Assembly (NCBI RefSeq): GCF_003925875.1
Contig: NZ_AP019309.1
Span: 682,001-746,000, forward strand
Reading direction: 5' to 3'
DNA length: 64,000 nucleotides
DNA from: Intestinibaculum porci
Lineage (GTDB): Bacteria > Bacillota_I > Bacilli_A > Erysipelotrichales > Coprobacillaceae
The notes below the pieces were generated by a model that did no database searches, was not told the DNA's origin, and worked only from the letters and a program-made list of their open reading frames with translations. Position numbers and translations under genes: made by a program. Below are positions 1 to 64,000 of this stretch, one piece after another (within the stretch, counting starts at the first letter, position 1; each line of letters opens with the position of its first letter).

Positions 1-964
1 ATAACATTCTTAATGGCGCATCGATGGACAGGATCAGGGTTGAGAACTGACCGATGGCATTACAGATAGCGTAGATAATCATTAATAAGTCACCCATATG
101 ATAATACTGACCTAATTTCTGGAAAGCCCAGTAAGAACCGTTCGCATTATAAGCATCAAAGTTTTTCATGATGTCTTTTGGATCGAACATCAGGCCCATG
201 GCAATGGTTCCTAGGATCGCGCAGACGGCGACCATGATCGCTAAGGTGATCATTGATCTTGGGAATTCCTTTTCTGGTTTCTCGAGTTTATTGACGTAAG
301 GGGAAATCTTTTCACAGCCCCCTACCGCAAAGACAAGAATTGATAAAGACGTAAAGTATTTGACGTTAAATTGTGGGACTAAGTTCTTTAACGAAAAGTC
401 TAATGATGCAAAGTGCGCACCAGGGTTGATCGCTGGGGCCGCAAACATCATCACGATGTAAAGTAAGGACATGACAAACATTGATGTCCCGGCAATCGAT
501 GTTAAAGCTTTTAAAGGCGTTAAACCACGTGATGCGATATAACAGAATAATAAGAAGACACCTAAGGTGGCTAACTGAATCGCCCATGGTTTAAAAGACG
601 CAAATGTTTCCGCATTGCGGAAAATTACCCATGATAATGCTTTTAAACCGCCTGATCCCTTTGAGGCGATATAAGTGATATGGCATGCCCAGTAAGTAAA
701 TCCGGCATAGTATGCCATTTTTGGACCCATGGTTTCGTGGATCCAGGAACTGACGCCGCCGCCAGCTTCCTTGAATGCTGAACCAAGTTCACCAACCATT
801 AAGGCATAAGGCACGAAATAGAGGGCGAACATCAGGATCCAGCTGAAGATGACCTGAATACCGTTGAAATAGATAAAGCCGTTTAAGACGTTACCAAATC
901 CCCAAACGGTAGAGAAGGCCATGAATGCAAGAGTCGACCATTTGATTCGTTTCGATTGATCCAT
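1..964 (-). CDS. APC-family amino-acid permease, YjeM-like (3' end outside window)
   Basis: Reading the minus strand from ATG at 964 gives an uninterrupted frame of 321 codons that runs off the left edge. It begins MDQSKRIKWSTLAFM and is a chain of hydrophobic segments separated by short polar loops, as expected for an inner-membrane amino-acid/polyamine/organocation transporter. The early GFGNVLNGFIYFNG helix and the conserved GELGSAF and GGGVSSWI stretches resemble the glutamate/GABA antiporter-like YjeM group. The start is supported by an AGGAGGAAC site just upstream. The substrate cannot be told from sequence. It has its own promoter and a cre-like site in the leader, so it is probably carbon-catabolite controlled. 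Family assignment is by recall of the sequence pattern. Confidence 0.85.
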   Translation of the reverse strand, partial: MDQSKRIKWSTLAFMAFSTVWGFGNVLNGFIYFNGIQVIFSWILMFALYFVPYALMVGELGSAFKEAGGGVSSWIHETMGPKMAYYAGFTYWACHITYIASKGSGGLKALSWVIFRNAETFASFKPWAIQLATLGVFLLFCYIASRGLTPLKALTSIAGTSMFVMSLLYIVMMFAAPAINPGAHFASLDFSLKNLVPQFNVKYFTSLSILVFAVGGCEKISPYVNKLEKPEKEFPRSMITLAIMVAVCAILGTIAMGLMFDPKDIMKNFDAYNANGSYWAFQKLGQYYHMGDLLMIIYAICNAIGQFSTLILSIDAPLRML

Positions 965-992
965 ATTGTTCCTCCTAAATGTAATTATGTGG

Positions 993-1006
993 TGTAAGCG
1001 TATACA
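993..1006 (-). promoter_or_regulatory. cre-like site (CcpA) in permease leader
   Basis: TGTAAGCGTATACA fits the catabolite-responsive element consensus TGWAANCGNTWNCA with one mismatch and lies inside a wider inverted repeat, GGTGTA at 991-996 and TACACC at 1003-1008. It sits between the predicted transcription start and the ribosome-binding site of the permease, a position typical for roadblock repression. Binding by CcpA is inferred. Confidence 0.5.
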
Positions 1007-1028
1007 CCTTTTTTCTCCTACAAGGGAT

Positions 1029-1057
1029 ATTATATCATAAAATACATCATTTGGAAA
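1029..1057 (-). promoter_or_regulatory. Sigma-A-type promoter for the permease
   Basis: On the minus strand TTTCCA (1052-1057) and TATAAT (1029-1034) are separated by 17 bases. The -10 is perfect and the -35 matches four of six positions. Confidence 0.6.
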
Positions 1058-1151
1058 TATAATTAATTTTGTTTAGAAAATATAGGAATATAATAAAAGA
1101 ATAATGGATATTTTCGTGAAATGAAAAATTCTTGTATTAAAAAATTCACAA

Positions 1152-1185
1152 GAAAAAAATAAAAGCATGAACATCAGTTCATGCT
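1152..1185 (-). terminator. Intrinsic terminator of the diguanylate cyclase gene
   Basis: A perfect 9-bp stem (1164-1172 with 1177-1185, loop of four) is followed on the minus strand by a T-rich tract. The stem overlaps the stop codon. Confidence 0.85.
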
Positions 1186-2027
1186 TAGCGGATAATCAGC
1201 GCATCGCCACGCGCTTTCGCCTGTTCTAATGCATCTTCGGCGATTGGCAGCAGCGCTGAAGCGGTTGCAGCTTCTTCAAAGCAGGCGCCAATAGAGACGG
1301 AAATGCGTAAATTGGGGAAATCATCGTTCGCATAGGCGTGAACGATACTTTGGACATCCTTTAATCGTTCGACAAAATGAATCTCTTCAATATTGCGGAA
1401 AACAATCAGGAAATCATCACCGCCATAGCGGATCGCGACATCCTCATGGCGTAATCGCAGTTTAATGACCTGAGAAACGAAAATAATAGCTTCATCCCCA
1501 GCCGCGCGACCGAAATTCTTATTGATCTGGCGAAGATGATCGATATTGACAATGGCGACGCCGCTGCAAGGCAAGTCTTTGACTTGTTCGTGAAAGTAGC
1601 GACGATTAAAGAGGCCGGTTTCATAATTGGTATATTTTTCGTGGTTATTCTCGACCATATCACTGATAAAGTCAGTGCTTGTATTTCCAACCGTGAGCTG
1701 ACCATGGATTTTTAATGCACATTCAAGCACGTAAGGATATTGATCCACTTCGACATATTTGGTTAAAACGAAGTAGGGATCACGACCGATGAATTCGATT
1801 TTGGTCTCATCTTTATGTTTCGTAAACGTTTCGAGAGAAATACAATTCTCGCACCGCTGATCTTTCTGGAAAGAACGGAAACAGTAGTCGTGTCTTTTTT
1901 CATTACTGCCGCTGAGAGCATTTTCAATGCATGGCTCAAGCTGAGTTGGATTGATCAGTCTGACAACATCAAAGATCTCTTGGAGACTGATGATCAGCTG
2001 ACCCATTTCTTCAGTGGTTTTTTTCAT
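1185..2027 (-). CDS. Diguanylate cyclase (GGDEF domain) with cysteine-containing N-terminal sensor
   Basis: The protein of about 280 residues ends in a GGDEF domain with active-site sequence RYGGDDF near residue 202. An RxxD inhibitory-site motif (RHED) lies five residues before it, so product feedback by c-di-GMP is likely. The domain should join two GTP into c-di-GMP. The N-terminal half is a PAS-like region of about 110 residues with a C-x-n-CxxC pattern (YCFRSF, RCENC), a feature shared with the large protein at 13274. No membrane segment is visible, so it is probably cytoplasmic. I prefer the second ATG (2027) because the AAGGAAGG site is six bases from it and abuts the upstream ATG at 2033. 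It is monocistronic and ends in its own terminator. Confidence 0.9.
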   Translation of the reverse strand: MKKTTEEMGQLIISLQEIFDVVRLINPTQLEPCIENALSGSNEKRHDYCFRSFQKDQRCENCISLETFTKHKDETKIEFIGRDPYFVLTKYVEVDQYPYVLECALKIHGQLTVGNTSTDFISDMVENNHEKYTNYETGLFNRRYFHEQVKDLPCSGVAIVNIDHLRQINKNFGRAAGDEAIIFVSQVIKLRLRHEDVAIRYGGDDFLIVFRNIEEIHFVERLKDVQSIVHAYANDDFPNLRISVSIGACFEEAATASALLPIAEDALEQAKARGDALIIR

Positions 2028-2125
2028 AGACATCCTTCCTTTTATATATCTATTATTTTAATAACGTTTTCTCTACATTTCAACATTTACACGCTTTTGT
2101 GAAAAAAGGAAAGTGCTTTGTCGGC

Positions 2126-2155
2126 TTGTCAAAAAGAAGAATCGTGCGATATAAT
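2126..2155 (+). promoter_or_regulatory. Promoter of the 2178-3073 operon
   Basis: TTGTCA (2126-2131) and TATAAT (2150-2155) with an 18-base spacer lie 23 bases before the start codon at 2178. Confidence 0.75.
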
Positions 2156-2177
2156 GGAGGCAAAGAGAGGAGTACTT

Positions 2178-2576
2178 ATGAGAAAGCTGAAACTTTATAC
2201 AAATATTGAAAAAATGTCTCCTGATGCAGCGGCCAATGAAGAGGTGGAACAGCGCTTGTCGATTATGAACACCGGAAAGGTCGTTTTAACGAGTTCTTTA
2301 TATGGTGAAGGCTATGGCAAATACCGCAAAGGCCGGAAAGAAGAAGTGATGATTGATCCCGCAGTTGTGGAAGAAATCTTCCAGGAAGTGGAAAACTTTT
2401 TTGCCAGTCAGCCGGTTTATAATATTATTCCTGGCTTTGGCATGTGGGAGATGTCAATGGTGGGCGAACACAACCGGGCCAAACAGTATTTTGGGGCAAC
2501 CAGCGGGGTGTATAATGATTTGACCCAGTTTATTGCTCGACGGATTCCCATTGCGAATCTGATGGTCTTTAAATAA
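2178..2576 (+). CDS. Conserved hypothetical protein
   Basis: A cytoplasmic-looking protein of 132 residues starting MRKLKLYTNIEKM, with no signal peptide or membrane helix. I do not recognise the family. The middle contains a GEGYGKYRKGRKEEV stretch, followed by an acidic helix (about residues 65-80) and an aromatic-rich part with GFGMWEMS. The ATG at 2178 is chosen over upstream in-frame starts because an AGAGAGGAG site precedes it and the promoter -10 would otherwise overlap coding sequence. It shares a promoter with the YcxB-like gene, whose start codon overlaps this stop by one base, so the two are translationally coupled and may act together. Confidence 0.75.
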   Translation: MRKLKLYTNIEKMSPDAAANEEVEQRLSIMNTGKVVLTSSLYGEGYGKYRKGRKEEVMIDPAVVEEIFQEVENFFASQPVYNIIPGFGMWEMSMVGEHNRAKQYFGATSGVYNDLTQFIARRIPIANLMVFK

Positions 2577-3073
2577 TGTTTAAAAATCAGTATCAGCCCA
2601 ATCGTCAGATGTATAAAGAATACGTTGTCAAAATTTTGATGCGGGGCTATATTGTGCGCGGGATTGTATTGATTATGATTGCCGACGTTACCTGCGTTTT
2701 GTTAATCAGACGTTCGCCGGTGATAGCTGTGTTAGAAGGGATTGCTGGCGGGATTATCCTGCTGAGCTTATTACTGATGCCAGATGCGATCACGCGATCG
2801 CTGTTAACACAGGATCAAGGCATCGAAGGGCTGCCGCTTTGTACCATTGTTTTTTATGAAGACTATATCGCGTTAACCCTGCCGCGTGCGCAAAGCAGTA
2901 TTGACTACGCTTTGATCGATGCGGTGTATAGTTTGAAAACCTGTTATGTCTTAAAGGTGAATCGGAACACTTATATTGTCAAAAAAGGGTGCTTTGTGGA
3001 AGGGGATGAAAGCCTTTTTGCGGCTTTTTTACTCGATCGCTGCCCGAACGTTGACCACTTGATTAAGAAATAA
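2576..3073 (+). CDS. YcxB-like membrane protein
   Basis: The 165-residue protein has two hydrophobic segments (about residues 25-45 and 49-68) forming a helical hairpin. A soluble C-terminal half of beta-strand character follows (IVFYEDYIAL, YALIDAVYS, TYIVKKGCF), ending in a GDESLFAAFL helix. That arrangement is typical of YcxB-like proteins of Firmicutes, whose role is unknown. The start overlaps the preceding stop as TAATG. A terminator follows directly, closing a two-gene operon. Confidence 0.7.
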   Translation: MFKNQYQPNRQMYKEYVVKILMRGYIVRGIVLIMIADVTCVLLIRRSPVIAVLEGIAGGIILLSLLLMPDAITRSLLTQDQGIEGLPLCTIVFYEDYIALTLPRAQSSIDYALIDAVYSLKTCYVLKVNRNTYIVKKGCFVEGDESLFAAFLLDRCPNVDHLIKK

Positions 3074-3096
3074 GGAGCCTGGCTTCTTATTTTTTT
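3066..3096 (+). terminator. Intrinsic terminator after the YcxB-like gene
   Basis: The stem AATAAGGAG (3069-3077) pairs with CTTCTTATT (one G-T pair) around a CCTGG loop and runs into a T tract at 3091. Confidence 0.8.
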
Positions 3097-3148
3097 GTGC
3101 TTCCTGTAAAGTTTACGTAAATAGTATTTTGGTAAGGCTTTGATTTTA

Positions 3149-3177
3149 TTGAAATGACAAATTTTGAGTGATATAAT
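3149..3177 (+). promoter_or_regulatory. pgk-tpiA promoter
   Basis: TTGAAA (3149-3154), 17 bases, TATAAT (3172-3177). A perfect 11-base inverted repeat, GTAAAGTTTAC at 3106-3116, lies about 33 bases upstream of the -35 and could bind an unidentified regulator. It lacks the CG core of a cre site. Confidence 0.75.
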
Positions 3178-3200
3178 GGCACCATGGAGGACAGATAAAA

Positions 3201-4388
3201 ATGGATAAATTAACTATCAGAGATATTGATGTAACTAACAAAACAGTACTTGTTCGTGTTGACTTCAATGTCCCACTTAAAGACGAAGGAAAAGCAATTT
3301 CAGATGACAACAGAATTGTCGCTGCTTTACCAACAATCAACTATTTATTAGATCACAATCCTAAAGCTGTAGTATTATTCTCACACTTAGGAAAAATTAA
3401 GAAAGAAGAAGACAAAGCGAAAAACAACATGGCTGTTGTAGCACCTCGTTTAGCTGAATTACTTGGCCGTGATGTTGAATTCGTTGATGCAACTCGTGGC
3501 GAAAAATTAGAAAACGCCATCAAAGAAGCACATGATGGTCAGGTTATCTTAGTTCAGAACACACGTTATGAACCAGGTGAAACTAAAAATGATCCTGAAT
3601 TAGGTAAATACTGGGCATCACTTGGTGATGTATTCGTAGAAGATGCATTCGGTTCAGTACATAGAGCTCATGCTTCTACTGTAGGTATCCCAACATACTT
3701 ACATCCTGCAGCTGCTGGTTTCTTACTTGAAAAAGAAATCGCTTATATCGGCAAAGCTGTCAATGATCCAGAAAGACCATTAGTAGCAATCTTAGGTGGT
3801 TCTAAGGTTTCTTCTAAGATCGGTGTTATTAACAACTTATTAAAAGTTGCTGATAAAGTTATCATCGGTGGCGGTATGGCCTTCACTTTCTATGCAGCTA
3901 AAGGCTTAAAGACTGGTTCTTCATTAGTTGAAGAAGACAAGATCGATTTAGCTAAAGAATACATCGAAAAAGGCGGAGACAAATTACTCTTACCTGTTGA
4001 TGCTGTATGTAATACAGCTTTCGCTAACGAAGGCGATATTAAAACAATCGAAGGTGACATCCCTGATGGATACATGGGCTTAGACATCGGTCCTAAATCA
4101 ATCGAAAACATCAAGAACGCTCTTGTTGGCGCTAAGACAGTTATCTGGAACGGTCCAATGGGCGTATTCGAAATGTCTAACTTCGCTAATGGTACAATCG
4201 AAGTATGTAAAGCTTTAGCAGCTTTAGATGGTGCTAATACAATTATCGGTGGTGGCGATTCCGCAGCTGCTGTTAAACAGTTAGGCTTCGCAGACAAGGT
4301 ATCTCATATCTCTACAGGTGGAGGCGCTTCACTTGAATATATGGAAGGTAAAGTATTACCTGGTATCGCCGCTGTTGATGACAAATAA
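3201..4388 (+). CDS. pgk: Phosphoglycerate kinase
   Basis: The 395-residue cytoplasmic enzyme transfers the acyl phosphate of 1,3-bisphosphoglycerate to ADP in lower glycolysis. The N-terminal signature VRVDFNVP (about residues 18-25), R38 and the H62-L-G substrate motif are present, as is the C-terminal GGGDSAAA nucleotide loop. Length is normal for the family. A strong GGAGGA site precedes the ATG. tpiA follows 23 bases later with no terminator between, so both are one glycolytic operon. No glyceraldehyde-3-phosphate dehydrogenase gene is adjacent, unlike the usual gap-pgk-tpi order. Confidence 0.98.
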
Positions 4389-4411
4389 TTGAGTTAAGGG
4401 AGATCAGTATA

Positions 4412-5158
4412 ATGGCTAGAAAACCAATCGTAGTTGGAAACTGGAAAATGAACAAAACTATCGCTGAAACAAAAGCATTCGTAGCAGCGGTAGATGATAA
4501 ATTAAATGATAAGGCTGACTGGGGAATCGCAACTCCTTACTTAGACTTACCTGCAGCTAAAGAAGCAAAACATTTAATTGTTGCAGCTGAAGATATGCAC
4601 TTCAAAGATAGCGGTGCATACACTGGTGCTGTATCAGCTGCTATGTTAAAGGAAATCGGTGTTGACTGGACAATCTTAGGTCACTCTGAAAGAAGACAGT
4701 ATTTCGGTGAAACTGATGAAACTGTTAACTTAAAAATGTTACAGGCTTTAAAGAATGGCATCAACCCAATCGTTTGTGTTGGTGAATCTGAAGCTCAGTA
4801 TGATGCTGGCGAAACACATGATGTTGTAAAGACTCAGGTTGTCGCTGCATACAAAGACGTCGCAAAAGAAGACGTTGAAAAGACTGTTATTGCTTACGAA
4901 CCAATCTGGGCAATCGGTACTGGTAAAACAGCTACTAACGAAATCGCTCAGGATGTTTGCGGCTATATCAGAAGCGTAGTTGCTGAATTATATGGTCAGG
5001 AAACAGCTGATAAAGTAAGAATTCAGTATGGTGGATCAGTAAAACCTAATACGATCAAAGAATTACTTGCTCAGCCTGATATCGATGGCGCTTTAGTTGG
5101 TGGAGCTTCATTAAAAGAAGATTCTTACTTAGCTATGGTTGCTGCTTTAGATGACTAA
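4412..5158 (+). CDS. tpiA: Triosephosphate isomerase
   Basis: A 248-residue TIM-barrel enzyme interconverting dihydroxyacetone phosphate and glyceraldehyde 3-phosphate. Catalytic residues are visible: N10/K12 in GNWKMNK, H91 in LGHSERR, and the base E163 in AYEPIWAIGTG. The phosphate-binding loops YGGSVKP and GALVGGAS are also present. It is the second gene of the pgk operon and is followed by an intrinsic terminator. Codon use matches pgk, as for a highly expressed gene. Confidence 0.98.
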   Translation: MARKPIVVGNWKMNKTIAETKAFVAAVDDKLNDKADWGIATPYLDLPAAKEAKHLIVAAEDMHFKDSGAYTGAVSAAMLKEIGVDWTILGHSERRQYFGETDETVNLKMLQALKNGINPIVCVGESEAQYDAGETHDVVKTQVVAAYKDVAKEDVEKTVIAYEPIWAIGTGKTATNEIAQDVCGYIRSVVAELYGQETADKVRIQYGGSVKPNTIKELLAQPDIDGALVGGASLKEDSYLAMVAALDD

Positions 5159-5172
5159 TCATTGATAATAGA

Positions 5173-5202
5173 AGAAGGGGGAATGTCCTCCTTCTTTTTT
5201 TC
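5173..5202 (+). terminator. Intrinsic terminator after tpiA
   Basis: The 10-bp stem 5173-5182 with 5186-5195 (one G-T pair) is followed by an unbroken run of T from 5195. Confidence 0.85.
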
Positions 5203-5241
5203 TTCTCTTTGCAAAGATAATGTTAAGGAGAGGTGATTGAT

Positions 5242-5600
5242 TAAGTCAACTACCCGCGACTAAAGTCGCAGGCTTGTCTCGCGCAGGCCTAAGACTGGCG
5301 TCGGTACATACGTACTAGCTGATTAGCCTAATGTGTTTCGGGCACTATGTTATCCGCAAAAATACAGGCACCTGGGGATTCTTCCCACGTCCCTTGCTCT
5401 GTGACATGCATTAAACATCTCTGACGGGCAGGAGAAGTGTGCATGTCATACATAACTGTGATAACCTTGGCGATGGGAACTACCCTGAAAGGGAGAAGCT
5501 GCATATATACTGCCTCCGGCAAGCGTATGCAGGCGTGCGTAAGCACACACTTATTCATCAATCTTAGTTCAGCTGATTAAGTTTATATATTCAAACGTTA
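5242..5600 (+). ncRNA. IscB omega-RNA (HEARO-type) region
   Basis: About 385 bases without a gene lie between the left end and iscB, the position where HEARO/omega-RNA scaffolds are encoded. The stretch opens with a 5-bp hairpin (5256-5269) and is GC-richer than its surroundings. It contains several self-complementary blocks, including a GGGAACTACCCTGAAAGGGAG segment near 5476-5496 that resembles the conserved HEARO core as I remember it. In characterised IscB systems the guide is the 5' end of the RNA, read from flanking DNA; here that would be about 5222-5241. A weak -10 (GATAAT, 5216-5221) could start transcription just before it. Boundaries are approximate. Confidence 0.65.
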
Positions 5601-5627
5601 TTATTTTACAGGAAAGGAGGAATTTCC

Positions 5628-6971
5628 ATGAGCGTATGCGTTGTAGCACCGGATAAAAAGCCGCTGATGCCGACAAGCGAGTACCGTGCAAGAAAGCTGC
5701 TGAAAAGCGGTAAGGCTGTTATCTTTAAGTATAAGCCGTTCACGATCATGCTTACAAGAATCGTAAGCGAGAATATGCAGCCGATCGAGTACTGCTGCGA
5801 TACGGGATACAAACATATTGGTGTATCCATCAAATCAGAAAAACACGAGTATTTTGACTGCCAATTTGACATGCTTCAGGATGAGAAGAAGCGGCACGAT
5901 GACTGTCGGAAAATGCGCCGCGCAAGAAGAAACAGGCGTCGCTACAGAAAGCCCCGTTTTGATAATCGGACAGCTTCCAAAAAGGAAGGATGGCTGGCGC
6001 CGTCGCTGAGAAACATCCGTGATCAGCATATCCGTATTTTTGAGCGGTTCCTTGAGGTCATGCCGATAGTCTCAGCCACGTTTGAAATGGGCTCGTTTGA
6101 CGTCCACGCCATGCATGAGTTTGAGGCAACAGGCACCGTGCTTAAAGGCGATGATTATCAGAAGGGGCCGCGATACGGCATGAACACGTTGAGAAAAGCC
6201 GTTTTCTATCGTGACAATTACACATGCCAGGTGTGCGGGGAAACCGCGGATGAAGGCGCTATTCTGAGAGTGCATCATATCGACTTCGAAACAGGCGATC
6301 ATACGAACCGCATGAGCAATCTGCTGACTGTCTGCACAAAATGCCATACTTCGGCAAACCACAAGCCGGGCGGAAAGCTGTACGACCTGAAGCCTAGGAC
6401 GAAGCCGTTTAACGGCGCAGCCTTCATGAACGCTGTCAGATGGCAGATGTTCAGAACGCTGAAAAGCACCCACCCTGATTTAGAATGGCACATGACATAT
6501 GGCGCTGCTACGCAGGAGGCAAGAAGAGTCCTACACCTTGAAAAGTCGCATGCCAATGACGCCTACGCCATGGGAGAATTCCATCCAAGACGCAGGACGC
6601 CTTTTATGCATTTTCAGAAGCTGAGACGGAATAACCGCATCCTTGAAAAATTCTTTGATGCAAAATACGTTGATGCGCGAGACGGCAAGACAAAGAAAGG
6701 TGCAGAGCTGTCATGCGGAAGCGAGTCAAGACACTCCGAGAAGAACCTTCGCGTATTCAGAGAGCGGAAAGTTTCGAAAGGCAGACGCGTGATCAGAAGA
6801 AGCCACTATACACTGCGTCCTGGCGATACTGTTGTTATTGGCGGAGAGAAGCATAGGGCAAAGGGCGTTCATAACAAAGGCACATATGTTGTGACAGACG
6901 CCAAGAAGTCAGTGCCTGTTAAGAAAGTAGAGAAGATTATTCATGCAGGTGGGTATATGCCTGTTAAATAG
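5628..6971 (+). CDS. iscB: IscB RNA-guided nuclease (HNH-split RuvC)
   Basis: The 447-residue protein has the full IscB layout. A PLMP domain (PLMP at 12-15, SEYRARKLLKSGKA) is followed by RuvC-I with D58, an arginine-rich bridge helix (about 94-110) and RuvC-II with E153. The HNH domain has zinc cysteines C200, C203, C236 and C239, catalytic H216-H217, N231 and H240. RuvC-III has H308 and D311. All catalytic positions are intact, so it should cut both strands of DNA guided by the upstream omega-RNA. An AGGAAAGGAGG site precedes the ATG. IscB is regarded as the Cas9 ancestor and normally biases retention of its IS element. No tnpA accompanies it. Base composition is GC-richer than the flanking pgk-tpiA genes, consistent with transfer. 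Confidence 0.95.
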   Translation: MSVCVVAPDKKPLMPTSEYRARKLLKSGKAVIFKYKPFTIMLTRIVSENMQPIEYCCDTGYKHIGVSIKSEKHEYFDCQFDMLQDEKKRHDDCRKMRRARRNRRRYRKPRFDNRTASKKEGWLAPSLRNIRDQHIRIFERFLEVMPIVSATFEMGSFDVHAMHEFEATGTVLKGDDYQKGPRYGMNTLRKAVFYRDNYTCQVCGETADEGAILRVHHIDFETGDHTNRMSNLLTVCTKCHTSANHKPGGKLYDLKPRTKPFNGAAFMNAVRWQMFRTLKSTHPDLEWHMTYGAATQEARRVLHLEKSHANDAYAMGEFHPRRRTPFMHFQKLRRNNRILEKFFDAKYVDARDGKTKKGAELSCGSESRHSEKNLRVFRERKVSKGRRVIRRSHYTLRPGDTVVIGGEKHRAKGVHNKGTYVVTDAKKSVPVKKVEKIIHAGGYMPVK

Positions 6972-6982
6972 AGAAGGAGGAT

Positions 6983-7026
6983 GGCACAATTCCTCCTGCG
7001 AATGAATTCGCAGGTATCCTTGTGCC
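6983..7026 (+). repeat. Right-end hairpin of the IscB element
   Basis: A two-part hairpin: inner 8-bp stem CCTGCGAA/TTCGCAGG (6995-7002, 7007-7014, loop TGAA) and outer 7-bp stem GGCACAA/TTGTGCC (6983-6989, 7020-7026). Such imperfect hairpins near the end are what TnpA recognises in this superfamily. Confidence 0.75.
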
Positions 7027-7034
7027 TATATATC

Positions 7035-7428
7035 AATGAAGTCTCATTATATACAAGACCACGACGTTTTGGAAAATCAATGAATATGAGTATGCTCTAT
7101 TATTTCTTTAGTATCAAAGAAAAAGACAATGCCCATTTGTTTGATCATTTAAAAATCACTGCTGAGAAAGAAGCAATGAAGCATCAGAATCGTTATCCAG
7201 TGATCAATTTATCATTAAAGACGATGATCGATGATACGTTTGAATTGAATTTGAAATCGTATCAAAACCTCATTTCTAATTATTTGGGCACGCATCTTGA
7301 ATTACTTGATTTAAAAAACTTAGATGAATATGATCGAATGCGACTTAAGGAGCTTCGCGAACAAAGGGCTGATGTGACACTGCTTAAGGACTCATTAAGA
7401 TTATTAACAGAATGTTTATACAAATATT
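7035..7428 (+). pseudogene. AAA-ATPase-like / PD-(D/E)XK protein, 5' fragment
   Basis: The frame reads NEVSLYTRPRRFGKSMNMSML, the Walker-like start of the widespread AAA_ASS/DUF1703 group (AAA-like ATPase followed by a PD-(D/E)XK_9 nuclease domain). About 40 N-terminal residues expected before this point (the YVDKT region) are absent. They have been replaced by the IscB element, and they are not found to its left, so a deletion accompanied or followed the insertion. The fragment ends at 7428, the left target duplication of the ISL3 insertion, and resumes at 9002. An ATG at 6981 opens the same frame inside the element end but has no usable ribosome site. Confidence 0.85.
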
Positions 7429-7454
7429 GGGTCTGTACTTTTTCCTATGGAGTA
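7429..7454 (+). repeat. Left inverted repeat of the ISL3 element
   Basis: Begins GGGTCTGTAC and shares the core TTTTCCTATGGA plus a terminal TA with the right repeat at 8968-8993. 19 of 26 positions match by eye. Confidence 0.85.
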
Positions 7455-7556
7455 GGTTGTACACAATTAATTCCAAAATATTGAAATAAAAAGAGGTCTA
7501 CCGTATGATAGTGACTGTATCTTGGCGGATATAAGTAACTAACAAGGAGACCTCAA

Positions 7557-8957
7557 ATGGATTATACACAATTAGCTATTAACACTCAATCTAAAAATAC
7601 AATCATTGATGATGGATATCTGAAGATTCCTAACACATTAACTGGGTTTATTAATACTGACACTGAAATTGAAGATGATCCTAAGAAAGCCGATCACAAG
7701 ATCATTGTCTATAAGGGCATTCAGACTGTTTCGGATGAGGATAGAATCTGTGAGTGCTGTGGTGCTCACATGTACAAGAACATGATCTGCGCTCCTACAA
7801 GAATCAAGCACTTCAGCTACGGCCCAACAAGCACGGTTGTGGAAGTCAGCCTTAATCAGATGCAGTGTACAAATCCTGAATGTAATGCTACAAAGATGCA
7901 GGGTGTTCCATTCAAGTCAAAGCACCATCGCATTACTAAGGCTCTTGAAGAATTCATTGAAAAGCTCCTCGGCAGAGCCTCATTCACTCTTAAGAGCATC
8001 TCAGAGCTTACAGGAGTTGGTAAGAATATTGTTAAGGCCATTGACCTTAGAAGACTAAAGAGACTCTATACCGTTGATGGAAAAACTCTTAGAAAGCCGC
8101 AAAAGTTCTGCAAATACCTTGGAATTGATGAATTCAAGCTTCATAACGGCTACAAGTATGCCACTCACATCATTGATATGGAAACAGGAAATGTTCTCTG
8201 GATCGCCAGAGGAAAGTCTAAGCAGGTTGTCTATGACTTCATTGACTATGTCGGTGAGGAATGGATGGATCATGTTGAGGCCATCGGCTGTGACATGAAC
8301 AGCGACTTTGAGGAAGCGTTTGAGGAAAGATGTACTCATATACAGCCTGTTTTTGACTACTTTCATATTGTAAAGAACATGAATGAAAAGCTGATCAATG
8401 AAATCAGAAAGGATGAGCAGGCACGTCTTATCGCTGAAGGAAATATGGAAGCTGCTAAGCATCTTAAGAAGTCTAAGCACGTTTTATGCTCAAAGAAGGC
8501 AACGCGTGACAGGAAGGATGAGGCTGCTCAGAAAGGCATTGTGAAGCAGAAAAAGTCAGATCTGTTTAACCTTCCAGAAATCAAGGCTATCGGTGGGTGG
8601 AACGATAAGTTTGATCTTCTTATTAAAGAAAATGAGCTGCTGTTCAAAGCTGATCTTATCAAAGAAAAGATAACAGCAGCCTATCAGGAAGATCATGAAT
8701 GGAAAATGGCTAAACAGATTATTGAGATCATTGATCTATGCAATGAGACAAAGAATGAACATTTCATTTGGTTTGCTAATCTTCTTTCCAATCATTTTGA
8801 AGGTATCATAGCTCATGCAACAATCAAAATCACAAGTTCTAAAATTGAAGGAATTAACAACCGCATTAAGACAATACGTCGAATGGGTTATGGCTATCCT
8901 GATGATGAATATTTCTTCTTGAAAATCATTGATATGAGTCGAAGAAATCCGCTATAG
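7557..8957 (+). CDS. ISL3-family transposase (DDE)
   Basis: The 466-residue protein has an N-terminal zinc-ribbon (CECCGAHM near residue 62 and CTNPEC near 102) and a helix-turn-helix region (about 140-170). The DDE_Tnp_ISL3 catalytic domain follows, with GIDEFK near 190, CDMNSDFEEAF near 246, VFDYFHIVKN near 265 and the terminal SSKIEGINNRIKTIRRMGYG. It should carry out cut-and-paste transposition of this element. The start follows a CAAGGAGAC site six bases upstream. The gene fills the element and appears undamaged. Confidence 0.93.
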   Translation: MDYTQLAINTQSKNTIIDDGYLKIPNTLTGFINTDTEIEDDPKKADHKIIVYKGIQTVSDEDRICECCGAHMYKNMICAPTRIKHFSYGPTSTVVEVSLNQMQCTNPECNATKMQGVPFKSKHHRITKALEEFIEKLLGRASFTLKSISELTGVGKNIVKAIDLRRLKRLYTVDGKTLRKPQKFCKYLGIDEFKLHNGYKYATHIIDMETGNVLWIARGKSKQVVYDFIDYVGEEWMDHVEAIGCDMNSDFEEAFEERCTHIQPVFDYFHIVKNMNEKLINEIRKDEQARLIAEGNMEAAKHLKKSKHVLCSKKATRDRKDEAAQKGIVKQKKSDLFNLPEIKAIGGWNDKFDLLIKENELLFKADLIKEKITAAYQEDHEWKMAKQIIEIIDLCNETKNEHFIWFANLLSNHFEGIIAHATIKITSSKIEGINNRIKTIRRMGYGYPDDEYFFLKIIDMSRRNPL

Positions 8958-8967
8958 GGAAATTAGC

Positions 8968-8993
8968 TATTCCATAGGAAAAGTGATTGAGCC
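8968..8993 (-). repeat. Right inverted repeat of the ISL3 element
   Basis: Reverse complement of the left repeat core, reading GGCTCAATCA then CTTTTCCTATGGAATA on the minus strand. It is directly followed by the second copy of CAAATATT. Confidence 0.85.
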
Positions 8994-9001
8994 CAAATAT
9001 T

Positions 9002-10176
9002 ACCACGCTCGTGTGATCATTTTAATTGATGAGTATGATGTACCACTCAAAGCTGCATATGAAGCTAGCAGAGATCATCATAATACATATTATCAGAATA
9101 TGACATCTTTTCTAAGAAGCGTTCTGCTTAGTGCCCTAAAGGATAATGAATATTTAGAACGGGCCGTCTTCACAGGCTGCTTAAGGATTGCCAAGGAAAG
9201 TATTTTTACTGGTATGAATAACTTTCATGTATACTCCTTAATGGATCCCGTTTCAGCAGTAGATTTTGGTTTTACCCAAGAAGAAATGGATGAGACCTTA
9301 CGATATTATCATTTAGAAAAGGATTCTCCATTAATTAAAGAATGGTATGATGGCTACAGCTTTGGTGGGGTGGATATTTATAATCCATGGAGTACCTTTC
9401 AATATCTTTTTAACGTTCTTTATGGTGGTGTTCATCAGCCATAAGCATTTTGGGTTAATACCTCTGATAATAGTATTATACGATACTATTTATCTCATGC
9501 CGATGCGCAAATGAAAGATGATTTTGAACAATTGATGCAAGGAAATTCTATTAAAAAGAGAATTAAGGAAAATTTGACGTGTCAAGATATGGATGATAGA
9601 GAATCTATTTATTCATTTCTGCTTTATACGGGCTATCTTAAAGCTGTGCAAGTTTCGGAAAATCAAACCTTTTTACTAACGATCCCAAATAAAGAAGTGA
9701 AGCAGGTTTATGAAGATTGTTTCTATGATTGCTTTAAACCACTTTATAAAAAGACCGGCGAGGAGTTCTTTCAGGCATTATTAGAAGAAAATGTCATGAA
9801 GGCAATAGAACTGCTTAATAATATTTTAATAGAATCAATGAGTTATTATGATGCTAAAGAAAGCTTTTATCATGGCTTTTTAGCTGGCTTACTTCACAAT
9901 GATCGTTATGAATTACAGCCAAATCATGAAGCTGGGAGAGGACGCTTCGATTTAGCCTTGATTCCTCGTCTTCCTTTTGGAACAGGAATCATTATTGAAT
10001 GTAAGTACTCAAGAAAAGAAAGTGATCGTTTTACTATGTGTGATTCAGCATGTGCACAAATTGTAAGCAAAGAATATGTAAAGGCTTTTACAAAGGGGTA
10101 TAATATGCTTGCCTATGGAATTGCATTTGCAAAGAAAAAGGCTTACATTAAGGAAGTGCATCATGATTTAGAATGA
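9002..10176 (+). pseudogene. AAA-ATPase-like / PD-(D/E)XK protein, 3' fragment with nonsense codon
   Basis: This continues the 7035-7428 frame: LIDEYDVPLKAAY (Walker B and sensor region), EWYDGYSFGGVDIYNPWS, then a TAA at 9442-9444 in the position where the family reads a normal residue before xFWVNTSDNSIIR. The frame then stays open to 10176. The C-terminal nuclease-like part shows ESFYHGFLAGLL, GRGRFDLALIP and IIECKYS, the PD-(D/E)XK core. With the missing 5' end, the ISL3 insertion and the nonsense codon, the gene is dead three times over, although the distal half could be translated alone from ATG 9511. Confidence 0.88.
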
Positions 10177-10219
10177 TATAGAATGTAAAGCAATGATAAC
10201 AAATTTTGTTCATTATGAT

Positions 10220-10238
10220 AATGTAAGCATGTTACATT
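10220..10238 (+). promoter_or_regulatory. Inverted repeat upstream of adhE
   Basis: Seven-base arms AATGTAA and TTACATT flank GCATG. A second repeat, AACAAATTTTGTT, sits at 10198-10210. Both are about 75-115 bases upstream of the -35 and may bind a redox or metabolic regulator. The regulator is unknown. Confidence 0.35.
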
Positions 10239-10254
10239 TAGAATAATGACAAAG

Positions 10255-10268
10255 TGTAAACGCTAACG
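10255..10268 (+). promoter_or_regulatory. cre-like site upstream of adhE
   Basis: TGTAAACGCTAACG matches the cre consensus TGWAANCGNTWNCA at all but the last base and lies 44 bases upstream of the -35, a location that would suit activation by CcpA. Confidence 0.5.
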
Positions 10269-10311
10269 CGATAGTAATTTACTAATACGTTTAATATTTC
10301 ACATATAACTA

Positions 10312-10340
10312 TTGCAATGTATGAAACGTTCATGTATGAT
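10312..10340 (+). promoter_or_regulatory. adhE promoter with an operator-like repeat in the spacer
   Basis: TTGCAA (10312-10317), 17 bases, TATGAT (10335-10340). The spacer contains the inverted repeat ATGAA-ACG-TTCAT (10321-10333), well placed for a repressor. Confidence 0.65.
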
Positions 10341-10392
10341 TACATCAGCGAGTGAAAAGAATTTAACCGTGAATTATTTGGAGGAATAAAAA

Positions 10393-13134
10393 ATGGCTGA
10401 AAAAAAAGAAAACGTAGAAGTCAAAGAATGGCAAACCGAAGAACAAATTGATGCTTGCATTGATACAATGGTTAAAAAAGCATTAGTGGCTTTGGACAAG
10501 TTTGAACAGATGGATCAGGAACAGATCGACTACATCGTTGCAAAGATGTCAGTAGCTGGCCTTGATCACCATGGTAAATTAGCAGAATTAGCTGTTAATG
10601 AAACGGGCCGTGGGGTCTTTGAAGACAAAGCTGTTAAAAACTTATTCGCCTGCGAATATGTAACTAACAACATGAGACATACCAAAACTGTTGGTATCAT
10701 CCGTGAAGATGAATTAACTGGAATTACTGAAATCGCTGAACCAGTTGGTGTTATCTGCGGGATCGTTCCTGTCACTAACCCAACTTCAACAGCAATCTTC
10801 AAGTCTTTAATCTCTATGAAGACAAGAAACCCAATTATCTTCTCATTCCATCCAGGTGCACATGATTCATCTGTCGCAGCTGCGAAGGTTATGTATGATG
10901 CAGCAGTAGCGGCTGGGGCACCTAAAGACTGTATCCAGTGGTTACCAATGAAACCAGCTAACGTTGCGGCTGGCTCATTATTAATGCATGCCACAAACGC
11001 ATTAATGAATCATCCAGGTGTTGCTACAATCTTAGCAACTGGTGGTAATGCGATGGTTAAGGCTGCATACTCATGTGGTAAACCTGCATTAGGTGTAGGG
11101 GCTGGTAACGTTCCTGCATATGTAGAAAAATCTTGTAAATTAAAAATGGCTGCCAATGATGTTTATTTATCAAAGACATTCGATAACGGGATGATCTGTG
11201 CATCTGAACAGAACGTTATCGTTGATAAAGAAATCTATGATGAATTCAAAGCAGAATTAGGCAGATATCATGTATACTATGCAAACGCTGAAGAAAAGAA
11301 GAAACTTGAAAAATTCATGTTCGGTTATGAAGCTTACAGCGATGGCGTAGAAAATGCGAAATTAAATGGTGTTGTAGCTGGTAAAAATGCGACTTGGATC
11401 GCTCAGCAGTCTGGTTTCGAAGTCCCAGCAGACACGCAGATGATTGTTGTAGAATGTAATGAAATTGGTCCTAACGAACCAATGACAAGAGAAAAATTAT
11501 CTCCAGTTTTAGCCATGGAACGTGCTGAAAGTACTGAAGATGGTATTAGCAAAGCGGAAGCTTCTGTAGAATTCAATGGTTTAGGCCATTCCGCTGCGAT
11601 CCATACAACAAACCATGATATTACTGTAGAATTTGGTAAACGTGTAAAAGCGATCCGTATTATTGAAAATGCCCCATCTACATTTGGTGGTATCGGTTCA
11701 GTATACAATGCCTTCTTACCTTCATTAACACTTGGCTGTGGTTCTTATGGTCACAACTCAGTTTCAAATAACGTAAGTACGGCTAACTTATTAAATATTA
11801 AGAGAATTGGGAGACGTAATAACAATATGCAGTGGGTTAAACTTCCTCCAAAGATCTACTTTGAACGTAATTCAATTAGATACTTAAGAGATATGAGAGT
11901 AATGAACAAAGCCATGATTATCACTGACCGTTCAATGTATAACCTTGGCTATGTAGGCAAGATCGAAGACGTTATTCGTCGTAGAAGAAATAAAGTTGAC
12001 TTAGAATTATTCTTAGATGTACAGTCTGACCCAACTCTTGAAGTTGTTCAGGCCGGTGTTGAATTAATGAGAAGCTTCGCTCCTGATACAATCATCGCTT
12101 TAGGTGGTGGTAGCTCAATGGATGCAGCTAAAGTTATGTGGTTAATGTATGAACACCCAGAAGTTAACTTCGATGATATCAAACAGAAATTCATGGATAT
12201 CCGTAAGAGAGCTATTAAGTTCCCTGAACTTGGTAAGAAAGCTAAGTTAGTAGCGATCCCAACAACTTCAGGTACTGGTGCTGAAGTGACACCATTCGCA
12301 ATCATTACAGATACAAGAAACAACGTTAAGTATGCCTTAACTGACTACTCATTAACACCAACAATCGCAATCAACGATCCAGAATTTACAATGTCTGTAC
12401 CAGCAACAATCGCTGCTGACACTGGTATCGATGTCTTAACACATGCGATGGAAGCTTATGTTTCAATCTTAGCTTCAGACTATACTGATGGCTGGGCTAA
12501 ACAGGCTGTTAAGTTAGTATTCGAAAACTTAGAAAAATCAGTCTTAACTGGTGATCCAGAAGCCAGAATTAAGATGCACAATGCGGCTACCATCGCTGGT
12601 ATGGCATTCGCTAATGCCTTCTTAGGTATGAACCACTCTATGGCTCATAAGATCGGTGGCGAATGGCATGTACCTCATGGACGTGCTAACGGTATCTTAT
12701 TACCATTCGTAATCAGATATAATGGTACAGTTCCAACTAAGTTAAATGTATGGCCAAAGATCGAAAATTACAAAGCTGACCATAAATATCGTGAATTAGC
12801 AGAATTAATCGGCTTAAAACCTCAGAGTGATGCAGAAGGTGTAGAAATGTTCGCTGAAGCTGTAGAACAGTTATGGGTTAAAGTCGGTGGTGCGACTAAC
12901 ATTAAATCACAGGGTATCGACCGTGATGCTTGGATGGAATCAGTCCACAGAATGGCTATGAACGCTTATGAAGATCAGTGTACACCTGCTAACCCAAGAA
13001 TGCCTATCGTTAAAGATATGGAAGAAATCTTAACTAAGATTTACGATTACGAAACACCTTACAAGGATTTATATCCTGAATTCGCTAAGGAAAGAGATGC
13101 AAGAAACGCAGCTCGTCAGGCAAAAAAGAAATAA
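10393..13134 (+). CDS. adhE: Bifunctional acetaldehyde-CoA/alcohol dehydrogenase
   Basis: The 913-residue protein reduces acetyl-CoA to acetaldehyde and then to ethanol, regenerating two NAD+ in fermentation. The N-terminal aldehyde dehydrogenase half (about 1-450) carries the catalytic cysteine C269 in [10 protein letters not shown]. The C-terminal iron-dependent alcohol dehydrogenase half (about 480-890) shows [20 protein letters not shown] and [19 protein letters not shown] with the metal-binding histidines. The length is normal for AdhE, which assembles into spirosome filaments. A GGAGGAATAA site precedes the start. It is monocistronic, with a long regulator-rich upstream region and its own terminator. 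Codon use is that of a highly expressed gene. Confidence 0.98.
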
Positions 13135-13143
13135 AATTGTAAA

Positions 13144-13171
13144 GGATCGATGCTGAAGCATCGATCTTTTT
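13144..13171 (+). terminator. Intrinsic terminator after adhE
   Basis: Perfect 9-bp stem GATCGATGC/GCATCGATC with TGAA loop, followed by TTTTTT. Confidence 0.9.
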
Positions 13172-13221
13172 TGCGCTTCGCAAAAAATGATTATTTATCC
13201 ATCCTTTTTCTGATATGGATA

Positions 13222-13230
13222 TGATATAAT
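13222..13230 (+). promoter_or_regulatory. Extended -10 promoter for the gene at 13274
   Basis: TGATATAAT: a perfect -10 preceded by TGn. No good -35 is visible 17 bases upstream. Confidence 0.55.
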
Positions 13231-13273
13231 TGAAGTCATAGATATATTATTTTTTGTTTTTGGGGAGAGACTT

Positions 13274-16246
13274 ATGACGAATAAAAATAAATTTTCTGGG
13301 TGTTATGTGATCAATGATACATTTGATGTCGTCAATTTTAATGATGTCGCTAAAGAGACTTATCCTTCGCTTATAAAAGGGAAGAAATGTTACAAATGTT
13401 TAATGGATAGTGAGGCACCATGTGATGTCTGTCCGATTGTCAATGAGGTGAAAGGTCCCAAAGTCTACTTTGATCCGATTCGCCATATTTATGAGACGGT
13501 GGATGCCATCAATCTGCCACTATCTGATGGCAGCATTGGTCATGCTTTGATCTTTAGTACTACCGGGGAGCGTGAAGCCGTTTCACGGCAGCTGCCAACA
13601 ACAGAAAAAGAACTGCGGGCTTTGTTAAATCAGCATAAATATGACAAACTGACAGAGCATTTATCACGTGAAGGTTTCATTGAAGAAGCGGATGCTTTAT
13701 TTCACCGGCAGACGCCATCGGATTATGCGGTGGCAGTCTTTGATATTTACAATTTTAAAGCCATCAATGATATCTTTGGCATCGATGGCGGTGATCAGCT
13801 TTTACGCTTTGTCCTGGAAAAAATCGATGACAGCTTCTTAGCACCAGAGATCAGTGCACGTCTGGAATCCGACTGGTTTGTTTTTCTCATCAGACGCGAT
13901 CACTTCAGATGGGAAGACTTAGATGATCTTCTAAAAATAAAATATGTGTATCACGGTCGCACGATCCACCTGCAGTTACGCTGTGGAATTTACTTTGTCG
14001 AAGCGCCTTCGACAAGTGCATCGCAGATGGTGGAATGGGCGATTACCGCTAAGCAGAATGTTGATCGCGATAGCCGGCATCAGTATACATTTTATGAGCC
14101 TCAGATGAGCTTTGATCAAATCAGCGAAGCGCAGATGCTGATCGATTTTAAAAAAAGCATCAAAGAGCATCATTTTAAAGTATACTATCAGCCCATTATT
14201 TCATTGCATACTGGAAAGATCCATGCGGCAGAAGCACTGGTCCGCTGGCAGCATCCGGAAATGGGATTCATTTCTCCTGAAGCGTTCATTAATCTTTTTG
14301 AAAAAAATGGTCTGATTACGGAACTAGATCATTATGTTTTAGAACAGGTTTATGCGTTTCAGAAAAAGCGGCTGGATGTCCATCAGTTAGTCGTTCCTGT
14401 TTCAGTGAATTTATCATGGCAGGATTTCTATTATGATCATCTGATGGATCAGATCATGACGCTGACAAAAAATAACGATTTGCCTGAAGGGCTCATTAAT
14501 TTTGAAGTCGTAGAAACATCTATGGCTGCCCTTGAACAAAATGCGAATTATTTACTGGAACAGATCAAAGAAACCGGGGCGAGACTGCTCCTGGATGATT
14601 TTGGGACGGGTTATTCTTCTTTTAGTATTCTTGGCAATTATCCTTTTGATGTGATCAAGATCGATCGCAGTTTTATCATTCAGATCGAGACGGATCAGAA
14701 AATGCGTTCGATTGTTGCATCGATCATTCAAATGGCCCATAGTGTCAATATGAAGACGGTGGCCGAAGGGGTTGAAACAGAGCAACAGCTTCATTTCCTT
14801 CAGCAGGAAGGCTGTGATTATATCCAGGGTTATTATTTTTCTAAGCCTTTATCAGAAAAGGACTATTTTGATTTCTTAGATGCTGATCTGTCATGGCCTT
14901 TAACATGGGAAAGCAGAGCGTTTAATAGTGATCAGGAATTAGCCTGTATGCAGGATCTGCTAGATCATTCGGATTTATTTGTTTTGGTTACTGATCCTGA
15001 AGATTATACGATGGTTTACGCCAATACGGCGACACGCCAGCTATCACTCCACCCTAAAAGTCCTTACAAAGGGAGAAAGTGCTATGACTATATGTTTGGC
15101 TTTCAGGCACCCTGCAGCCGCTGTCCAATGCATAAAATGAGCCATGAGAAGGTCAAAGAGATGGAAGTGGATGACGGGAAATGTATTTTTCAGATGACTT
15201 ACCGTTATACTACTTGGGCAGGGCGGCGTGTGTTTATCGAAAACGGCCGTGATGTCACCGATACAAAAAATGCGGAGCGTCGCTATACCAATCGTGTCAA
15301 AGACATTTTAGCGAACATTCCTGATGGGCAGGGCGTTTTCCATGTTGATTTGACGACTGATACATGGATGAGTTCTGATGGCCATGCCCAGAATGCCAGA
15401 GATATGCAGAATATGGCCAATGTCGATGCACTGATTCATCAGATTGCCTCCTTTGTGCCAGAGCCGGCGGGTCAGGAAAAATTCTTTGCAACTTTCTGCC
15501 GCCAGGCCCTTTTGGAGGCTTATGCCTCTCAGCGTTATCAGGTGCTTTTAGAAACAAATTCTTATTATGATGATGGTAAAGTCAGATGGTCACGCATTAT
15601 TGCCAATCTGATTGAAAATCCATGTAATGAGCATATTGAATGTATTATTTATGGCATCGATATTTCAGATGAAAAAATACGCCTTGAAGAGCTGCGGTTA
15701 AAAGAAAAGCAGACTAGGCTTGAAGAAGAGGTTAATGAAGTCAAAGAACTTTATAACCAGGCGGATCATGATCGCCGTGTGGACTTTCTGACCGGTCTTT
15801 ATAATCGCTTAGATCTTTTTGAAACAATGAAGAAGTCGCTATCGGGGGCTTTTCCGACCATTACAGCCATGTATATGCTTGATATCGATAACTTCAAGCA
15901 GATCAATGATACCTATGGCCATAGCGTTGGCGATCTGTGCTTAAAACAGCTTGGTTCCTTTCTCATTACGTTTGGTGAAACCCATCATATGAGTTTTTAT
16001 CGCTACGGCGGTGAGGAATTTTTAGGAGTGGGGCTGAGTGAGAGTGATCCTCAGGAGCTCTCTCACGAGCTGTTAGAAGAGATCCGTATGATCGCCATTC
16101 CACTGTCTTCTCATAAGTGCATTTATATGACGGTTTCTATTGGCTATACCACCAATAATAGCCGTTATGAGAAAATGATTGATCTGGCTGATCAGGCCAT
16201 GTATCTGGCCAAAAAGCAGGGGAAGAACCGCGTTGTTGGACACTAA
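13274..16246 (+). CDS. Multidomain c-di-GMP enzyme (PAS-GGDEF*-EAL-PAS-PAS-GGDEF)
   Basis: The 990-residue protein reads as follows. A PAS-like sensor carries KCYKC and CDVCP near residues 38-55, followed by a GGDEF-like domain that lacks the signature (SDWFVF, about 145-280). The EAL phosphodiesterase domain (about 290-540) has E320 in EALVRW, D441-D442 in DDFGTGYSS, the KIDRSF lysine and AEGVET. A second cysteine PAS follows (KCYDY, CSRCP near 603-620), then a third PAS-like part (about 665-790). The C-terminal GGDEF domain reads RYGGEEF at 912-916. Both catalytic motifs appear intact, so it may make and break c-di-GMP under separate sensory control. No membrane helix is seen. The CxxC pairs in the PAS parts suggest redox or metal sensing, which is inference. 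Confidence 0.92.
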   Translation: MTNKNKFSGCYVINDTFDVVNFNDVAKETYPSLIKGKKCYKCLMDSEAPCDVCPIVNEVKGPKVYFDPIRHIYETVDAINLPLSDGSIGHALIFSTTGEREAVSRQLPTTEKELRALLNQHKYDKLTEHLSREGFIEEADALFHRQTPSDYAVAVFDIYNFKAINDIFGIDGGDQLLRFVLEKIDDSFLAPEISARLESDWFVFLIRRDHFRWEDLDDLLKIKYVYHGRTIHLQLRCGIYFVEAPSTSASQMVEWAITAKQNVDRDSRHQYTFYEPQMSFDQISEAQMLIDFKKSIKEHHFKVYYQPIISLHTGKIHAAEALVRWQHPEMGFISPEAFINLFEKNGLITELDHYVLEQVYAFQKKRLDVHQLVVPVSVNLSWQDFYYDHLMDQIMTLTKNNDLPEGLINFEVVETSMAALEQNANYLLEQIKETGARLLLDDFGTGYSSFSILGNYPFDVIKIDRSFIIQIETDQKMRSIVASIIQMAHSVNMKTVAEGVETEQQLHFLQQEGCDYIQGYYFSKPLSEKDYFDFLDADLSWPLTWESRAFNSDQELACMQDLLDHSDLFVLVTDPEDYTMVYANTATRQLSLHPKSPYKGRKCYDYMFGFQAPCSRCPMHKMSHEKVKEMEVDDGKCIFQMTYRYTTWAGRRVFIENGRDVTDTKNAERRYTNRVKDILANIPDGQGVFHVDLTTDTWMSSDGHAQNARDMQNMANVDALIHQIASFVPEPAGQEKFFATFCRQALLEAYASQRYQVLLETNSYYDDGKVRWSRIIANLIENPCNEHIECIIYGIDISDEKIRLEELRLKEKQTRLEEEVNEVKELYNQADHDRRVDFLTGLYNRLDLFETMKKSLSGAFPTITAMYMLDIDNFKQINDTYGHSVGDLCLKQLGSFLITFGETHHMSFYRYGGEEFLGVGLSESDPQELSHELLEEIRMIAIPLSSHKCIYMTVSIGYTTNNSRYEKMIDLADQAMYLAKKQGKNRVVGH

Positions 16247-16257
16247 TAAACAAGGTC

Positions 16258-16286
16258 ATGACAAGTCTTTCATAAAGTTATATACT
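16258..16286 (+). promoter_or_regulatory. Promoter of the 16309 gene
   Basis: ATGACA (16258-16263), 17 bases, TATACT (16281-16286). Confidence 0.6.
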
Positions 16287-16308
16287 TGCTATAGGAGCAG
16301 ATGATTTT

Positions 16309-16500
16309 ATGAAGATTTTTAAGAGTGTTGATGTGATCATTGCGATCTTATATGTAATAGCCGTAGCGTTAATGATTTATCGTTTCGTAAAATATAAAGC
16401 CTCACTATTTTTAATGGTGATGATGGTTATTTTACTTATTGCCTCAATAGCGCGAGTGATTTATAAGGTTTGGAAATATCGTCAAAGTATGGGAGAGTAA
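16309..16500 (+). CDS. Small two-helix membrane protein
   Basis: A 63-residue protein with two hydrophobic helices (about residues 8-26 and 30-49), a short RFVKYK loop and a basic tail. No family is recognised. It has its own promoter, an AGGAG site 12 bases before the ATG and a terminator overlapping the stop codon, so it is a stand-alone unit. These signals make it likely to be real despite its size. Its function is unknown. Confidence 0.65.
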   Translation: MKIFKSVDVIIAILYVIAVALMIYRFVKYKASLFLMVMMVILLIASIARVIYKVWKYRQSMGE

Positions 16501-16517
16501 CGCTGCTCTCCCTTTTT
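16491..16517 (+). terminator. Intrinsic terminator after the small membrane protein
   Basis: Stem GGGAGAG (16491-16497) with CTCTCCC (16506-16512), then TTTTT. Confidence 0.85.
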
Positions 16518-16622
16518 ATTTTCCCATAATACGAAAGCCATTTCATAGAAAATCCCATAACCCTTTGAATTTTCTCTTGTGATGATCTTCTACAATGAAA
16601 CTGTCAAAAGGAGGAATTCAAA

Positions 16623-17760
16623 ATGGTTTTGAAAAATGCTTTGTTAAGCATTAAAAAGAGCATCGGGAAGTCATTACTTCTCTTGGTGATTATGGCTTTA
16701 ATTGCGAACCTGGTATTAGCCGGCTTAGCGATTAAAAAGGCAACGGAAAAATCAATGGCGCAGGTGCGTAGCTCAATGGGAGCCACGGTGACATTATCTT
16801 ATAACATGCAGAAATTAATGCAAAATCGCAAGAAAGGGGCTTCCATGGCTTCTGTTATGAAGGCGATGAAGATGTCTACCGCGGATCAGTTAAAGCATCT
16901 GAAATATGTCCAAAGCTATAACTATAGCACTTCTGTAGGGGTGAATTCATCTTCCATTGATCCTGTAAAAGTATCAAATTCATCATCATCTAATACCCAG
17001 CAAGGAACATCGCCAGGGAAAGCAAGGTCATCTGGTAGTGCCCAAAATAAAATGACTGAAACATCATTTAGTGTTTCTGGGAATACGACGATGAAAAAAA
17101 TCTCTTCGTTCACTAATGGCAGTTACAAACTCATCAGTGGTCGTTTGTTAAATAGCAATGATGATGGCAAGAATTATGCAGTCATCTCGTCGGCATTAGC
17201 GAGTGATAACGACTTAAAGGTTGGTTCGTCATTTAAAGTGTATTCGACAACTTCTTCTGGAAAGAAGACATATGTCACTTTAAAAGTTATCGGTATTTAT
17301 AAAATTCAATCTTCAAGTGCATCAATGGATAATATGTCTGATCGCCAGAATCCTTATAACACGATTTATACACCATTAAAAACAGCGCAGACATTAAATC
17401 ATTCAACCACAACGATTACGAGTGCAACGTATTATCTTGATGATCCCGCCCATACTTCTGCCTTCGCTAAATTAGCGAAGAAAACTTCGATTAACTGGAA
17501 TACCTATGCGCTGCAGACCAGTGATGAAGCTTATGAAGCGAGTGTCTCTTCTTTAAAGAACATGGAGAAATTCGCCAATATCTTCTTAGTTGTCGTCATC
17601 GCGGCGGGGGCGATTATTCTGGCTTTCATTCTTATTTTAACTTTACGTTCTCGTTTCTATGAATTTGGTGTGTTCTTATCTTTAGGGGAATCAAAAGCCG
17701 CTATTATTGCCCAGCAGTTAGTGGAAGTCGGCCTGATTGCGGTGCTTGCCTTTATGTTAT
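16623..17760 (+). pseudogene. MacB/FtsX-type ABC permease, 5' part (split by IS200/IS605 element)
   Basis: The first 379 codons of an ABC permease. Transmembrane helix 1 lies at about 15-40, then a large extracytoplasmic Ser/Thr/Lys-rich domain (about 45-320) and TM2 (about 325-350, VVVIAAGAIILAFILILTL). TM3 begins in VEVGLIAVLAFML. The frame stops at once inside the inserted element. Joining 17760 to 20306 restores the reading frame and yields a 484-residue permease ending SPRQILMKKEG, as is usual for the family. Together with the ATPase at 20625 it would form a macrolide/lipoprotein-type exporter. A GGAGGA site precedes the start. Confidence 0.88.
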
Positions 17761-17765
17761 AAATC

Positions 17766-17808
17766 AGCGGCGAAAACCCCACGGCTTGCCGTGGGGATGA
17801 AAGCCGCT
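17766..17808 (+). repeat. Left-end hairpin of the IS200/IS605 element, terminator-like
   Basis: Inner 9-bp arms CCCCACGGC/GCCGTGGGG are enclosed by outer arms AGCGGC (17766-17771) and GCCGCT (17803-17808). Eight T follow, so this end may also stop transcription arriving from the permease. Confidence 0.8.
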
Positions 17809-17821
17809 TTTTTTTATGATT

Positions 17822-17853
17822 TTGTAGACAGAAACATAGATAGGATATATAAT
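17822..17853 (+). promoter_or_regulatory. Promoter of the IS200/IS605 operon
   Basis: TTGTAG (17822-17827) with TATATA (17846-17851, spacer 18) or the overlapping TATAAT (17848-17853, spacer 20), ahead of an AAGGAGG site. Confidence 0.45.
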
Positions 17854-17878
17854 ATAGATAGATTAAGGAGGATATGCT

Positions 17879-18058
17879 ATGTCTAAATCAAAAAACGTTC
17901 AGGTTAATATATCAATTCCCAAAGAATGGAAGGACGAGCTTGAAAATATTGCTCGCATCTATTCAGTTGAAGAAGGAAAGAAGGTAACTTTTCTTGAGCT
18001 GATGCGAAGAGGCATTCAGGAAAAGTACCAGCTTGGTGATCCTGATGAGAAACGGTGA
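17879..18058 (+). CDS. Small ribbon-helix-helix-like protein of the IS element
   Basis: A 59-residue ORF starting MSKSKNVQVNISIPKEW after an AAGGAGGAT site. The N-terminal strand VQVNISIP followed by two helices (EWKDELENIARIY and TFLELMRRGIQEKY) fits a ribbon-helix-helix DNA-binding fold. It is the first gene of the element and overlaps tnpA by 14 bases. I infer that it controls expression of the operon or assists transposition; neither is shown. It is not part of the minimal IS605 design. Confidence 0.65.
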   Translation: MSKSKNVQVNISIPKEWKDELENIARIYSVEEGKKVTFLELMRRGIQEKYQLGDPDEKR

Positions 18059-18476
18059 TCAGTATCACAGCGCAGCACACTGCCGGTATCTGACACAGTA
18101 CCATATTATATGGTGCCCAAAATTCAGATATTCAGTGCTCGGCGATGAAGCCGGAGACATGCTCAAGAAAATACTTGCAGACATTTGCAGCAGATACAGC
18201 TACAGCATTAAAGCGCTGGAAGTCATGCCTGACCACATTCATATTTTTGTGGACTGCCCCCAGACTGTAGCGCCGTGCGACATAGTCAGAACCCTCAAAT
18301 CATTAAGTGCAGTTGAAATGTTCAGAGCCTTTCCCAAACTGAAGCGTTTTTATGCGAAATGCGGGAAACTGTGGTCTGACGGATATTTTATATCAACTGT
18401 CGGTCATATAAGCGAAACGACGGTTCAGAAATATATAGAGGAGCAGAAGAGCCATGAGAGAAAGAAAGAAATGTAA
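18045..18476 (+). CDS. tnpA: Y1 HUH transposase TnpA (IS200/IS605)
   Basis: With ATG at 18045 the protein is 143 residues, the usual size. The HUH metal motif is H64-I-H66 (PDHIHIFVD) and the catalytic tyrosine is Y130 in TVQKYIEEQ. It excises and inserts single-stranded DNA by recognising end hairpins. A TTG at 18033 in the same frame is a possible alternative start. It overlaps the RHH ORF by 14 bases and tnpB by 23 bases, so translation is probably coupled. No damage is seen. Confidence 0.95.
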   Translation: MRNGDQYHSAAHCRYLTQYHIIWCPKFRYSVLGDEAGDMLKKILADICSRYSYSIKALEVMPDHIHIFVDCPQTVAPCDIVRTLKSLSAVEMFRAFPKLKRFYAKCGKLWSDGYFISTVGHISETTVQKYIEEQKSHERKKEM

Positions 18477-20076
18477 GCTGACAGATTACCAAAAGCAGCT
18501 GCGCCAGTACCATAAAAACTCGCCAAGACACGTTCTTGTCCTTGAGGCGGATATCCCCTACCAGGACAGATGCAGAATTTTTCACTATGCTGATCTTGTG
18601 CGCAAAGCCGGCAACGAACTTGTCGGAATTATGAAAAATAATCTTGAGCAGCTGACACGCACAAAGAAATACAGATATTTCAACAGGGAATATGGGAAAT
18701 GCAAGGCGGCTGAAGACGAGGACGGTCTTAAGGCTGCTGCCAAAAAGCTAAAGGAGCTTCAGCAGTCATATAATGTTACATTTGACTTCTGCAGAAAGGC
18801 TATGGTTCCTCTTGATAATAAGTATGGCATTGATGCAGTATTCGGACTCACAAAAGCCGAGGATGTGTGGCGCGGAGTTGAAAAATGCCTGTATTCAGGT
18901 GGAAAAGACATTCACTTTTCAAAGCGTGGGGATCTTCCATGCATCAGAGCAAAACAGATTAACAGAGGCATCATCATGAAAGCGAGGGAAGACTCTCTGA
19001 CATTTTCGTTTCATGGAATGACATTTGGCGTTCTGGTAAAGGACAGATTCGAAAGCGATGAAGTCAGCGCTGTTCTTTCGTACATGAACGATCCTGAAGC
19101 CAGCGACAGAGCTGCAGTCAGCGCGATGAATGCTTCCGGCGAAATTATCAGCACATATAGACCGTGTTACGTATCTTTGTCATGCTCAGTCATCAGAGGA
19201 AAAATGAGAGTCTTCGTTCACATAACAATCGAAGGCAGATCCGTTACAAAATACAACAGATTCGGATGCAGAAGACATAAGCTGGGACATGGCGTTGTAG
19301 GATGTGACATCGGCACTCAGACAATTGCCTATACATCTGATACTGAAGTTGGTCTTAGGAATCTTGCCGAAAGAGGCTCTTCTGTCTCAGAGAATGAAAG
19401 AAAAGAGCGTCTGCTCCTTCGCTCAATGGATAGGTCGAAAAGAGCTACGAATCCTGACAACTACAACGCTGACGGCACGATCAGAAAAGGGCCCAAGAAA
19501 TGGAAGTTCTCCCGCAGATATATGAAGCTGAAAGCAAAGCATACCGAGCTCTGCCGCATCAATGCGGTTAACAGGCATCTTGCTATTAACGAGGAGGTTA
19601 ATCATCTGAGAAGCCTAGGTGATATCTTTGTAACAGAGCCGAAGAACACGAAGAAGCTTCAGAAGCGCTCCACAAAGGATGGCACAGATAAAAACGGCAG
19701 ATGCACCAGAAAGAAGCGGTTTGGAAAGTCTGTTAAGAACAGATGCCCCGGCTATTTTCAGACGCAGGCAGAACAAAAGTTTGCCTGCTATATAGAAGTT
19801 CCTAATAACTATCGTGCAAGCCAGTACGATCACACATCAGACAGCTATATTAAAAAAGAGCTGTCGCAGCGCATGTACAGTCTTTCGGACGGAACGGCTG
19901 TTCAGAGAGACTGGTATTCCTCATATCTGCTCTACAGTATTGATACTGTGAACATGACGATTGACAAATCAAAATGCATTACTGGATTCAGTGACAAGTA
20001 CGCAAAGGAACGTGCTATGATCAGCTGGATTATAAAGAATAAGATTCGGGTGTTGAACAGCGGAATAAGATTTTAG
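18454..20076 (+). CDS. tnpB: TnpB-like RNA-guided nuclease lacking the zinc ribbon
   Basis: At 540 residues it is longer than common TnpB (about 350-450). RuvC-like residues are D285 in VVGCDIGTQT, E395 in FVTEPKN and D486 in VQRDWYSSYLL. The region between E395 and D486, which in most TnpB holds two CxxC pairs, instead reads RASQYDHTSD and KKELSQRMYSLSDG with no such cysteines. I recall a similar pattern in a group of OrfB proteins, so this is probably a subfamily rather than decay. The N-terminal 270 residues are helical and basic, as for a guide-RNA/target recognition lobe. It should cut DNA guided by an RNA from the 3' end of the element. Confidence 0.88.
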   Translation: MRERKKCKLTDYQKQLRQYHKNSPRHVLVLEADIPYQDRCRIFHYADLVRKAGNELVGIMKNNLEQLTRTKKYRYFNREYGKCKAAEDEDGLKAAAKKLKELQQSYNVTFDFCRKAMVPLDNKYGIDAVFGLTKAEDVWRGVEKCLYSGGKDIHFSKRGDLPCIRAKQINRGIIMKAREDSLTFSFHGMTFGVLVKDRFESDEVSAVLSYMNDPEASDRAAVSAMNASGEIISTYRPCYVSLSCSVIRGKMRVFVHITIEGRSVTKYNRFGCRRHKLGHGVVGCDIGTQTIAYTSDTEVGLRNLAERGSSVSENERKERLLLRSMDRSKRATNPDNYNADGTIRKGPKKWKFSRRYMKLKAKHTELCRINAVNRHLAINEEVNHLRSLGDIFVTEPKNTKKLQKRSTKDGTDKNGRCTRKKRFGKSVKNRCPGYFQTQAEQKFACYIEVPNNYRASQYDHTSDSYIKKELSQRMYSLSDGTAVQRDWYSSYLLYSIDTVNMTIDKSKCITGFSDKYAKERAMISWIIKNKIRVLNSGIRF

Positions 20077-20305
20077 AGATGTTCAGTTCAGTGCCGAGGG
20101 GAACCTGACTGCGTTTCCCGTGTGAAAGCACAAAGACGGCCGATAATGTGTCCAGTGGGATGCTTGACCGTCAGGTTAGCTGCTCCGGCAGAAAGACAGA
20201 TGTGCTGAAGTCCGCACTGTTTCCTTCGCGAAATAGTGCCGTGCGATTGTACGCCTTCTGCAGAATGCCGCCAGAGAACCCCCACGGCTTGCCGTGGGGA
20301 GCAGT
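20077..20305 (+). ncRNA. Putative TnpB omega-RNA (reRNA) scaffold
   Basis: The 229 bases from the tnpB stop to the right end have no gene, are GC-rich and contain several complementary blocks, ending in the right-end hairpin. In studied TnpB systems this segment is the RNA scaffold and the guide is the DNA immediately beyond the right end. Here the guide would begin CAGCACTAGG at 20306, inside the permease gene. The RNA itself is inferred, and its 5' end may lie within tnpB. Confidence 0.6.
20280..20299 (+). repeat. Right-end hairpin of the IS200/IS605 element
   Basis: Same 20-base hairpin as at 17777-17796, six bases before the inferred right boundary. Confidence 0.85.
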
Positions 20306-20622
20306 CAGCACTAGGAACTGGCAAGATGGTAGCCAACAGCATTTCCTCAATGCTCACAAGTACCTCTACTCAGACAACCGTTTCTGCCTCTTCATCACAG
20401 AAAGGCCCATCTGGTCCGGGCGCTCAAGGCGGTCCTGGCCGGATGATGCAAAATGCCATGACTTCTCCAACGAATAAGCAGTTAGATGTCTCTGTGAGTG
20501 CTTCGGTCATTGGTGAATTAGCTGGTGTCAGTTGCGCCATCTGTCTGCTTTCGATCGCTGTGCCATCTAGCTATATCTTACGTCTGTCACCACGACAAAT
20601 TTTAATGAAGAAGGAGGGCTAA
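20306..20622 (+). pseudogene. MacB/FtsX-type ABC permease, 3' part
   Basis: The remaining 105 codons of the permease split at 17760. They encode the rest of TM3, a Gln/Gly/Pro/Ser-rich loop (SSSQKGPSGPGAQGGPG), TM4 (about ELAGVSCAICLLSIAVPSSYIL) and the cytoplasmic end SPRQILMKKEG. The part shows no further lesions. Its stop lies two bases before the ATPase start codon, so the original genes were coupled. Precise excision of the element would restore the full gene. Confidence 0.88.
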
Positions 20623-20624
20623 AG

Positions 20625-21299
20625 ATGAGTTTATTAACGTTTAAAGATGTCAGCTATTATTATCAGGATGGCAGAAAACGTGTCGATATTCTAAGTCAGG
20701 CCAACTATCGCTTTGAAAAAGGAAAAACGTATGCCATTGTTGGTGCTTCGGGCAGCGGAAAAACAACGTCGATTTCATTAGCAGGCGGCCTTGATGTGCC
20801 TAAAGAAGGAGAGATTCTTTATCAGGATCAGTCTTTAAAAAAGATTGGTCTTAATAAATATCGACGTCAGAATGTCTCTATTGTCTTCCAGTCTTATAAT
20901 CTGATTACGTATATGAATGCGTGTCAGAATGTCGTCAATGCGATGGAGATTGCCCATATCCAGGAAAGTCATAAAAAGCAGAAAGCGTTGGATATTCTGG
21001 CAAGCTTAGGTTTAAGCAAAGAGGAAGCAACGCGTGATATCCGCAAGTTATCTGGCGGTCAGCAGCAGCGTATTGCCATTGCCAGGGCGATCGCGAAAGA
21101 TGTTGCTTTGATTCTTTGTGATGAACCAACTGGTAACTTAGATCAGGATACATCAAAAGGTATAATAGATACCTTTATCCAGTTAGCACATGAACACAAT
21201 AAATGTGTCATCATTGTCACGCATGATCCCCAGTTAGCTCGACAAATGGATCACTCTCTTGCTATTCAAAATGGTCAATTGGTTGAAACTGTCTCTTAA
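20625..21299 (+). CDS. ABC transporter ATP-binding protein (MacB/LolD type)
   Basis: The 224-residue ATPase has Walker A GASGSGKT at 40-47, a Q-loop in VFQSYNL, signature LSGGQ at 142-146, Walker B ALILCDE at 161-167 and the H-loop H200. It belongs to the FtsE/LolD/MacB class that pairs with FtsX-like permeases. Its partner is the interrupted gene at 16623-20622. With the IS in place the complex cannot form unless the insertion is excised or another permease is used. A GGAGG site lies in the end of the permease gene. Confidence 0.95.
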   Translation: MSLLTFKDVSYYYQDGRKRVDILSQANYRFEKGKTYAIVGASGSGKTTSISLAGGLDVPKEGEILYQDQSLKKIGLNKYRRQNVSIVFQSYNLITYMNACQNVVNAMEIAHIQESHKKQKALDILASLGLSKEEATRDIRKLSGGQQQRIAIARAIAKDVALILCDEPTGNLDQDTSKGIIDTFIQLAHEHNKCVIIVTHDPQLARQMDHSLAIQNGQLVETVS

Positions 21300-21313
21300 G
21301 AGGCAGTTTTTTT
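21287..21313 (+). terminator. Intrinsic terminator after the ABC ATPase
   Basis: Stem AACTGTCTC (21287-21295) with GAGGCAGTT (21300-21308, one G-T pair), then TTTTT. The following 190 bases up to the next promoter show no gene or clear motif. Confidence 0.8.
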
Positions 21314-21507
21314 CGCTTGTACGTTTTTTCTTTAGATGAAGTTCTTGGTTTGATATGATGGTGTTGAAAAGTACAGTCTTATGGTTTCAAAAAAATAAAG
21401 ATGCATACGAACACATTTAATAAGACGATGCTTATGGGTGATGTATTTGTCTTTGCAATGATCATCATACACCTTGTGAAAAAAGAAAATTTTGATGTGC
21501 ACACAGA

Positions 21508-21536
21508 TTGACAAGAATGATGATATTGTGTATTAT
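21508..21536 (+). promoter_or_regulatory. Promoter of the peptide-binding lipoprotein gene
   Basis: Consensus TTGACA (21508-21513), 17 bases, TATTAT (21531-21536). Confidence 0.8.
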
Positions 21537-21575
21537 CAGATTAACCTAGTGAGTAATAGGGTAAGGAGGATATTT

Positions 21576-23201
21576 ATGAAAAGAATTATTGGTGCGACGC
21601 TCAGCTTAGTGACTGCTTTTTCTTTAACCGCTTGTGGCAATAGCGGCAGTAAAGCTGAATCATTCAACTATGCTTTAAACTCTGATATCAGTTCATTAGA
21701 TACATCAGCTGTTGATGATGAAGGTTCTATTGTTGTTTTAAAGCAGAGTATTGAAGGTTTAATGGTCAATGATGCCAAAGGGAATACGATTCCTGGGATG
21801 GCTAAAAAGATCACCAAAAGCAAGAACGGTTTAACATATACCTTTACTTTACGCGATGCGAAGTGGAGTAATGGTGATCAAGTCAAAGCCGAAGACTTTG
21901 TTTATGCATGGCAGCGTATTTTTAAAGAAGCGGGTTCCTATGAATATATGTTTGGTTCAAGTGCCGCAAATATTAAAAATGCGGACGCCTTATCGGCAAA
22001 ACAGGAAGCTGGCAAGACGTTAACACAGAAAGATTTAAATAGCTTAGGTATCAAAGCAAAAGATGATCATACTGTAGTTGTAAATTTGGAAAAGAAAGTG
22101 GCTTTCTTTGAACAACTGATGACATTTACATGCTTTAGACCTATTGATGCGTCTTTTGCGAAGAAACAAGGCAAAAGTTACGGTAAGAGCGTCAAATCCT
22201 TTGTCTCTAATGGTCCTTTCAAAGTGACGTCATGGACAAAAGGGTCAAAAATTGTTTTAGCCAAGAATAAAGATTACTATGATGCCAATAAAGTAGAATT
22301 AGATAACCTGACCATTCATTTGGCTCAGGATGCTAAAAGTGCGGCGAGTGCTTTTGAAAATGGAACGGTAGACTTATTCCATGTGGATAGCTCATTAGTC
22401 AGCAAGTATAAGAAGAAAGCAGGTTACTTTACTTACAATACTGGTTTTGAATACTATCTTTCATTAAACTTAAAGAATAAAGCTTTAGCGAATAAGAATA
22501 TTCGTTATGCCTTATCTTACGCGATCAATAAAAAAGATTTTGCGGATAACATCTTAGGAGATGGCTCAAGTGCCGCAAAAGGCTTTGTCCTTTCTGATTT
22601 AGCGAATTCTCCTAGCGGGAAAGAATTCAGAAGTCAGGCCGGGAACTGGCAGACATTATCTTATAATCAGCAGAAAGCGCAGGAATATCTCAACAAAGGC
22701 TTAAAAGAATTAGGTAAGAAATCGATTACTTTAGATGTTTTATATGGTTCTGACGAAGAAACAATGAAACAGTTAGCAACCTTTGTCCAGTCTTCATTAA
22801 AGAAATTAAAAGGCGTTAAGATTAATGTTACAGCGACAGTAAAAGAAGACCGTACGGGTAATAAAATGCCAAATGGTGAATATGATATTGCCTGCACACG
22901 CTGGGGTCCAGATTATCAGGATCCAACAACATTCCTCAACCTTTTAACAAAAGGGAATCAGAATAACTTTGGTAAATATGATTCGAAAGCTTACAACAAA
23001 CAGATGAACATTGTGAAAAACAGTGATAACATGACAACAAGATGGAATGCCATGATCAAAGCAGATCAGATTCTCTCACAGGATTTACCAATTATCCCTG
23101 TTTATGAAAAAGCTGGGGCCATGATGATGAATAAAGACTATACTGGCTTTATCAATAAACCAGTCATTGGTACTATCTTTAAATATGTCCATAAGAAATA
23201 G
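21576..23201 (+). CDS. oppA: Oligopeptide ABC transporter substrate-binding lipoprotein
   Basis: The 541-residue precursor starts MKRIIGATLSLV with a lipoprotein signal ending at the lipobox LTAC, so the mature protein should be lipid-anchored outside the membrane. The body is a family 5 solute-binding protein: NYALNSDISSLDTSAVDDEGS, FTLRDAKWSNGDQVKAEDFVY and YDIACTRWGPDYQDPTTFL are typical of OppA. The ATG at 21576 is chosen for its AAGGAGGA site and because an upstream in-frame ATG would precede the promoter. It stands alone, without permease or ATPase genes nearby, so it must serve a transporter encoded elsewhere or act as a sensor. Confidence 0.9.
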   Translation: MKRIIGATLSLVTAFSLTACGNSGSKAESFNYALNSDISSLDTSAVDDEGSIVVLKQSIEGLMVNDAKGNTIPGMAKKITKSKNGLTYTFTLRDAKWSNGDQVKAEDFVYAWQRIFKEAGSYEYMFGSSAANIKNADALSAKQEAGKTLTQKDLNSLGIKAKDDHTVVVNLEKKVAFFEQLMTFTCFRPIDASFAKKQGKSYGKSVKSFVSNGPFKVTSWTKGSKIVLAKNKDYYDANKVELDNLTIHLAQDAKSAASAFENGTVDLFHVDSSLVSKYKKKAGYFTYNTGFEYYLSLNLKNKALANKNIRYALSYAINKKDFADNILGDGSSAAKGFVLSDLANSPSGKEFRSQAGNWQTLSYNQQKAQEYLNKGLKELGKKSITLDVLYGSDEETMKQLATFVQSSLKKLKGVKINVTATVKEDRTGNKMPNGEYDIACTRWGPDYQDPTTFLNLLTKGNQNNFGKYDSKAYNKQMNIVKNSDNMTTRWNAMIKADQILSQDLPIIPVYEKAGAMMMNKDYTGFINKPVIGTIFKYVHKK

Positions 23202-23223
23202 ACCTTTTCGAAGGTCTTTTTTT
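23200..23223 (+). terminator. Intrinsic terminator after oppA
   Basis: Perfect stem AGACCTT/AAGGTCT with a TTCG tetraloop followed by T6, overlapping the stop codon. Confidence 0.9.
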
Positions 23224-23351
23224 ATATAATTTATCAAATGATCATTAAAGAAGATGCTTAATGATTTTGCTTTTTGGCGCATGAAAAGTAGTTATGTAAA
23301 GAATAGATCTTAACCTTATTTTTCTATATATTTGAGAGCATTGTCTATAAG

Positions 23352-23381
23352 AAAAAGGCAGTAAGCTATGGGATTACTGCC
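23352..23381 (-). terminator. Intrinsic terminator of the minus-strand HAD operon
   Basis: Stem 23357-23364 with 23374-23381 (8 bp) is followed on the minus strand by TTTTTCTT. A second, perfect 22-base palindrome (23407-23428) immediately follows the stop codon of the small ORF, giving two hairpins in tandem. Confidence 0.75.
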
Positions 23382-23428
23382 AGAAAAATAAAATTCATGT
23401 CAATGAGGTGAATGCCTAGGCATTCACC

Positions 23429-23692
23429 TTAATGGCGTGGATGAAAATCGAGATAGTAGGCATAATCGACAATCCACATATCATCACTATAGCCAGGGGC
23501 ACAAGGGATGGAATGCGTGGGGATATCTTCCTTGATATGCTCATAAATTTCTGCGAGTGGATAATCACCATGACCAACGTTGTTGTAGTCGATGACATAA
23601 CAGAACCATCCTTCGTAGTAACATTCGATCATATTATAACAATTATCGGCGATATCATAATATTTGCTTAAACGACATTTTTGTGCGTCCAT
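23429..23692 (-). CDS. Small Tyr/Asp/Cys-rich hypothetical protein
   Basis: An 87-residue acidic protein with many tyrosines and four cysteines, starting MDAQKCRLSKYYDIADNC. No signal peptide, membrane helix or known family is recognised. An AGGAGGTCAAT site precedes the ATG and the gene starts nine bases after the HAD gene, so both are one transcript ending at the terminator near 23352. The good ribosome site and operon position support a real gene. Confidence 0.6.
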   Translation of the reverse strand: MDAQKCRLSKYYDIADNCYNMIECYYEGWFCYVIDYNNVGHGDYPLAEIYEHIKEDIPTHSIPCAPGYSDDMWIVDYAYYLDFHPRH

Positions 23693-23701
23693 ATTGACCT
23701 C

Positions 23702-24490
23702 CTAAAAAAGCTTAAAATGTTTGAGGGCACGATAAATCCCATCATCATTGATATCTGATGTCTTATAAGTGACATGATCAAAAATGGCAGGGTTACTATT
23801 GCCCATCGCAATGGATTCCTTGGTATATTCTAACATCGCGAGGTCGTTTGTGGAATCCCCTACGGAAATTGTATTTTCCCAAGGAATGCCTAAATACTCA
23901 ATAATCTTTTGAATGCCTGTTGCTTTCGAATAGCCTTTAGGGGCATTTTCCACAAAGTTGTCAGCTCTTTGGATAAAGGTCAGATCATTGGCAAATGTTT
24001 TCTTAAAGGTTTCAATATCACTATCACAAAAATACCAGCAGGCCATTTTATCAAAAGAATAAACATCATGGGCATGATAATCTTTGACATTGAAGCCTTG
24101 ATTCATATAGCGCTCGCGGAAATGAATGTTCAGGGGATCACGTAAGTGTTCTGGATAATAAACCCCATCACGGGATTCCAGGACGTTTTCTAAACGGCAG
24201 GCAATCGAGACATCAATGATTTTTTTACAGAGATCAAGGGGTAAGGGATGGTAAAAGATCTCTTTTCCCTGGTAGTAAATATCAGTGCCCAGACCGCAAA
24301 TAAAGCCATCGACATCCAGGTTTTTGATCTGCTTTTCGATAAAAGCGTTACAGCGGCCCGTATTAATAAACATCAGATGGCCATTTGATCGCGCTAAGGC
24401 TAGGGCCTTTAAAGTGCTTTCTGGAATGGTGAAAGTATCCTCTGTGGAGAGGGTGCCATCGATGTCAAAAAAGACAATTTTTCTATTCAT
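23702..24490 (-). CDS. HAD-superfamily phosphatase, Cof/IIB type
   Basis: The 262-residue protein has HAD motif I FFDIDGTLS (about residues 7-15), motif II in INTGR, and motifs III/IV in K-x-n-GDSTNDLAML near 215-225, with the alpha/beta C2 cap of the Cof subfamily between them. Such enzymes dephosphorylate sugar phosphates or flavin/pyridoxal phosphates in the cytoplasm. The substrate cannot be read from sequence. It leads a two-gene minus-strand operon whose promoter abuts that of nfnAB. Confidence 0.9.
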   Translation of the reverse strand: MNRKIVFFDIDGTLSTEDTFTIPESTLKALALARSNGHLMFINTGRCNAFIEKQIKNLDVDGFICGLGTDIYYQGKEIFYHPLPLDLCKKIIDVSIACRLENVLESRDGVYYPEHLRDPLNIHFRERYMNQGFNVKDYHAHDVYSFDKMACWYFCDSDIETFKKTFANDLTFIQRADNFVENAPKGYSKATGIQKIIEYLGIPWENTISVGDSTNDLAMLEYTKESIAMGNSNPAIFDHVTYKTSDINDDGIYRALKHFKLF

Positions 24491-24520
24491 TTTTCGTATT
24501 CTCCTTAATATTACCCTGCT

Positions 24521-24549
24521 ATCTTATCCTGAAAACGCTCACCTTGCAA
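24521..24549 (-). promoter_or_regulatory. Promoter of the HAD operon
   Basis: On the minus strand TTGCAA (24544-24549), 17 bases, TAAGAT (24521-24526). Confidence 0.6.
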
Positions 24550-24578
24550 TTGTTAATTGTGAAAGGTTATGTTAAAAT
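24550..24578 (+). promoter_or_regulatory. nfnAB promoter
   Basis: TTGTTA (24550-24555), 17 bases, TAAAAT (24573-24578). Its -35 directly abuts the -35 of the divergent HAD promoter. Confidence 0.65.
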
Positions 24579-24606
24579 AGCACGTATAAAGGAGTGTAAA
24601 TAAACT

Positions 24607-25458
24607 ATGTACGAAATTACTAGAAAAGTTATTTTGAACGACGCTGCGTTCGAAGTAGATGTTTATGCCCCTCGAGTTGCGAAAAAAGCGCAGCCAGGGC
24701 AGTTCATCATCGCACGCGTTGGTGAAGATGGAGAACGTATTCCACTTACGATTGGCGATTATGATCGCGAGAAAGGAACAATTACGCTCGTTATTCAAGC
24801 GGTTGGTTTTTCAACCAAACAGATGGCTAAATTAGAAGTAGGCGACAGCTTTACTGACTTTGTTGGACCATTAGGTGAACCAACCAAATTAAACCCTGAA
24901 TGGAAACATGTCATCGGGGTGGCTGGCGGGATCGGTAGTGCCCCAGTCTATCCGCAGTTAAGAGCCTTAGCAGAAATGGGTGTTCATGTCGATGTCATCA
25001 TCGGCGGCCGTGCAAAACAGTATGTTTTATGGGCTGATAAGTTTGCACAGTTCTGTGATCATGTGTATATTGCGACCGATAATGGGGAAGTCGGGACAAA
25101 AGGCTTTGTCACAAATGTTTTACAGGATCGCATTGATGCTGGTGACCAGATTGACTGCGTCATTGCGATTGGTCCCGTAATCATGATGAAGAACGTTGTT
25201 CGTGTGACAAAACCTCACAATATTGCCACTTCGGTTTCTTTAAACCCAATTATGGTTGATGGCACCGGGATGTGCGGCTGCTGCCGTGTCACCGTTGATG
25301 GCAAAGTGAAATTTGCCTGTGTCGATGGTCCAGACTTTGATGGTCTGAATGTTGATTTCGATCAGTTAATGGAAAGACAGAGATTCTTCAAGAAAGAAGA
25401 AAAATATGTTGATGAACATGCTGATCGTATCTGTGATCTGATGAGAGGAGTCGAATAA
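24607..25458 (+). CDS. nfnA: NADH-dependent reduced ferredoxin:NADP+ oxidoreductase, small subunit
   Basis: The 283-residue protein is of the ferredoxin-NADP reductase type: an FAD-binding barrel (IPLTIGDYD, near 45), an NAD-binding domain (GVAGGIGSAPVYPQ, near 103) and a C-terminal [2Fe-2S] loop with cysteines in GMCGCCRV and ACVDGP (about 222-240). With NfnB it forms the electron-bifurcating complex that couples NADH and ferredoxin oxidation to NADP+ reduction. The older name is sulfide dehydrogenase/dihydroorotate dehydrogenase electron-transfer subunit. nfnB starts one base after this stop. Confidence 0.92.
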   Translation: MYEITRKVILNDAAFEVDVYAPRVAKKAQPGQFIIARVGEDGERIPLTIGDYDREKGTITLVIQAVGFSTKQMAKLEVGDSFTDFVGPLGEPTKLNPEWKHVIGVAGGIGSAPVYPQLRALAEMGVHVDVIIGGRAKQYVLWADKFAQFCDHVYIATDNGEVGTKGFVTNVLQDRIDAGDQIDCVIAIGPVIMMKNVVRVTKPHNIATSVSLNPIMVDGTGMCGCCRVTVDGKVKFACVDGPDFDGLNVDFDQLMERQRFFKKEEKYVDEHADRICDLMRGVE

Positions 25459-25459
25459 C

Positions 25460-26875
25460 ATGGCAGAAGCAAGAAGAAAACCAAATATGGCAGCTGAAAA
25501 AGTCAAAATGCCAGAACAGGATCCTAATGTCCGTAATAAAAACTTTGAAGAAGTTGCTTTAGGCTATACCAAAGAAATGGCAATGGAAGAAGCGACTCGT
25601 TGTTTAAATTGTAAGAAACCTTTCTGTGTGGAAGGCTGTCCAGTGAATGTCCCTATTCCAAGATTTATTGAACAGGTCGTTAAAGGGGACTTTGAAAAGG
25701 CTTATGAAGTCATTACTGAAGAAAATGCCTTACCAGCTATCTGTGGTCGTGTCTGCCCACAGGAAAATCAGTGCGAAGGCAAATGTATCCGTGGCCGTAA
25801 AGCGGGCGTAGAACCAGTCGGGATCGGTCGTCTGGAACGTTTCGTCGCTGATTATCATCGTGAACATGGGGAAAAGGTTGTCCCAGAAATTAAGAAAAAC
25901 GGCAAGAAAGTGGCTGTTGTCGGCTCTGGTCCATCAGGCATTACCTGTGCTGGTGAATTAGCAAAACGTGGTTATGATGTCCATGTTTTTGAAGCTTTAC
26001 ATAAAACCGGCGGGGTTTTATCTTATGGGATCCCAGAATTCCGTTTACCAAAGACTTTAGTTCAGTCAGAAATCGATACTGTCGCTGATTTAGGTGTTGA
26101 TTTTGAAACGGACGTTGTCGTTGGTCGTACGGTGACTGTCGATGAATTAGAACAGGATGGCTACGATGCAGTCTTTGTTGGTTCAGGCGCTGGTTTACCT
26201 CGTTTCCAGGGTATTCCTGGTGAAAGCTTAAATGGTGTTTATTCAGCGAACGAATTCTTAACCCGTGTTAACTTAATGAAGGGGTATATGTTCCCTGATC
26301 GTCCAACACCAGTCAAGATCTCACCAACCGTATGTGTTGTCGGAGCTGGTAACGTTGCCATGGATGCGGCACGTACAGCAAAACGTTTAGGCGCAGAAAA
26401 TGTCTATATCGTTTATCGTCGTAGTGAAGAAGAAGCACCAGCACGTAAGGAAGAAATCCATCATGCGAAAGAAGAAGGCATCATCTTCAAGTTCTTAACG
26501 AACCCAATCGCTGTCAACGGCACGGAAGATGGCTGGGTCAAATCAATTACCTGCCAGGAAATGGAATTAGGTGAACCAGATGAATCAGGTCGTCGCAGAC
26601 CAGTTCCAGTTGAAGGACATACTTTTGAAATTGAAACAGGAACATTCATCGTAGCGATCGGTCAGTCACCAAACCCATTAATTCGTCAGACCACACCTGG
26701 CTTAGATACACAGAAATGGGGCGGTATCATTGTCAATGAAGAAACCAATGAAACCAGCCGTGAAAATGTCTATGCCGGCGGTGATGCTGTAACCGGTGCT
26801 GCCACCGTTATCTTAGCGATGGGCGCTGGGAAGAAAGCAGCTCACGCAATTGATGAAAAGCTGTCTAAGAAATAA
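25460..26875 (+). CDS. nfnB: NADH-dependent reduced ferredoxin:NADP+ oxidoreductase, large subunit (GltD-like)
   Basis: The 471-residue flavoprotein resembles the glutamate synthase small chain. N-terminal cysteines for two [4Fe-4S] clusters lie in NCKKPFCVEGCPVNVP and CGRVCPQENQCEGKC (about 50-120). A first dinucleotide fold VVGSGPSGITCAGELAKRG (FAD) and a second VVGAGNVAMDAARTAKRLG (NADP) follow. Pairing with nfnA, rather than with a GltB large chain, indicates the bifurcating transhydrogenase NfnAB. It probably supplies NADPH during fermentation. A terminator follows. Confidence 0.92.
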   Translation: MAEARRKPNMAAEKVKMPEQDPNVRNKNFEEVALGYTKEMAMEEATRCLNCKKPFCVEGCPVNVPIPRFIEQVVKGDFEKAYEVITEENALPAICGRVCPQENQCEGKCIRGRKAGVEPVGIGRLERFVADYHREHGEKVVPEIKKNGKKVAVVGSGPSGITCAGELAKRGYDVHVFEALHKTGGVLSYGIPEFRLPKTLVQSEIDTVADLGVDFETDVVVGRTVTVDELEQDGYDAVFVGSGAGLPRFQGIPGESLNGVYSANEFLTRVNLMKGYMFPDRPTPVKISPTVCVVGAGNVAMDAARTAKRLGAENVYIVYRRSEEEAPARKEEIHHAKEEGIIFKFLTNPIAVNGTEDGWVKSITCQEMELGEPDESGRRRPVPVEGHTFEIETGTFIVAIGQSPNPLIRQTTPGLDTQKWGGIIVNEETNETSRENVYAGGDAVTGAATVILAMGAGKKAAHAIDEKLSKK

Positions 26876-26880
26876 TTATG

Positions 26881-26910
26881 AAGATCCTCATAAGGGGATC
26901 TTTTCTTTTT
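26881..26910 (+). terminator. Intrinsic terminator after nfnB
   Basis: Stem AAGATCC (26881-26887) with GGATCTT (26896-26902), then TTCTTTTT. Confidence 0.8.
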
Positions 26911-26940
26911 GGAAAAATTCCTTATCATGCCTCAAAATCT

Positions 26941-26968
26941 TTGCATTTTTTTCTTATCATGATAAGAT
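26941..26968 (+). promoter_or_regulatory. Promoter with overlapping palindrome before the DauR-like gene
   Basis: TTGCAT (26941-26946), 16 bases, TAAGAT (26963-26968). A perfect 16-base palindrome TCTTATCATGATAAGA (26952-26967) covers the spacer and -10, a classic repressor site and possibly autoregulatory. Confidence 0.55.
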
Positions 26969-26989
26969 GAGATAAATGGAGGTCGAAAA

Positions 26990-27649
26990 ATGTATAAATT
27001 ATTAGAGCCATATGGTGCCATCGTGAAGTTTTTAGGCGAAGCACTTGGCGACAATGTGGAGATTGCTCTGCATGATTTAACTACACCAGATCAGGAAGTT
27101 GTGGCGATTGCGAACGGACAGATTTCTGGCCGCAGCGTGGGCGCGAAGCTTTCTAACTTATCTATTCACTACTTAGAGACAAAACAGTATCTGAAACATG
27201 ATTATGTGTTAAACTATAAGACTGCTGGTCCTGATGGCAAGTTATTGAAATCTGCTACTTATTTTATTAAGGAACCAGGCAAAGAATATCCAGTTGGGAT
27301 GTTGTGTATCAATGTCAATATTTCGGATTTGGAATATATTACATCAACTCTCAATAAGATCTTAGGAATTAAAGAGACGGATCAGGTGGAATTCAAAAAG
27401 GATAATCCAATTGAAATTCTTTCCTCACCACTTGATGAAATGGTTGATCAGTATATCAAAGAATGTTTACAGGAAATGGGCGTCCCATCCTATGTTCTTG
27501 TTGAACGTTTAAAAGTTGATGAAAAGATTCGCGTAGTCAAGTATTTACAGTCAAAAGGCACCTTCAAAGTGAAGGGTGCGATTGCATTAGTTGCGGAAAA
27601 GCTTGACGTTTCCGAGCCAACGATATATCGTTACCTAAAGAAGATGTAA
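26990..27649 (+). CDS. DauR/YheO-type transcriptional regulator
   Basis: The 219-residue protein has an N-terminal YheO-like PAS domain (about 1-115, with LGDNVEIALHDL and GMLCINVNIS) and a C-terminal helix-turn-helix (about 165-219, VKGAIALVAEKLDVSEPTIYRYLKK). E. coli DauR controls D-arginine use, but the ligand here is unknown. It is 13 bases upstream of the pyrophosphatase gene and likely co-transcribed with it. The palindrome over its promoter suggests self-control. Confidence 0.85.
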   Translation: MYKLLEPYGAIVKFLGEALGDNVEIALHDLTTPDQEVVAIANGQISGRSVGAKLSNLSIHYLETKQYLKHDYVLNYKTAGPDGKLLKSATYFIKEPGKEYPVGMLCINVNISDLEYITSTLNKILGIKETDQVEFKKDNPIEILSSPLDEMVDQYIKECLQEMGVPSYVLVERLKVDEKIRVVKYLQSKGTFKVKGAIALVAEKLDVSEPTIYRYLKKM

Positions 27650-27662
27650 GGAGAAAGAATTT

Positions 27663-29303
27663 ATGAGCGATTTAGTTTATGTCAGCGGGCATAAGAATCC
27701 GGATAGTGATTCGGTTTGTGCCGCAATTAGTTACTCGTATTTATTAAACAAAACTGGTAAATACCATGCTGTGCCTGTACGTTTAGGCAATGTCAATCGA
27801 GAAACAGAATTTATCTTAAAAAGCTTCCATGCGCAGATTCCGATGTTATTAAAATCTGTCAAACAGAAAGTGGAAGACTTAGATTATGATAAAGTAACGG
27901 TTTTCTCAAAAGATTTAACATTAAAGACAGCTTGGTCATTAATGAAAGCCAAAGGCTTAAAGAGTGCCCCAGTGCTTGATGATCATGGCAAATTATTAGG
28001 CTTATTATCATCAACGAACATTTTGGAAGGCTATATGGGAGAATGGGACTCTGATGCTTTAAAGAAGGCGCATACGCCAGTAGAAAACGTTGTTGATACC
28101 TTAGAAGCGAAAGCTTTATTCTTATCAAAAGATTTAAAATATGTCAACGGGACGGTCCATATCGTTTCGATGACGACGGATGGTTCACGTGATTATATCA
28201 AAGAAAATGATATTGCCATCTTAGGCGGGGACCGTAAACATGCGATCCGTTACTTAGCGGATACCCATGTTGGAATGATTATTTTAACAGGTCATTTCGA
28301 TATTGATGAAGAAGACTTAGCTTACTGTAAAGAAAAGAATGTCTCAGTTATCTCTACCCCATTCAATACCTTCGTGGCTTCCCAGCAGATCGTTCAGGCG
28401 ATCCCGGTTGAATTCGCGATGCAGAAAGGCAACTTAACTGTTTTCACCACTGATGATACGGTGGAATCATTAAAAGAAGTCATGTCCAATACCCGTTATC
28501 GTTCTTATCCGGTTGTTGATATGAGCGGCAATGTGTTAGGGACAATCTCACGTTTTGCCTTAATCAAAGGGGAAAAGAAAAAGATTATCCAGGTCGATCA
28601 CAACGAACGTGGTCAGGCTGTTGATGGGATCGAAGAAGCGGAAATCTTACAGGTCATCGATCATCATAGAATCGCAGATTTCCAGACTGTTGGTCCGGTT
28701 TACTACCGCGCTGAACCATTAGGCTGTACCTGCACAATCATCAAAAAGATGTTTGATGAACAGGAAGTGGAAATTCCACCAGAAATCGCTGGTATTATGT
28801 TAGGGGCGATCTTAAGTGATACCTTAATCTTCAAGAGCCCAACATGTACACCATTCGATAAGAAAACTGCTTATCGCTTAGCGGAAATCGCTGGTGTGGA
28901 TCCCGTTGAATTTGGCATGGAAATGTTCAAAGCCGGGACGTCTTTAGTCGGCAAGAGCGTTGAAGAAATCTTCAATCAGGATTACAAGAGCTTCAACATC
29001 GGTGACTGCAAGATCGGGGTAGCCCAGGTCAATACGATGGATATCGAAGGCTTCGCGCCATATAAAGCAGAAATGCTTGCTTATATGGAAAAAGTCTGTG
29101 AAGACAACAACTATGACTTCGATGTCTTATTATTAACTGATGTTATTAATGCAAACTCTGAAGTCTTTGTAGCGGGCGGTAAACCACACTTTGTAGAAAA
29201 AGCTTTCAATGTCACATTAGATGATCATGAAGCGACACTGCCAGGTGTGATCTCTCGTAAGAAACAGGTTGTTCCAGCTTTAACTGAAGCTATTAACGGA
29301 TAG
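27663..29303 (+). CDS. ppaC: Family II Mn-dependent inorganic pyrophosphatase with CBS and DRTGG domains
   Basis: The 546-residue protein splits the DHH pyrophosphatase body around a regulatory insert. The N-terminal part has GHKNPDSDS (metal ligands, residues 9-17). A first CBS motif follows (about 75-125), then a DRTGG-like domain (about 130-240) and a second CBS motif (about 245-300). The DHH motif DHHRIADF is near residue 336, and the C-terminal DHHA2 part ends GVISRKKQVVPAL with the SRKKQ substrate motif. It hydrolyses pyrophosphate. In studied CBS-type enzymes adenine nucleotides and diadenosine polyphosphates control activity. The pairing with a DauR-like regulator is unexplained. Confidence 0.93.
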   Translation: MSDLVYVSGHKNPDSDSVCAAISYSYLLNKTGKYHAVPVRLGNVNRETEFILKSFHAQIPMLLKSVKQKVEDLDYDKVTVFSKDLTLKTAWSLMKAKGLKSAPVLDDHGKLLGLLSSTNILEGYMGEWDSDALKKAHTPVENVVDTLEAKALFLSKDLKYVNGTVHIVSMTTDGSRDYIKENDIAILGGDRKHAIRYLADTHVGMIILTGHFDIDEEDLAYCKEKNVSVISTPFNTFVASQQIVQAIPVEFAMQKGNLTVFTTDDTVESLKEVMSNTRYRSYPVVDMSGNVLGTISRFALIKGEKKKIIQVDHNERGQAVDGIEEAEILQVIDHHRIADFQTVGPVYYRAEPLGCTCTIIKKMFDEQEVEIPPEIAGIMLGAILSDTLIFKSPTCTPFDKKTAYRLAEIAGVDPVEFGMEMFKAGTSLVGKSVEEIFNQDYKSFNIGDCKIGVAQVNTMDIEGFAPYKAEMLAYMEKVCEDNNYDFDVLLLTDVINANSEVFVAGGKPHFVEKAFNVTLDDHEATLPGVISRKKQVVPALTEAING

Positions 29304-29307
29304 AATG

Positions 29308-29331
29308 GAGGTGGTTTTTCCACCTCTTTTT
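29308..29331 (+). terminator. Intrinsic terminator after the pyrophosphatase gene
   Basis: Stem GAGGTGG/CCACCTC with T5 loop, then TTTTT. A TATAAT at 29335-29340 just after it may start the next operon, though its -35 is poor. Confidence 0.85.
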
Positions 29332-29359
29332 CGCTATAATAGGGAAAAGAGGTGAGACT

Positions 29360-30043
29360 ATGTATGAATTAGCCCATCGCGGTTTGAGTAAAAGTTATCC
29401 GGAAAATACCATGCTCGCTTTTACGAGAGCCTTAGAAGCTGGCTTTGATGGTATTGAAACCGATGTGCAGATGACCAGGGACGGCGTTTTGGTATTGTGT
29501 CATGATGAGAAAATCAATCGCACCAGCACCGGGAAAGGGTATCTTAAAGATTATACTTACCAGCAGTTATTACAATATAATTTCAACTATAAGTTTGACA
29601 CTCGGGTGACGATTCCAACCTTAGATGAATTATTAGAACTGATTGCTGGCACACATAAGATTCTCAATTTAGAAATCAAGGATACAAAAAGTGAAGGCAT
29701 TGAACGCGCCATCGCTTTAGCCGTTAAGCAGCATCATTTAGAAGATCAGGTTGTTTTCAGCAGTGTCTCCTTAGAAAGTTTAATAAAGATCAGACGCTTT
29801 CTGCCCGCTTCTTATGTGGCTTTAATTGTGAGCGGGCGTTATAAGAAACGCCGCTTAGATCCAGTGACCTTTCATTTAGATGGGATCCATGTGAAATACA
29901 GTAAGTTAAATGAGAAAGAGCTGCAGTACTTTAAGGAACATCATATCGCGGTAGGGGCTTGGACGATCACCCGCGAAAAGGACTTTCAATTTTTCAGGAG
30001 TCATGATATTCTTTTTGTGTTCACAAATGAAAAAATGAAGTAG
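29360..30043 (+). CDS. Glycerophosphodiester phosphodiesterase
   Basis: The 227-residue cytoplasmic enzyme hydrolyses glycerophosphodiesters to glycerol 3-phosphate and an alcohol. The GDPD signature is clear: AHRGLSKSYPENTMLAF (residues 4-20), GIETDVQMTRDGVLVLCHDEKINRTS (metal and catalytic residues E, D, H), then LNLEIK and the terminal WTI. There is no signal peptide, so it resembles UgpQ rather than secreted GlpQ. It opens a run of closely spaced housekeeping genes. Confidence 0.92.
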   Translation: MYELAHRGLSKSYPENTMLAFTRALEAGFDGIETDVQMTRDGVLVLCHDEKINRTSTGKGYLKDYTYQQLLQYNFNYKFDTRVTIPTLDELLELIAGTHKILNLEIKDTKSEGIERAIALAVKQHHLEDQVVFSSVSLESLIKIRRFLPASYVALIVSGRYKKRRLDPVTFHLDGIHVKYSKLNEKELQYFKEHHIAVGAWTITREKDFQFFRSHDILFVFTNEKMK

Positions 30044-30051
30044 GTGAAGAT

Positions 30052-30312
30052 ATGCGTTTAGATAAATTTTTAAAAGTATCCCGGATTATTAAAAGAAGAA
30101 CGCTTTCGAAAGAAATTGCGGAAGCATCGCGGGTGAAAGTTAATGATAAAATTGTCAAACCTTCCTATAAACTAAAGGTTGGCGATATTATTGAAATCCA
30201 GTTTGGACGCTCTATTTTAAAAGTTCGTGTCAAAGACTTACGTCCGCACGTCTTAAAAGATGAAGCGAGCGAACTGTATGATGTTATTGAAGAAATCAAA
30301 GTCGAAGACTAA
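30052..30312 (+). CDS. rqcP: S4-domain RNA-binding protein RqcP (YabO)
   Basis: An 86-residue protein that is essentially one S4 domain: MRLDKFLKVSRIIKRRTLSKEIAE then VNDKIVKPSYKLKVGDIIEI. B. subtilis RqcP acts with RqcH in ribosome quality control, stabilising the tRNA during alanine tailing of stalled chains on 50S subunits. The gene sits next to divIC, as in Bacillus (yabO-yabP-yabQ-divIC), which supports the assignment. Confidence 0.88.
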   Translation: MRLDKFLKVSRIIKRRTLSKEIAEASRVKVNDKIVKPSYKLKVGDIIEIQFGRSILKVRVKDLRPHVLKDEASELYDVIEEIKVED

Positions 30313-30329
30313 AAAAAGAGGTGGGTCAA

Positions 30330-30644
30330 ATGACTGCCAAGAAAAAACAGGCGATTGGCAAGAAAGCCGTTGTATCCGTCATCCTGATTATGCTTTCCAT
30401 TGCCATCTATGTCAATATTGCATCAAATGTGAAACGGGTGCGAACGCAGCGTGCTCAGTATCAGGCTTTAGTCAAACAGCGTGATGCCTTAAAAAAGGAG
30501 CGCAGCGCTTTAGAGACGGAAGTCAAAAACTTAAACGATGACGATTACGTTGTCAAATATGCCAGAGACCATTACATCTTTACGAAAGGCAGTGAAAAAG
30601 CTGTCGTTTTACCAGATGATAGTGAATCGCGCAAACAAGAATAA
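30330..30644 (+). CDS. divIC: Septum formation initiator DivIC/FtsB-like
   Basis: A 104-residue bitopic protein with a basic cytoplasmic start (MTAKKKQAIGKK), one membrane helix (about 14-33) and an extracellular coiled coil (about 36-70, VRTQRAQYQALVKQRDALKKERSALETEVKNL). The DDDYVVKYARDHYIF region typical of DivIC/FtsB follows. It should belong to the divisome with FtsL and DivIB. ATG 30330 is preferred to an upstream GTG at 30321, because the GAGGTG ribosome site lies six bases before it and overlaps the GTG. Confidence 0.88.
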   Translation: MTAKKKQAIGKKAVVSVILIMLSIAIYVNIASNVKRVRTQRAQYQALVKQRDALKKERSALETEVKNLNDDDYVVKYARDHYIFTKGSEKAVVLPDDSESRKQE

Positions 30645-30663
30645 GCATGGCTTATTCTTTTAT
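30637..30663 (+). terminator. Probable terminator after divIC
   Basis: Perfect 10-bp stem AAGAATAAGC/GCTTATTCTT with ATG loop. The T tract is short (TTTT within 30657-30661), so it may be leaky. Confidence 0.6.
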
Positions 30664-30682
30664 CATATAGGGGGGAAAAACT

Positions 30683-31462
30683 ATGTTTCTAACGATATCG
30701 ATACCATTTGAAAAATTTCAGCGTGAGAAAAAAGTCGTTATTTATCTTCCGGAGGACTATTATAAAACTAAGAAACGGTATCCTGTGCTTTATATCAATG
30801 ATGGACAAAATGCCTTTTTTGATCATCAGTCCTTTATGGGCACATCCTGGGGCTTTGATCAGTATGTGAAAGAGCATCATCTTGATATCATCATGGTCGC
30901 GATTCCCTGCGTTTTTGATGATGCGATCCGCATGGATGAGTATGGCCCATGGCTCTTAGATGACTATTATTCCCAGCTCTTTACAAAAGATCGCTTAGTT
31001 GGCGGTCAGGGGGATGATTATCTTCACTTTGTCATCGACAATGTCAAAGTCCTCATTGATCATCGCTTTCGCACTCTTCCAAGTTTTAGCGCGATGGTGG
31101 GCTCGTCGATGGGCGGTGTGATCAGCGCCTATGCTTTTCTCGCTTATCCTCAGGTGTTTAAACGGGTAGCGGCCCTCTCCACAGCTTTTTTCCTCTATGA
31201 AAAACAGTTCCTTGATTTAATTGCCCATTATCAGGGCGAAGGGAAACTTTACTTTGATTTAGGGGATGATGAAGGGCATGGCAATGCGCAGGAAAGTGAG
31301 GCTTATATTTCTTCGAACACTCACATTAGGGCCGCATTAGAGGAAAAAGGGATTGCCTACGAATACCATTTCTTTGCGCATACAACGCATAATGAAGCGG
31401 CTTGGCGCAAGCGTCTGCCTCTTTTTATGCCGATGCTTTTCGAGGAGGATGACCATGTATAA
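30683..31462 (+). CDS. Alpha/beta-hydrolase, esterase D-like
   Basis: The 259-residue protein has the serine-hydrolase nucleophile elbow GSSMGG near residue 138 and an early YPVLYINDGQNAFFDH segment (oxyanion hole region), as in the putative esterase/CE1 family. A late FFAHTTHNEAAWRKRL stretch carries the likely catalytic histidine. No signal peptide, so it acts in the cytoplasm. The substrate is unknown. The last eight bases overlap the following HAD gene, suggesting coupled translation. Confidence 0.85.
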   Translation: MFLTISIPFEKFQREKKVVIYLPEDYYKTKKRYPVLYINDGQNAFFDHQSFMGTSWGFDQYVKEHHLDIIMVAIPCVFDDAIRMDEYGPWLLDDYYSQLFTKDRLVGGQGDDYLHFVIDNVKVLIDHRFRTLPSFSAMVGSSMGGVISAYAFLAYPQVFKRVAALSTAFFLYEKQFLDLIAHYQGEGKLYFDLGDDEGHGNAQESEAYISSNTHIRAALEEKGIAYEYHFFAHTTHNEAAWRKRLPLFMPMLFEEDDHV

Positions 31463-32273
31463 TATTTTATTTTCTGATTTAGATGAAACCTTATTAGATC
31501 AAAACGGGCAGGTCCCAGAGATTAATCAGCGTGCCATTGAGGCTATGCAAAAAAAGAATAAGCTTTTTGTCATTGCGACCGGCCGCTCTTATAACATGAT
31601 CTATGATATTCAAAAACAGGTCCATACTTATAACTGTGAAAAGCAGTATTCACTTTGTTTTAATGGCGGTCTCGTCATTGAAAACAAAGGCAACCATGTC
31701 CTTTATTTTAAAGGCTTAGATAAAAAAGATGCCCGAATCCTTTTTGATGAAGGGCAAAAGCGTGGTTTATGTATGCTTGTCTTTACGATGGAATGCTGCT
31801 ACATATTCAATGCTGATGCTTATGAAGTGGAGCGTAAGAAAAACCAGAAAGCCCCTTATAAAGTGATGGATGGCGACTTAGATGAGATCCAGGAAGACAT
31901 CGCCAAGATGTTGCTTATGAAAAGAGACATGGACTATTTAAGAGATCTCAAAGCAAGTGTCGAGCCAAAACTCGCCGGACATGTCGCCTTAAGCTTTTCT
32001 TCTAATCGTTATATGGAATGTAATGCAGCCGGGGTTTCTAAAGGCGCTGGCCTGGCTTTCCTGTGTGATTATTTACAGATTCCCGTCAGTGAAGCGATCG
32101 CCATTGGCGATAACTACAATGATATCTCGATGATTCAAAAAGCCGGCTTAGGGGCCTGCGTCGCAAGCAGCCATGCAGATATCAAGCAGACGGCTGATTA
32201 TGTCTGTGAGAAAGACTACGCTGAAGGCGCGGTGGCTGAAGTCATTGAAAAATTCATGGGAGGAGTTAAATAA
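31455..32273 (+). CDS. HAD-IIB (Cof-type) phosphatase
   Basis: With ATG 31455 after a GAGGAGGAT site the protein has 272 residues. Motif I is LFSDLDETLLD (residues 5-15), motif II is IATGR and motif IV is IGDNYNDISMI near residue 217, with a Cof-type cap between. The asparagine in GDNYND replaces the more usual serine, as in several Cof proteins. It is a paralogue of the next gene and the two are adjacent, so they probably arose by tandem duplication. The substrate is unknown. Confidence 0.9.
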   Translation: MYNILFSDLDETLLDQNGQVPEINQRAIEAMQKKNKLFVIATGRSYNMIYDIQKQVHTYNCEKQYSLCFNGGLVIENKGNHVLYFKGLDKKDARILFDEGQKRGLCMLVFTMECCYIFNADAYEVERKKNQKAPYKVMDGDLDEIQEDIAKMLLMKRDMDYLRDLKASVEPKLAGHVALSFSSNRYMECNAAGVSKGAGLAFLCDYLQIPVSEAIAIGDNYNDISMIQKAGLGACVASSHADIKQTADYVCEKDYAEGAVAEVIEKFMGGVK

Positions 32274-33106
32274 TGGACTATAAACTGATTGCGACAGATT
32301 TAGATGAAACATTATTAAATGATGAGCATCAGGTCTGCGCAGAAAATATGAAATGGATCAATAAAGCGGTGAGAGAACGTGGGGTGCGGATTGTGGCGGC
32401 GACTGGCCGCGGCTATAATCAGATCTTACCTGAACTCACGCAAATTGGCTTAAATGATCAGCCAGATGAGTATACGATTTCCTATAATGGTGCTGCCATC
32501 ACTGAAAATAAAGGTTTTAAGATGATATCATGGCAAGGATTAGACTTTGATAAGATGGCTGAAATCTTTGCGTTTGGCGTCAAGCATGATGTCTGCATTC
32601 ATATTTATGCCAATGAAGAACTCTTTGTCTATCATGTCAATGACGATGAATACAAGCGCTTAACCGCGCAGAAGCTAGCTTGCACCTATTTTGAAGAGCC
32701 GAGCGTTGATTTTTTAAAGGGCAAACGGATTGCGAAAATCCTTTTTGAAAATACCAATACTGATTATCTCAAAAGCTTAGCACCGCTGATGAAAGATATG
32801 ACAGAAGGCTGTGTCGAAGTGAGCTATTCCTCAAATCGCTATATGGAATTCAATACTTTAGGGGTCAATAAAGGCACCGCTCTCGCCATTTTAGCAAATA
32901 AACTTTCCATTCCTATTGAACAAACGATCGCAATAGGCGATAATTATAACGACGTAGCGATGCTGAAAGCAGCGGGCTTAGCCGTTGCGGCCGGAAATGG
33001 TGTGGATGATGTCAAAGCGCTTTGTGATTACACCACCCAGGCCGACAATAACGAAGGAGTTGTCGCGGAAGCCATCCGCAAGTTTATTTATCATGAGGAC
33101 ATTTAG
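32273..33106 (+). CDS. HAD-IIB (Cof-type) phosphatase, paralogue
   Basis: A 277-residue relative of the upstream gene with motif I IATDLDETLLN, motif II VAATGRG, and motif IV IGDNYNDVAML near residue 219. Shared stretches such as SSNRYMEFN and VNKGTAL line up with SSNRYMECN and VSKGAGL of its neighbour. The start overlaps the preceding stop as TAATG. Likely a sugar- or nucleotide-phosphate phosphatase. The substrate cannot be assigned. Confidence 0.9.
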   Translation: MDYKLIATDLDETLLNDEHQVCAENMKWINKAVRERGVRIVAATGRGYNQILPELTQIGLNDQPDEYTISYNGAAITENKGFKMISWQGLDFDKMAEIFAFGVKHDVCIHIYANEELFVYHVNDDEYKRLTAQKLACTYFEEPSVDFLKGKRIAKILFENTNTDYLKSLAPLMKDMTEGCVEVSYSSNRYMEFNTLGVNKGTALAILANKLSIPIEQTIAIGDNYNDVAMLKAAGLAVAAGNGVDDVKALCDYTTQADNNEGVVAEAIRKFIYHEDI

Positions 33107-33746
33107 GGAGATTATTAATACCGAGGCGAAAGAGCCTTACTATCAGGCATTACATCAGTTTGTGGAGGATGAGTATGCCACGCATACGATATTTCCGCCA
33201 CATAAACAGATTTATCATGCCTTCAATTTTTGTGACTACGAAGATATTAAAGTGGTCATTTTAGGACAGGATCCTTATCATGAATTACACCAGGCTAATG
33301 GTTTGGCCTTTAGTGTCAATAAAGGGGTGAGAATTCCGCCATCACTGATTAATATTTATAAAGAGGCAATGAGTGATGTTGGCATTCCCCAGCCGCATTC
33401 CGGCGATTTAACGCCATGGGCGCGGCAAGGGGTCTTACTGCTCAATACGGTCTTAACAGTCAGAGAAGGTATGGCCAATTCCCATAAAGGACATGGCTGG
33501 GAGATCTTTACCGATCATATCATCGAAGCGATGAATGAACGGGAAAAGCCGGTCGTCTTTATCTTATGGGGGCGTGCCGCCCGCAATAAGGCACCGATGA
33601 TTCATGAACGTCACTTAGTGATTGAAAGTGCGCATCCTTCTCCTCTGAGTGCTAATCGCGGCTTCTTCGGTTCGCGTCCTTTTTCCCGGACCAATGCTTT
33701 TTTACGGGAACATGGCATCGCTGAAATTGACTGGAGGATCGACTAA
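33093..33746 (+). CDS. ung: Uracil-DNA glycosylase
   Basis: A 217-residue family 1 enzyme removing uracil from DNA in base excision repair. Motif GQDPYH at 58-63 contains the catalytic D60, FSVNKG follows, and the minor-groove loop SAHPSPLS carries H181. The ATG at 33093 lies inside the end of the HAD gene (14-base overlap). An upstream in-frame start would add 36 residues unlike any Ung. The ribosome site is weak, so coupling to the upstream gene is likely. Confidence 0.96.
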   Translation: MRTFREIINTEAKEPYYQALHQFVEDEYATHTIFPPHKQIYHAFNFCDYEDIKVVILGQDPYHELHQANGLAFSVNKGVRIPPSLINIYKEAMSDVGIPQPHSGDLTPWARQGVLLLNTVLTVREGMANSHKGHGWEIFTDHIIEAMNEREKPVVFILWGRAARNKAPMIHERHLVIESAHPSPLSANRGFFGSRPFSRTNAFLREHGIAEIDWRID

Positions 33747-34948
33747 TGTTTGAAAACGTTCAAGAAGCTATTGCATATATCGAATCAAAACGAAACAAAA
33801 GAACAGTGGATGAATTTCGCACGACCTTACGGAATTTAGGGATCAATATGAAACAGCCCCACATGATTCATATTGCGGGGACCAATGGCAAAGGATCAAC
33901 GGTCAATTACTTACGCGCTATTCTTAATGCCAATGGCTATAGTGTGGGGACGTTCACTTCCCCTTATATGGTGCGTCATAATGATCGTATCCGCATTGAT
34001 AATGTCCCGATTTCTGATGAAGACTTACTGATGTATATCAATAAGTTCTATCATACGATTGAAGTCGATGACATGTCGATGTTTGAAATCGATACGATGA
34101 TTATGCTGGCTTATTTTGAAGACCATGATCTTGATTATCGGATTATTGAATGCGGTATTGGCGGAAAGCACGATAAGACCAATGTCATTGATCCAGAAAT
34201 TTCAGCCATTACGAATATCGGGATGGATCATGCCGAGCAGATTGGTCCGACACTGTATGATATTATCAATGAAAAAATGGGTATTATTAAACCGCATCAG
34301 CTGTTTATTACTTCGGAAATTTCAGGCACGATCTTAGCGCGCCTGCAGGAAGAATGTGATGCCCGCGATGCCACGATGATTGTCGTGCCGGAATATGAAA
34401 ATACTGGTTTCCCATTCTGGTTTGTTTATCGGGATATGGCTTTCACGTTAAAAGATCAGGGCTATTATCAGGTGACCAATGCCCGCTTAGCGTTAACGAT
34501 TGCCTCTAAGCTGATCACATTAGATAAAGAAGCGACGATCAAAGCGGTGGAAGGGGCAAAATGGCCAGGCCGTTTTGAAACCTTAAGTTACTTTGGTCAT
34601 AAGGTCGTTATTGATGGCGCCCATAATGTGCCAGCCATTGAAGAATTACTGAAGACGTTAAGCTATTATAAAGACGAACGTATCGGCATTATCTTCTCAT
34701 CCATTAAAGAAGATCAGGCGAAAGACTGCATCGCCTTATTAACCGCGGCCCATTATCCAGTTATCCTGACACATTTTGAAGATGAACGGGCGATTGATAT
34801 GGAGGCTTTAGTCACGAGAGGCACTACCTACATGCCAGCTTTTGAAGATGCGATCAAACAGGCGGTCTTACAATATGAGGCAGTGGTTGTGACAGGCTCA
34901 TTGCATTTTATTTCTCAAGTAAGAAAAATGATCACGGAAGAAAAATAA
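33746..34948 (+). CDS. folC: Bifunctional folylpolyglutamate/dihydrofolate synthase
   Basis: A 400-residue Mur-ligase-like enzyme that adds glutamate to folates. The ATP loop is GTNGKGST (residues 45-52), the FTSPYMVRHNDRIRI segment follows, and IECGIGGKHDKTNVI (about 132-146) and VIDGAHNVPA (about 290) are the other hallmark motifs. It begins at TAATG overlapping ung. It closes this operon with a terminator directly after the stop. Confidence 0.93.
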   Translation: MFENVQEAIAYIESKRNKRTVDEFRTTLRNLGINMKQPHMIHIAGTNGKGSTVNYLRAILNANGYSVGTFTSPYMVRHNDRIRIDNVPISDEDLLMYINKFYHTIEVDDMSMFEIDTMIMLAYFEDHDLDYRIIECGIGGKHDKTNVIDPEISAITNIGMDHAEQIGPTLYDIINEKMGIIKPHQLFITSEISGTILARLQEECDARDATMIVVPEYENTGFPFWFVYRDMAFTLKDQGYYQVTNARLALTIASKLITLDKEATIKAVEGAKWPGRFETLSYFGHKVVIDGAHNVPAIEELLKTLSYYKDERIGIIFSSIKEDQAKDCIALLTAAHYPVILTHFEDERAIDMEALVTRGTTYMPAFEDAIKQAVLQYEAVVVTGSLHFISQVRKMITEEK

Positions 34949-34962
34949 TTTCTTCCGTTTTT
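34935..34962 (+). terminator. Intrinsic terminator after folC
   Basis: Stem CGGAAGAAA (34935-34943) with TTTCTTCCG (34949-34957), then TTTTT. The stop codon is in the loop. Confidence 0.85.
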
Positions 34963-35079
34963 CTTTTGAGTAAAAAAATTTTTAAGTTTTTTCTCTGGAT
35001 GTATTCAAAATATGAAAATTTTGGTGTAGAATGAAAGCACATACTTAATACCGTAATGTTTTTAAAAAGACAATATTTA

Positions 35080-35109
35080 TTGTCTATTCGTTTAAGAATG
35101 TGTTACAAT
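35080..35109 (+). promoter_or_regulatory. glgCDA promoter
   Basis: TTGTCT (35080-35085), 18 bases, TACAAT (35104-35109). A second possible -10 (TAGAAT near 35029) lies upstream. Confidence 0.65.
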
Positions 35110-35119
35110 AGGAGTATCA

Positions 35120-35133
35120 AGTAAGCGATTACA
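35120..35133 (+). promoter_or_regulatory. cre-like site at the glgC transcription start
   Basis: AGTAAGCGATTACA matches the cre consensus at every position except the first. It begins 11 bases after the -10, so bound CcpA would block initiation or early elongation of the glycogen operon. Confidence 0.55.
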
Positions 35134-35152
35134 TAGAGGAGGATTATTTTAC

Positions 35153-36283
35153 ATGGGAAAAGAATTAGTTGCAATGATTCTTGCTGGGGGCCGTGGCTCT
35201 CGTTTAAAAGCTTTAACAGCTAAAGTCGCAAAACCAGCCGTTCACTTTGGCGGAAAATATCGTATTATCGACTTTCCACTGAGTAACTGCGCCAACTCAG
35301 GTATTGATGTTGTTGGTGTGTTAACACAGTATGAATCTGTAGAGTTAGGATCATATGTTGGATCAGGGACAAAATGGGGGCTTGACGGAAATAGTTCCGC
35401 AGCGACTGTTTTACCAGCCCGTGAAAGAGATGAAGTCGGTGCAACATGGTACGCCGGGACAGCGGATGCCATTGCGCAGAACCTGGAATTCCTGGATCAG
35501 TATGATCCAGAATATGTCCTGATTTTATCAGGTGACCACATTTACAAAATGGATTATGCGGAAATGTTAAAGGCACATAAGGAAAAAGGTGCTGATTTAA
35601 CTGTTGCCGTATTAAATGTTTCAATGGATGAAGCGAGCCGTTTTGGGATTATGAACACCAATGATGATTTATCAATCTATGAGTTCGAAGAAAAACCAGA
35701 ACATCCAAAATCAACATTAGCCTCAATGGGGATTTATATCTTCACGTATAAACAGTTAAGAAAATACTTACGTGCAGATGAAAAGAAAAAAGACTCACAT
35801 CACGATTTCGGGATGGATATCATTCCCGCTATGTTAGCGGATCATAAGAAATTATTTGCTTATGAATTCAAAGGTTACTGGAAAGATGTCGGCACTGTTG
35901 ACTCATTATGGCAGGCGAACATGGACTTATTAAATGATTCAGACTTGGATCTTTATAACATCAAGAAAGACTGGAAGATCTACTCTGAAGATACTCTTGC
36001 AAAACCACAGGTTATCGGTGATAAAGCGAGCGTTAAGAATTCTCTTGTAACGCAGGGCTGCACTGTGAATGGTGATGTTGAAGGCTCTGTCTTATTCAAC
36101 AATGTCAGTGTCGGCACTGGGGCAAAAGTCGTTGATTCAGTCTTAATGCCAGGCGTTTTAGTCGAAGAAGGCGCTCAGGTCTATAAAGCAATCGTCGATG
36201 AAGGCTATACAGTAAAATCAGGAGAAGTCATCAATAAAGAAGCTAAAGAAGTGGCTCTGCTGAGTAAAAATACGAGAGATTAG
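35153..36283 (+). CDS. glgC: Glucose-1-phosphate adenylyltransferase, catalytic subunit
   Basis: The 376-residue enzyme makes ADP-glucose for glycogen synthesis. The nucleotidyltransferase loop [20 protein letters not shown] (about residues 11-30) is complete. [16 protein letters not shown] and [10 protein letters not shown] (active-site aspartate) are present, and a left-handed beta-helix C-terminus (about 290-370) follows. It is the first gene of glgC-glgD-glgA and is preceded by GAGGAGG. In Firmicutes GlgC works with the non-catalytic GlgD. Confidence 0.96.
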
Positions 36284-36300
36284 GACGGGAGGATTACAAA

Positions 36301-37410
36301 ATGGCTAAAGTAATTGGACTTGTTAATTTACATTCCGATATCGAATTAAAAGGATTAACAGAAAGAAGACCAGTGGCATCTGTAAGCTTCCTTGGTCGTT
36401 ATGGAATTATTGACTTTGTTTTATCAAACTTCTCTAATTCCCAAATTGATAATGTGGGGATTCTGATCAAAGAAAAACCAAGATCATTATTCAAACATAT
36501 GGCAAATGGTAATGCCTGGAACTTCAACTCTAAACGTGGTGGGGTATCTTTACTTTATGATGAAAAGTATGCCAACAATAATATGTACAACCACGATATT
36601 AACAATATCTTAGAAAATATTGCGTTTATTGAAAAGAATAAACCAGATTATATCGTGATTGCCCCAGCGCATATTATTACGACTATGGATTATAGTGAAG
36701 TGGTAGAAGCTCATCGTAAATCTGGTGCGGATATTACCATGGTTTATAAGAAAATCAAAAATGCGGATGAACGTTTCATCGGTTCCGACTACCTGAAAGT
36801 GAAAAACGGTGTCGTTGAAGCAATTGAAAAGAATAAAGGCAACGCCAAGAATCGCGCCATTTCTCTGGAAACATATGTTTTCTCAAGAGAAGCATTATTA
36901 AAATTATTAAAAGAAGCCCAGAATGTTTCTGCTTTCTTTAACTTAAAAGATATCTTATCTTATGCTTTAGATGAAAAGAAGATCGACGCTTACGAATTCA
37001 AAGGCTTTGCGGATATTATCGATTCCTTTGAATCTTACTACAGAGTCAGCTTAGATTTCTTAAATATCGAAGTGTCTACCCAGGTATTTAAGACCAACTG
37101 GCCAATCTATACAAATACCAACGATACACCACCAACAAAATATAAGAAGAACGCCGAAGTGAAGAATGTTTTCGTAGCTAATGGTGCGATCATCGATGGA
37201 ACAGTGAATAACTGTATTATCGGTCGTGAAGTGAAAATTGGTAAAGGTGCCGTTGTGAAGAACTCTATTATTTTCACCGGTGCGGAAGTTAAACCTGGTG
37301 CCGTTGTGGAAAATGCAGTCATCGATAAAGATGCCATTATCCAGAACAAGAAAGAAATCAAAGGCACACCTGAAGCACCTCTTTATGTCAAAGAAGGAGA
37401 TAAAGTTTAA
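36301..37410 (+). CDS. glgD: Glucose-1-phosphate adenylyltransferase regulatory subunit GlgD
   Basis: A 369-residue GlgC paralogue. The N-terminal loop is degraded (GLVNLHSDIELKGLTERRPVA instead of the GGxGxRL motif) and the catalytic aspartate region reads APAHIITTMDY, so it should not be catalytic alone. The beta-helix C-terminus (about 285-355) remains. GlgD of Bacillus-type bacteria raises GlgC activity in a heterotetramer. It lies 17 bases after glgC and overlaps glgA by one base. Confidence 0.94.
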   Translation: MAKVIGLVNLHSDIELKGLTERRPVASVSFLGRYGIIDFVLSNFSNSQIDNVGILIKEKPRSLFKHMANGNAWNFNSKRGGVSLLYDEKYANNNMYNHDINNILENIAFIEKNKPDYIVIAPAHIITTMDYSEVVEAHRKSGADITMVYKKIKNADERFIGSDYLKVKNGVVEAIEKNKGNAKNRAISLETYVFSREALLKLLKEAQNVSAFFNLKDILSYALDEKKIDAYEFKGFADIIDSFESYYRVSLDFLNIEVSTQVFKTNWPIYTNTNDTPPTKYKKNAEVKNVFVANGAIIDGTVNNCIIGREVKIGKGAVVKNSIIFTGAEVKPGAVVENAVIDKDAIIQNKKEIKGTPEAPLYVKEGDKV

Positions 37411-38840
37411 TGAGAATTGTTTTCGCTGGATCAGAAGCACAGCCTTTCATTAAATCCGGCGGTTTGGCTGATGTCTTAGGCTCTTTGCCTAAGGCTTTAG
37501 CGGCCAAAGGCAATGAATGTTATGTGATTCTGCCTAAATATCAGGATCTGAAAATGCCGGAAGCCCTCGAATATGTCACAAACTTTTATTTATGGGTCGG
37601 CTGGCGTCGCTGCTATTGCGGTGTGTTTAAAGCCGTAGTCGATGGCGTGACGTATTTCTTCGTGGACAACGAACAGTATTTCAGAAGACCTGGACTCTAT
37701 GGCTATGATGATGACTATGAACGTTTCGCATTTTATGACTTTGCCGTTTTGGAATGCTTATCACGTTTAGACATCATGCCTGATATTCTTTCTTTACATG
37801 ACTGGCAGGCCGCAATGATTGCCCCATTATATAAAGAAAGATATTGTTACTATGATTTCTATGGCGGCGTGAAAGTTACTTTCACGATCCATAATATCGC
37901 TTATCAGGGCAAATGTGATCCCTTCTTATTACAGGATCTCTTTGGCTTAGATAACTATCTCTATTACAATGGCAATATTCGTAATGATGGCTGTATGAAC
38001 ATGATGAAAGCTGCTATTGTTTATAGTGATGCGATTACGACAGTATCCCCAACGTATGCAGAAGAAATCTTAACCGATGCATATGGTGAAGGTTTACAAT
38101 CCATCTTAAAGATGCGCCGTTATGATTTATACGGCATCTTAAATGGGATCGATTATGATGCGATCAATCCGGCAACGGATCCCGCCATCGCATTCAACTA
38201 CGATGCCACGGACGTCAAAGAAAAGAAAGTCGAAAATAAATTAGCCCTTCAGCGTGAAGTCGGCTTGCCAGAAAATCCGGATGTTCCACTCATTGGGATC
38301 GTGACCCGTTTAACCTGGCAGAAAGGTCTCGATCTGATTATCAACCGTTTCGAAGAACTGATGAAACGTGATGTGCAGGTTGTGATCCTTGGCGCTGGTG
38401 ATCAGAAATATGAAGGACCGCTCAAAGGCTTTGCCGGTTATCATAATCAGAAGTTCTCACTGAACTTAAAGTATGATGCCAATTTAGCAATGCGGATCTA
38501 CGCTTCGAGCGATATGTTCCTGATGCCATCGTTATTTGAACCATGTGGTCTTTCCCAGATGATGGCGCTACGTTATGGCAGTGTTCCCATCGTTCGTGAA
38601 ACTGGCGGCCTAAAAGATACCGTCTTCCCATATAACGAATATGAGGATACTGGCACTGGTTTTAGTTTCAGTAATTACAATGCCCATGAAATGCTGCACG
38701 TGATTGATTATGCGATTCACGTTTATCGTGAAGATCGTCCTGCCTGGGACCGCATTGTTCAGCGTGGCATGGCTGAAAAGCTGGACTGGGAAAAATCAAG
38801 TGAAGAATATCTGAAAGTCTTCTCATCCCTCATGAGATAG
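37410..38840 (+). CDS. glgA: Glycogen synthase (ADP-glucose)
   Basis: A 476-residue GT5 glycosyltransferase extending alpha-1,4-glucan from ADP-glucose. The N-terminal KSGGLADVLGSLPKAL loop (residues 15-30), HDWQAA, FTIHNIAYQG, and the C-terminal TRLTWQKGLDL and EPCGLSQMMALRYG (catalytic glutamates) are present. The length is standard. The order glgC-glgD-glgA lacks a branching enzyme (glgB) and phosphorylase, which must lie elsewhere. Confidence 0.97.
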   Translation: MRIVFAGSEAQPFIKSGGLADVLGSLPKALAAKGNECYVILPKYQDLKMPEALEYVTNFYLWVGWRRCYCGVFKAVVDGVTYFFVDNEQYFRRPGLYGYDDDYERFAFYDFAVLECLSRLDIMPDILSLHDWQAAMIAPLYKERYCYYDFYGGVKVTFTIHNIAYQGKCDPFLLQDLFGLDNYLYYNGNIRNDGCMNMMKAAIVYSDAITTVSPTYAEEILTDAYGEGLQSILKMRRYDLYGILNGIDYDAINPATDPAIAFNYDATDVKEKKVENKLALQREVGLPENPDVPLIGIVTRLTWQKGLDLIINRFEELMKRDVQVVILGAGDQKYEGPLKGFAGYHNQKFSLNLKYDANLAMRIYASSDMFLMPSLFEPCGLSQMMALRYGSVPIVRETGGLKDTVFPYNEYEDTGTGFSFSNYNAHEMLHVIDYAIHVYREDRPAWDRIVQRGMAEKLDWEKSSEEYLKVFSSLMR

Positions 38841-38847
38841 GTTCAAA

Positions 38848-38871
38848 AGCTCGCATATGCGGGCTTTTTTT
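38848..38871 (+). terminator. Intrinsic terminator after glgA
   Basis: Stem AGCTCGC/GCGGGCT (one G-T pair) with an ATAT loop, then T7. Confidence 0.85.
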
Positions 38872-38890
38872 GGCTGTTAGCACCAATTGC

Positions 38891-38919
38891 TTGTAAGCCG
38901 AAATAAAACCGCTTACAAT
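38891..38919 (+). promoter_or_regulatory. Promoter of the secreted LRR-motif pair
   Basis: TTGTAA (38891-38896), 17 bases, TACAAT (38914-38919). Confidence 0.7.
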
Positions 38920-38945
38920 AAAGGCAAGAGAGGATGTGAAACCAT

Positions 38946-39773
38946 ATGATGAAGAAATTATTATGCGCTTTATCGATCATTTTAGGCATGGGTGTCATGC
39001 CAGTGCAAGCAAAAGAAATTCCTGATTTTGGTACTAATCTCAAAGAAGATGAGCTTTCTGTGCCAGTTAAAACCATGAAAGATTATATCGTCGATCCAGA
39101 CAATGGAGGAGTGGATCAATGGCATACCAAAGCCGATTATGTGTTTTATCTTTTACGGATTCATCATACGGAAGGTCTTTACTATTATTACGTCTTATCA
39201 AAAGATTTTTCAGTATATGATGGACGTATTCAAAATCGTCTTCGCGGAATAAGTGTTTATTTGTATGATGGGAAGGATAAGAATGTGGATTTACGAATCT
39301 TAGGTAAAGCGAAAGCGCCGGTTAAACGGATTGAGAAAGAGGCCTTTATGAAGACAAAAGCGAAAACGGTGATCTTACCGGCAACGGTGACTTACTGTGA
39401 ACCGCATGCTTTTGGGAAAAATGTGACAATTAAAAAATCTTCTCTCTTAAAGAAGGCAAAAGATGGCAGCTTTCAGGCTTATTATAAGGTCAATCATCAT
39501 TTCTATAAGCCAGAGGCCTTACAATCTTTACGTTTTAAGGGAAAAAAGAGGATTATACTTAAGGCTGGACAATCTTTTTCCCTAAACTATCAGGTGAAAG
39601 TGAAGGGAAAATATTATCCGATTTCCCTTGATCAGTTATCTTTTGAGGCTCCTGGCTTAACGATTCGAAAAGGGAAGGTCACCGCTCAAAAAGCGGGGGT
39701 ATATTCATTAAATGCCTTCTTAAAGACGCAAGAATATGGCAAATCAAGCCAAGTGCAGGTGGTGATTTCATGA
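38946..39773 (+). CDS. Secreted protein with one leucine-rich (BspA-like) motif
   Basis: The 275-residue precursor has a Sec signal peptide (MMKKLLCALSIILGMGVMPVQA, cleavage near residue 23). One LRR_5-like unit follows (about 128-155, RIEKEAFMKTKAKTVILPATVTYCEPHAFGKNV), then a beta-rich C-terminal part with KAGQSFSLNY and GLTIRKGKVTAQKAGVYSL that resembles a bacterial Ig-like fold. No cell-wall anchor is seen, so it is probably released. The function is unknown. It forms an operon with a paralogue whose start overlaps its stop. Confidence 0.75.
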   Translation: MMKKLLCALSIILGMGVMPVQAKEIPDFGTNLKEDELSVPVKTMKDYIVDPDNGGVDQWHTKADYVFYLLRIHHTEGLYYYYVLSKDFSVYDGRIQNRLRGISVYLYDGKDKNVDLRILGKAKAPVKRIEKEAFMKTKAKTVILPATVTYCEPHAFGKNVTIKKSSLLKKAKDGSFQAYYKVNHHFYKPEALQSLRFKGKKRIILKAGQSFSLNYQVKVKGKYYPISLDQLSFEAPGLTIRKGKVTAQKAGVYSLNAFLKTQEYGKSSQVQVVIS

Positions 39774-40705
39774 TGAAAAAGATCCTTTTATTGATTTTAT
39801 TTTTGGTGATGGGAGTTTCACCGGTGTATGCCTATGATGATGTATATGATCATCAGGAGTATTGGAAATACTATAATGAAAAAGAGCAGGATCGGGAAAC
39901 GATCCCTGCTTATGACATTGATATGTTTCGGGCAGACTATCGTTCAACGCACGAAGAAAGTGATTATTTGTATTATCTGATGCGGAAACATAAGACGGGC
40001 GGTTTTACTTATCGTTATCATCTTGATTTTAAGCCTGAGCGGCTGAAAAAATTATATACGTCGCCAGCCATAGACAATCCTTATATTCATGGTGTCGATG
40101 TCTTAGGTTATGATGCTCGTTTGAAAACGATTGATTTTAAAAAATTAACGCGTCAAAAAGGGTATATCCGCAGGATTGGGGCGAATGCTTTCGCCCATAC
40201 GAAGCTTACATCGATCACGGTACCAGATAGTGTGGAATATGTTGGAAAAAATGCCTTTGGGTTTCTTAAAGTTAAGAAATCCCCCTATCTGATCAAACAA
40301 AAAGGTATTTATAAGTATTACTTTGTATCCGGGAAAAAACGTATTCAGCCAAGTGATGTTACGGCATTATATTATCGCGGCACGCAGGCTAAACTCGATG
40401 GGGGAAAGAGTGGCGCGATGAAAACAATTCCGCAAAAGGATTCTGAAAATAAATCTCCATCTTATGTTATGACATTAAAAAAGGGACAAAGTGTGTTTTT
40501 GAATGGATATATCAAAGTGAAAAACAAATATTTCCCGATCTCTTACAAGCAGGTGAACCAGCTATCCGAGCGGAAATATAAACACTATGTGAAATTTTAT
40601 AAGGGGAAATTAACGGCCTTAAAGAAAGGCGGCGAATTCATCACCATTGTACCAATGGCGGGGGTTTATAATATAAGCTATGCAATTGAGGTAAAAGTTG
40701 TTTAA
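39770..40705 (+). CDS. Secreted protein with one leucine-rich motif, paralogue
   Basis: The 311-residue precursor has a signal peptide (MMKKILLLILFLVMGVSPVYA) and the same layout as its neighbour: a SDYLYYLMRKHKTGGFTYRY region like ADYVFYLLRIHHTEGLYYYY, one LRR_5 unit (RRIGANAFAHTKLTSITVPDSVEYVGKNAFG, about 139-168) and a C-terminal part with KKGQSVFLNGYIKVKNKYFPIS. It arose by tandem duplication and has diverged strongly. No anchor motif is visible. Role unknown, perhaps host or matrix contact. Confidence 0.75.
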   Translation: MMKKILLLILFLVMGVSPVYAYDDVYDHQEYWKYYNEKEQDRETIPAYDIDMFRADYRSTHEESDYLYYLMRKHKTGGFTYRYHLDFKPERLKKLYTSPAIDNPYIHGVDVLGYDARLKTIDFKKLTRQKGYIRRIGANAFAHTKLTSITVPDSVEYVGKNAFGFLKVKKSPYLIKQKGIYKYYFVSGKKRIQPSDVTALYYRGTQAKLDGGKSGAMKTIPQKDSENKSPSYVMTLKKGQSVFLNGYIKVKNKYFPISYKQVNQLSERKYKHYVKFYKGKLTALKKGGEFITIVPMAGVYNISYAIEVKVV

Positions 40706-40733
40706 AGAAAGACCGCTTCATTTGAAGCGGTCT
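40704..40733 (-). terminator. Convergent terminator between the LRR pair and rlmI
   Basis: Perfect 10-bp stem 40710-40719 with 40724-40733, loop ATTT. On the minus strand it is followed by TTTCTTT; on the plus strand there is no T tract, so it serves mainly rlmI. Confidence 0.7.
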
Positions 40734-41934
40734 ACATGTCTTCCGTGACTTGGAAAATATAAAATTTTAAATAAGAAGAATCTTCATTTCCCCAAAGAAT
40801 CGGATGATCGCTAGCCTGCTGACGGAATTCTACCTGGGCTAAGCGTTTATTGACCGAGCGAGCAGCCTGATCAATCGCTTTTTTAAATGTTTCATTATCC
40901 ATGAAATGAGAACATGTACAAGTGACTAAGAAGCCGCCATCACGAACTAACTTTAAGCCCTGACGATTGATTTCACGATAACCGCGCATGGCTTTTTTGA
41001 TAGAACTCTTTGATTTGGTAAAAGCGGGCGGATCGAGGATGACAACGTCATAGCTTTCTCCCTGCTCGATTAATTCTGGTAAGAAATCAAAGACATCATG
41101 GGTTTCAAAATGAACGGTGTCTTCTAAATGATTCAGTTTCGCATTTTCGTTTGCAAGTTCAACGGCTAGATCACTCGCATCAACGCCAAGTACAAAGTCA
41201 GCTCCGGCAATCCCGGCATTGAGGGCAAAGGTTCCAATATAGGTAAAGCAGTCTAAAACTTTCGCGCCTTGAGCGATCTTATGAATAGCTAAACGATTGT
41301 ATTTCTGATCAAGGAAGAAACCAGTCTTTTGACCATTTTCAATATCGATATTGTATTTGACACCATTTTCGGTAATGACAAATTTGGTTTCGAAAGGCTC
41401 GGTTAAAAAGCCTTTGACACGTGGTAAGCCTTCCTTATCGCGCTCTCTGGCATCAGAACGTTCATAGACGCCTTTTAACGGCCATGCGCATTCTGCAAAA
41501 ACGGTTTGCAGGGCTTTGACAACCATCATTTTCAATTTTTCAGCGCCTAAGGTTAAAGCCTGTAAGACGCAGACGTCTTCATACTTATCAACTGTGATGC
41601 CTGGTAAGAAATCAGATTCGCCAAAGATTAAGCGACAGCTGCTTGTGTCGCCGGTATGGAGACGATAAGCGATCGCGTTACGGACGCGTTCATCAATAAA
41701 AGCCTGATCAATTGTCGTATCGAGAGAACGCGATAATAAGCGAATTCTGATTTTTGAATGGGTATTAATATAGCCCTGACCGAGCGGATAGTGGTTGAAG
41801 GCTTCCACATTCACCAAATCACCGTCGGTAAATGGACCGGAAATCGCATCGATTTCGTTATCGAAAACCCAGAGGCCGCCGCGATTGAGGGTGCGGCCTT
41901 CACCCTTTTTCAATGTTACTGTTACTTTTTGCAT
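40732..41934 (-). CDS. rlmI: 23S rRNA cytosine-5 methyltransferase RlmI-like
   Basis: A 400-residue class I SAM-dependent methyltransferase with an N-terminal PUA-like domain (about 1-70, KGEGRTLNRGGLWVFDNEI) and an RlmI-like middle domain. The Rossmann core reads VLDCFTYIGTFALNAG (SAM loop, about 225) and DVVILDPPAFTKSK (about 290), with the catalytic TCTCSHFM cysteines near 335. It should methylate C1962 of 23S rRNA if orthologous to RlmI. ATG 41934 is preferred over GTG 41943, because the GGTGAT before it acts as ribosome site and overlaps the GTG. Confidence 0.9.
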   Translation of the reverse strand: MQKVTVTLKKGEGRTLNRGGLWVFDNEIDAISGPFTDGDLVNVEAFNHYPLGQGYINTHSKIRIRLLSRSLDTTIDQAFIDERVRNAIAYRLHTGDTSSCRLIFGESDFLPGITVDKYEDVCVLQALTLGAEKLKMMVVKALQTVFAECAWPLKGVYERSDARERDKEGLPRVKGFLTEPFETKFVITENGVKYNIDIENGQKTGFFLDQKYNRLAIHKIAQGAKVLDCFTYIGTFALNAGIAGADFVLGVDASDLAVELANENAKLNHLEDTVHFETHDVFDFLPELIEQGESYDVVILDPPAFTKSKSSIKKAMRGYREINRQGLKLVRDGGFLVTCTCSHFMDNETFKKAIDQAARSVNKRLAQVEFRQQASDHPILWGNEDSSYLKFYIFQVTEDM

Positions 41935-41950
41935 TTTTATCACCGCTCAA

Positions 41951-41978
41951 ATTATAGCGTATAATTGCTTAAGTGCAA
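41951..41978 (-). promoter_or_regulatory. rlmI promoter
   Basis: On the minus strand TTGCAC (41973-41978), 16 bases, TATAAT (41951-41956). It is interlocked with a plus-strand promoter (TTATCA 41937-41942, 17 bases, TATAAT 41960-41965) that probably serves cysS. Confidence 0.6.
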
Positions 41979-42046
41979 CCATTTTACTTGTATGAACTAG
42001 GTGTTTTTGATAAACTTGACTGTAGAAAGACCAGATTGTCTTGAGG

Positions 42047-42070
42047 CCATGATTCGTCATGGATTTTTTT
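42047..42070 (+). promoter_or_regulatory. Terminator-like hairpin in the cysS leader
   Basis: CCATGA (42047-42052), TTCG, TCATGG (42057-42062), then A and T7. No plus-strand gene ends here, so the hairpin lies within the leader of cysS and may act as an attenuator. No T-box consensus is visible. Confidence 0.4.
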
Positions 42071-42091
42071 ACAGAAAAGTGAGGACTTTTT

Positions 42092-43435
42092 ATGAAAATT
42101 TTTAATTCCTATACCAATAAAAAAGAAGAGTTTAAACCTATTGAACCCGGCAAGTGCGGAATTTATGTCTGCGGACCAACGGTATACAACTATGTGCATA
42201 TCGGAAATACCCGTCCAATGATTGTTTTTGATGTCTTACGTCGTACTTTAGAATATCTTGGCTATGATGTTACGTTTGTCTCTAACTATACGGATGTCGA
42301 TGATAAGATCATCAAGAAAGCCAAAGAAGAAGGCGTGAGTGAAAAAGAATTAACGGAAAAATATATTAAAGCTTATGAAGATGTCCGTGATGGCTTAAAC
42401 ATTGAAAAGCCAACCTTTACGCCTCGTGTTACCCAGACGATGGATAAGATCATTGCTTTTATTGCGGATCTGATTGATAAAGGATACGCTTATGAAGCCG
42501 ATGGTGATGTTTATTTCCGAGTTCCTAAGATTGATGATTATGGAACATTATCAGGGATCAAAGTTGATGACTTAGTTAATGGGGCATCCCAGCGTACAGC
42601 GACAGCTGATGATGCTAAAAAAGAATCTCCATTAGACTTTGCGTTATGGAAAAAGACCGATGAAGGGATTCAGTTTGATTCTCCTTGGTCAAAAGGCCGT
42701 CCTGGCTGGCATACGGAATGTGTGGTTATGATTAATGATATCTTCGGCCGCGGCAATATTGATATTCATGGCGGCGGCCATGACTTAAAGTTCCCGCATC
42801 ATGAAAATGAAATTGCGCAGTCAGAAGCCTTCTCTCATACGCATTTAGCGAATTACTGGGTGCATAACCAGATGATTAATATCAATGGGGAAAAGATGTC
42901 TAAATCTTTAGGCAATGTCTTATGGGCAAAAGATTTATTAGCGCAGTTAGGCACGAATGTGTATAAGTGGTTAATGTTATCAACACATTATCGTAATCCT
43001 TTAAACTTTACCGATGATGTTTTAGCCAATGTGAAGAAAGAAGTCAGCAAAGTGGAAAACGTGGTCCGTCAGGCTTCTCTTTACTTAGTAACACATAAAG
43101 TCCCAGCCGCTGATTATGATAAAGCGACGGTGGATCATATGGTGGATGCATTAAGTGATGACTTAAATACTTCCTTAGCTTTAACAGAAATCTTAGATCA
43201 GGTAAAAGTCGTTAACTCAGTGATGCGTGTCAAAGATAAAGATGATGCGAAAATCGCAACGGCTTATGCAACGTTAATGAAGATGCAGGATGTCATGGGC
43301 TTTGCCTTCAAAGGTGTTGAAATGAGCGATGAAGATATCGATCTTTACAACAAATGGCAGGCTTTAAAGAAAGAAAAGAACTTTGAAGAAGCCGATAAAC
43401 TGCGTGCTACATTAACTGAAAGAGGCATTTTATAA
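42092..43435 (+). CDS. cysS: Cysteinyl-tRNA synthetase
   Basis: A 447-residue class I synthetase charging tRNA-Cys. The zinc-binding C27 (VCGPT), HIGN (36-39, the HIGH motif), the second zinc region GWHTECVVM with GGGHDLKFPHHENE, and KMSKS are all visible. It begins a tight cluster, cysS-mrnC-rlmB-sigH, as in B. subtilis. Gene starts overlap the previous stops, indicating coupled translation. The leader carries a terminator-like hairpin. Confidence 0.97.
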   Translation: MKIFNSYTNKKEEFKPIEPGKCGIYVCGPTVYNYVHIGNTRPMIVFDVLRRTLEYLGYDVTFVSNYTDVDDKIIKKAKEEGVSEKELTEKYIKAYEDVRDGLNIEKPTFTPRVTQTMDKIIAFIADLIDKGYAYEADGDVYFRVPKIDDYGTLSGIKVDDLVNGASQRTATADDAKKESPLDFALWKKTDEGIQFDSPWSKGRPGWHTECVVMINDIFGRGNIDIHGGGHDLKFPHHENEIAQSEAFSHTHLANYWVHNQMININGEKMSKSLGNVLWAKDLLAQLGTNVYKWLMLSTHYRNPLNFTDDVLANVKKEVSKVENVVRQASLYLVTHKVPAADYDKATVDHMVDALSDDLNTSLALTEILDQVKVVNSVMRVKDKDDAKIATAYATLMKMQDVMGFAFKGVEMSDEDIDLYNKWQALKKEKNFEEADKLRATLTERGIL

Positions 43436-43839
43436 TGCGTCCAGAACTGCTTAACGCCTTAACGTTAGCTTACTTAGGTGATGCTTTATTTGAAGTTTAT
43501 ATCCGAGAATATCTGATATTAGAAAAAGGCATCACGAAACCTAATGACCTGCAGAAAGCCTCCGTCTCTTATGTTTCAGCGGTGGCGCAGGCCTACTTTA
43601 TGAAAGTCGCACGAGAAAGCGGCTTTCTGACTCCGGAAGAACTCGCTATTTATAAGCGTGGCCGCAATACCAAAGCGCATAATAAATCGCATAGCCGGAC
43701 CTTAACGCATAACCAGTCATCAGGTTTTGAAGCCTTAATTGGGCATCTCTACCTGATTGGCAATCAGCAGCGTATTGATGAAATTGTGACCTATTACAAA
43801 CAAGTTATTGAATCAAAAGAAGAGCAGGAAAAAATATGA
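43435..43839 (+). CDS. mrnC: Mini-ribonuclease III
   Basis: A 134-residue protein consisting of the RNase III catalytic domain only (LAYLGDALFEVYIREYL, residues 11-27, and GFEALIGHLYLIG, about 100-112), without a dsRNA-binding domain. Mini-III matures the ends of 23S rRNA precursor in Firmicutes. Its place between cysS and rlmB is the conserved one. The start overlaps the cysS stop by one base. Confidence 0.95.
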   Translation: MRPELLNALTLAYLGDALFEVYIREYLILEKGITKPNDLQKASVSYVSAVAQAYFMKVARESGFLTPEELAIYKRGRNTKAHNKSHSRTLTHNQSSGFEALIGHLYLIGNQQRIDEIVTYYKQVIESKEEQEKI

Positions 43840-44555
43840 AACAGTGGATCTACGGCCGCAATACGGTCAGAGAATTAATTAAAAATCATAAAGCCAGTCA
43901 GGTATTTATTGTCCGCAACACCAATGATGATCTGATCAAGCTTTGTAAAGATAATCATGTGAAAATGAGGATTGGCGAGAAGAAAGAAATGATCAGCTTA
44001 GTTGGCAATGTGGCTCATCAGGGCGTAGCCTGTGAAACCGAAGGGTATGACTATGCGACTATTGAAGAGATCTTAAGCAGTGTTCCGAAGGGGAAACAAC
44101 CGTGCCTGTTAATGTTAGATGGCTTAGAAGATCCCCATAACTTAGGAGCGATTTTAAGAACCTGTGATGCCGTTGGTGTCGATGGGGTCATCATTGGCAA
44201 GAAACGTTCGGTCTCTTTAAATGCGACGGTCGCAAAAGTTTCTACTGGGGCCATCGATCATGTGAAAGTGGCTCAGGTGACGAACTTAACCCGCACCTTA
44301 GATGCTTTAAAGAAGCAGGGATTCTGGGCGGTTGCCTGTGAGAATGAAAATTCCCAGGATTACCGTCAGGTTGATTACAATATGCCTTTGGTTTTAGTCA
44401 TCGGCTCGGAAGGTTTTGGCATTTCCCGTTTGTTAAAATCACATTGCGATTTGAATGTGGTCTTACCAATGGTGGGGCATGTCACTTCCCTGAATGCCTC
44501 AGTGGCGACAGCCGTTTTGTTATATCAGGTCTATAATTCACGTCATCCTCTTTAG
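43836..44555 (+). CDS. rlmB: 23S rRNA (guanosine-2251-2'-O)-methyltransferase RlmB
   Basis: A 239-residue SPOUT methyltransferase. The N-terminal L30e-like substrate-binding part covers about 1-75. The SpoU domain has MLDGLEDPHNLGAILRTCDAVGVDGVI (about 88-114) and the knot motifs LVIGSEGFGISRLL and VVLPMVGHVTSLNASVA. It should methylate G2251 in the P-loop of 23S rRNA. It overlaps mrnC by four bases. The yacP/rae1 gene that follows rlmB in Bacillus is absent here. Confidence 0.95.
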   Translation: MKQWIYGRNTVRELIKNHKASQVFIVRNTNDDLIKLCKDNHVKMRIGEKKEMISLVGNVAHQGVACETEGYDYATIEEILSSVPKGKQPCLLMLDGLEDPHNLGAILRTCDAVGVDGVIIGKKRSVSLNATVAKVSTGAIDHVKVAQVTNLTRTLDALKKQGFWAVACENENSQDYRQVDYNMPLVLVIGSEGFGISRLLKSHCDLNVVLPMVGHVTSLNASVATAVLLYQVYNSRHPL

Positions 44556-44563
44556 GAGGACGT

Positions 44564-45187
44564 ATGTACATTCAAAATATTCGCGAATATATCTATTTGG
44601 CCCGCTGCGGCGATGCCGATGCTTATGATGAAGTATTTCATTATTATCGCATTCTGGCCTATAAAGTGACCCGGACGTATACGGAGGGGAATATCGATGT
44701 TTATAATCATCTGTTAAGCGGTTTTGAGTATGTTTTATCACAATATGAAGGATACTCGCAAAGCAGTTTTGCAACGTATGCTTTCACCTGTTTAAAACAT
44801 CGGGCGCTTCAGTTGTACAACCGGATGCATAAGCAGGCTGAAATCTCCTTGGAGCAGCCGGTGAATGATGATGAGTCAAAGCGGATGATCGATATTGTGG
44901 CGGAAGAGAAAACCACTTATAATCCACTTGCTCATATCAGCAAGATCGCCGATGAGGAAGCGTTTCAGAAGTTTTTAGAGAAATATGTGAACCCTGATCA
45001 TCAAATGGTGATTAAGCTCCATAATGAAGGTTTTACGACCGATGAAATTGCGAAAAGGACACATTTTAGTCCGGGCAATATTTACAATATTATCTATCGG
45101 GTGGAAAAACAGTATCGTGAATATAAACAACGGAAAAATCAAAAAATGGTAGATTTTTCCAGCAACAAAAAGACAAAAGATATTTGA
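44564..45187 (+). CDS. sigH: Sigma-70-family RNA polymerase sigma factor, SigH-like
   Basis: The 207-residue protein has a region 2 (about 5-80, with YEGYSQSSFATYAFTCLKHRALQLYNR) and a C-terminal region 4 helix-turn-helix (about 155-190, LHNEGFTTDEIAKRTHFSPGNIYNIIYRVEKQYREY). Sequence alone says a small alternative sigma factor. The position between rlmB and rpmG-secE-nusG is that of sigH/spo0H in Bacillus, so I call it SigH-like. In non-sporulating relatives its job may be competence or stress. Divergence from Bacillus SigH appears large. Confidence 0.8.
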   Translation: MYIQNIREYIYLARCGDADAYDEVFHYYRILAYKVTRTYTEGNIDVYNHLLSGFEYVLSQYEGYSQSSFATYAFTCLKHRALQLYNRMHKQAEISLEQPVNDDESKRMIDIVAEEKTTYNPLAHISKIADEEAFQKFLEKYVNPDHQMVIKLHNEGFTTDEIAKRTHFSPGNIYNIIYRVEKQYREYKQRKNQKMVDFSSNKKTKDI

Positions 45188-45212
45188 CTCCCTAGAATGA
45201 ATGTGATAAATT
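45184..45212 (+). promoter_or_regulatory. rpmG-secE-nusG promoter
   Basis: TTGACT (45184-45189), 17 bases, TAAATT (45207-45212) with an extended TGn before the -10. It overlaps the sigH stop codon. Confidence 0.65.
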
Positions 45213-45234
45213 ATAGGGGCTAAGGGGTGATAGT

Positions 45235-45384
45235 ATGAGAGAAAAAGTCATTTTAGTTTGTACAGAGTGTTTATCTCGTAACTATACCATCTACAAAAAT
45301 AAACGGACCAATGTGGAACGTTTAGAACTGAGAAAGTACTGCAAGAGATGTGGCAAGCATACTCTTCATAAAGAATCAAAGTAG
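45235..45384 (+). CDS. rpmG: 50S ribosomal protein L33
   Basis: A 49-residue protein, [20 protein letters not shown] through [14 protein letters not shown], with two CxxC pairs (C9/C12 and C36/C39), so it is the zinc-binding form of L33. The AAGGGGTGAT site lies five bases before the ATG. Its place directly ahead of secE-nusG is the conserved one in Firmicutes. Confidence 0.95.
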
Positions 45385-45396
45385 GAGGAGTTTTTC

Positions 45397-45717
45397 ATGA
45401 GCGACAATATGTCCAAAGAAGAAAAAGCGGCTCTTAAGGCAAAACTCAAGCAGGAACGTAAGGAATTACGTGCTGCTAAGAAAATTGAACGCAAGAAGAG
45501 ACTGGAAGATCAGATTGATACTGATCCATTAAAGTTTAAAGATTGGGCCACACTCAGCGGTGTGCGTGAAGAAATCAAAAAGATTCATTGGCCAACGAGA
45601 AAAGAACTCGCTGTTGACAGCGGCGTTGTTTTAGCCTTTACAATTATTTTAGGGGCATTTTTCTATGCCAGCGATGCAGTCATTGCATTAATTTTAAAAG
45701 CATTGGGGATGAATTAA
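45397..45717 (+). CDS. secE: Preprotein translocase subunit SecE
   Basis: A 106-residue protein with a long charged cytoplasmic N-terminus (about 1-60, Lys/Glu-rich), the amphipathic motif REEIKKIHWPTRKEL (about 55-70) and a single membrane helix (about 74-98). SecE clamps SecY in the Sec translocon. The N-terminal extension of roughly 45 residues is longer than in Bacillus. It is followed one base later by nusG. Confidence 0.95.
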   Translation: MSDNMSKEEKAALKAKLKQERKELRAAKKIERKKRLEDQIDTDPLKFKDWATLSGVREEIKKIHWPTRKELAVDSGVVLAFTIILGAFFYASDAVIALILKALGMN

Positions 45718-45718
45718 T

Positions 45719-46276
45719 ATGCCAGGTATCAATGAAGAAGGCAGAAGATGGTACGTTGTCAATACCTATTCTGGACATGAAAATAAAGTCAAAGAAAATC
45801 TTGAAAAAAGAATTGCATCCATGAACTTACAGGATGTCTTATTCAATATCATTATTCCAACACATCCAGAAACCGTCATTAAAAACGGTAAGAAGGTTAA
45901 TGTGGAAAAGAACTTATGGCCAGGTTATGTCTTAGTGGAAATGATTATGACAGATGAAGCTTGGTACGTTGTTCGTAACACTCCTGGTGTTACTGGATTC
46001 ATCGGTTCTTCTGGGGGCGGGGCAAAACCTTTCCCATTAGCGAAGCATGAAATCGATCCTATCTTAAAGAAGATGGGGATTCGGACAACTAGTCTGGAAG
46101 TTGATTTCAAACCGGGCGATGAAGTCAAGATCTTAACAGCACCATTTGCTGGTAAAAAAGGTAAAGTGGAATCTATTGACTATGAAAAAGAAAGAGCAAC
46201 TGTATTAGTTGACATGTTAGGCAATTTAACACCTACCGAACTTGATCTTGTAGCCTTAGAAAAAGTAGATGTATAG
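45719..46276 (+). CDS. nusG: Transcription antitermination/pausing factor NusG
   Basis: A 185-residue protein with an NGN domain (RRWYVVNTYSGHENKVKENL, then LWPGYVLVEM and WYVVRNTPGVTGFIG) and a C-terminal KOW domain (PGDEVKILTAPFAGKKGKVESID). It binds the RNA polymerase clamp and contacts ribosomal S10. The operon rpmG-secE-nusG ends in a terminator here, separating it from rplK. Confidence 0.97.
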   Translation: MPGINEEGRRWYVVNTYSGHENKVKENLEKRIASMNLQDVLFNIIIPTHPETVIKNGKKVNVEKNLWPGYVLVEMIMTDEAWYVVRNTPGVTGFIGSSGGGAKPFPLAKHEIDPILKKMGIRTTSLEVDFKPGDEVKILTAPFAGKKGKVESIDYEKERATVLVDMLGNLTPTELDLVALEKVDV

Positions 46277-46278
46277 TA

Positions 46279-46303
46279 AAGACGGTTGAATCCGTCTTTT
46301 TTT
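46279..46303 (+). terminator. Intrinsic terminator after nusG
   Basis: Perfect 7-bp stem AAGACGG/CCGTCTT with a six-base loop, then T5. Confidence 0.85.
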
Positions 46304-46308
46304 GTTGA

Positions 46309-46435
46309 TGATTCATTGATATTGTTGGATGCAAAATTTTCTAAACAATATTTGGAAGGAAAATATGGTGGTGTATACGATATGACATCTGTTATTAACT
46401 GGGATGAAATAGATGCTGGGATGAAAACGTTCTAA
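46309..46435 (+). other. Short open frame, possible gene remnant
   Basis: A frame ending in TAA at 46433-46435 reads LDAKFSKQYLEGKYGG then VYDMTSVINWDEIDAGMKTF. This looks like natural protein sequence, but it has no start codon with a ribosome site and backs onto the nusG terminator. It may be the 3' remnant of a lost gene. I do not recognise it. Confidence 0.3.
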
Positions 46436-46453
46436 ATCAATCGAAATGCCTTT

Positions 46454-46481
46454 TTGTCTGAGTGAAAAAGTATGTTATAAT
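46454..46481 (+). promoter_or_regulatory. Promoter of the 46507 gene
   Basis: TTGTCT (46454-46459), 16 bases, TATAAT (46476-46481) with a TGn extension, just ahead of an AAGGAG site. Confidence 0.7.
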
Positions 46482-46506
46482 GGGTTCATCTTAAGGAGCG
46501 AGTGCG

Positions 46507-47235
46507 ATGGGAAAGAAGATTGTGAGCCTGATGATGGTGATGACTTTGATGATGGGACAGGAAGTGCGTGTTCAGGGGAAAGGAAAAGTAAGTGTTTATG
46601 TCTGCACGAAGGCAAAAGCAATATTATATGATGAAGATGAAAAGCCTGTCACGGAGGTGACCTCTTTTTCATATCGTAAGGATGGACAGTTAAAAAGTGC
46701 GAAAGCGCAGTATTCGCATAAGACCCTGCATTATAAGAATAATAAGTTAACAGGGATTAAGGAGACCAAAGGGGATCCTTACTATGCGAAAGTGAAACTG
46801 AATAAAGCGAAACAGATTGTTGAAGCGAAGATTAAAGAGGATGATAATTCCCAGCAGGTAACCCTCTCCTATAATAAAGAAGGTCTTTTAAGTAAAGAAA
46901 GAAATGTCTATAAGTCAGGAGAGAATCAGTTAGGTTCGATTGATAATGTCAATTATGTCTATGATGATGACAATCAGATGAGTCAGATTATTGGTCATCA
47001 GAGTTATGCCTATGGCAGTGAAAATGGGGAAGAAGAATATTATGACTTATTAGATACGAAGATTTCTAAGAATAAGAAACAGACGAAAGTGCTCCATTAT
47101 AATGATGAAGAGAAGATTTCTTTAACGACGTACAGCTATAAAAAGATAAAGGTAACGCCTTCATTGGTGAAGGCGATCAGCTCTCAGCAGGGCTATATGA
47201 TCTACCGATATGATCACAATTGGGGGTACAAATAA
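46507..47235 (+). CDS. Secreted protein of unknown function (RHS-like repeat character)
   Basis: The 242-residue precursor starts MGKKIVSLMMVMTLMMGQEVRVQG, a likely signal peptide. The mature part is made of beta-strand-like repeats such as FSYRKDGQLKSAKAQYSHKTLHYKNNKLTGI, LSYNKEGLLSKE and YVYDDDNQMSQIIGHQSYAYG, which recall YD/RHS-type repeats. It has no anchor or catalytic motif. It has its own promoter and AAGGAG site and interrupts the usual nusG-rplK neighbourhood, so it is an accessory insertion between two housekeeping operons. Confidence 0.7.
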   Translation: MGKKIVSLMMVMTLMMGQEVRVQGKGKVSVYVCTKAKAILYDEDEKPVTEVTSFSYRKDGQLKSAKAQYSHKTLHYKNNKLTGIKETKGDPYYAKVKLNKAKQIVEAKIKEDDNSQQVTLSYNKEGLLSKERNVYKSGENQLGSIDNVNYVYDDDNQMSQIIGHQSYAYGSENGEEEYYDLLDTKISKNKKQTKVLHYNDEEKISLTTYSYKKIKVTPSLVKAISSQQGYMIYRYDHNWGYK

Positions 47236-47252
47236 AAAAATAAAAAATAGTG

Positions 47253-47281
47253 TTGCATTTATGAGAAATATCTTGTATTAT
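47253..47281 (+). promoter_or_regulatory. rplK-rplA promoter
   Basis: TTGCAT (47253-47258), 17 bases, TATTAT (47276-47281). Confidence 0.75.
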
Positions 47282-47306
47282 CACATAGGTACGTTAAGTA
47301 CTTTAT

Positions 47307-47331
47307 GTGGGAGGACAAGTCCTAATACCAC
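47307..47331 (+). promoter_or_regulatory. Putative L1-binding leader motif before rplK
   Basis: The leader holds GTGGGAGG, then AAG, CC and a closing ACCAC that can pair with GTGGG. The same motif recurs at 47822-47848 before rplA. L1 is known in other bacteria to repress the L11-L1 operon by binding a leader structure that mimics its 23S rRNA site. Assignment to L1 here is inference from position and the repeat. Confidence 0.45.
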
Positions 47332-47363
47332 AACACGGACAAATTTTATAGGAGGTGTGTCGC

Positions 47364-47783
47364 GTGAGTAAAAAAGTAGTAAGAGTTATGAAAATCCAGT
47401 TTAAAGCTGGACAGGCAAAACCAGGACCTGCTTTAGCAGGTGCAGGTATTCAGATGCCTAAATTCTGTACAGCGTTCAATGATCAGACTAAAGATCGTAT
47501 GGGTGAAACTGTACCAGTTGTCTTAACAGTATATGAAGATAAATCATTTGATTTCATCTTAAAAACTGCTCCAGCAGCTGAAATGATTAAGAAAGCTTGT
47601 AATTTAAAGAAAGCAGCAAGTGATTCTAAACAGACTGTAGCCACATTATCTGCAGATAAGTTAAAGGAAATTGCTGAATACAAGATGCCTGATCTTAATG
47701 CAAATGATATCGAAGGCGCTATGAAGATCATTGCAGGTACTGCTCGTAACATGGGCGTAAAAGTTGAAGGTTTAGACGCTTAA
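47364..47783 (+). CDS. rplK: 50S ribosomal protein L11
   Basis: A 139-residue protein beginning MSKKVVRVMKIQFKAGQAKPGPALAGAG, the conserved thiostrepton-region fold, with FDFILKTAPAAEMIKKA and GTARNMGVKV at the end. The GTG at 47364 is chosen because the AGGAGGTGTG site ends seven bases before it; another GTG at 47355 lies inside that site. The length is close to the usual 141. It is followed by rplA in one operon. Confidence 0.97.
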   Translation: MSKKVVRVMKIQFKAGQAKPGPALAGAGIQMPKFCTAFNDQTKDRMGETVPVVLTVYEDKSFDFILKTAPAAEMIKKACNLKKAASDSKQTVATLSADKLKEIAEYKMPDLNANDIEGAMKIIAGTARNMGVKVEGLDA

Positions 47784-47821
47784 TTATCATAAGCATGAGA
47801 TGGATTTATTCCGTCATAACA

Positions 47822-47848
47822 GTGGGAGGTTTAAGCCGCTATGACCAC
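47822..47848 (+). promoter_or_regulatory. Putative L1-binding motif before rplA
   Basis: GTGGGAGG, TTT, AAGCC, GCTATG, ACCAC: arms GTGGG and ACCAC as in the copy before rplK, 21 bases upstream of the rplA start. The loop sequences differ while the GTGGGAGG, AAG, CC and ACCAC blocks are kept. Confidence 0.45.
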
Positions 47849-47868
47849 TTTAAGGAGGAAAGAAAAAA

Positions 47869-48549
47869 ATGGCTAAACACGGAAAGAAATATAATGAAGC
47901 CGCTAAGTTAATTGATGCTGCTAAACAGTATCCAATTGATGAAGCAGTTGCTTTAGTAAAGAAAACATCTACAGTTAAATTTGATGCAGGTGTTGATGTC
48001 GTATTCAAGTTAAATCTTGATACAAGACATGCTGATCAGCAGTTAAGAGGGGCTTTAAGCTTACCTCATGGTACTGGTAAAACTAAGAAAGTCTTAGTTA
48101 TTGCCGAAGGTGCTAAAGCTGAAGAAGCTAAAAATGCTGGTGCTGACGTAGTTGGTGCTGACGATGTATTAGAACAGATCCAGGGCGGATGGTTAGATTT
48201 CGACGTTGCAATCGCAACTCCTAACATGATGCCTAAATTAGGTCGTTTAGGTCGTATCTTAGGCCCTCGTGGTTTAATGCCTAACCCTAAGACTGGTACT
48301 GTAACTATGGACGTCGCTAAAGCTGTTCAGGATCAGAAAGCTGGTATGGTTAACTACCGTACTGACAAAGATGGTAATGTACACATGCCAATCGGTAGAG
48401 TGTCATTCGAAGAAGCTGCCTTAGCAGACAACTTCAATGCTGTTAAAGATTTAATCTTAAGAGTTAAACCTGCTACAGCTAAGGGTACTTATGTAAAGAA
48501 TGTTGTTATTTCTTCTACAATGGGCCCAAGTATTAAAGTTGCTCTTTAA
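47869..48549 (+). CDS. rplA: 50S ribosomal protein L1
   Basis: A 226-residue protein with [16 protein letters not shown], the [22 protein letters not shown] signature (about 123-144) and the terminal [21 protein letters not shown]1 binds the mobile stalk of 23S rRNA and commonly its own mRNA. The AAGGAGG site is proper. It ends the rplKA operon; the L10 leader follows. Confidence 0.98.
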
Positions 48550-48570
48550 TACGTAAAATTACTGCAATCA

Positions 48571-48665
48571 ATATACCGGAGACAGTAACTGGAGAAATCC
48601 TTAATTTGTTACCGAGGTGATATTGTCAAATGAAATTGACAAGCTCTCCTCGTGAGAGCTTTTAT
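48571..48665 (+). ncRNA. Ribosomal protein L10 leader
   Basis: The region before rplJ carries the L10-leader-like sequence ACCGGAGACAGTAACTGGAG (48575-48594) with AATCCTTAATTTGTTACCGAGGT further on, in which ACCGG/CAGTAAC and GTTAC segments pair. It ends in a terminator hairpin AGCTCTC (48642-48648)/GAGAGCT (48654-48660) followed by TTTT. Such leaders bind L10(L12)4 and attenuate rplJL. The 5' end of the RNA is not defined. Confidence 0.8.
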
Positions 48666-48712
48666 AACGTGTATATTGTTGCTATATAAAAATTTATATA
48701 GGAGGACAAAAA

Positions 48713-49270
48713 ATGGCTAAAGAAGTATTAGTCGCTAAACAGGCCGTCATCGACGAAGTAACTGATAAGTTAAATAACGCTTCATCAGTAATCGTTGCTG
48801 AATACCGTGGTTTAACTGTTGACGAAGTTACTGAACTTCGTAGAGCTTTAAGAGCAGAAGGCGTTGAACTGAAAGTTTACAAAAACAAATTAGTAAAACG
48901 TGCAACAGAAGCTGCAGGTAAAACAGAATTAGATGAATTCTTAAAAGGCCCTAACGCTTTCGCATTCGGTAGCGACGACGCAGTTGCGCCAGCGCGTGTT
49001 TTAGCAAAATTTGCTAAAAAACATGAAGCATTAGTATTAAAAGCTGGGATCGTTGAAGGCAAATTACTGAACACAGATGAAGTCAAAGCAATCTCTACTT
49101 TACCAAACAGAGAAGGCATGTACTCTATGTTACTGTGCACTTTAAAGGAACCAGTTGCCAAAGTGGCAAGAATCTTATCTGCCTTAGCTGATAAGAAGGG
49201 AGAAGCAGCTCCTGCTGAAGAAGCAAAACCTGCTGAAGAGGCAGCTCCTGCTGAAGAAGCAGCTGCTTAA
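48713..49270 (+). CDS. rplJ: 50S ribosomal protein L10
   Basis: A 185-residue protein starting MAKEVLVAKQAVIDEVTDKL with the globular domain SSVIVAEYRGLTVDEVTELRRALRAEGVELKVYKNKL and a C-terminal helix that binds L12 dimers. The end is an unusual Ala/Pro/Glu run (PAEEAKPAEEAAPAEEA), a low-complexity tail of about 20 residues. The AGGAGGA site lies in the leader end. It forms the stalk base with L11. Confidence 0.97.
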   Translation: MAKEVLVAKQAVIDEVTDKLNNASSVIVAEYRGLTVDEVTELRRALRAEGVELKVYKNKLVKRATEAAGKTELDEFLKGPNAFAFGSDDAVAPARVLAKFAKKHEALVLKAGIVEGKLLNTDEVKAISTLPNREGMYSMLLCTLKEPVAKVARILSALADKKGEAAPAEEAKPAEEAAPAEEAAA

Positions 49271-49304
49271 TGTGAAATAAAAAAATTATTCGGAGGAAAA
49301 TACA

Positions 49305-49676
49305 ATGGCAAAATTATCACAGGAAGATATCTTAGCTTACTTAGAAGAAGCTACAATCTTAGAATTAAATGATTTAGTAAAAGCAATCGAAGACAAATTT
49401 GACGTAACTGCTGCTGCTCCAGTTGCTGCTGCAGCTGCTGGTGCTGCTGCTGAAGATGCAGCTCCTGCTGAAGTTACTGTTACATTAACTGATGTTGGTG
49501 CATCTAAAGTTAAAGTTATCAAAGCTGTACGTGAAATCACTGGTTTAGGCTTAGTTGATGCTAAGAAATTAGTAGATAACACTCCAGCTAAGATCAAAGA
49601 AAACGTTTCTGCAGACGAAGGTGCTAAGTTAAAAGAAACTTTAGAAGCTGCTGGTGCAACTGTAGAAGTAAAATAA
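49305..49676 (+). CDS. rplL: 50S ribosomal protein L7/L12
   Basis: A 123-residue protein with the N-terminal dimerisation domain ([32 protein letters not shown]), an Ala-rich hinge (about 35-52) and the C-terminal factor-binding domain ([43 protein letters not shown]). It recruits translation GTPases. It lies 34 bases after rplJ and is followed by a terminator. Confidence 0.98.
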
Positions 49677-49690
49677 TCAATCTGATTCCT

Positions 49691-49712
49691 AAAGCCCTTC
49701 GGGGCTTTTTGT
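49691..49712 (+). terminator. Intrinsic terminator after rplL
   Basis: Perfect stem AAAGCCC/GGGCTTT with a TTCG tetraloop, then T-rich sequence. The next start codon is only a few bases further on, so some read-through must feed that gene. Confidence 0.85.
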
Positions 49713-49715
49713 TTT

Positions 49716-50309
49716 ATGGCTCATTATTTTACCAATGAAGATGTGAAGAGTGCACCAACCACATTCACATATACATATCATGGCCGCGATTACACATTTC
49801 ATAGTGATGCCGGGGTTTTCTCAAAACACTTTATTGACTATGGCACACAAGTGTTATTAGCTGCTATTGATCTTAAAGATGCACAAAGCTTACTTGATGT
49901 AGGGTGCGGGTATGGCACGATCGGGATGCTGCTTAAAGGGGACAAACCAGATTTACAGGTCACAATGGTGGATGTGAATAAGCGTGCTTTAGCTCTAGCG
50001 AAAGCAAATGTGGAAACCAACAATGTTGGTGCTTGTGATATTCATGAAAGCAGCTGTTATGATCAGGTAACCGGTTGTTATGATCTGATTATCTCCAATC
50101 CACCAATTCGGGCCGGCAAGAAGATTGTCTCAACGATCTTAAGTGAAAGTATCCATCACTTAAATAATAATGGCCGCTTAGTCATTGTCATCCAGAAGAA
50201 GCAGGGTGCACCAAGTGCGAAAGCTTTAATGGAGAAGACTTTTGGCAATGTGACGATCTTAAAAAGAGATAAAGGCTATTACATTTTACAATCAGAAAAA
50301 CGCGATTAA
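49716..50309 (+). CDS. ybxB: RsmC-like class I methyltransferase (YbxB)
   Basis: A 197-residue SAM-dependent methyltransferase with LLDVGCGYGTIGMLL (about 60-74) and the catalytic LIISNPPIRAG (about 128-138, NPP motif of N-methylation of guanine or adenine). It corresponds to the C-terminal half of RsmC, which methylates 16S rRNA G1207. B. subtilis YbxB sits at the same place between rplL and rpoB. The ribosome site is poor; a GGGGC in the terminator stem is the only candidate, so expression may depend on read-through. Confidence 0.9.
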   Translation: MAHYFTNEDVKSAPTTFTYTYHGRDYTFHSDAGVFSKHFIDYGTQVLLAAIDLKDAQSLLDVGCGYGTIGMLLKGDKPDLQVTMVDVNKRALALAKANVETNNVGACDIHESSCYDQVTGCYDLIISNPPIRAGKKIVSTILSESIHHLNNNGRLVIVIQKKQGAPSAKALMEKTFGNVTILKRDKGYYILQSEKRD

Positions 50310-50331
50310 GACTGTCTCTGGCAGTCTTTTT
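50308..50331 (+). terminator. Intrinsic terminator after ybxB
   Basis: Stem AAGACTG (50308-50314) with CAGTCTT (50322-50328), then T-rich sequence. Confidence 0.8.
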
Positions 50332-50334
50332 CTC

Positions 50335-50363
50335 TTGTCTTAAAGGTGTTTTTCTTAGATAAT
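50335..50363 (+). promoter_or_regulatory. Promoter of the 50382 gene
   Basis: TTGTCT (50335-50340), 17 bases, GATAAT (50358-50363), just before an AGGAGGT site. Confidence 0.65.
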
Positions 50364-50381
50364 AAAAACAGGAGGTACATT

Positions 50382-50864
50382 ATGGATAAGGAATATCATT
50401 TAGATCGTTATTTTGATTTTTCGCAATATAGCGAAGATTTCTTTGAAGAAGAAGGCCATCAGGATATTTTAGATGACTATAAGGAGTATTTAGAAGAATT
50501 TACCTTAGAACTAGAAAAGAGTTTAAAGCCTAAGACGATTGCCCGTCATCTTTTTAATGTTTCTTTTTATCTGATTGATTATTGTTTATTTTATAGTGGA
50601 GACGATTTAGAGGGCTCTTTATCGCTTGGCAATCTCGATGACTTCTTTGGTCGCTGGTATCAGTACAAATGCATGTGGTCAACGCCAACGTCCGTGAAAC
50701 AGACCATTGCCGGTTTAAAGAAATTTTACAAGGTCATGCTTGCTCATGGGCACATTGACAACGAGCATTATGATGATTTTATCGACACCATTAAAGAATA
50801 TAAAGATGACTGGGCAATAGCGATGGCAGAGTTTAATACACCAAAAGATGATTTCTGGTGGTAG
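50382..50864 (+). CDS. Hypothetical protein resembling a stand-alone recombinase core-binding domain
   Basis: A 160-residue acidic protein starting MDKEYHLDRYFDFSQYSEDF. The central part, YLEEFTLELEKSLKPKTIARHLFNVSFYLIDYCLFYSG through SVKQTIAGLKKFYKVML, looks like the helical SAM-like core-binding (N-terminal) domain of tyrosine recombinases. The catalytic R-H-R-Y domain is absent and not found nearby. The function is unknown. It has its own promoter and terminator between the methyltransferase and rpoB. Domain resemblance is by eye and uncertain. Confidence 0.65.
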   Translation: MDKEYHLDRYFDFSQYSEDFFEEEGHQDILDDYKEYLEEFTLELEKSLKPKTIARHLFNVSFYLIDYCLFYSGDDLEGSLSLGNLDDFFGRWYQYKCMWSTPTSVKQTIAGLKKFYKVMLAHGHIDNEHYDDFIDTIKEYKDDWAIAMAEFNTPKDDFWW

Positions 50865-50888
50865 GATGTTATGATAACATCCTTTTTT
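50864..50888 (+). terminator. Intrinsic terminator after the 50382 gene
   Basis: Perfect 8-bp stem GGATGTTA/TAACATCC with TGA loop, then T6. Confidence 0.88.
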
Positions 50889-50921
50889 GCATTTCGTTTT
50901 TTGCGCTTTTTTGATTTACCG

Positions 50922-50950
50922 TTGACAATAGAGAAGTCTTGTGCTATCAT
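50922..50950 (+). promoter_or_regulatory. rpoBC promoter
   Basis: Consensus TTGACA (50922-50927), 17 bases, TATCAT (50945-50950). Confidence 0.85.
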
Positions 50951-50972
50951 CCTAAGATGCCAGCTCATATCT

Positions 50973-51001
50973 AAAAGCATCCTTTTTTGCATGCTTTTTT
51001 G
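50973..51001 (+). promoter_or_regulatory. Terminator-like hairpin in the rpoB leader
   Basis: AAAAGCAT (50973-50980) pairs with ATGCTTTT (50991-50998) and is followed by more T, about 15 bases downstream of the predicted start of transcription. It could attenuate rpoBC. The loop repeats the CATCCTTTTTTGCAT seen 100 bases earlier. Confidence 0.45.
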
Positions 51002-51037
51002 TAAGAGTTTGAGAAGAATAAAGGAGTGAAACGGACT

Positions 51038-54000
51038 TTGGAACAAAATTTACCACGCGCAGACAAGAAAATTGTGCGCCGCGATTATTCAAGAATTAGT
51101 GGGTCTCTGGCTCTACCAAACTTAGTAGAAATCCAGACAGATTCCTTTAAATGGTTTAAGGAAACAGGTATCAAAGAAGTATTCGAAGATATCTATCCAA
51201 TCACTAACTTTAACGAAACACTCTCATTAGAGTTTGTTGATTGCCGTTTTGATGAACCTAAATATGACGTCGATGAAAGTAAAGACCGCGATGCGATTTA
51301 TTCAGCACCACTTCGCGCTACTTTACGTTTAGTAAATAACTCAACCGGTGAAATTAAAGAAAATGAAGTATTCATGGGAGATTTCCCATTAATGACTGAT
51401 GCCGGTACTTTTATTATCAATGGGGCAGAACGTGTTATTGTCTCTCAGTTAGTACGTTCACCAGGGGCATACTTTGGTAATGCCACTGATAAAGTAGGGA
51501 AAACTGTCTTTACCGGGCAGGTTATTCCTTCACGTGGGACATGGTTAGAATTCGAAAACGATTCTAAAGATGTTTTAAATGTACGTATTGACCGTCAGAA
51601 GAAGATCCCTGGAACGATCTTACTTCGTGCTTTAGGGTTATCTTCTAATGAAGATATCATTGATGTTTTTGGTGACCATCCATTCTTACAGAATACGTTT
51701 GAAAAGGATACAACAACCAATACTGATGAAGCCTTAATTGAAATTTACAATAAGTTAAGACCTGGTGAACCAGCAACGCTGGAAGGGGCTAATACTTTAT
51801 TATATACCCGTTTCTTCGATCCTAAACGTTATGATTTAGCAAAAGCTGGTCGTTTCAAATTAGGTAAGAAGTTATCATTATTAGACCGTATTGCTGGTCG
51901 TATCTTAGCGGAAGATGTCTATGACGTCGATGGCAATTTAGTCTTACCTGAAGGGACTAAAATTACCGTTAAGGAATTAGATTTATTAAAGCCAGTTTTC
52001 GAAGCAGGAGCGCATACGAGAACCCTGCAGACAAATGAAAACATGCAGTCTAACTCAGTCATTCAGTGTATTGAAGTCTATACTGATGAAACGCGTCGCA
52101 GAAAGATGAAAGTCATCGGGACAGATTTATCATTAAAATCTAAGTTCATTACAATCTCTGATATGATTGCTGCTTATTCTTATATGTTAAACTTAGTCGA
52201 TATCTTTGAAACGATCGACTTACAGGATGCTGACCGTGTTAACTTAATGAGCCGTATTGGTTTATTAGATGATATCGATCACTTAGGAAACCGTCGTGTC
52301 CGTACCGTTGGTGAATTAGTACAGAACCAGTTCCGTATCGGTTTATCACGTATGGAAAGAGTCGTTAAAGAAAGAATGTCCTTATCTGAAGCAGATAGTG
52401 TGACACCTCAGTCTTTAACCAATATTCGTCCGTTAACTGCCGCAATTAAAGAATTCTTCTCTAGTTCACAGTTATCTCAGTTCATGGATCAGATCAACCC
52501 ATTAGCCGAATTAACAAATAAACGTCGTTTATCTGCCTTAGGCCCAGGTGGGTTATCAAGAGACCGTGCAGGTTACGAAGTCCGCGACGTCCATCCATCA
52601 CACTATGGTCGTATCTGTCCAATCGAAACACCTGAAGGTCCAAACATCGGTTTGATCTCGACTTTAGCTACTTATGCCAAAGTCAACCAGTATGGTTTCA
52701 TTGAAACACCATACCGTAAAGTGAATAACTGTGTCATTGATGAAAATGATATCCGTTATCTTTCTGCCGATGAAGAAAAGAATTACATCATCGCGCAGGC
52801 CAAAGTCAAAACGGATGAAAATAATAGAATCTTAGATGAACAGGTTATTTCTCGTCATTTAGGGGACAACATCATGGCGAAGCCAGAAGAAATCGATTTT
52901 ATCGATATCTCACCAAAACAGATCGTATCCGTTGCTTCTTCATGTATCCCATTCCTGGAAAACGATGATGCGACCCGTGCCTTAATGGGTTGTAACATGC
53001 AGCGTCAGGCCGTACCTCTTTTAAATCCTCATACCCCATATGTTGGAACTGGTATGGAAGCGCAGGCTGCGCACGATTCCGGTGCCGCTGTCGTTACGAA
53101 AGAAGCTGGCGTTGTTACTTATGTTGATGGGAAGAAGATCGTTGTTAAAAACGATGAAGGTCGTGAAAGAACGTATCGTTTAGTGAAATTCTCTATTTCC
53201 AACGCCGGGACTTGCTTAAACCAGACACCAATCGTTAAAGCTGGTCAGCGTGTCGAAAAAGATGAATTAATCGCTGATGGACCATCAATGGAACATGGTG
53301 AATTAGCCTTAGGGCAGAACGTCCTCGTTGGTTTCATGACTTGGAATGGTTATAACTACGAAGATGCGGTCATCATGAGTGAACGTTTAGTAAAAGAAGA
53401 TGTCTATACATCTATCCATATTGAAGAATATTCAATCGAATGCCGTGAAACGAAGTTAGGCCCTGAAGAAATCACTCGCGATATCCCTAACGTTGGGGAA
53501 GATGCACGTAGTGATTTGGATAGTGATGGTATTATCCGTATCGGTGCCGAAGTGAAAGAAGGCGATATCTTAGTTGGTAAGGTAACGCCTAAAGGACAGG
53601 CTGAATTATCAGCAGAAGAAAAATTATTATTAGCGATCTTTGGTGAAAAGTCTCGTGAAGTAAAGGATAACTCATTAAGAGTTCCTCATGGCGGGGCCGG
53701 GATCGTTCATGATATTAAAGTCTTTGACCGTAAAAACGGTGATGAACTCCAGCCAGGGGTTAACCGTGTTGTCAAAGTATACATCGTCCAGAAACGTAAG
53801 ATTTCGGAAGGTGATAAGATGTCTGGTCGTCATGGTAATAAGGGTGTCATTTCGAAGATTTTACCAATCGAAGATATGCCTCACTTAGCTGATGGGACAC
53901 CACTTGATATCATGTTAAACCCATTAGGGGTACCTTCACGTATGAACATCGGTCAGGTGTTAGAATTACACTTAGGCTATGCTGCACGTGAATTAGGCGG

Positions 54001-54784
54001 TCAGTACTTTGCAACCCCAGCCTTCGATGGGATCAACGCTCAGGACTTAGAAGATATCCAGCATGAAGCTGGCGTACCAACTGATGGTAAACAGTGGGTT
54101 TACTCAGGTATGACAGGGGAAAGATTTGATTCTAAGATCTCTGTTGGGGTCATGTACATGATCAAGTTATGCCACATGGTTGATGATAAATTACATGCCC
54201 GTTCCGTAGGTCCTTACTCATTAGTAACGCAGCAGCCTCTTGGTGGTAAAGCCCAGAACGGTGGTCAGCGTTTCGGTGAAATGGAAGTTTGGGCCCTTGA
54301 AGCATACGGTGCTGCTTATACCTTAAGAGAAATCTTAACGGTTAAGTCAGATGACGTTGTTGGTCGTGTTAAGACTTATGAAGCGATCGTTAAGGGTCAG
54401 AAGTTACCAGAACCAGGTTTACCTGAATCATTCCGTGTCTTAATCAAGGAATTACAGGCCATTGCCTTAGATGTAGAATTACTTGATGATGACGGTAATG
54501 AAGTCCATATGAGCAATATCGAAGATGAGGAACGTCGTTTCCCTCGTTCATTCGATGAGAAGAAACCAAAAGAAGAAAATGCTGAAGAAAAGAAAGCTGA
54601 TGAAGACACTGACGCGAAAGCGAGTGAAGATACTGAAGCTGACGAAGAAGCAGATTCATCTGCCGAAGATGAAGAAGCTGCTAAGGCATTAGAAAGTTAT
54701 AATGATGAGCAGACAGATGCTGCATTAAATGATATCATGGCCGATATTGCCGGCGGTGATGACGATGATGAGGAGGATGAATAA
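51038..54784 (+). CDS. rpoB: DNA-directed RNA polymerase subunit beta
   Basis: The roughly 1,250-residue subunit forms the polymerase with RpoC and RpoA. Hallmarks include the rifampicin-region [51 protein letters not shown], and [11 protein letters not shown] and [24 protein letters not shown]. The start is uncertain: TTG at 51038 lies 11 bases after AAGGAG, while GTG at 51026 overlaps that site, so I prefer TTG. An acidic low-complexity tail of about 75 residues (Glu/Asp/Ala-rich, after [16 protein letters not shown]) is unusual. rpoC starts within the stop. Confidence 0.97.
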
Positions 54785-57700
54785 TGGCATCAAATACTAA
54801 TTTTTCCGCAATCCGTATTGGTTTAGCCTCTCCTGATAAAATTCGTGAATGGTCTCATGGCGAAGTAAAAAAGCCAGAAACCATTAACTACCGTTCACAG
54901 AAACCCGAAAAAGACGGGTTATTCTGTGAACGCATCTTCGGTCCGATGAAGGACTGGGAATGTGCCTGCGGTAAATATAAGAAAATCAGATATAAAGGTG
55001 TGGTCTGTGATCGCTGTGGTGTTGAAGTCACTAAGTCTTCTGTCCGCCGTGAAAGAATGGGTCATATCGAATTAGCAACGCCAGTTGCGCATATCTGGTA
55101 TTTAAAAGGTATTCCATCACGCATGGGCTTAATCTTAGACATGCCAGCGAAACAGTTAGAGGAAATTATCTACTTCGTTTCTTATGTCGTTACTGATAAA
55201 GGAACGACACCACTGGAATACAAACAGGTCTTATCAGAAAGAGATTATCGTAACTGCTATGAAAAATTCGGTGATCAGTTCGAAGCAAAAATCGGGGCTG
55301 AAGCGATCAAAGTCTTATTACAGAAAGTAGACTTAGATGAAGAATTTGAAAAGGTTAACAAAGAATTAAGAGAAGCTCAGGGGCAGAAACGTCAGAAATT
55401 ATTAAAACGTTTAGATGCTATTGAAGCATTCCGTTCTTCTCATAACCAGCCAGAATGGATGATCTTAGACGTTTTACCAGTTATTCCACCTGATTTACGT
55501 CCAATGTTACAGCTGGATGGCGGTCGTTTCGCCACTTCTGACTTAAACGATTTATATCGTCGTGTTATCACTCGTAATAACCGTTTAAAGAAACTGTTAG
55601 AGTTAGGAACACCTTCCATTATCGTCCAGAACGAAAAACGTATGTTACAGGAAGCTGTTGATGCCTTAATTGATAACGGTCGTCGTTCTAAACCAATTAC
55701 TGGTGCTGGCGGACGTCCTTTAAAATCACTGTCTCATACTTTAAAAGGGAAACAGGGTCGTTTCAGACAGAACTTATTAGGGAAACGTGTTGACTACTCA
55801 GGTCGTTCCGTAATCGCAGTGGGACCAACTTTAAAGATGTATCAGTGCGGGATCCCAAGAGAAATGGCTTTAAACTTATTTAAACCATTCGTTATTTCAG
55901 GATTAGTTCGTGATCAGATTGCGCAGAATATCAAAGCTGCTGAACGTATGATCGATAAGATGGATGATGCTATCTGGCCAGTTGTGGAAGAAGTTATCAA
56001 CACGCATCCAGTCTTATTAAACCGTGCCCCTACCTTACATAGATTAGGGATCCAGGCTTTCGAACCAATCTTAGTTGAAGGGCGTGCCATTCGTCTGCAC
56101 CCATTAATGTGTCCAGCGTTCAACGCCGACTTCGATGGTGACCAGATGGCCGTCCATGTCCCTCTTGGTGAAGAAGCTATTCAGGAAGCACGTCAGTTAA
56201 TGCGTGGTGACCACAACATCTTAGGTCCTAAGGATGGAAAACCAATCGTTACACCATCACAGGATATGGTGCTTGGTAACTACTATTTAACAACTGAAGT
56301 AGCGGGTAAGATCGGTGAAGGGACAGTCTTCGCTGATGTGAACGAAGTCTTAATGGCTTATGATGCAAAAACTGTTCACTTACATACACGTTGTGCCATC
56401 CGTGGTGCTTCATTACATAATAAAACATTCACAGAAGAACAGAACAATGCTTATCTGATTACTTCTGTTGGTAAGATTATCTTCAACCAGATCTTCGATG
56501 GGGAATTCCCATTCATGAATGAAGACTCAGCGGAAAACTTAAAACATACGCCAGATAAGTTCTTTGTCCCATTTGGTACAAACATTAAAGAACATATCGC
56601 AGCGCAGCCAATCATTCATCCATTTACGAAGAAAACCTTAGAAAAGATCATCGGTGAAGCCTTCAAAACGCAGCATTCTGAAGATATCAGTGTCATGCTT
56701 GATAAGATGAAAAACCAGGGTTACCATTACTCAACAGTGGCTGGTTTAACCGTATCCGTTGCCGATATCCAGATCCCTCAGAAGAAATACGTCTTATTCG
56801 ATGAAGCTGATGACCAGCTGGAAGTTATTAAGAAGTTATACGCCAAAGGGAAATTAACAGAATCTGAACGTTATAATGCCGTCATCAAATTATGGACTGA
56901 CATTAAAGACCGTGTTCAGGATGTCGTACAGGAAGAGTTCGTCTCTGACGTTACGAACCCAATCTTCATCATGTCAGACTCTGGTGCCCGTGGTAACATC
57001 TCGAACTTCACTCAGCTCGTAGGTATGCGAGGCTTAATGTCTAACCCTAAGGGTGAAACGATCGAATTACCAATCAAGTCAGCCCTCCGTGAAGGGTTAA
57101 CGGCATCCGAATTCTTCATTTCGACTCATGGTGCCCGTAAAGGTTCTACCGATACGGCCTTAAAGACTGCCGATTCAGGTTACTTAACGCGTCGTCTTGT
57201 CGATGTTGCGCAGGAAGTTGTTGTAACAGAAGAAGACTGTGGAACAGACCGCGGCTTCAAAGTTAGTGCTTTATACAATGCCGATGGTTCAGAAATCGTT
57301 GGTTTATCTAACCGTTTAATCGGTCGTACATCATTAAAAGATATCGTTAATCCACAGACTGGTGAAGTCATCGTGGCTGCAAATCAGTTAATGAATGAAA
57401 ATGATGCAAAAGCCGTTGTCGATGCCGGCATTGAAGAAGTAGAAATTCGTTCTATCTTCGGCTGTCGTGCTAAAGACGGTGTCTGCTGCAAATGTTACGG
57501 TCGTAACTTAGCAACGGGTGAACCAGTAGAAGTCGGTGAAACTGTCGGTGTTATGGCCGCTCAGTCAATCGGTGAACCTGGTACTCAGTTAACAATGCGT
57601 ACCTTCCATCAGGGCGGGGTTGCCGGTGATGCCGATATCACTCAGGGGTTACCTCGTGTACAGGAATTATTTGAAGCCAGAAATCCAAAGGCAAAATCTA

Positions 57701-58476
57701 TCATCTCTGAAATCAGCGGTGAAGTTACTAACATTATCGATAATGCCGGCCGTGCCGAAGTCGTTGTCTCTAACGATTTAGAAACAAAGAGCTACTTAGC
57801 ACCATATGGTGCAAAACTCCGCGTTGCGGTAGGCGATCAGGTTGAAGTTGGTGGTAAGATTACTGAAGGTTCTATCGATCCTAAGGAATTATTATCCGTA
57901 GCTTCAATGGAAGCTGTTGAAAACTACATCCTGAAGGAAGTTCAGAAAGTTTACTCACTTCAGGGTATCGATATTTCCGATAAACATATCGAAATTATCG
58001 TCCGTCAGATGATGAAACGTATGCGTATCATCGATGGCGGTGACACTGGCGTCTTACCAGGTAAACATGTCAATGTCCAGGAATTTACAAACCTGAACAG
58101 ACAGGCTTTAAAAGAAGGCAAACGTCCAGCAGTTGGTCGTCCAATCTTACTTGGTATCACGAAGGCTTCCTTAGATACTGACTCTTGGTTAGCAAGTGCT
58201 TCCTTCCAGGAAACAACACGTATCTTAACGGATGCAGCCATCAAGGGTAAAGTTGATCATCTGAAGGGCTTAAAGGAAAATGTCATTATTGGTCACTTAT
58301 TACCAGCTGGTACTGGTTTAAGAGGTCCATTAAAATCTCCTGAAACCATCGCTCAGGAAAAAGAAGAAGCAGAACGCTTAGCAGAACTCAAGAAGAGTGA
58401 AGATGAAGCACCATACTTCGATCCTGATGATGCAACCTTCAATGAACCAGAGGAATTCATCCCTCATAATAAATAA
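54784..58476 (+). CDS. rpoC: DNA-directed RNA polymerase subunit beta'
   Basis: A 1,230-residue subunit. The N-terminal zinc finger [20 protein letters not shown] (about 59-78), clamp [19 protein letters not shown], the catalytic [12 protein letters not shown] with three aspartates (about 447-458), the second zinc site [14 protein letters not shown] and the trigger-loop region [18 protein letters not shown] are all present. It overlaps rpoB by one base (TAATG). The end lacks a long extension, apart from a short Asp/Glu-rich tail. Confidence 0.98.
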
Positions 58477-58482
58477 GAAATT

Positions 58483-58510
58483 AGGCATAGCTTAACGGCT
58501 ATGTCTTTTC
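58483..58510 (+). terminator. Intrinsic terminator after rpoC
   Basis: Stem AGGCATAGC (58483-58491) with GCTATGTCT (58498-58506, one G-T pair), then TTTTC. Confidence 0.75.
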
Positions 58511-58633
58511 TTTCGCTCAAAATTAGTAAAAAGCTAAGGGAATAATAACGAGACAAGTCATACCGATATTCGCTATAGAGATATGAAATGTTTCACATAT
58601 TTCACTTCTATACTCATAAGTGAGGTGAATGAA

Positions 58634-60325
58634 ATGAAACGAAAAACCAAAAACATCATCGCTACGCTCTTACTGTGTTTATCAGTAAGCAGTATTGGCG
58701 GGATGATGTTTTATATTTATACGAAAAATCATCCTAAGAAACAGGGTGGGACACCACCATCGATTGCGCAAAAAATGCCTAGTAATAATACGCTGCAGGG
58801 TATGGAGCAAAACGGCAGTCAGAGTCAGCCAAAACAAATGAAAACCAGTCAAAGCTTAGCGATCTATTATTACTTAGCGATGGGGATGGAATCATTTGTG
58901 GCCGTCGGCTCAGTCTTCTATCTGATTGTTAGTAAAGGTTCTAAACGGAAGGTGAGTGAAGCGATGAAAACATGGCAAACAAAAGCAATGGGTATTTCTT
59001 TATTAGCCGTTGTTACGGGCGGCTTTACGTTTAGTGAAGCGTATATTGCCAATCATTATCTTATTCAGGCGAAATCAATGCAGGCACCTGGTAATGGATC
59101 ATCACAAAATGGTATGCCAAGTGGTCAGGCACCCTCTTCAAAGAGTTCATCAACGACGAAGGCGAGCGGAAAGACCACAGTGACAGGGACGAAAACCATA
59201 ACCGGCAGTCAGACATCTTCGAAGCGTGATCAGAATGCGATTCTCGTAAAGAAAGGGGCAACGGCCACCATTAAAAATGCGACCGTGAAGAAAACCGGAG
59301 CTTCTTCAAATACGGAAGCTTCTGATTTTAGTGGTGTGAATGCGGCCATCTTAGCGCAAAATGGCAGTGCAAATATTACAAATACAACCATTGCAACAAG
59401 CGCTAGAGGGGCGAATGCCGTTTTTGCGACTGGCAGTAAAGCGAAGATTTATATGAGTCATTCTACCATTAAAACGACAGGTTCAGACTCTAGCCGCGGC
59501 CTAGATGCCACATATGGCGGAACCATTATTGGCAAGAACTTAACGATTTCTACAACCGGCGGCAGCTGTGCGACGTTAGCGACTGATCGTGGTGAAGGAA
59601 CTGTTAAAGTGACGTCTTCTAAATTAACAACAAAAGGTGCTGGGTCACCGCTGATCTACTCAACGGGCAACATTAGTGCGACGAAAACGACTGGCACAGC
59701 CTATGGAGCACAAATTGTGGTTGTTGAAGGAAAAAACCAAGCGACTGTGAATAATGCGACGTTAAGTGCCAGTGGTAAGGGTAATCGTGACCGTATTGAT
59801 CAGGCTGGGGTGATGCTTTATCAGTCTATGTCAGGCGATGCGAAAAGCGGCGTTGCCACATTTACAGCCAATAACAGTAACTTATCCATCTTAAAATCAT
59901 CGGCTTATTATAAGAGTGCACCAATGTTCTTTGTGACAAATACGGAAGCTGTGATTAATCTGAATAACACGAAGTTAAACTTTGGTTCAGGGACGTTATT
60001 ATCAGTTAAAGGCACGAGTGCCTGGGGGACGAGCGGGCAAAATGGCGGTCATGTCACGCTTAATGCGAAAAAACAGACTTTAACGGGTAATATTACAGCC
60101 GATTCAATTTCTACGGTTTCGATCAAACTGATGAATAGTACTTATAAAGGAGCCATCGATACCAAGAATAAAGCGAAGAAGGTCACTTTAACATTAGACA
60201 AGAGTTCTAAAATCACGTTAACGGGAGATACGTATGTGACATTTTTAAAAGATGCTGATACAACTTACAGTAATATTAACTTCAATGGCTATAAGTTATA
60301 TGTGAATGGCAAAGCCATCAATTAG
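58634..60325 (+). CDS. Membrane-anchored surface protein with beta-helix-like repeats
   Basis: With ATG 58634 (GAGGTGA site upstream) the protein has 563 residues. A hydrophobic N-terminal helix is at about 8-30, two more are at about 75-95 and 115-138, with Gln/Pro/Ser-rich linkers between. A Ser/Thr/Gly-rich region (about 150-200) leads to a right-handed beta-helix-like part (about 200-540) with repeated short strands such as TATIKNATVKKTG, SANITNTTIATSA and AKIYMSHSTIKTTG. It has no LPxTG anchor; the membrane helices would hold it. Likely a surface adhesin or carbohydrate-binding structure; no catalytic motif is seen. The N-terminal domain is not recognised. Confidence 0.7.
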   Translation: MKRKTKNIIATLLLCLSVSSIGGMMFYIYTKNHPKKQGGTPPSIAQKMPSNNTLQGMEQNGSQSQPKQMKTSQSLAIYYYLAMGMESFVAVGSVFYLIVSKGSKRKVSEAMKTWQTKAMGISLLAVVTGGFTFSEAYIANHYLIQAKSMQAPGNGSSQNGMPSGQAPSSKSSSTTKASGKTTVTGTKTITGSQTSSKRDQNAILVKKGATATIKNATVKKTGASSNTEASDFSGVNAAILAQNGSANITNTTIATSARGANAVFATGSKAKIYMSHSTIKTTGSDSSRGLDATYGGTIIGKNLTISTTGGSCATLATDRGEGTVKVTSSKLTTKGAGSPLIYSTGNISATKTTGTAYGAQIVVVEGKNQATVNNATLSASGKGNRDRIDQAGVMLYQSMSGDAKSGVATFTANNSNLSILKSSAYYKSAPMFFVTNTEAVINLNNTKLNFGSGTLLSVKGTSAWGTSGQNGGHVTLNAKKQTLTGNITADSISTVSIKLMNSTYKGAIDTKNKAKKVTLTLDKSSKITLTGDTYVTFLKDADTTYSNINFNGYKLYVNGKAIN

Positions 60326-60346
60326 AGGAGTGAGCACTCCTCTTTT
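60324..60346 (+). terminator. Intrinsic terminator after the surface protein gene
   Basis: Perfect 9-bp stem AGAGGAGTG/CACTCCTCT, loop AG (effective loop larger), then TTTT. Confidence 0.85.
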
Positions 60347-60372
60347 TGCGTGAAATACTTTTTTGAATCAAG

Positions 60373-60378
60373 TATAAT
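60373..60378 (+). promoter_or_regulatory. -10 element for the 60400 gene
   Basis: TATAAT 22 bases before the start codon. No convincing -35 at 17 bases. The ribosome site is AAAGGGGAGA. Confidence 0.45.
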
Positions 60379-60399
60379 AGAGGGAAAGGGGAGATGTTT

Positions 60400-63300
60400 A
60401 TGAGAAAGACGATTGCCTGGTATCGCAGCCATGATCCGATGACGCAAGTGAAATTAAAGAGTGTCTTAGATCAGGATATCAGTGAGTTTCAAAATGCATC
60501 ACTATCAGTTTTAGTGATCACGCTCAAAGAGTTAGGCAGCATGTATGATCTCAGTGGCAGTGATTTTGGGGATCAGGTTATTAAAGAGCTGGTGCGTTTA
60601 GCATCTTGTTTCTTTAATGAGGATTATATCTATAAGGATGGTTATAATAGTTTTATTATTCTCGATCATAGTGATCAGTTTAGTGATCGTTTGACGCGCT
60701 TTAAAGATAATGTCAGTCATTATGAAATCAATCATTATCGTGTTTATACAACCCTCCAGTTCGGTTTTGTGCAGGCATATCTGACTGCTCCGGCGATGAT
60801 CTATGAGCTGATTGCAAAAGCCCGTCGCAATCAGGATCACGCGCAGCCGCATAAAGAGAAAACTGCCATCAGTCCTGCTTTTGAAGAAAGTGACTTAGAT
60901 AGTCAGACGGGCCTTTTAACCATGGACGCTTTTACCCGCTATGCGACAGCGCAGGTCGAAAAGACGGATTTGGTGGCTTATCATATGATTATCTGTTTCT
61001 TTGATATTTCGCGCTTTAAACGGTTTAATAAGCGTTATGGTTATGAAGCCGGAAATACGATGATGCGGATGATGGTCAAGATGTTAAAACAGTATTTTCC
61101 CGAATGTTTGATTGCCCATTTATCAGCTGATCGCTTTGTTGTGTTATGTCCAGAGCAGGGCATTGAGGATCTGCTTCATCAGATCAATGTCACTTTTGAT
61201 GAATACTATTTTGATAAGGATGTTACGATTCATACGGGCATTTATCGCATCCGCGAGATTACCCGCATTACCACCGCGATTGACCGGGCCCGTTTAGCAG
61301 CTTCGACGATCCAGGAGGGCAGTCGTGAGCGGGTGCGCTATTTTGATGAAGAAACACGTAAGCAGCTGTTATTTGAATCCTATGTTGTCGAGCACTTAGA
61401 AGAAGCCATACAGAAAGGTGATATTAAAGTGTATTATCAGCCTATCTATCGGGTTAGAACGCATAAGATTGCCGGTTTAGAAGCGGCTCCGCGCTGGCAT
61501 CGTGTGCATGATCAAATTCTTGAGCCGAAGGATTTTGCCCCTATTCTTGAAAAGCATCATATGATTCATATTTTAGATACCTATATGATTAAACAGGTAT
61601 GCAAAGATTATGCGGAATTTCGTAACTTTGATGGGGTGATGGAGCCTTTTTCACTCAATATCTCAGTTAATGATTTTGAGTTTTGTGATATGATTGATCT
61701 TTTAAATAAGGAAACAGCGCTCTACGAAATTCCCCGCAATAATGTGCGTATTGAACTGACTGCTAATAAAGTACTTTTCAAAGATCAGTATGTGATTGAA
61801 GAGTTAGAGCGTCTAAAGTATTTAGGCTATGAATTATGGCTAGAAGATTATGGCGATTTCATCTCTAATTATAAGTTATTCTCTGATGAACTTTTTAATG
61901 CCTTTAAGCTCGATGCGCAGGATTTAGATCATTTTGATCATGATGATCAAGTCATTATGCAGGCACAGATTTTAACAGCGAAACGTTTAGGCATTCGCAC
62001 GATTATGAAAGGTGTTACTACTAAGCAAATTAGTGATTTGGTTGCCCAGTTAGGCATTGATTATATGCAGGGATCTTATTTCAAAGAATATGCTGTGTAT
62101 TCAAGAATGCATCCCCGCTACAATAATTTGGATTTTGAATTGCCCGCTGAATATCATTATCAGGAAGCCATCAGCCGCCAGCCTTTATATGAAGCACCTG
62201 ATCAGGCTTGCTGCATCGTTGAAGTAGAACATCATTTTAAAAAATTTCTGGCGATGAATGGGGCTTTCCAATCCTTATGGCATAATCTGCAGGTGAGCAG
62301 CATCAGCGCCTTAGAAGATCTTTTCAATCATAAACCGCAAGTCTTTAAAAAGAATATGCGGATGATTGTCAATGAAGCGAAACGCCATCAGCAGCCGCAG
62401 CTTTTTAGTGTGATTGTCAATACGTTTTTAGTGGAAGGGGAGCTTTCGGCGATTGCCTCAATGAAAACCAAAGAAGCGTATATGATTCGCATCAGACAGG
62501 TGAAGGTCGCCGCAACGGATGATCGGCCAGAAAAACTGCTGGAGTATTTAGCGAGCCGTTATGAGCAGGCGTATTTATATCAGCCGAGTCGTGATCAGGC
62601 AACGCCGATCTTACATAACAGCTCTCTCCATGATAATGTTTTACAGGCGAGTGCCCTGATGAATTTCTTTGTTGATCATCAGCTCTATCCGGAGGAAGAG
62701 GAACACTATCGTCAGTTTATGTCTTCTAAGTCTCTGTTAAGTCGGATTTATAGTTCACCAAGTCAGTGCGTCGAAGATAACTTTCGTATTCTTGATGAAG
62801 ATGGTCATTATCCATTAAAACGGATTACCATTTCGCTTTGTGAAGATGGCAAGGATCCCTTGCTGCTATATACTATTTCGTCTCCGCGCACGCAAACGTC
62901 CTATGCGAAAAGTCTGACAAATAAAGGCGGCTTTTCTTACAGTAATCTCTTTGATAATATTCTCCATCAGTTAAAAATTGGCATCTTCTGGAAAGATCGT
63001 GACCGCCGCTTCGTCGGAACAAATCGCACTTTCCTCAAGTATTTCGGTTTTGCCTCAGAAAAAGAGTTACTGGGCAAACGGGATGAGGATTTAGGTTATC
63101 ACTTAGATCCGATGCAGTTTAAAGAAGATGAAGAGCATGTCATTAACGAAGGGGCAACGATTATTAATCGCGAAGGCATCTGTGTAGTCGATGGCAACTT
63201 ACGTAAGATTCGTAACTTTAAACTGCCCATTTATGAGCAGGGAGAGATTATTGGTTTATTTGGCTGCTTTGAGGATGTGACGGATCGCAGTATTATCGTG

Positions 63301-64000
63301 AAGAACTTTCTAAATTATCAGGATCAAGTCACGAAGTGTGCCAATAAGACAGGCTTAGAGATTGCTTTAGATCAGTATATTAAGGAATATACACTCAATC
63401 ATATTGATTTTAGTTATATCTGTTTGTCCATTGATAATTTAAAGGTGATGATTCATGATGAAGGCATGGATCAGGTGAATATCTTATTAAAGAAGATTGC
63501 GGATGTTTTAAAGAAATTAGTACGTAATCAAGGCTTAGTGGCTTATATTTATGGCGATCTGTTTGTCGTCATCAGTCAGGAGACAAATCAGCAGGCGATT
63601 GCTGATACGATTTGTTTAATGGGTGAACGGATTCAGGAAATTGTCGTCAGCGGATCACGGTTAACGCCCTATTTGACGAGTGCTTATGCTTTATATAGTG
63701 AAGCGGAGAACCAAAGCGCTATTGATGATCTGGTTTTAAAACGGTTATTAGAAAATAAGCAGGAAATGAAAAAGAAGCGGGAAGAGAATATGGTGAAACA
63801 GTCTCTTTCTACTTATTTGGAGATTGTGAAAAGCTATGAAGCCGTCTTTACGCATATTATCATTATGGATGAAGATTTGCAGATCTTACATCAGGTACAT
63901 ACCTTCCCTCATGTTCATGACTATCTGATGAGTGAAGATGTTGGTTATGATCTGCAGACACAAAAGCATCATAATACGTATTCGGGTATTGAAATGATCG
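60400..64000 (+). CDS. Large degenerate GGDEF-EAL-PAS-GGDEF protein (3' end outside window)
   Basis: The frame is open from ATG 60400 to the window end, 1,200 codons, starting MRKTIAWYRSHDPMTQ. Domains in order: an N-terminal region, a GGDEF-like domain whose signature is SADRFVVL (about 170-310), and an EAL-like domain (about 325-580). Then come a linker region, a PAS-like domain (FWKDRDRRFVGTNRTFLKYFGF, about 865-950) and a second GGDEF-like domain reading YGDLFVVI. In the EAL part E and R of EAAPR remain. DDFGTGYS is EDYGDFIS, and the loop glutamate of AEGVE is lysine (MKGVT), so catalysis is unlikely. It probably binds c-di-GMP or signals by other means. No membrane helix noticed. Confidence 0.85.
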   Translation, partial: MRKTIAWYRSHDPMTQVKLKSVLDQDISEFQNASLSVLVITLKELGSMYDLSGSDFGDQVIKELVRLASCFFNEDYIYKDGYNSFIILDHSDQFSDRLTRFKDNVSHYEINHYRVYTTLQFGFVQAYLTAPAMIYELIAKARRNQDHAQPHKEKTAISPAFEESDLDSQTGLLTMDAFTRYATAQVEKTDLVAYHMIICFFDISRFKRFNKRYGYEAGNTMMRMMVKMLKQYFPECLIAHLSADRFVVLCPEQGIEDLLHQINVTFDEYYFDKDVTIHTGIYRIREITRITTAIDRARLAASTIQEGSRERVRYFDEETRKQLLFESYVVEHLEEAIQKGDIKVYYQPIYRVRTHKIAGLEAAPRWHRVHDQILEPKDFAPILEKHHMIHILDTYMIKQVCKDYAEFRNFDGVMEPFSLNISVNDFEFCDMIDLLNKETALYEIPRNNVRIELTANKVLFKDQYVIEELERLKYLGYELWLEDYGDFISNYKLFSDELFNAFKLDAQDLDHFDHDDQVIMQAQILTAKRLGIRTIMKGVTTKQISDLVAQLGIDYMQGSYFKEYAVYSRMHPRYNNLDFELPAEYHYQEAISRQPLYEAPDQACCIVEVEHHFKKFLAMNGAFQSLWHNLQVSSISALEDLFNHKPQVFKKNMRMIVNEAKRHQQPQLFSVIVNTFLVEGELSAIASMKTKEAYMIRIRQVKVAATDDRPEKLLEYLASRYEQAYLYQPSRDQATPILHNSSLHDNVLQASALMNFFVDHQLYPEEEEHYRQFMSSKSLLSRIYSSPSQCVEDNFRILDEDGHYPLKRITISLCEDGKDPLLLYTISSPRTQTSYAKSLTNKGGFSYSNLFDNILHQLKIGIFWKDRDRRFVGTNRTFLKYFGFASEKELLGKRDEDLGYHLDPMQFKEDEEHVINEGATIINREGICVVDGNLRKIRNFKLPIYEQGEIIGLFGCFEDVTDRSIIVKNFLNYQDQVTKCANKTGLEIALDQYIKEYTLNHIDFSYICLSIDNLKVMIHDEGMDQVNILLKKIADVLKKLVRNQGLVAYIYGDLFVVISQETNQQAIADTICLMGERIQEIVVSGSRLTPYLTSAYALYSEAENQSAIDDLVLKRLLENKQEMKKKREENMVKQSLSTYLEIVKSYEAVFTHIIIMDEDLQILHQVHTFPHVHDYLMSEDVGYDLQTQKHHNTYSGIEMI

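What the first reader, a model, noticed from the sequence alone, without database searches (positions are those of the whole stretch)
18454..20305. Long TnpB that keeps a D-E-D triad but has no zinc-ribbon cysteines
Seen: D285, E395 and D486 in RuvC-like contexts, no CxxC pairs between E395 and D486, a SQYDH...KKELSQR...DG..VQRD pattern instead, and 540 residues. Known: most TnpB proteins carry a four-cysteine ribbon before the last aspartate. Inferred: this is a distinct TnpB group with a replaced ribbon, possibly with different RNA or target needs. The intact tnpA and matching end hairpins argue against a dead copy.
Basis: partly seen in the sequence, partly recalled or inferred. Interest (0 to 1): 0.7.

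Follow-up and report, generated by a model that had tools for sequence, protein, structure and literature searches.

The report
Zinc-free TnpB clade, catalytically intact
This is a complete jumping gene whose RNA-guided DNA cutter (TnpB) has lost the zinc-binding knot most of its relatives have, yet shows every sequence sign of still working; the loss is shared by a whole widespread branch of the family, so it is a real variant of a known machine and not a broken copy.

Summary
Window 18454-20076 encodes a 540-aa TnpB with RuvC residues D285, E395 and D486. It has no CxxC between E395 and D486, and carries SQYDH...KKELSQR...DG..VQRD instead. It sits in an intact IS200/IS605 element at exactly 17761-20308: tnpA, tnpB and identical end hairpins, inserted after GTTAT in an FtsX-type permease gene. 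The loss is clade-level. Family members from several bacterial phyla share S456, Q457, H460 and the D-E-D triad, and nearly all lack the four cysteines. A few relatives in the same family keep a full CHxC...CxC ribbon in the same frame. Those are not one clade (AU p=0.001), so the cysteines changed more than once. The AlphaFold model (pLDDT 89) matches TnpB structures (Z 18). dN/dS is about 0.08. The 3' end carries a covarying reRNA with a loop-to-terminus pseudoknot, also found in distant relatives. Most likely it is a working RNA-guided nuclease with TAM GTTAT whose DNA-loading (TNB) module folds without zinc. Ribbon-less TnpBs exist elsewhere (N[AS]DxN type, even in this genome), so this is a new variant of a known kind, invisible to Pfam and NCBIfam. 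Cleavage is untested.

The parts
17756..17760 (+). GTTAT, target retained at the left end, predicted TAM
   Evidence: 15 of 16 left ends in related elements are preceded by GTTAT, one by GATAT
17761..20308 (+). whole IS200/IS605 element, 2548 bp
   Evidence: Second copy, 99% identical, at another site. Joined flanks align without indel across the junction in five relatives
17777..17796 (+). left subterminal hairpin
   Evidence: covarying hairpin in relatives
17879..18058 (+). small ORF, 59 aa, ribbon-helix-helix-like by eye, overlapping the tnpA start
   Evidence: Found by tblastn at 64-92% identity in about 20 related elements; no significant Pfam or NCBIfam hit
18045..18476 (+). tnpA, Y1 HUH transposase
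   Evidence: Pfam Y1_Tnp 1.2e-35; NCBIfam transpos_IS200 2.4e-40
18454..20076 (+). tnpB, 540 aa, RuvC D285/E395/D486, no zinc ribbon
19819..19911 (+). codons for S456-D486: cysteine-less TNB segment plus catalytic RD
20098..20121 (+). reRNA P1 hairpin GGGGAA...TTTCCC (approximate); its loop holds CTGACTG
   Evidence: covariation in A2
20280..20299 (+). right subterminal hairpin, last stem of the reRNA scaffold
20302..20308 (+). terminal CAGTCAG, pairs with the P1 loop (pseudoknot); end of element, guide starts next
   Evidence: 7 pairs, 97.9% of cells paired, compensatory changes; same geometry in distant relatives
20309..20328 (+). predicted natural guide CACTAGGAACTGGCAAGATG; length assumed about 16-20 nt by analogy
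   Evidence: first flanking base after the mapped right end; guide position inferred from known TnpB systems

Best explanation
This is an intact IS200/IS605 element whose TnpB belongs to a large family with RuvC-III motif QRDxY, most of whose members have lost the four zinc-ribbon cysteines. The protein most likely still works as an RNA-guided DNA endonuclease. It would process the 3' end of its own transcript into a reRNA (P1 hairpin, loop-to-3'-end pseudoknot, right-end hairpin), use the flank after ...CAGTCAG as guide, recognise GTTAT, and cut the empty donor site so that the element is copied back. In place of zinc, the about 29-residue TNB segment keeps its length and its SQ-x-x-H, KK-LS-R and QRD anchors and is predicted as a metal-free beta structure. 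Shown here: element boundaries, triad conservation, clade-level loss, fold match, purifying selection, covarying reRNA, TAM consensus from insertion sites. Inferred: nuclease activity, reRNA processing, metal-free TNB, and the retention role.
For: Triad invariant in all 59 aligned family rows and in 45-row A3. Cys census: 0-1 Cys in 76 TNB segments, 4 in 5 family members, none between. Ribbon-bearing relatives L105, L106, L108, L110 and L045 align in the same frame. AF2 model pLDDT 89.2; VIA-align Z 18.4 to ISFba1 TnpB and 18.2 to ISDra2 TnpB. dN/dS 0.079 to the nearest homologue; 0.13-0.15 among copies whose tnpA carries shared lesions. reRNA: 41 pairs, 98% paired, 23 with changes on both sides against 5.7 in shuffles. 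The same P1-plus-pseudoknot is found in 10 of 33 distant loci, 0 in 60 shuffled sets. GTTAT at insertion sites; exact empty sites.
Against: No cleavage, RNA or metal data exist. The second copy in the same genome has a stop at codon 37 of tnpB. AF2 cannot show metal absence, and TNB confidence is lower than the core (blocks of about 85-89). The helices counted were chosen on the same alignment; one search is the independent check. Low dN/dS shows selection on the protein, not which activity is selected.
Confidence: 0.8

Rival explanations
1. Copy-specific decay: this TnpB lost its ribbon as the first step of pseudogenisation.
For: The second copy, 99% identical, has an in-frame stop; many related elements in G010 are decayed.
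Against: The cysteine-less motif is conserved across several phyla; dN/dS about 0.08; triad invariant.
Confidence: 0.03
2. RNA-guided binder without cutting (TldR- or Cas12m-like): selection acts on RNA-guided DNA binding, and ribbon loss reflects lost target-strand loading.
For: The TNB helps load DNA into RuvC in Cas12 enzymes (PMC10097598); the reRNA is conserved.
Against: D285, E395 and D486 are invariant in all 59 family rows, whereas nuclease-dead relatives lose the triad (own knowledge).
Confidence: 0.1
3. The ribbon is replaced by a different metal site or function: SQ[YF][DN]H with the downstream DG forms a D/N-H metal or DNA contact.
For: H460 is invariant, and D/N sits at the first Cys position in 62 of 67 cysteine-free segments.
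Against: H460 is also present in canonical CHxC ribbons, so it need not be a new ligand; the second pair has no consistent replacement.
Confidence: 0.12
4. The residue called the third catalytic Asp is wrong and the ribbon lies elsewhere in the protein.
For: Identity to solved TnpBs is only 12-14%.
Against: Profile alignment to 8bf8 puts the RD at chain residue 361, the known D361 (PMC10097598); D486 starts helix 485-494 as in the RuvC fold; no CxxC pair lies between E395 and D486.
Confidence: 0.02

Closest known systems
ISDra2 TnpB (8exa, 8h1j) and ISFba1 TnpB (8iaz)
   Same: Fold over residues 22-502 (Z about 18), D-E-D triad, reRNA at the right end with subterminal hairpin, flank used as guide
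   Different: 12-14% identity, 540 aa against about 400, no CCCC zinc finger (ISDra2: C331, C334, C351, C354; PMC10097598), RuvC-III is QRDxY
ISCbt1-type IS200/IS605 TnpB of Clostridioides phages (L039)
   Same: Same QRDxY family, SQYNH...KKEL..RW, no ribbon, 32% identity
   Different: Shorter (about 480 aa), annotated only as transposase; the small upstream ORF was not found there
Derived TnpBs with RuvC-III NADxN (PMC10278001)
   Same: Also lack CxxC in the examples seen here (L119, L121, L178, L179); the class includes orthologues with processed guide RNA (PMC10278001)
   Different: Different RuvC-III motif and different TNB sequence (TSKASF...FSGKR...GLYR)
Ribbon-bearing QRDxY relatives (L105, L106, L108, L110; A. 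caldus L045)
   Same: Same KK.LS.R and QRDLYS frame
   Different: Keep CHxC...CxC (CHC...CSC in L045)
Type V-U2 C2c8 (NCBIfam NF038192)
   Same: Weak similarity to several family members (best 1e-13)
   Different: Window protein itself has no hit; no CRISPR array examined; scores far below the model's cut-off

Membership tests
IS200/IS605 element | Y1 HUH transposase | tested here: met
   Pfam Y1_Tnp 1.2e-35 and NCBIfam transpos_IS200 2.4e-40; HIH and YIEEQ motifs
IS200/IS605 element | Subterminal imperfect palindromes at both ends, no target duplication, insertion 3' of a fixed short target | tested here: met
   hairpins, exact empty sites, GTTAT
TnpB superfamily | RuvC fold with D-E-D | tested here: met
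TnpB superfamily | structured reRNA scaffold running to the right end, guide from the flank | tested here: met
   structure by covariation; the guide itself is inferred, not seen as RNA
TnpB superfamily | RNA-guided DNA cleavage | not testable with these tools
   needs biochemistry
Typical TnpB (DRDxN with CCCC ribbon) | CxxC...CxxC zinc finger in the TNB | tested here: not met
   no paired cysteines between E395 and D486
Typical TnpB (DRDxN with CCCC ribbon) | RuvC-III DRDxN | tested here: not met
   QRDWY; QRDxY in nearly all of the family
Derived TnpB (NADxN) | RuvC-III NADxN | tested here: not met
   QRDWY
NCBIfam NF040570 guided_TnpB | score above the curated cut-off of 100 bits | tested here: not met
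   window protein has no hit; relatives score 69-104 bits
TldR-type nuclease-dead TnpB | loss of RuvC catalytic residues | tested here: not met
   triad invariant

The most novel reading that the evidence does not exclude
Within one TnpB family the zinc ribbon was discarded repeatedly while the rest of the TNB motif and the nuclease were kept, giving a natural series of zinc-bearing and zinc-free RNA-guided nucleases. The zinc-free TNB would load target DNA by a metal-independent mechanism, convergent with the zinc-less Nuc/TNB domains of many Cas12 enzymes, and could alter trans-cleavage or metal sensitivity.
Probability: 0.3. Interest if true: 0.6.

Novelty: new variant of a known kind. Interest (0 to 1): 0.47.

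Why it matters
The family gives matched zinc-bearing and zinc-free TnpBs with the same flanking motifs, so the role of the TNB zinc finger in DNA loading can be tested by comparison. The window's subgroup is missed by Pfam and by NCBIfam's guided_TnpB model, so such nucleases are probably annotated as hypothetical or simply 'transposase'. A predicted TAM, scaffold and guide are in hand for a direct assay.

Tried and rejected
Single-sequence PDB search with the window protein gave only one non-significant LexA hit; the family profile was needed to find TnpBs. Pfam gave no hit to the window protein. Rfam gave one chance hit far below its gathering score. A single-sequence scan of viral contigs found nothing; the profile found 66 loci. 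Decay of this copy and nuclease-dead function were considered and rejected or ranked low. One clade of ribbon-bearers within the family was tested and rejected. LaTranC was considered as a close relative: the profile hit is weak (0.03-0.05) and LaTranC keeps a canonical-looking ribbon in the alignment. The first automatic pseudoknot scan with a 7-bp hairpin rule found only one case, because distant elements have shorter stems; the relaxed scan was checked against shuffles. The PNAS 2023 TnpB/Cas12 classification paper is not held, so whether this branch is already named there could not be checked.

Full report
Observation. The 540-aa ORF, its three acidic residues, the SQYDH...VQRD string and the absence of any CxxC between E395 and D486 are all as described. 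tnpA is open and scores as a Y1/IS200 transposase. Both ends carry the same 20-nt hairpin.

Element boundaries. A second copy, 99% identical, lies elsewhere in the same genome. Comparing flanks, and left and right ends in about 20 relatives, places the element at 17761-20308, after GTTAT and ending in GCAGTCAG. Joining the flanks restores the reading frame of an FtsX-type permease (identified by reading its sequence, not by a family search). Homologous uninterrupted genes in five relatives align across the junction without a gap. Fifteen of sixteen left ends follow GTTAT, one GATAT, which gives the predicted TAM.

Family. Homologues occur in Erysipelotrichaceae, Clostridia, Bacilli and their phages and plasmids, a Mycoplasmatota plasmid, Fusobacteria, Proteobacteria and Cyanobacteria. 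They are patchy: 10 of 296 genomes of the class and 10 of 392 of the phylum. D285, E395, D486, S456 and H460 are invariant in A1 and A3, and Q457 nearly so. In 82 TNB segments (81 of the family plus one canonical), 76 hold no or one cysteine, the five ribbon-bearing family members hold four, and none is intermediate. H460 falls on the His that is common in canonical CHxC ribbons, so it is inherited and not necessarily a new metal ligand.

Tree. With the TNB columns left out, the five ribbon-bearers sit among cysteine-free rows in one branch that also holds the proteobacterial and cyanobacterial members. At least three changes are forced by well-supported branches, and one clade of ribbon-bearers is rejected (AU p 0.0012). 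Parsimony cannot say which changes were losses. Since canonical TnpBs carry the ribbon, repeated loss is the simpler reading, but exchange of the TNB segment by recombination is not excluded. The window's own branch and the firmicute SQYNH branches are uniformly without the ribbon. Some rows (L128, L048, L055) have long branches and their place is unsure.

Structure. AlphaFold2 on A3 gives mean pLDDT 89.2 and pTM 0.76. D285 lies in strand 281-286, E395 directly after strand 391-394, and D486 at the start of helix 485-494. The TNB is short strands. The best VIA-align matches are ISFba1 TnpB (Z 18.4, 363 residues, 3.8 A) and ISDra2 TnpB (Z 18.2), then Cas12f at about 15. Foldseek agrees on the TnpB/Cas12f group.

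Selection. dN/dS to the nearest homologue is 0.079. Among G010 copies that share tnpA lesions it is 0.13-0.15, with tnpB still open. These copies spread or persisted after their tnpA broke while tnpB stayed constrained.

Guide RNA. The last about 200 nt of 20 related elements align (A2). Seven helices, 41 pairs, are 98% paired, and 23 pairs show changes on both sides (shuffled mean 5.7; slid versions at most 5). A P1 hairpin loop (CTGACTG) pairs with the terminal CAGTCAG next to the guide. This is the loop-to-3'-end pseudoknot expected of a TnpB guide RNA (compare the PK structure of PMC10097598; the exact equivalence is my inference). The helices were picked on A2, so an independent check was made on loci only about 30-38% identical in protein. 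The same P1, pseudoknot and end hairpin were found in 10 of 33, with different 7-mers (for example TTGACAC/GTGTCAG and TTGAACC/GGTTCAG), and in none of 60 shuffled sets.

What is known. ISDra2 TnpB has a CCCC zinc finger at C331, C334, C351 and C354 (PMC10097598). A survey divided TnpBs by RuvC-III motif, including DRDxN and NADxN classes, and found guide-RNA processing and cleavage across the tree (PMC10278001). In the present genome family the four N[AS]DxN/NCDxN-type TnpBs inspected also lack CxxC, so ribbon-less TnpBs are not new in themselves. What seems undescribed in the sources available is the QRDxY family, with its repeated ribbon changes and its reRNA. The main classification paper could not be read, so novelty is claimed with caution.

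Verdict. A real, clade-level variant of TnpB that is very probably active. Membership in the TnpB superfamily is filed; membership in the typical, ribbon-bearing TnpB class is not. Metal-free action and altered target handling remain inference.

Noticed in passing
window 17879-18058: A 59-aa ribbon-helix-helix-like ORF overlaps the tnpA start and is conserved upstream of tnpA in about 20 elements of this group. It may be a third, regulatory gene of the element; no significant Pfam or NCBIfam match.
   Followed up: partly
G000:C1:2819929-2822478 (L035): A second element copy, 99% identical, has tnpB codon 37 changed to TAG and a 5-nt deletion just after the stop codon.
   Followed up: yes
G000:C1:2272860-2274390 (L036, L137): A third, about 40% identical, frame-broken relative in the same genome; its TNB reads SQYCHDTGKYVKVPLSQR, with a single Cys at the first ribbon position.
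   Followed up: no
L014, L019, L023, L027 (genome G010): Several copies share tnpA lesions while tnpB stays open under purifying selection, as if TnpB maintains elements that move in trans or not at all.
   Followed up: partly
L119 (G000:C1:965986-967251), L121, L178, L179: TnpBs of the NADxN-like kind without CxxC ribbons in the same genome or family.
   Followed up: partly
window 16623-17760 and 20309-20622: The element interrupts an FtsX-type ABC permease gene; the adjacent ATPase gene (20625-21299) is intact.
   Followed up: partly
L100, L102, L103, L043 against L105, L106, L108, L110: Cysteine-free rows of the mixed branch carry nearly the same SQ[FYL][DNS]H.TG.[YF].K string as the firmicute branch, although they sit among ribbon-bearers. 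Convergence or TNB exchange by recombination; not resolved.
   Followed up: no
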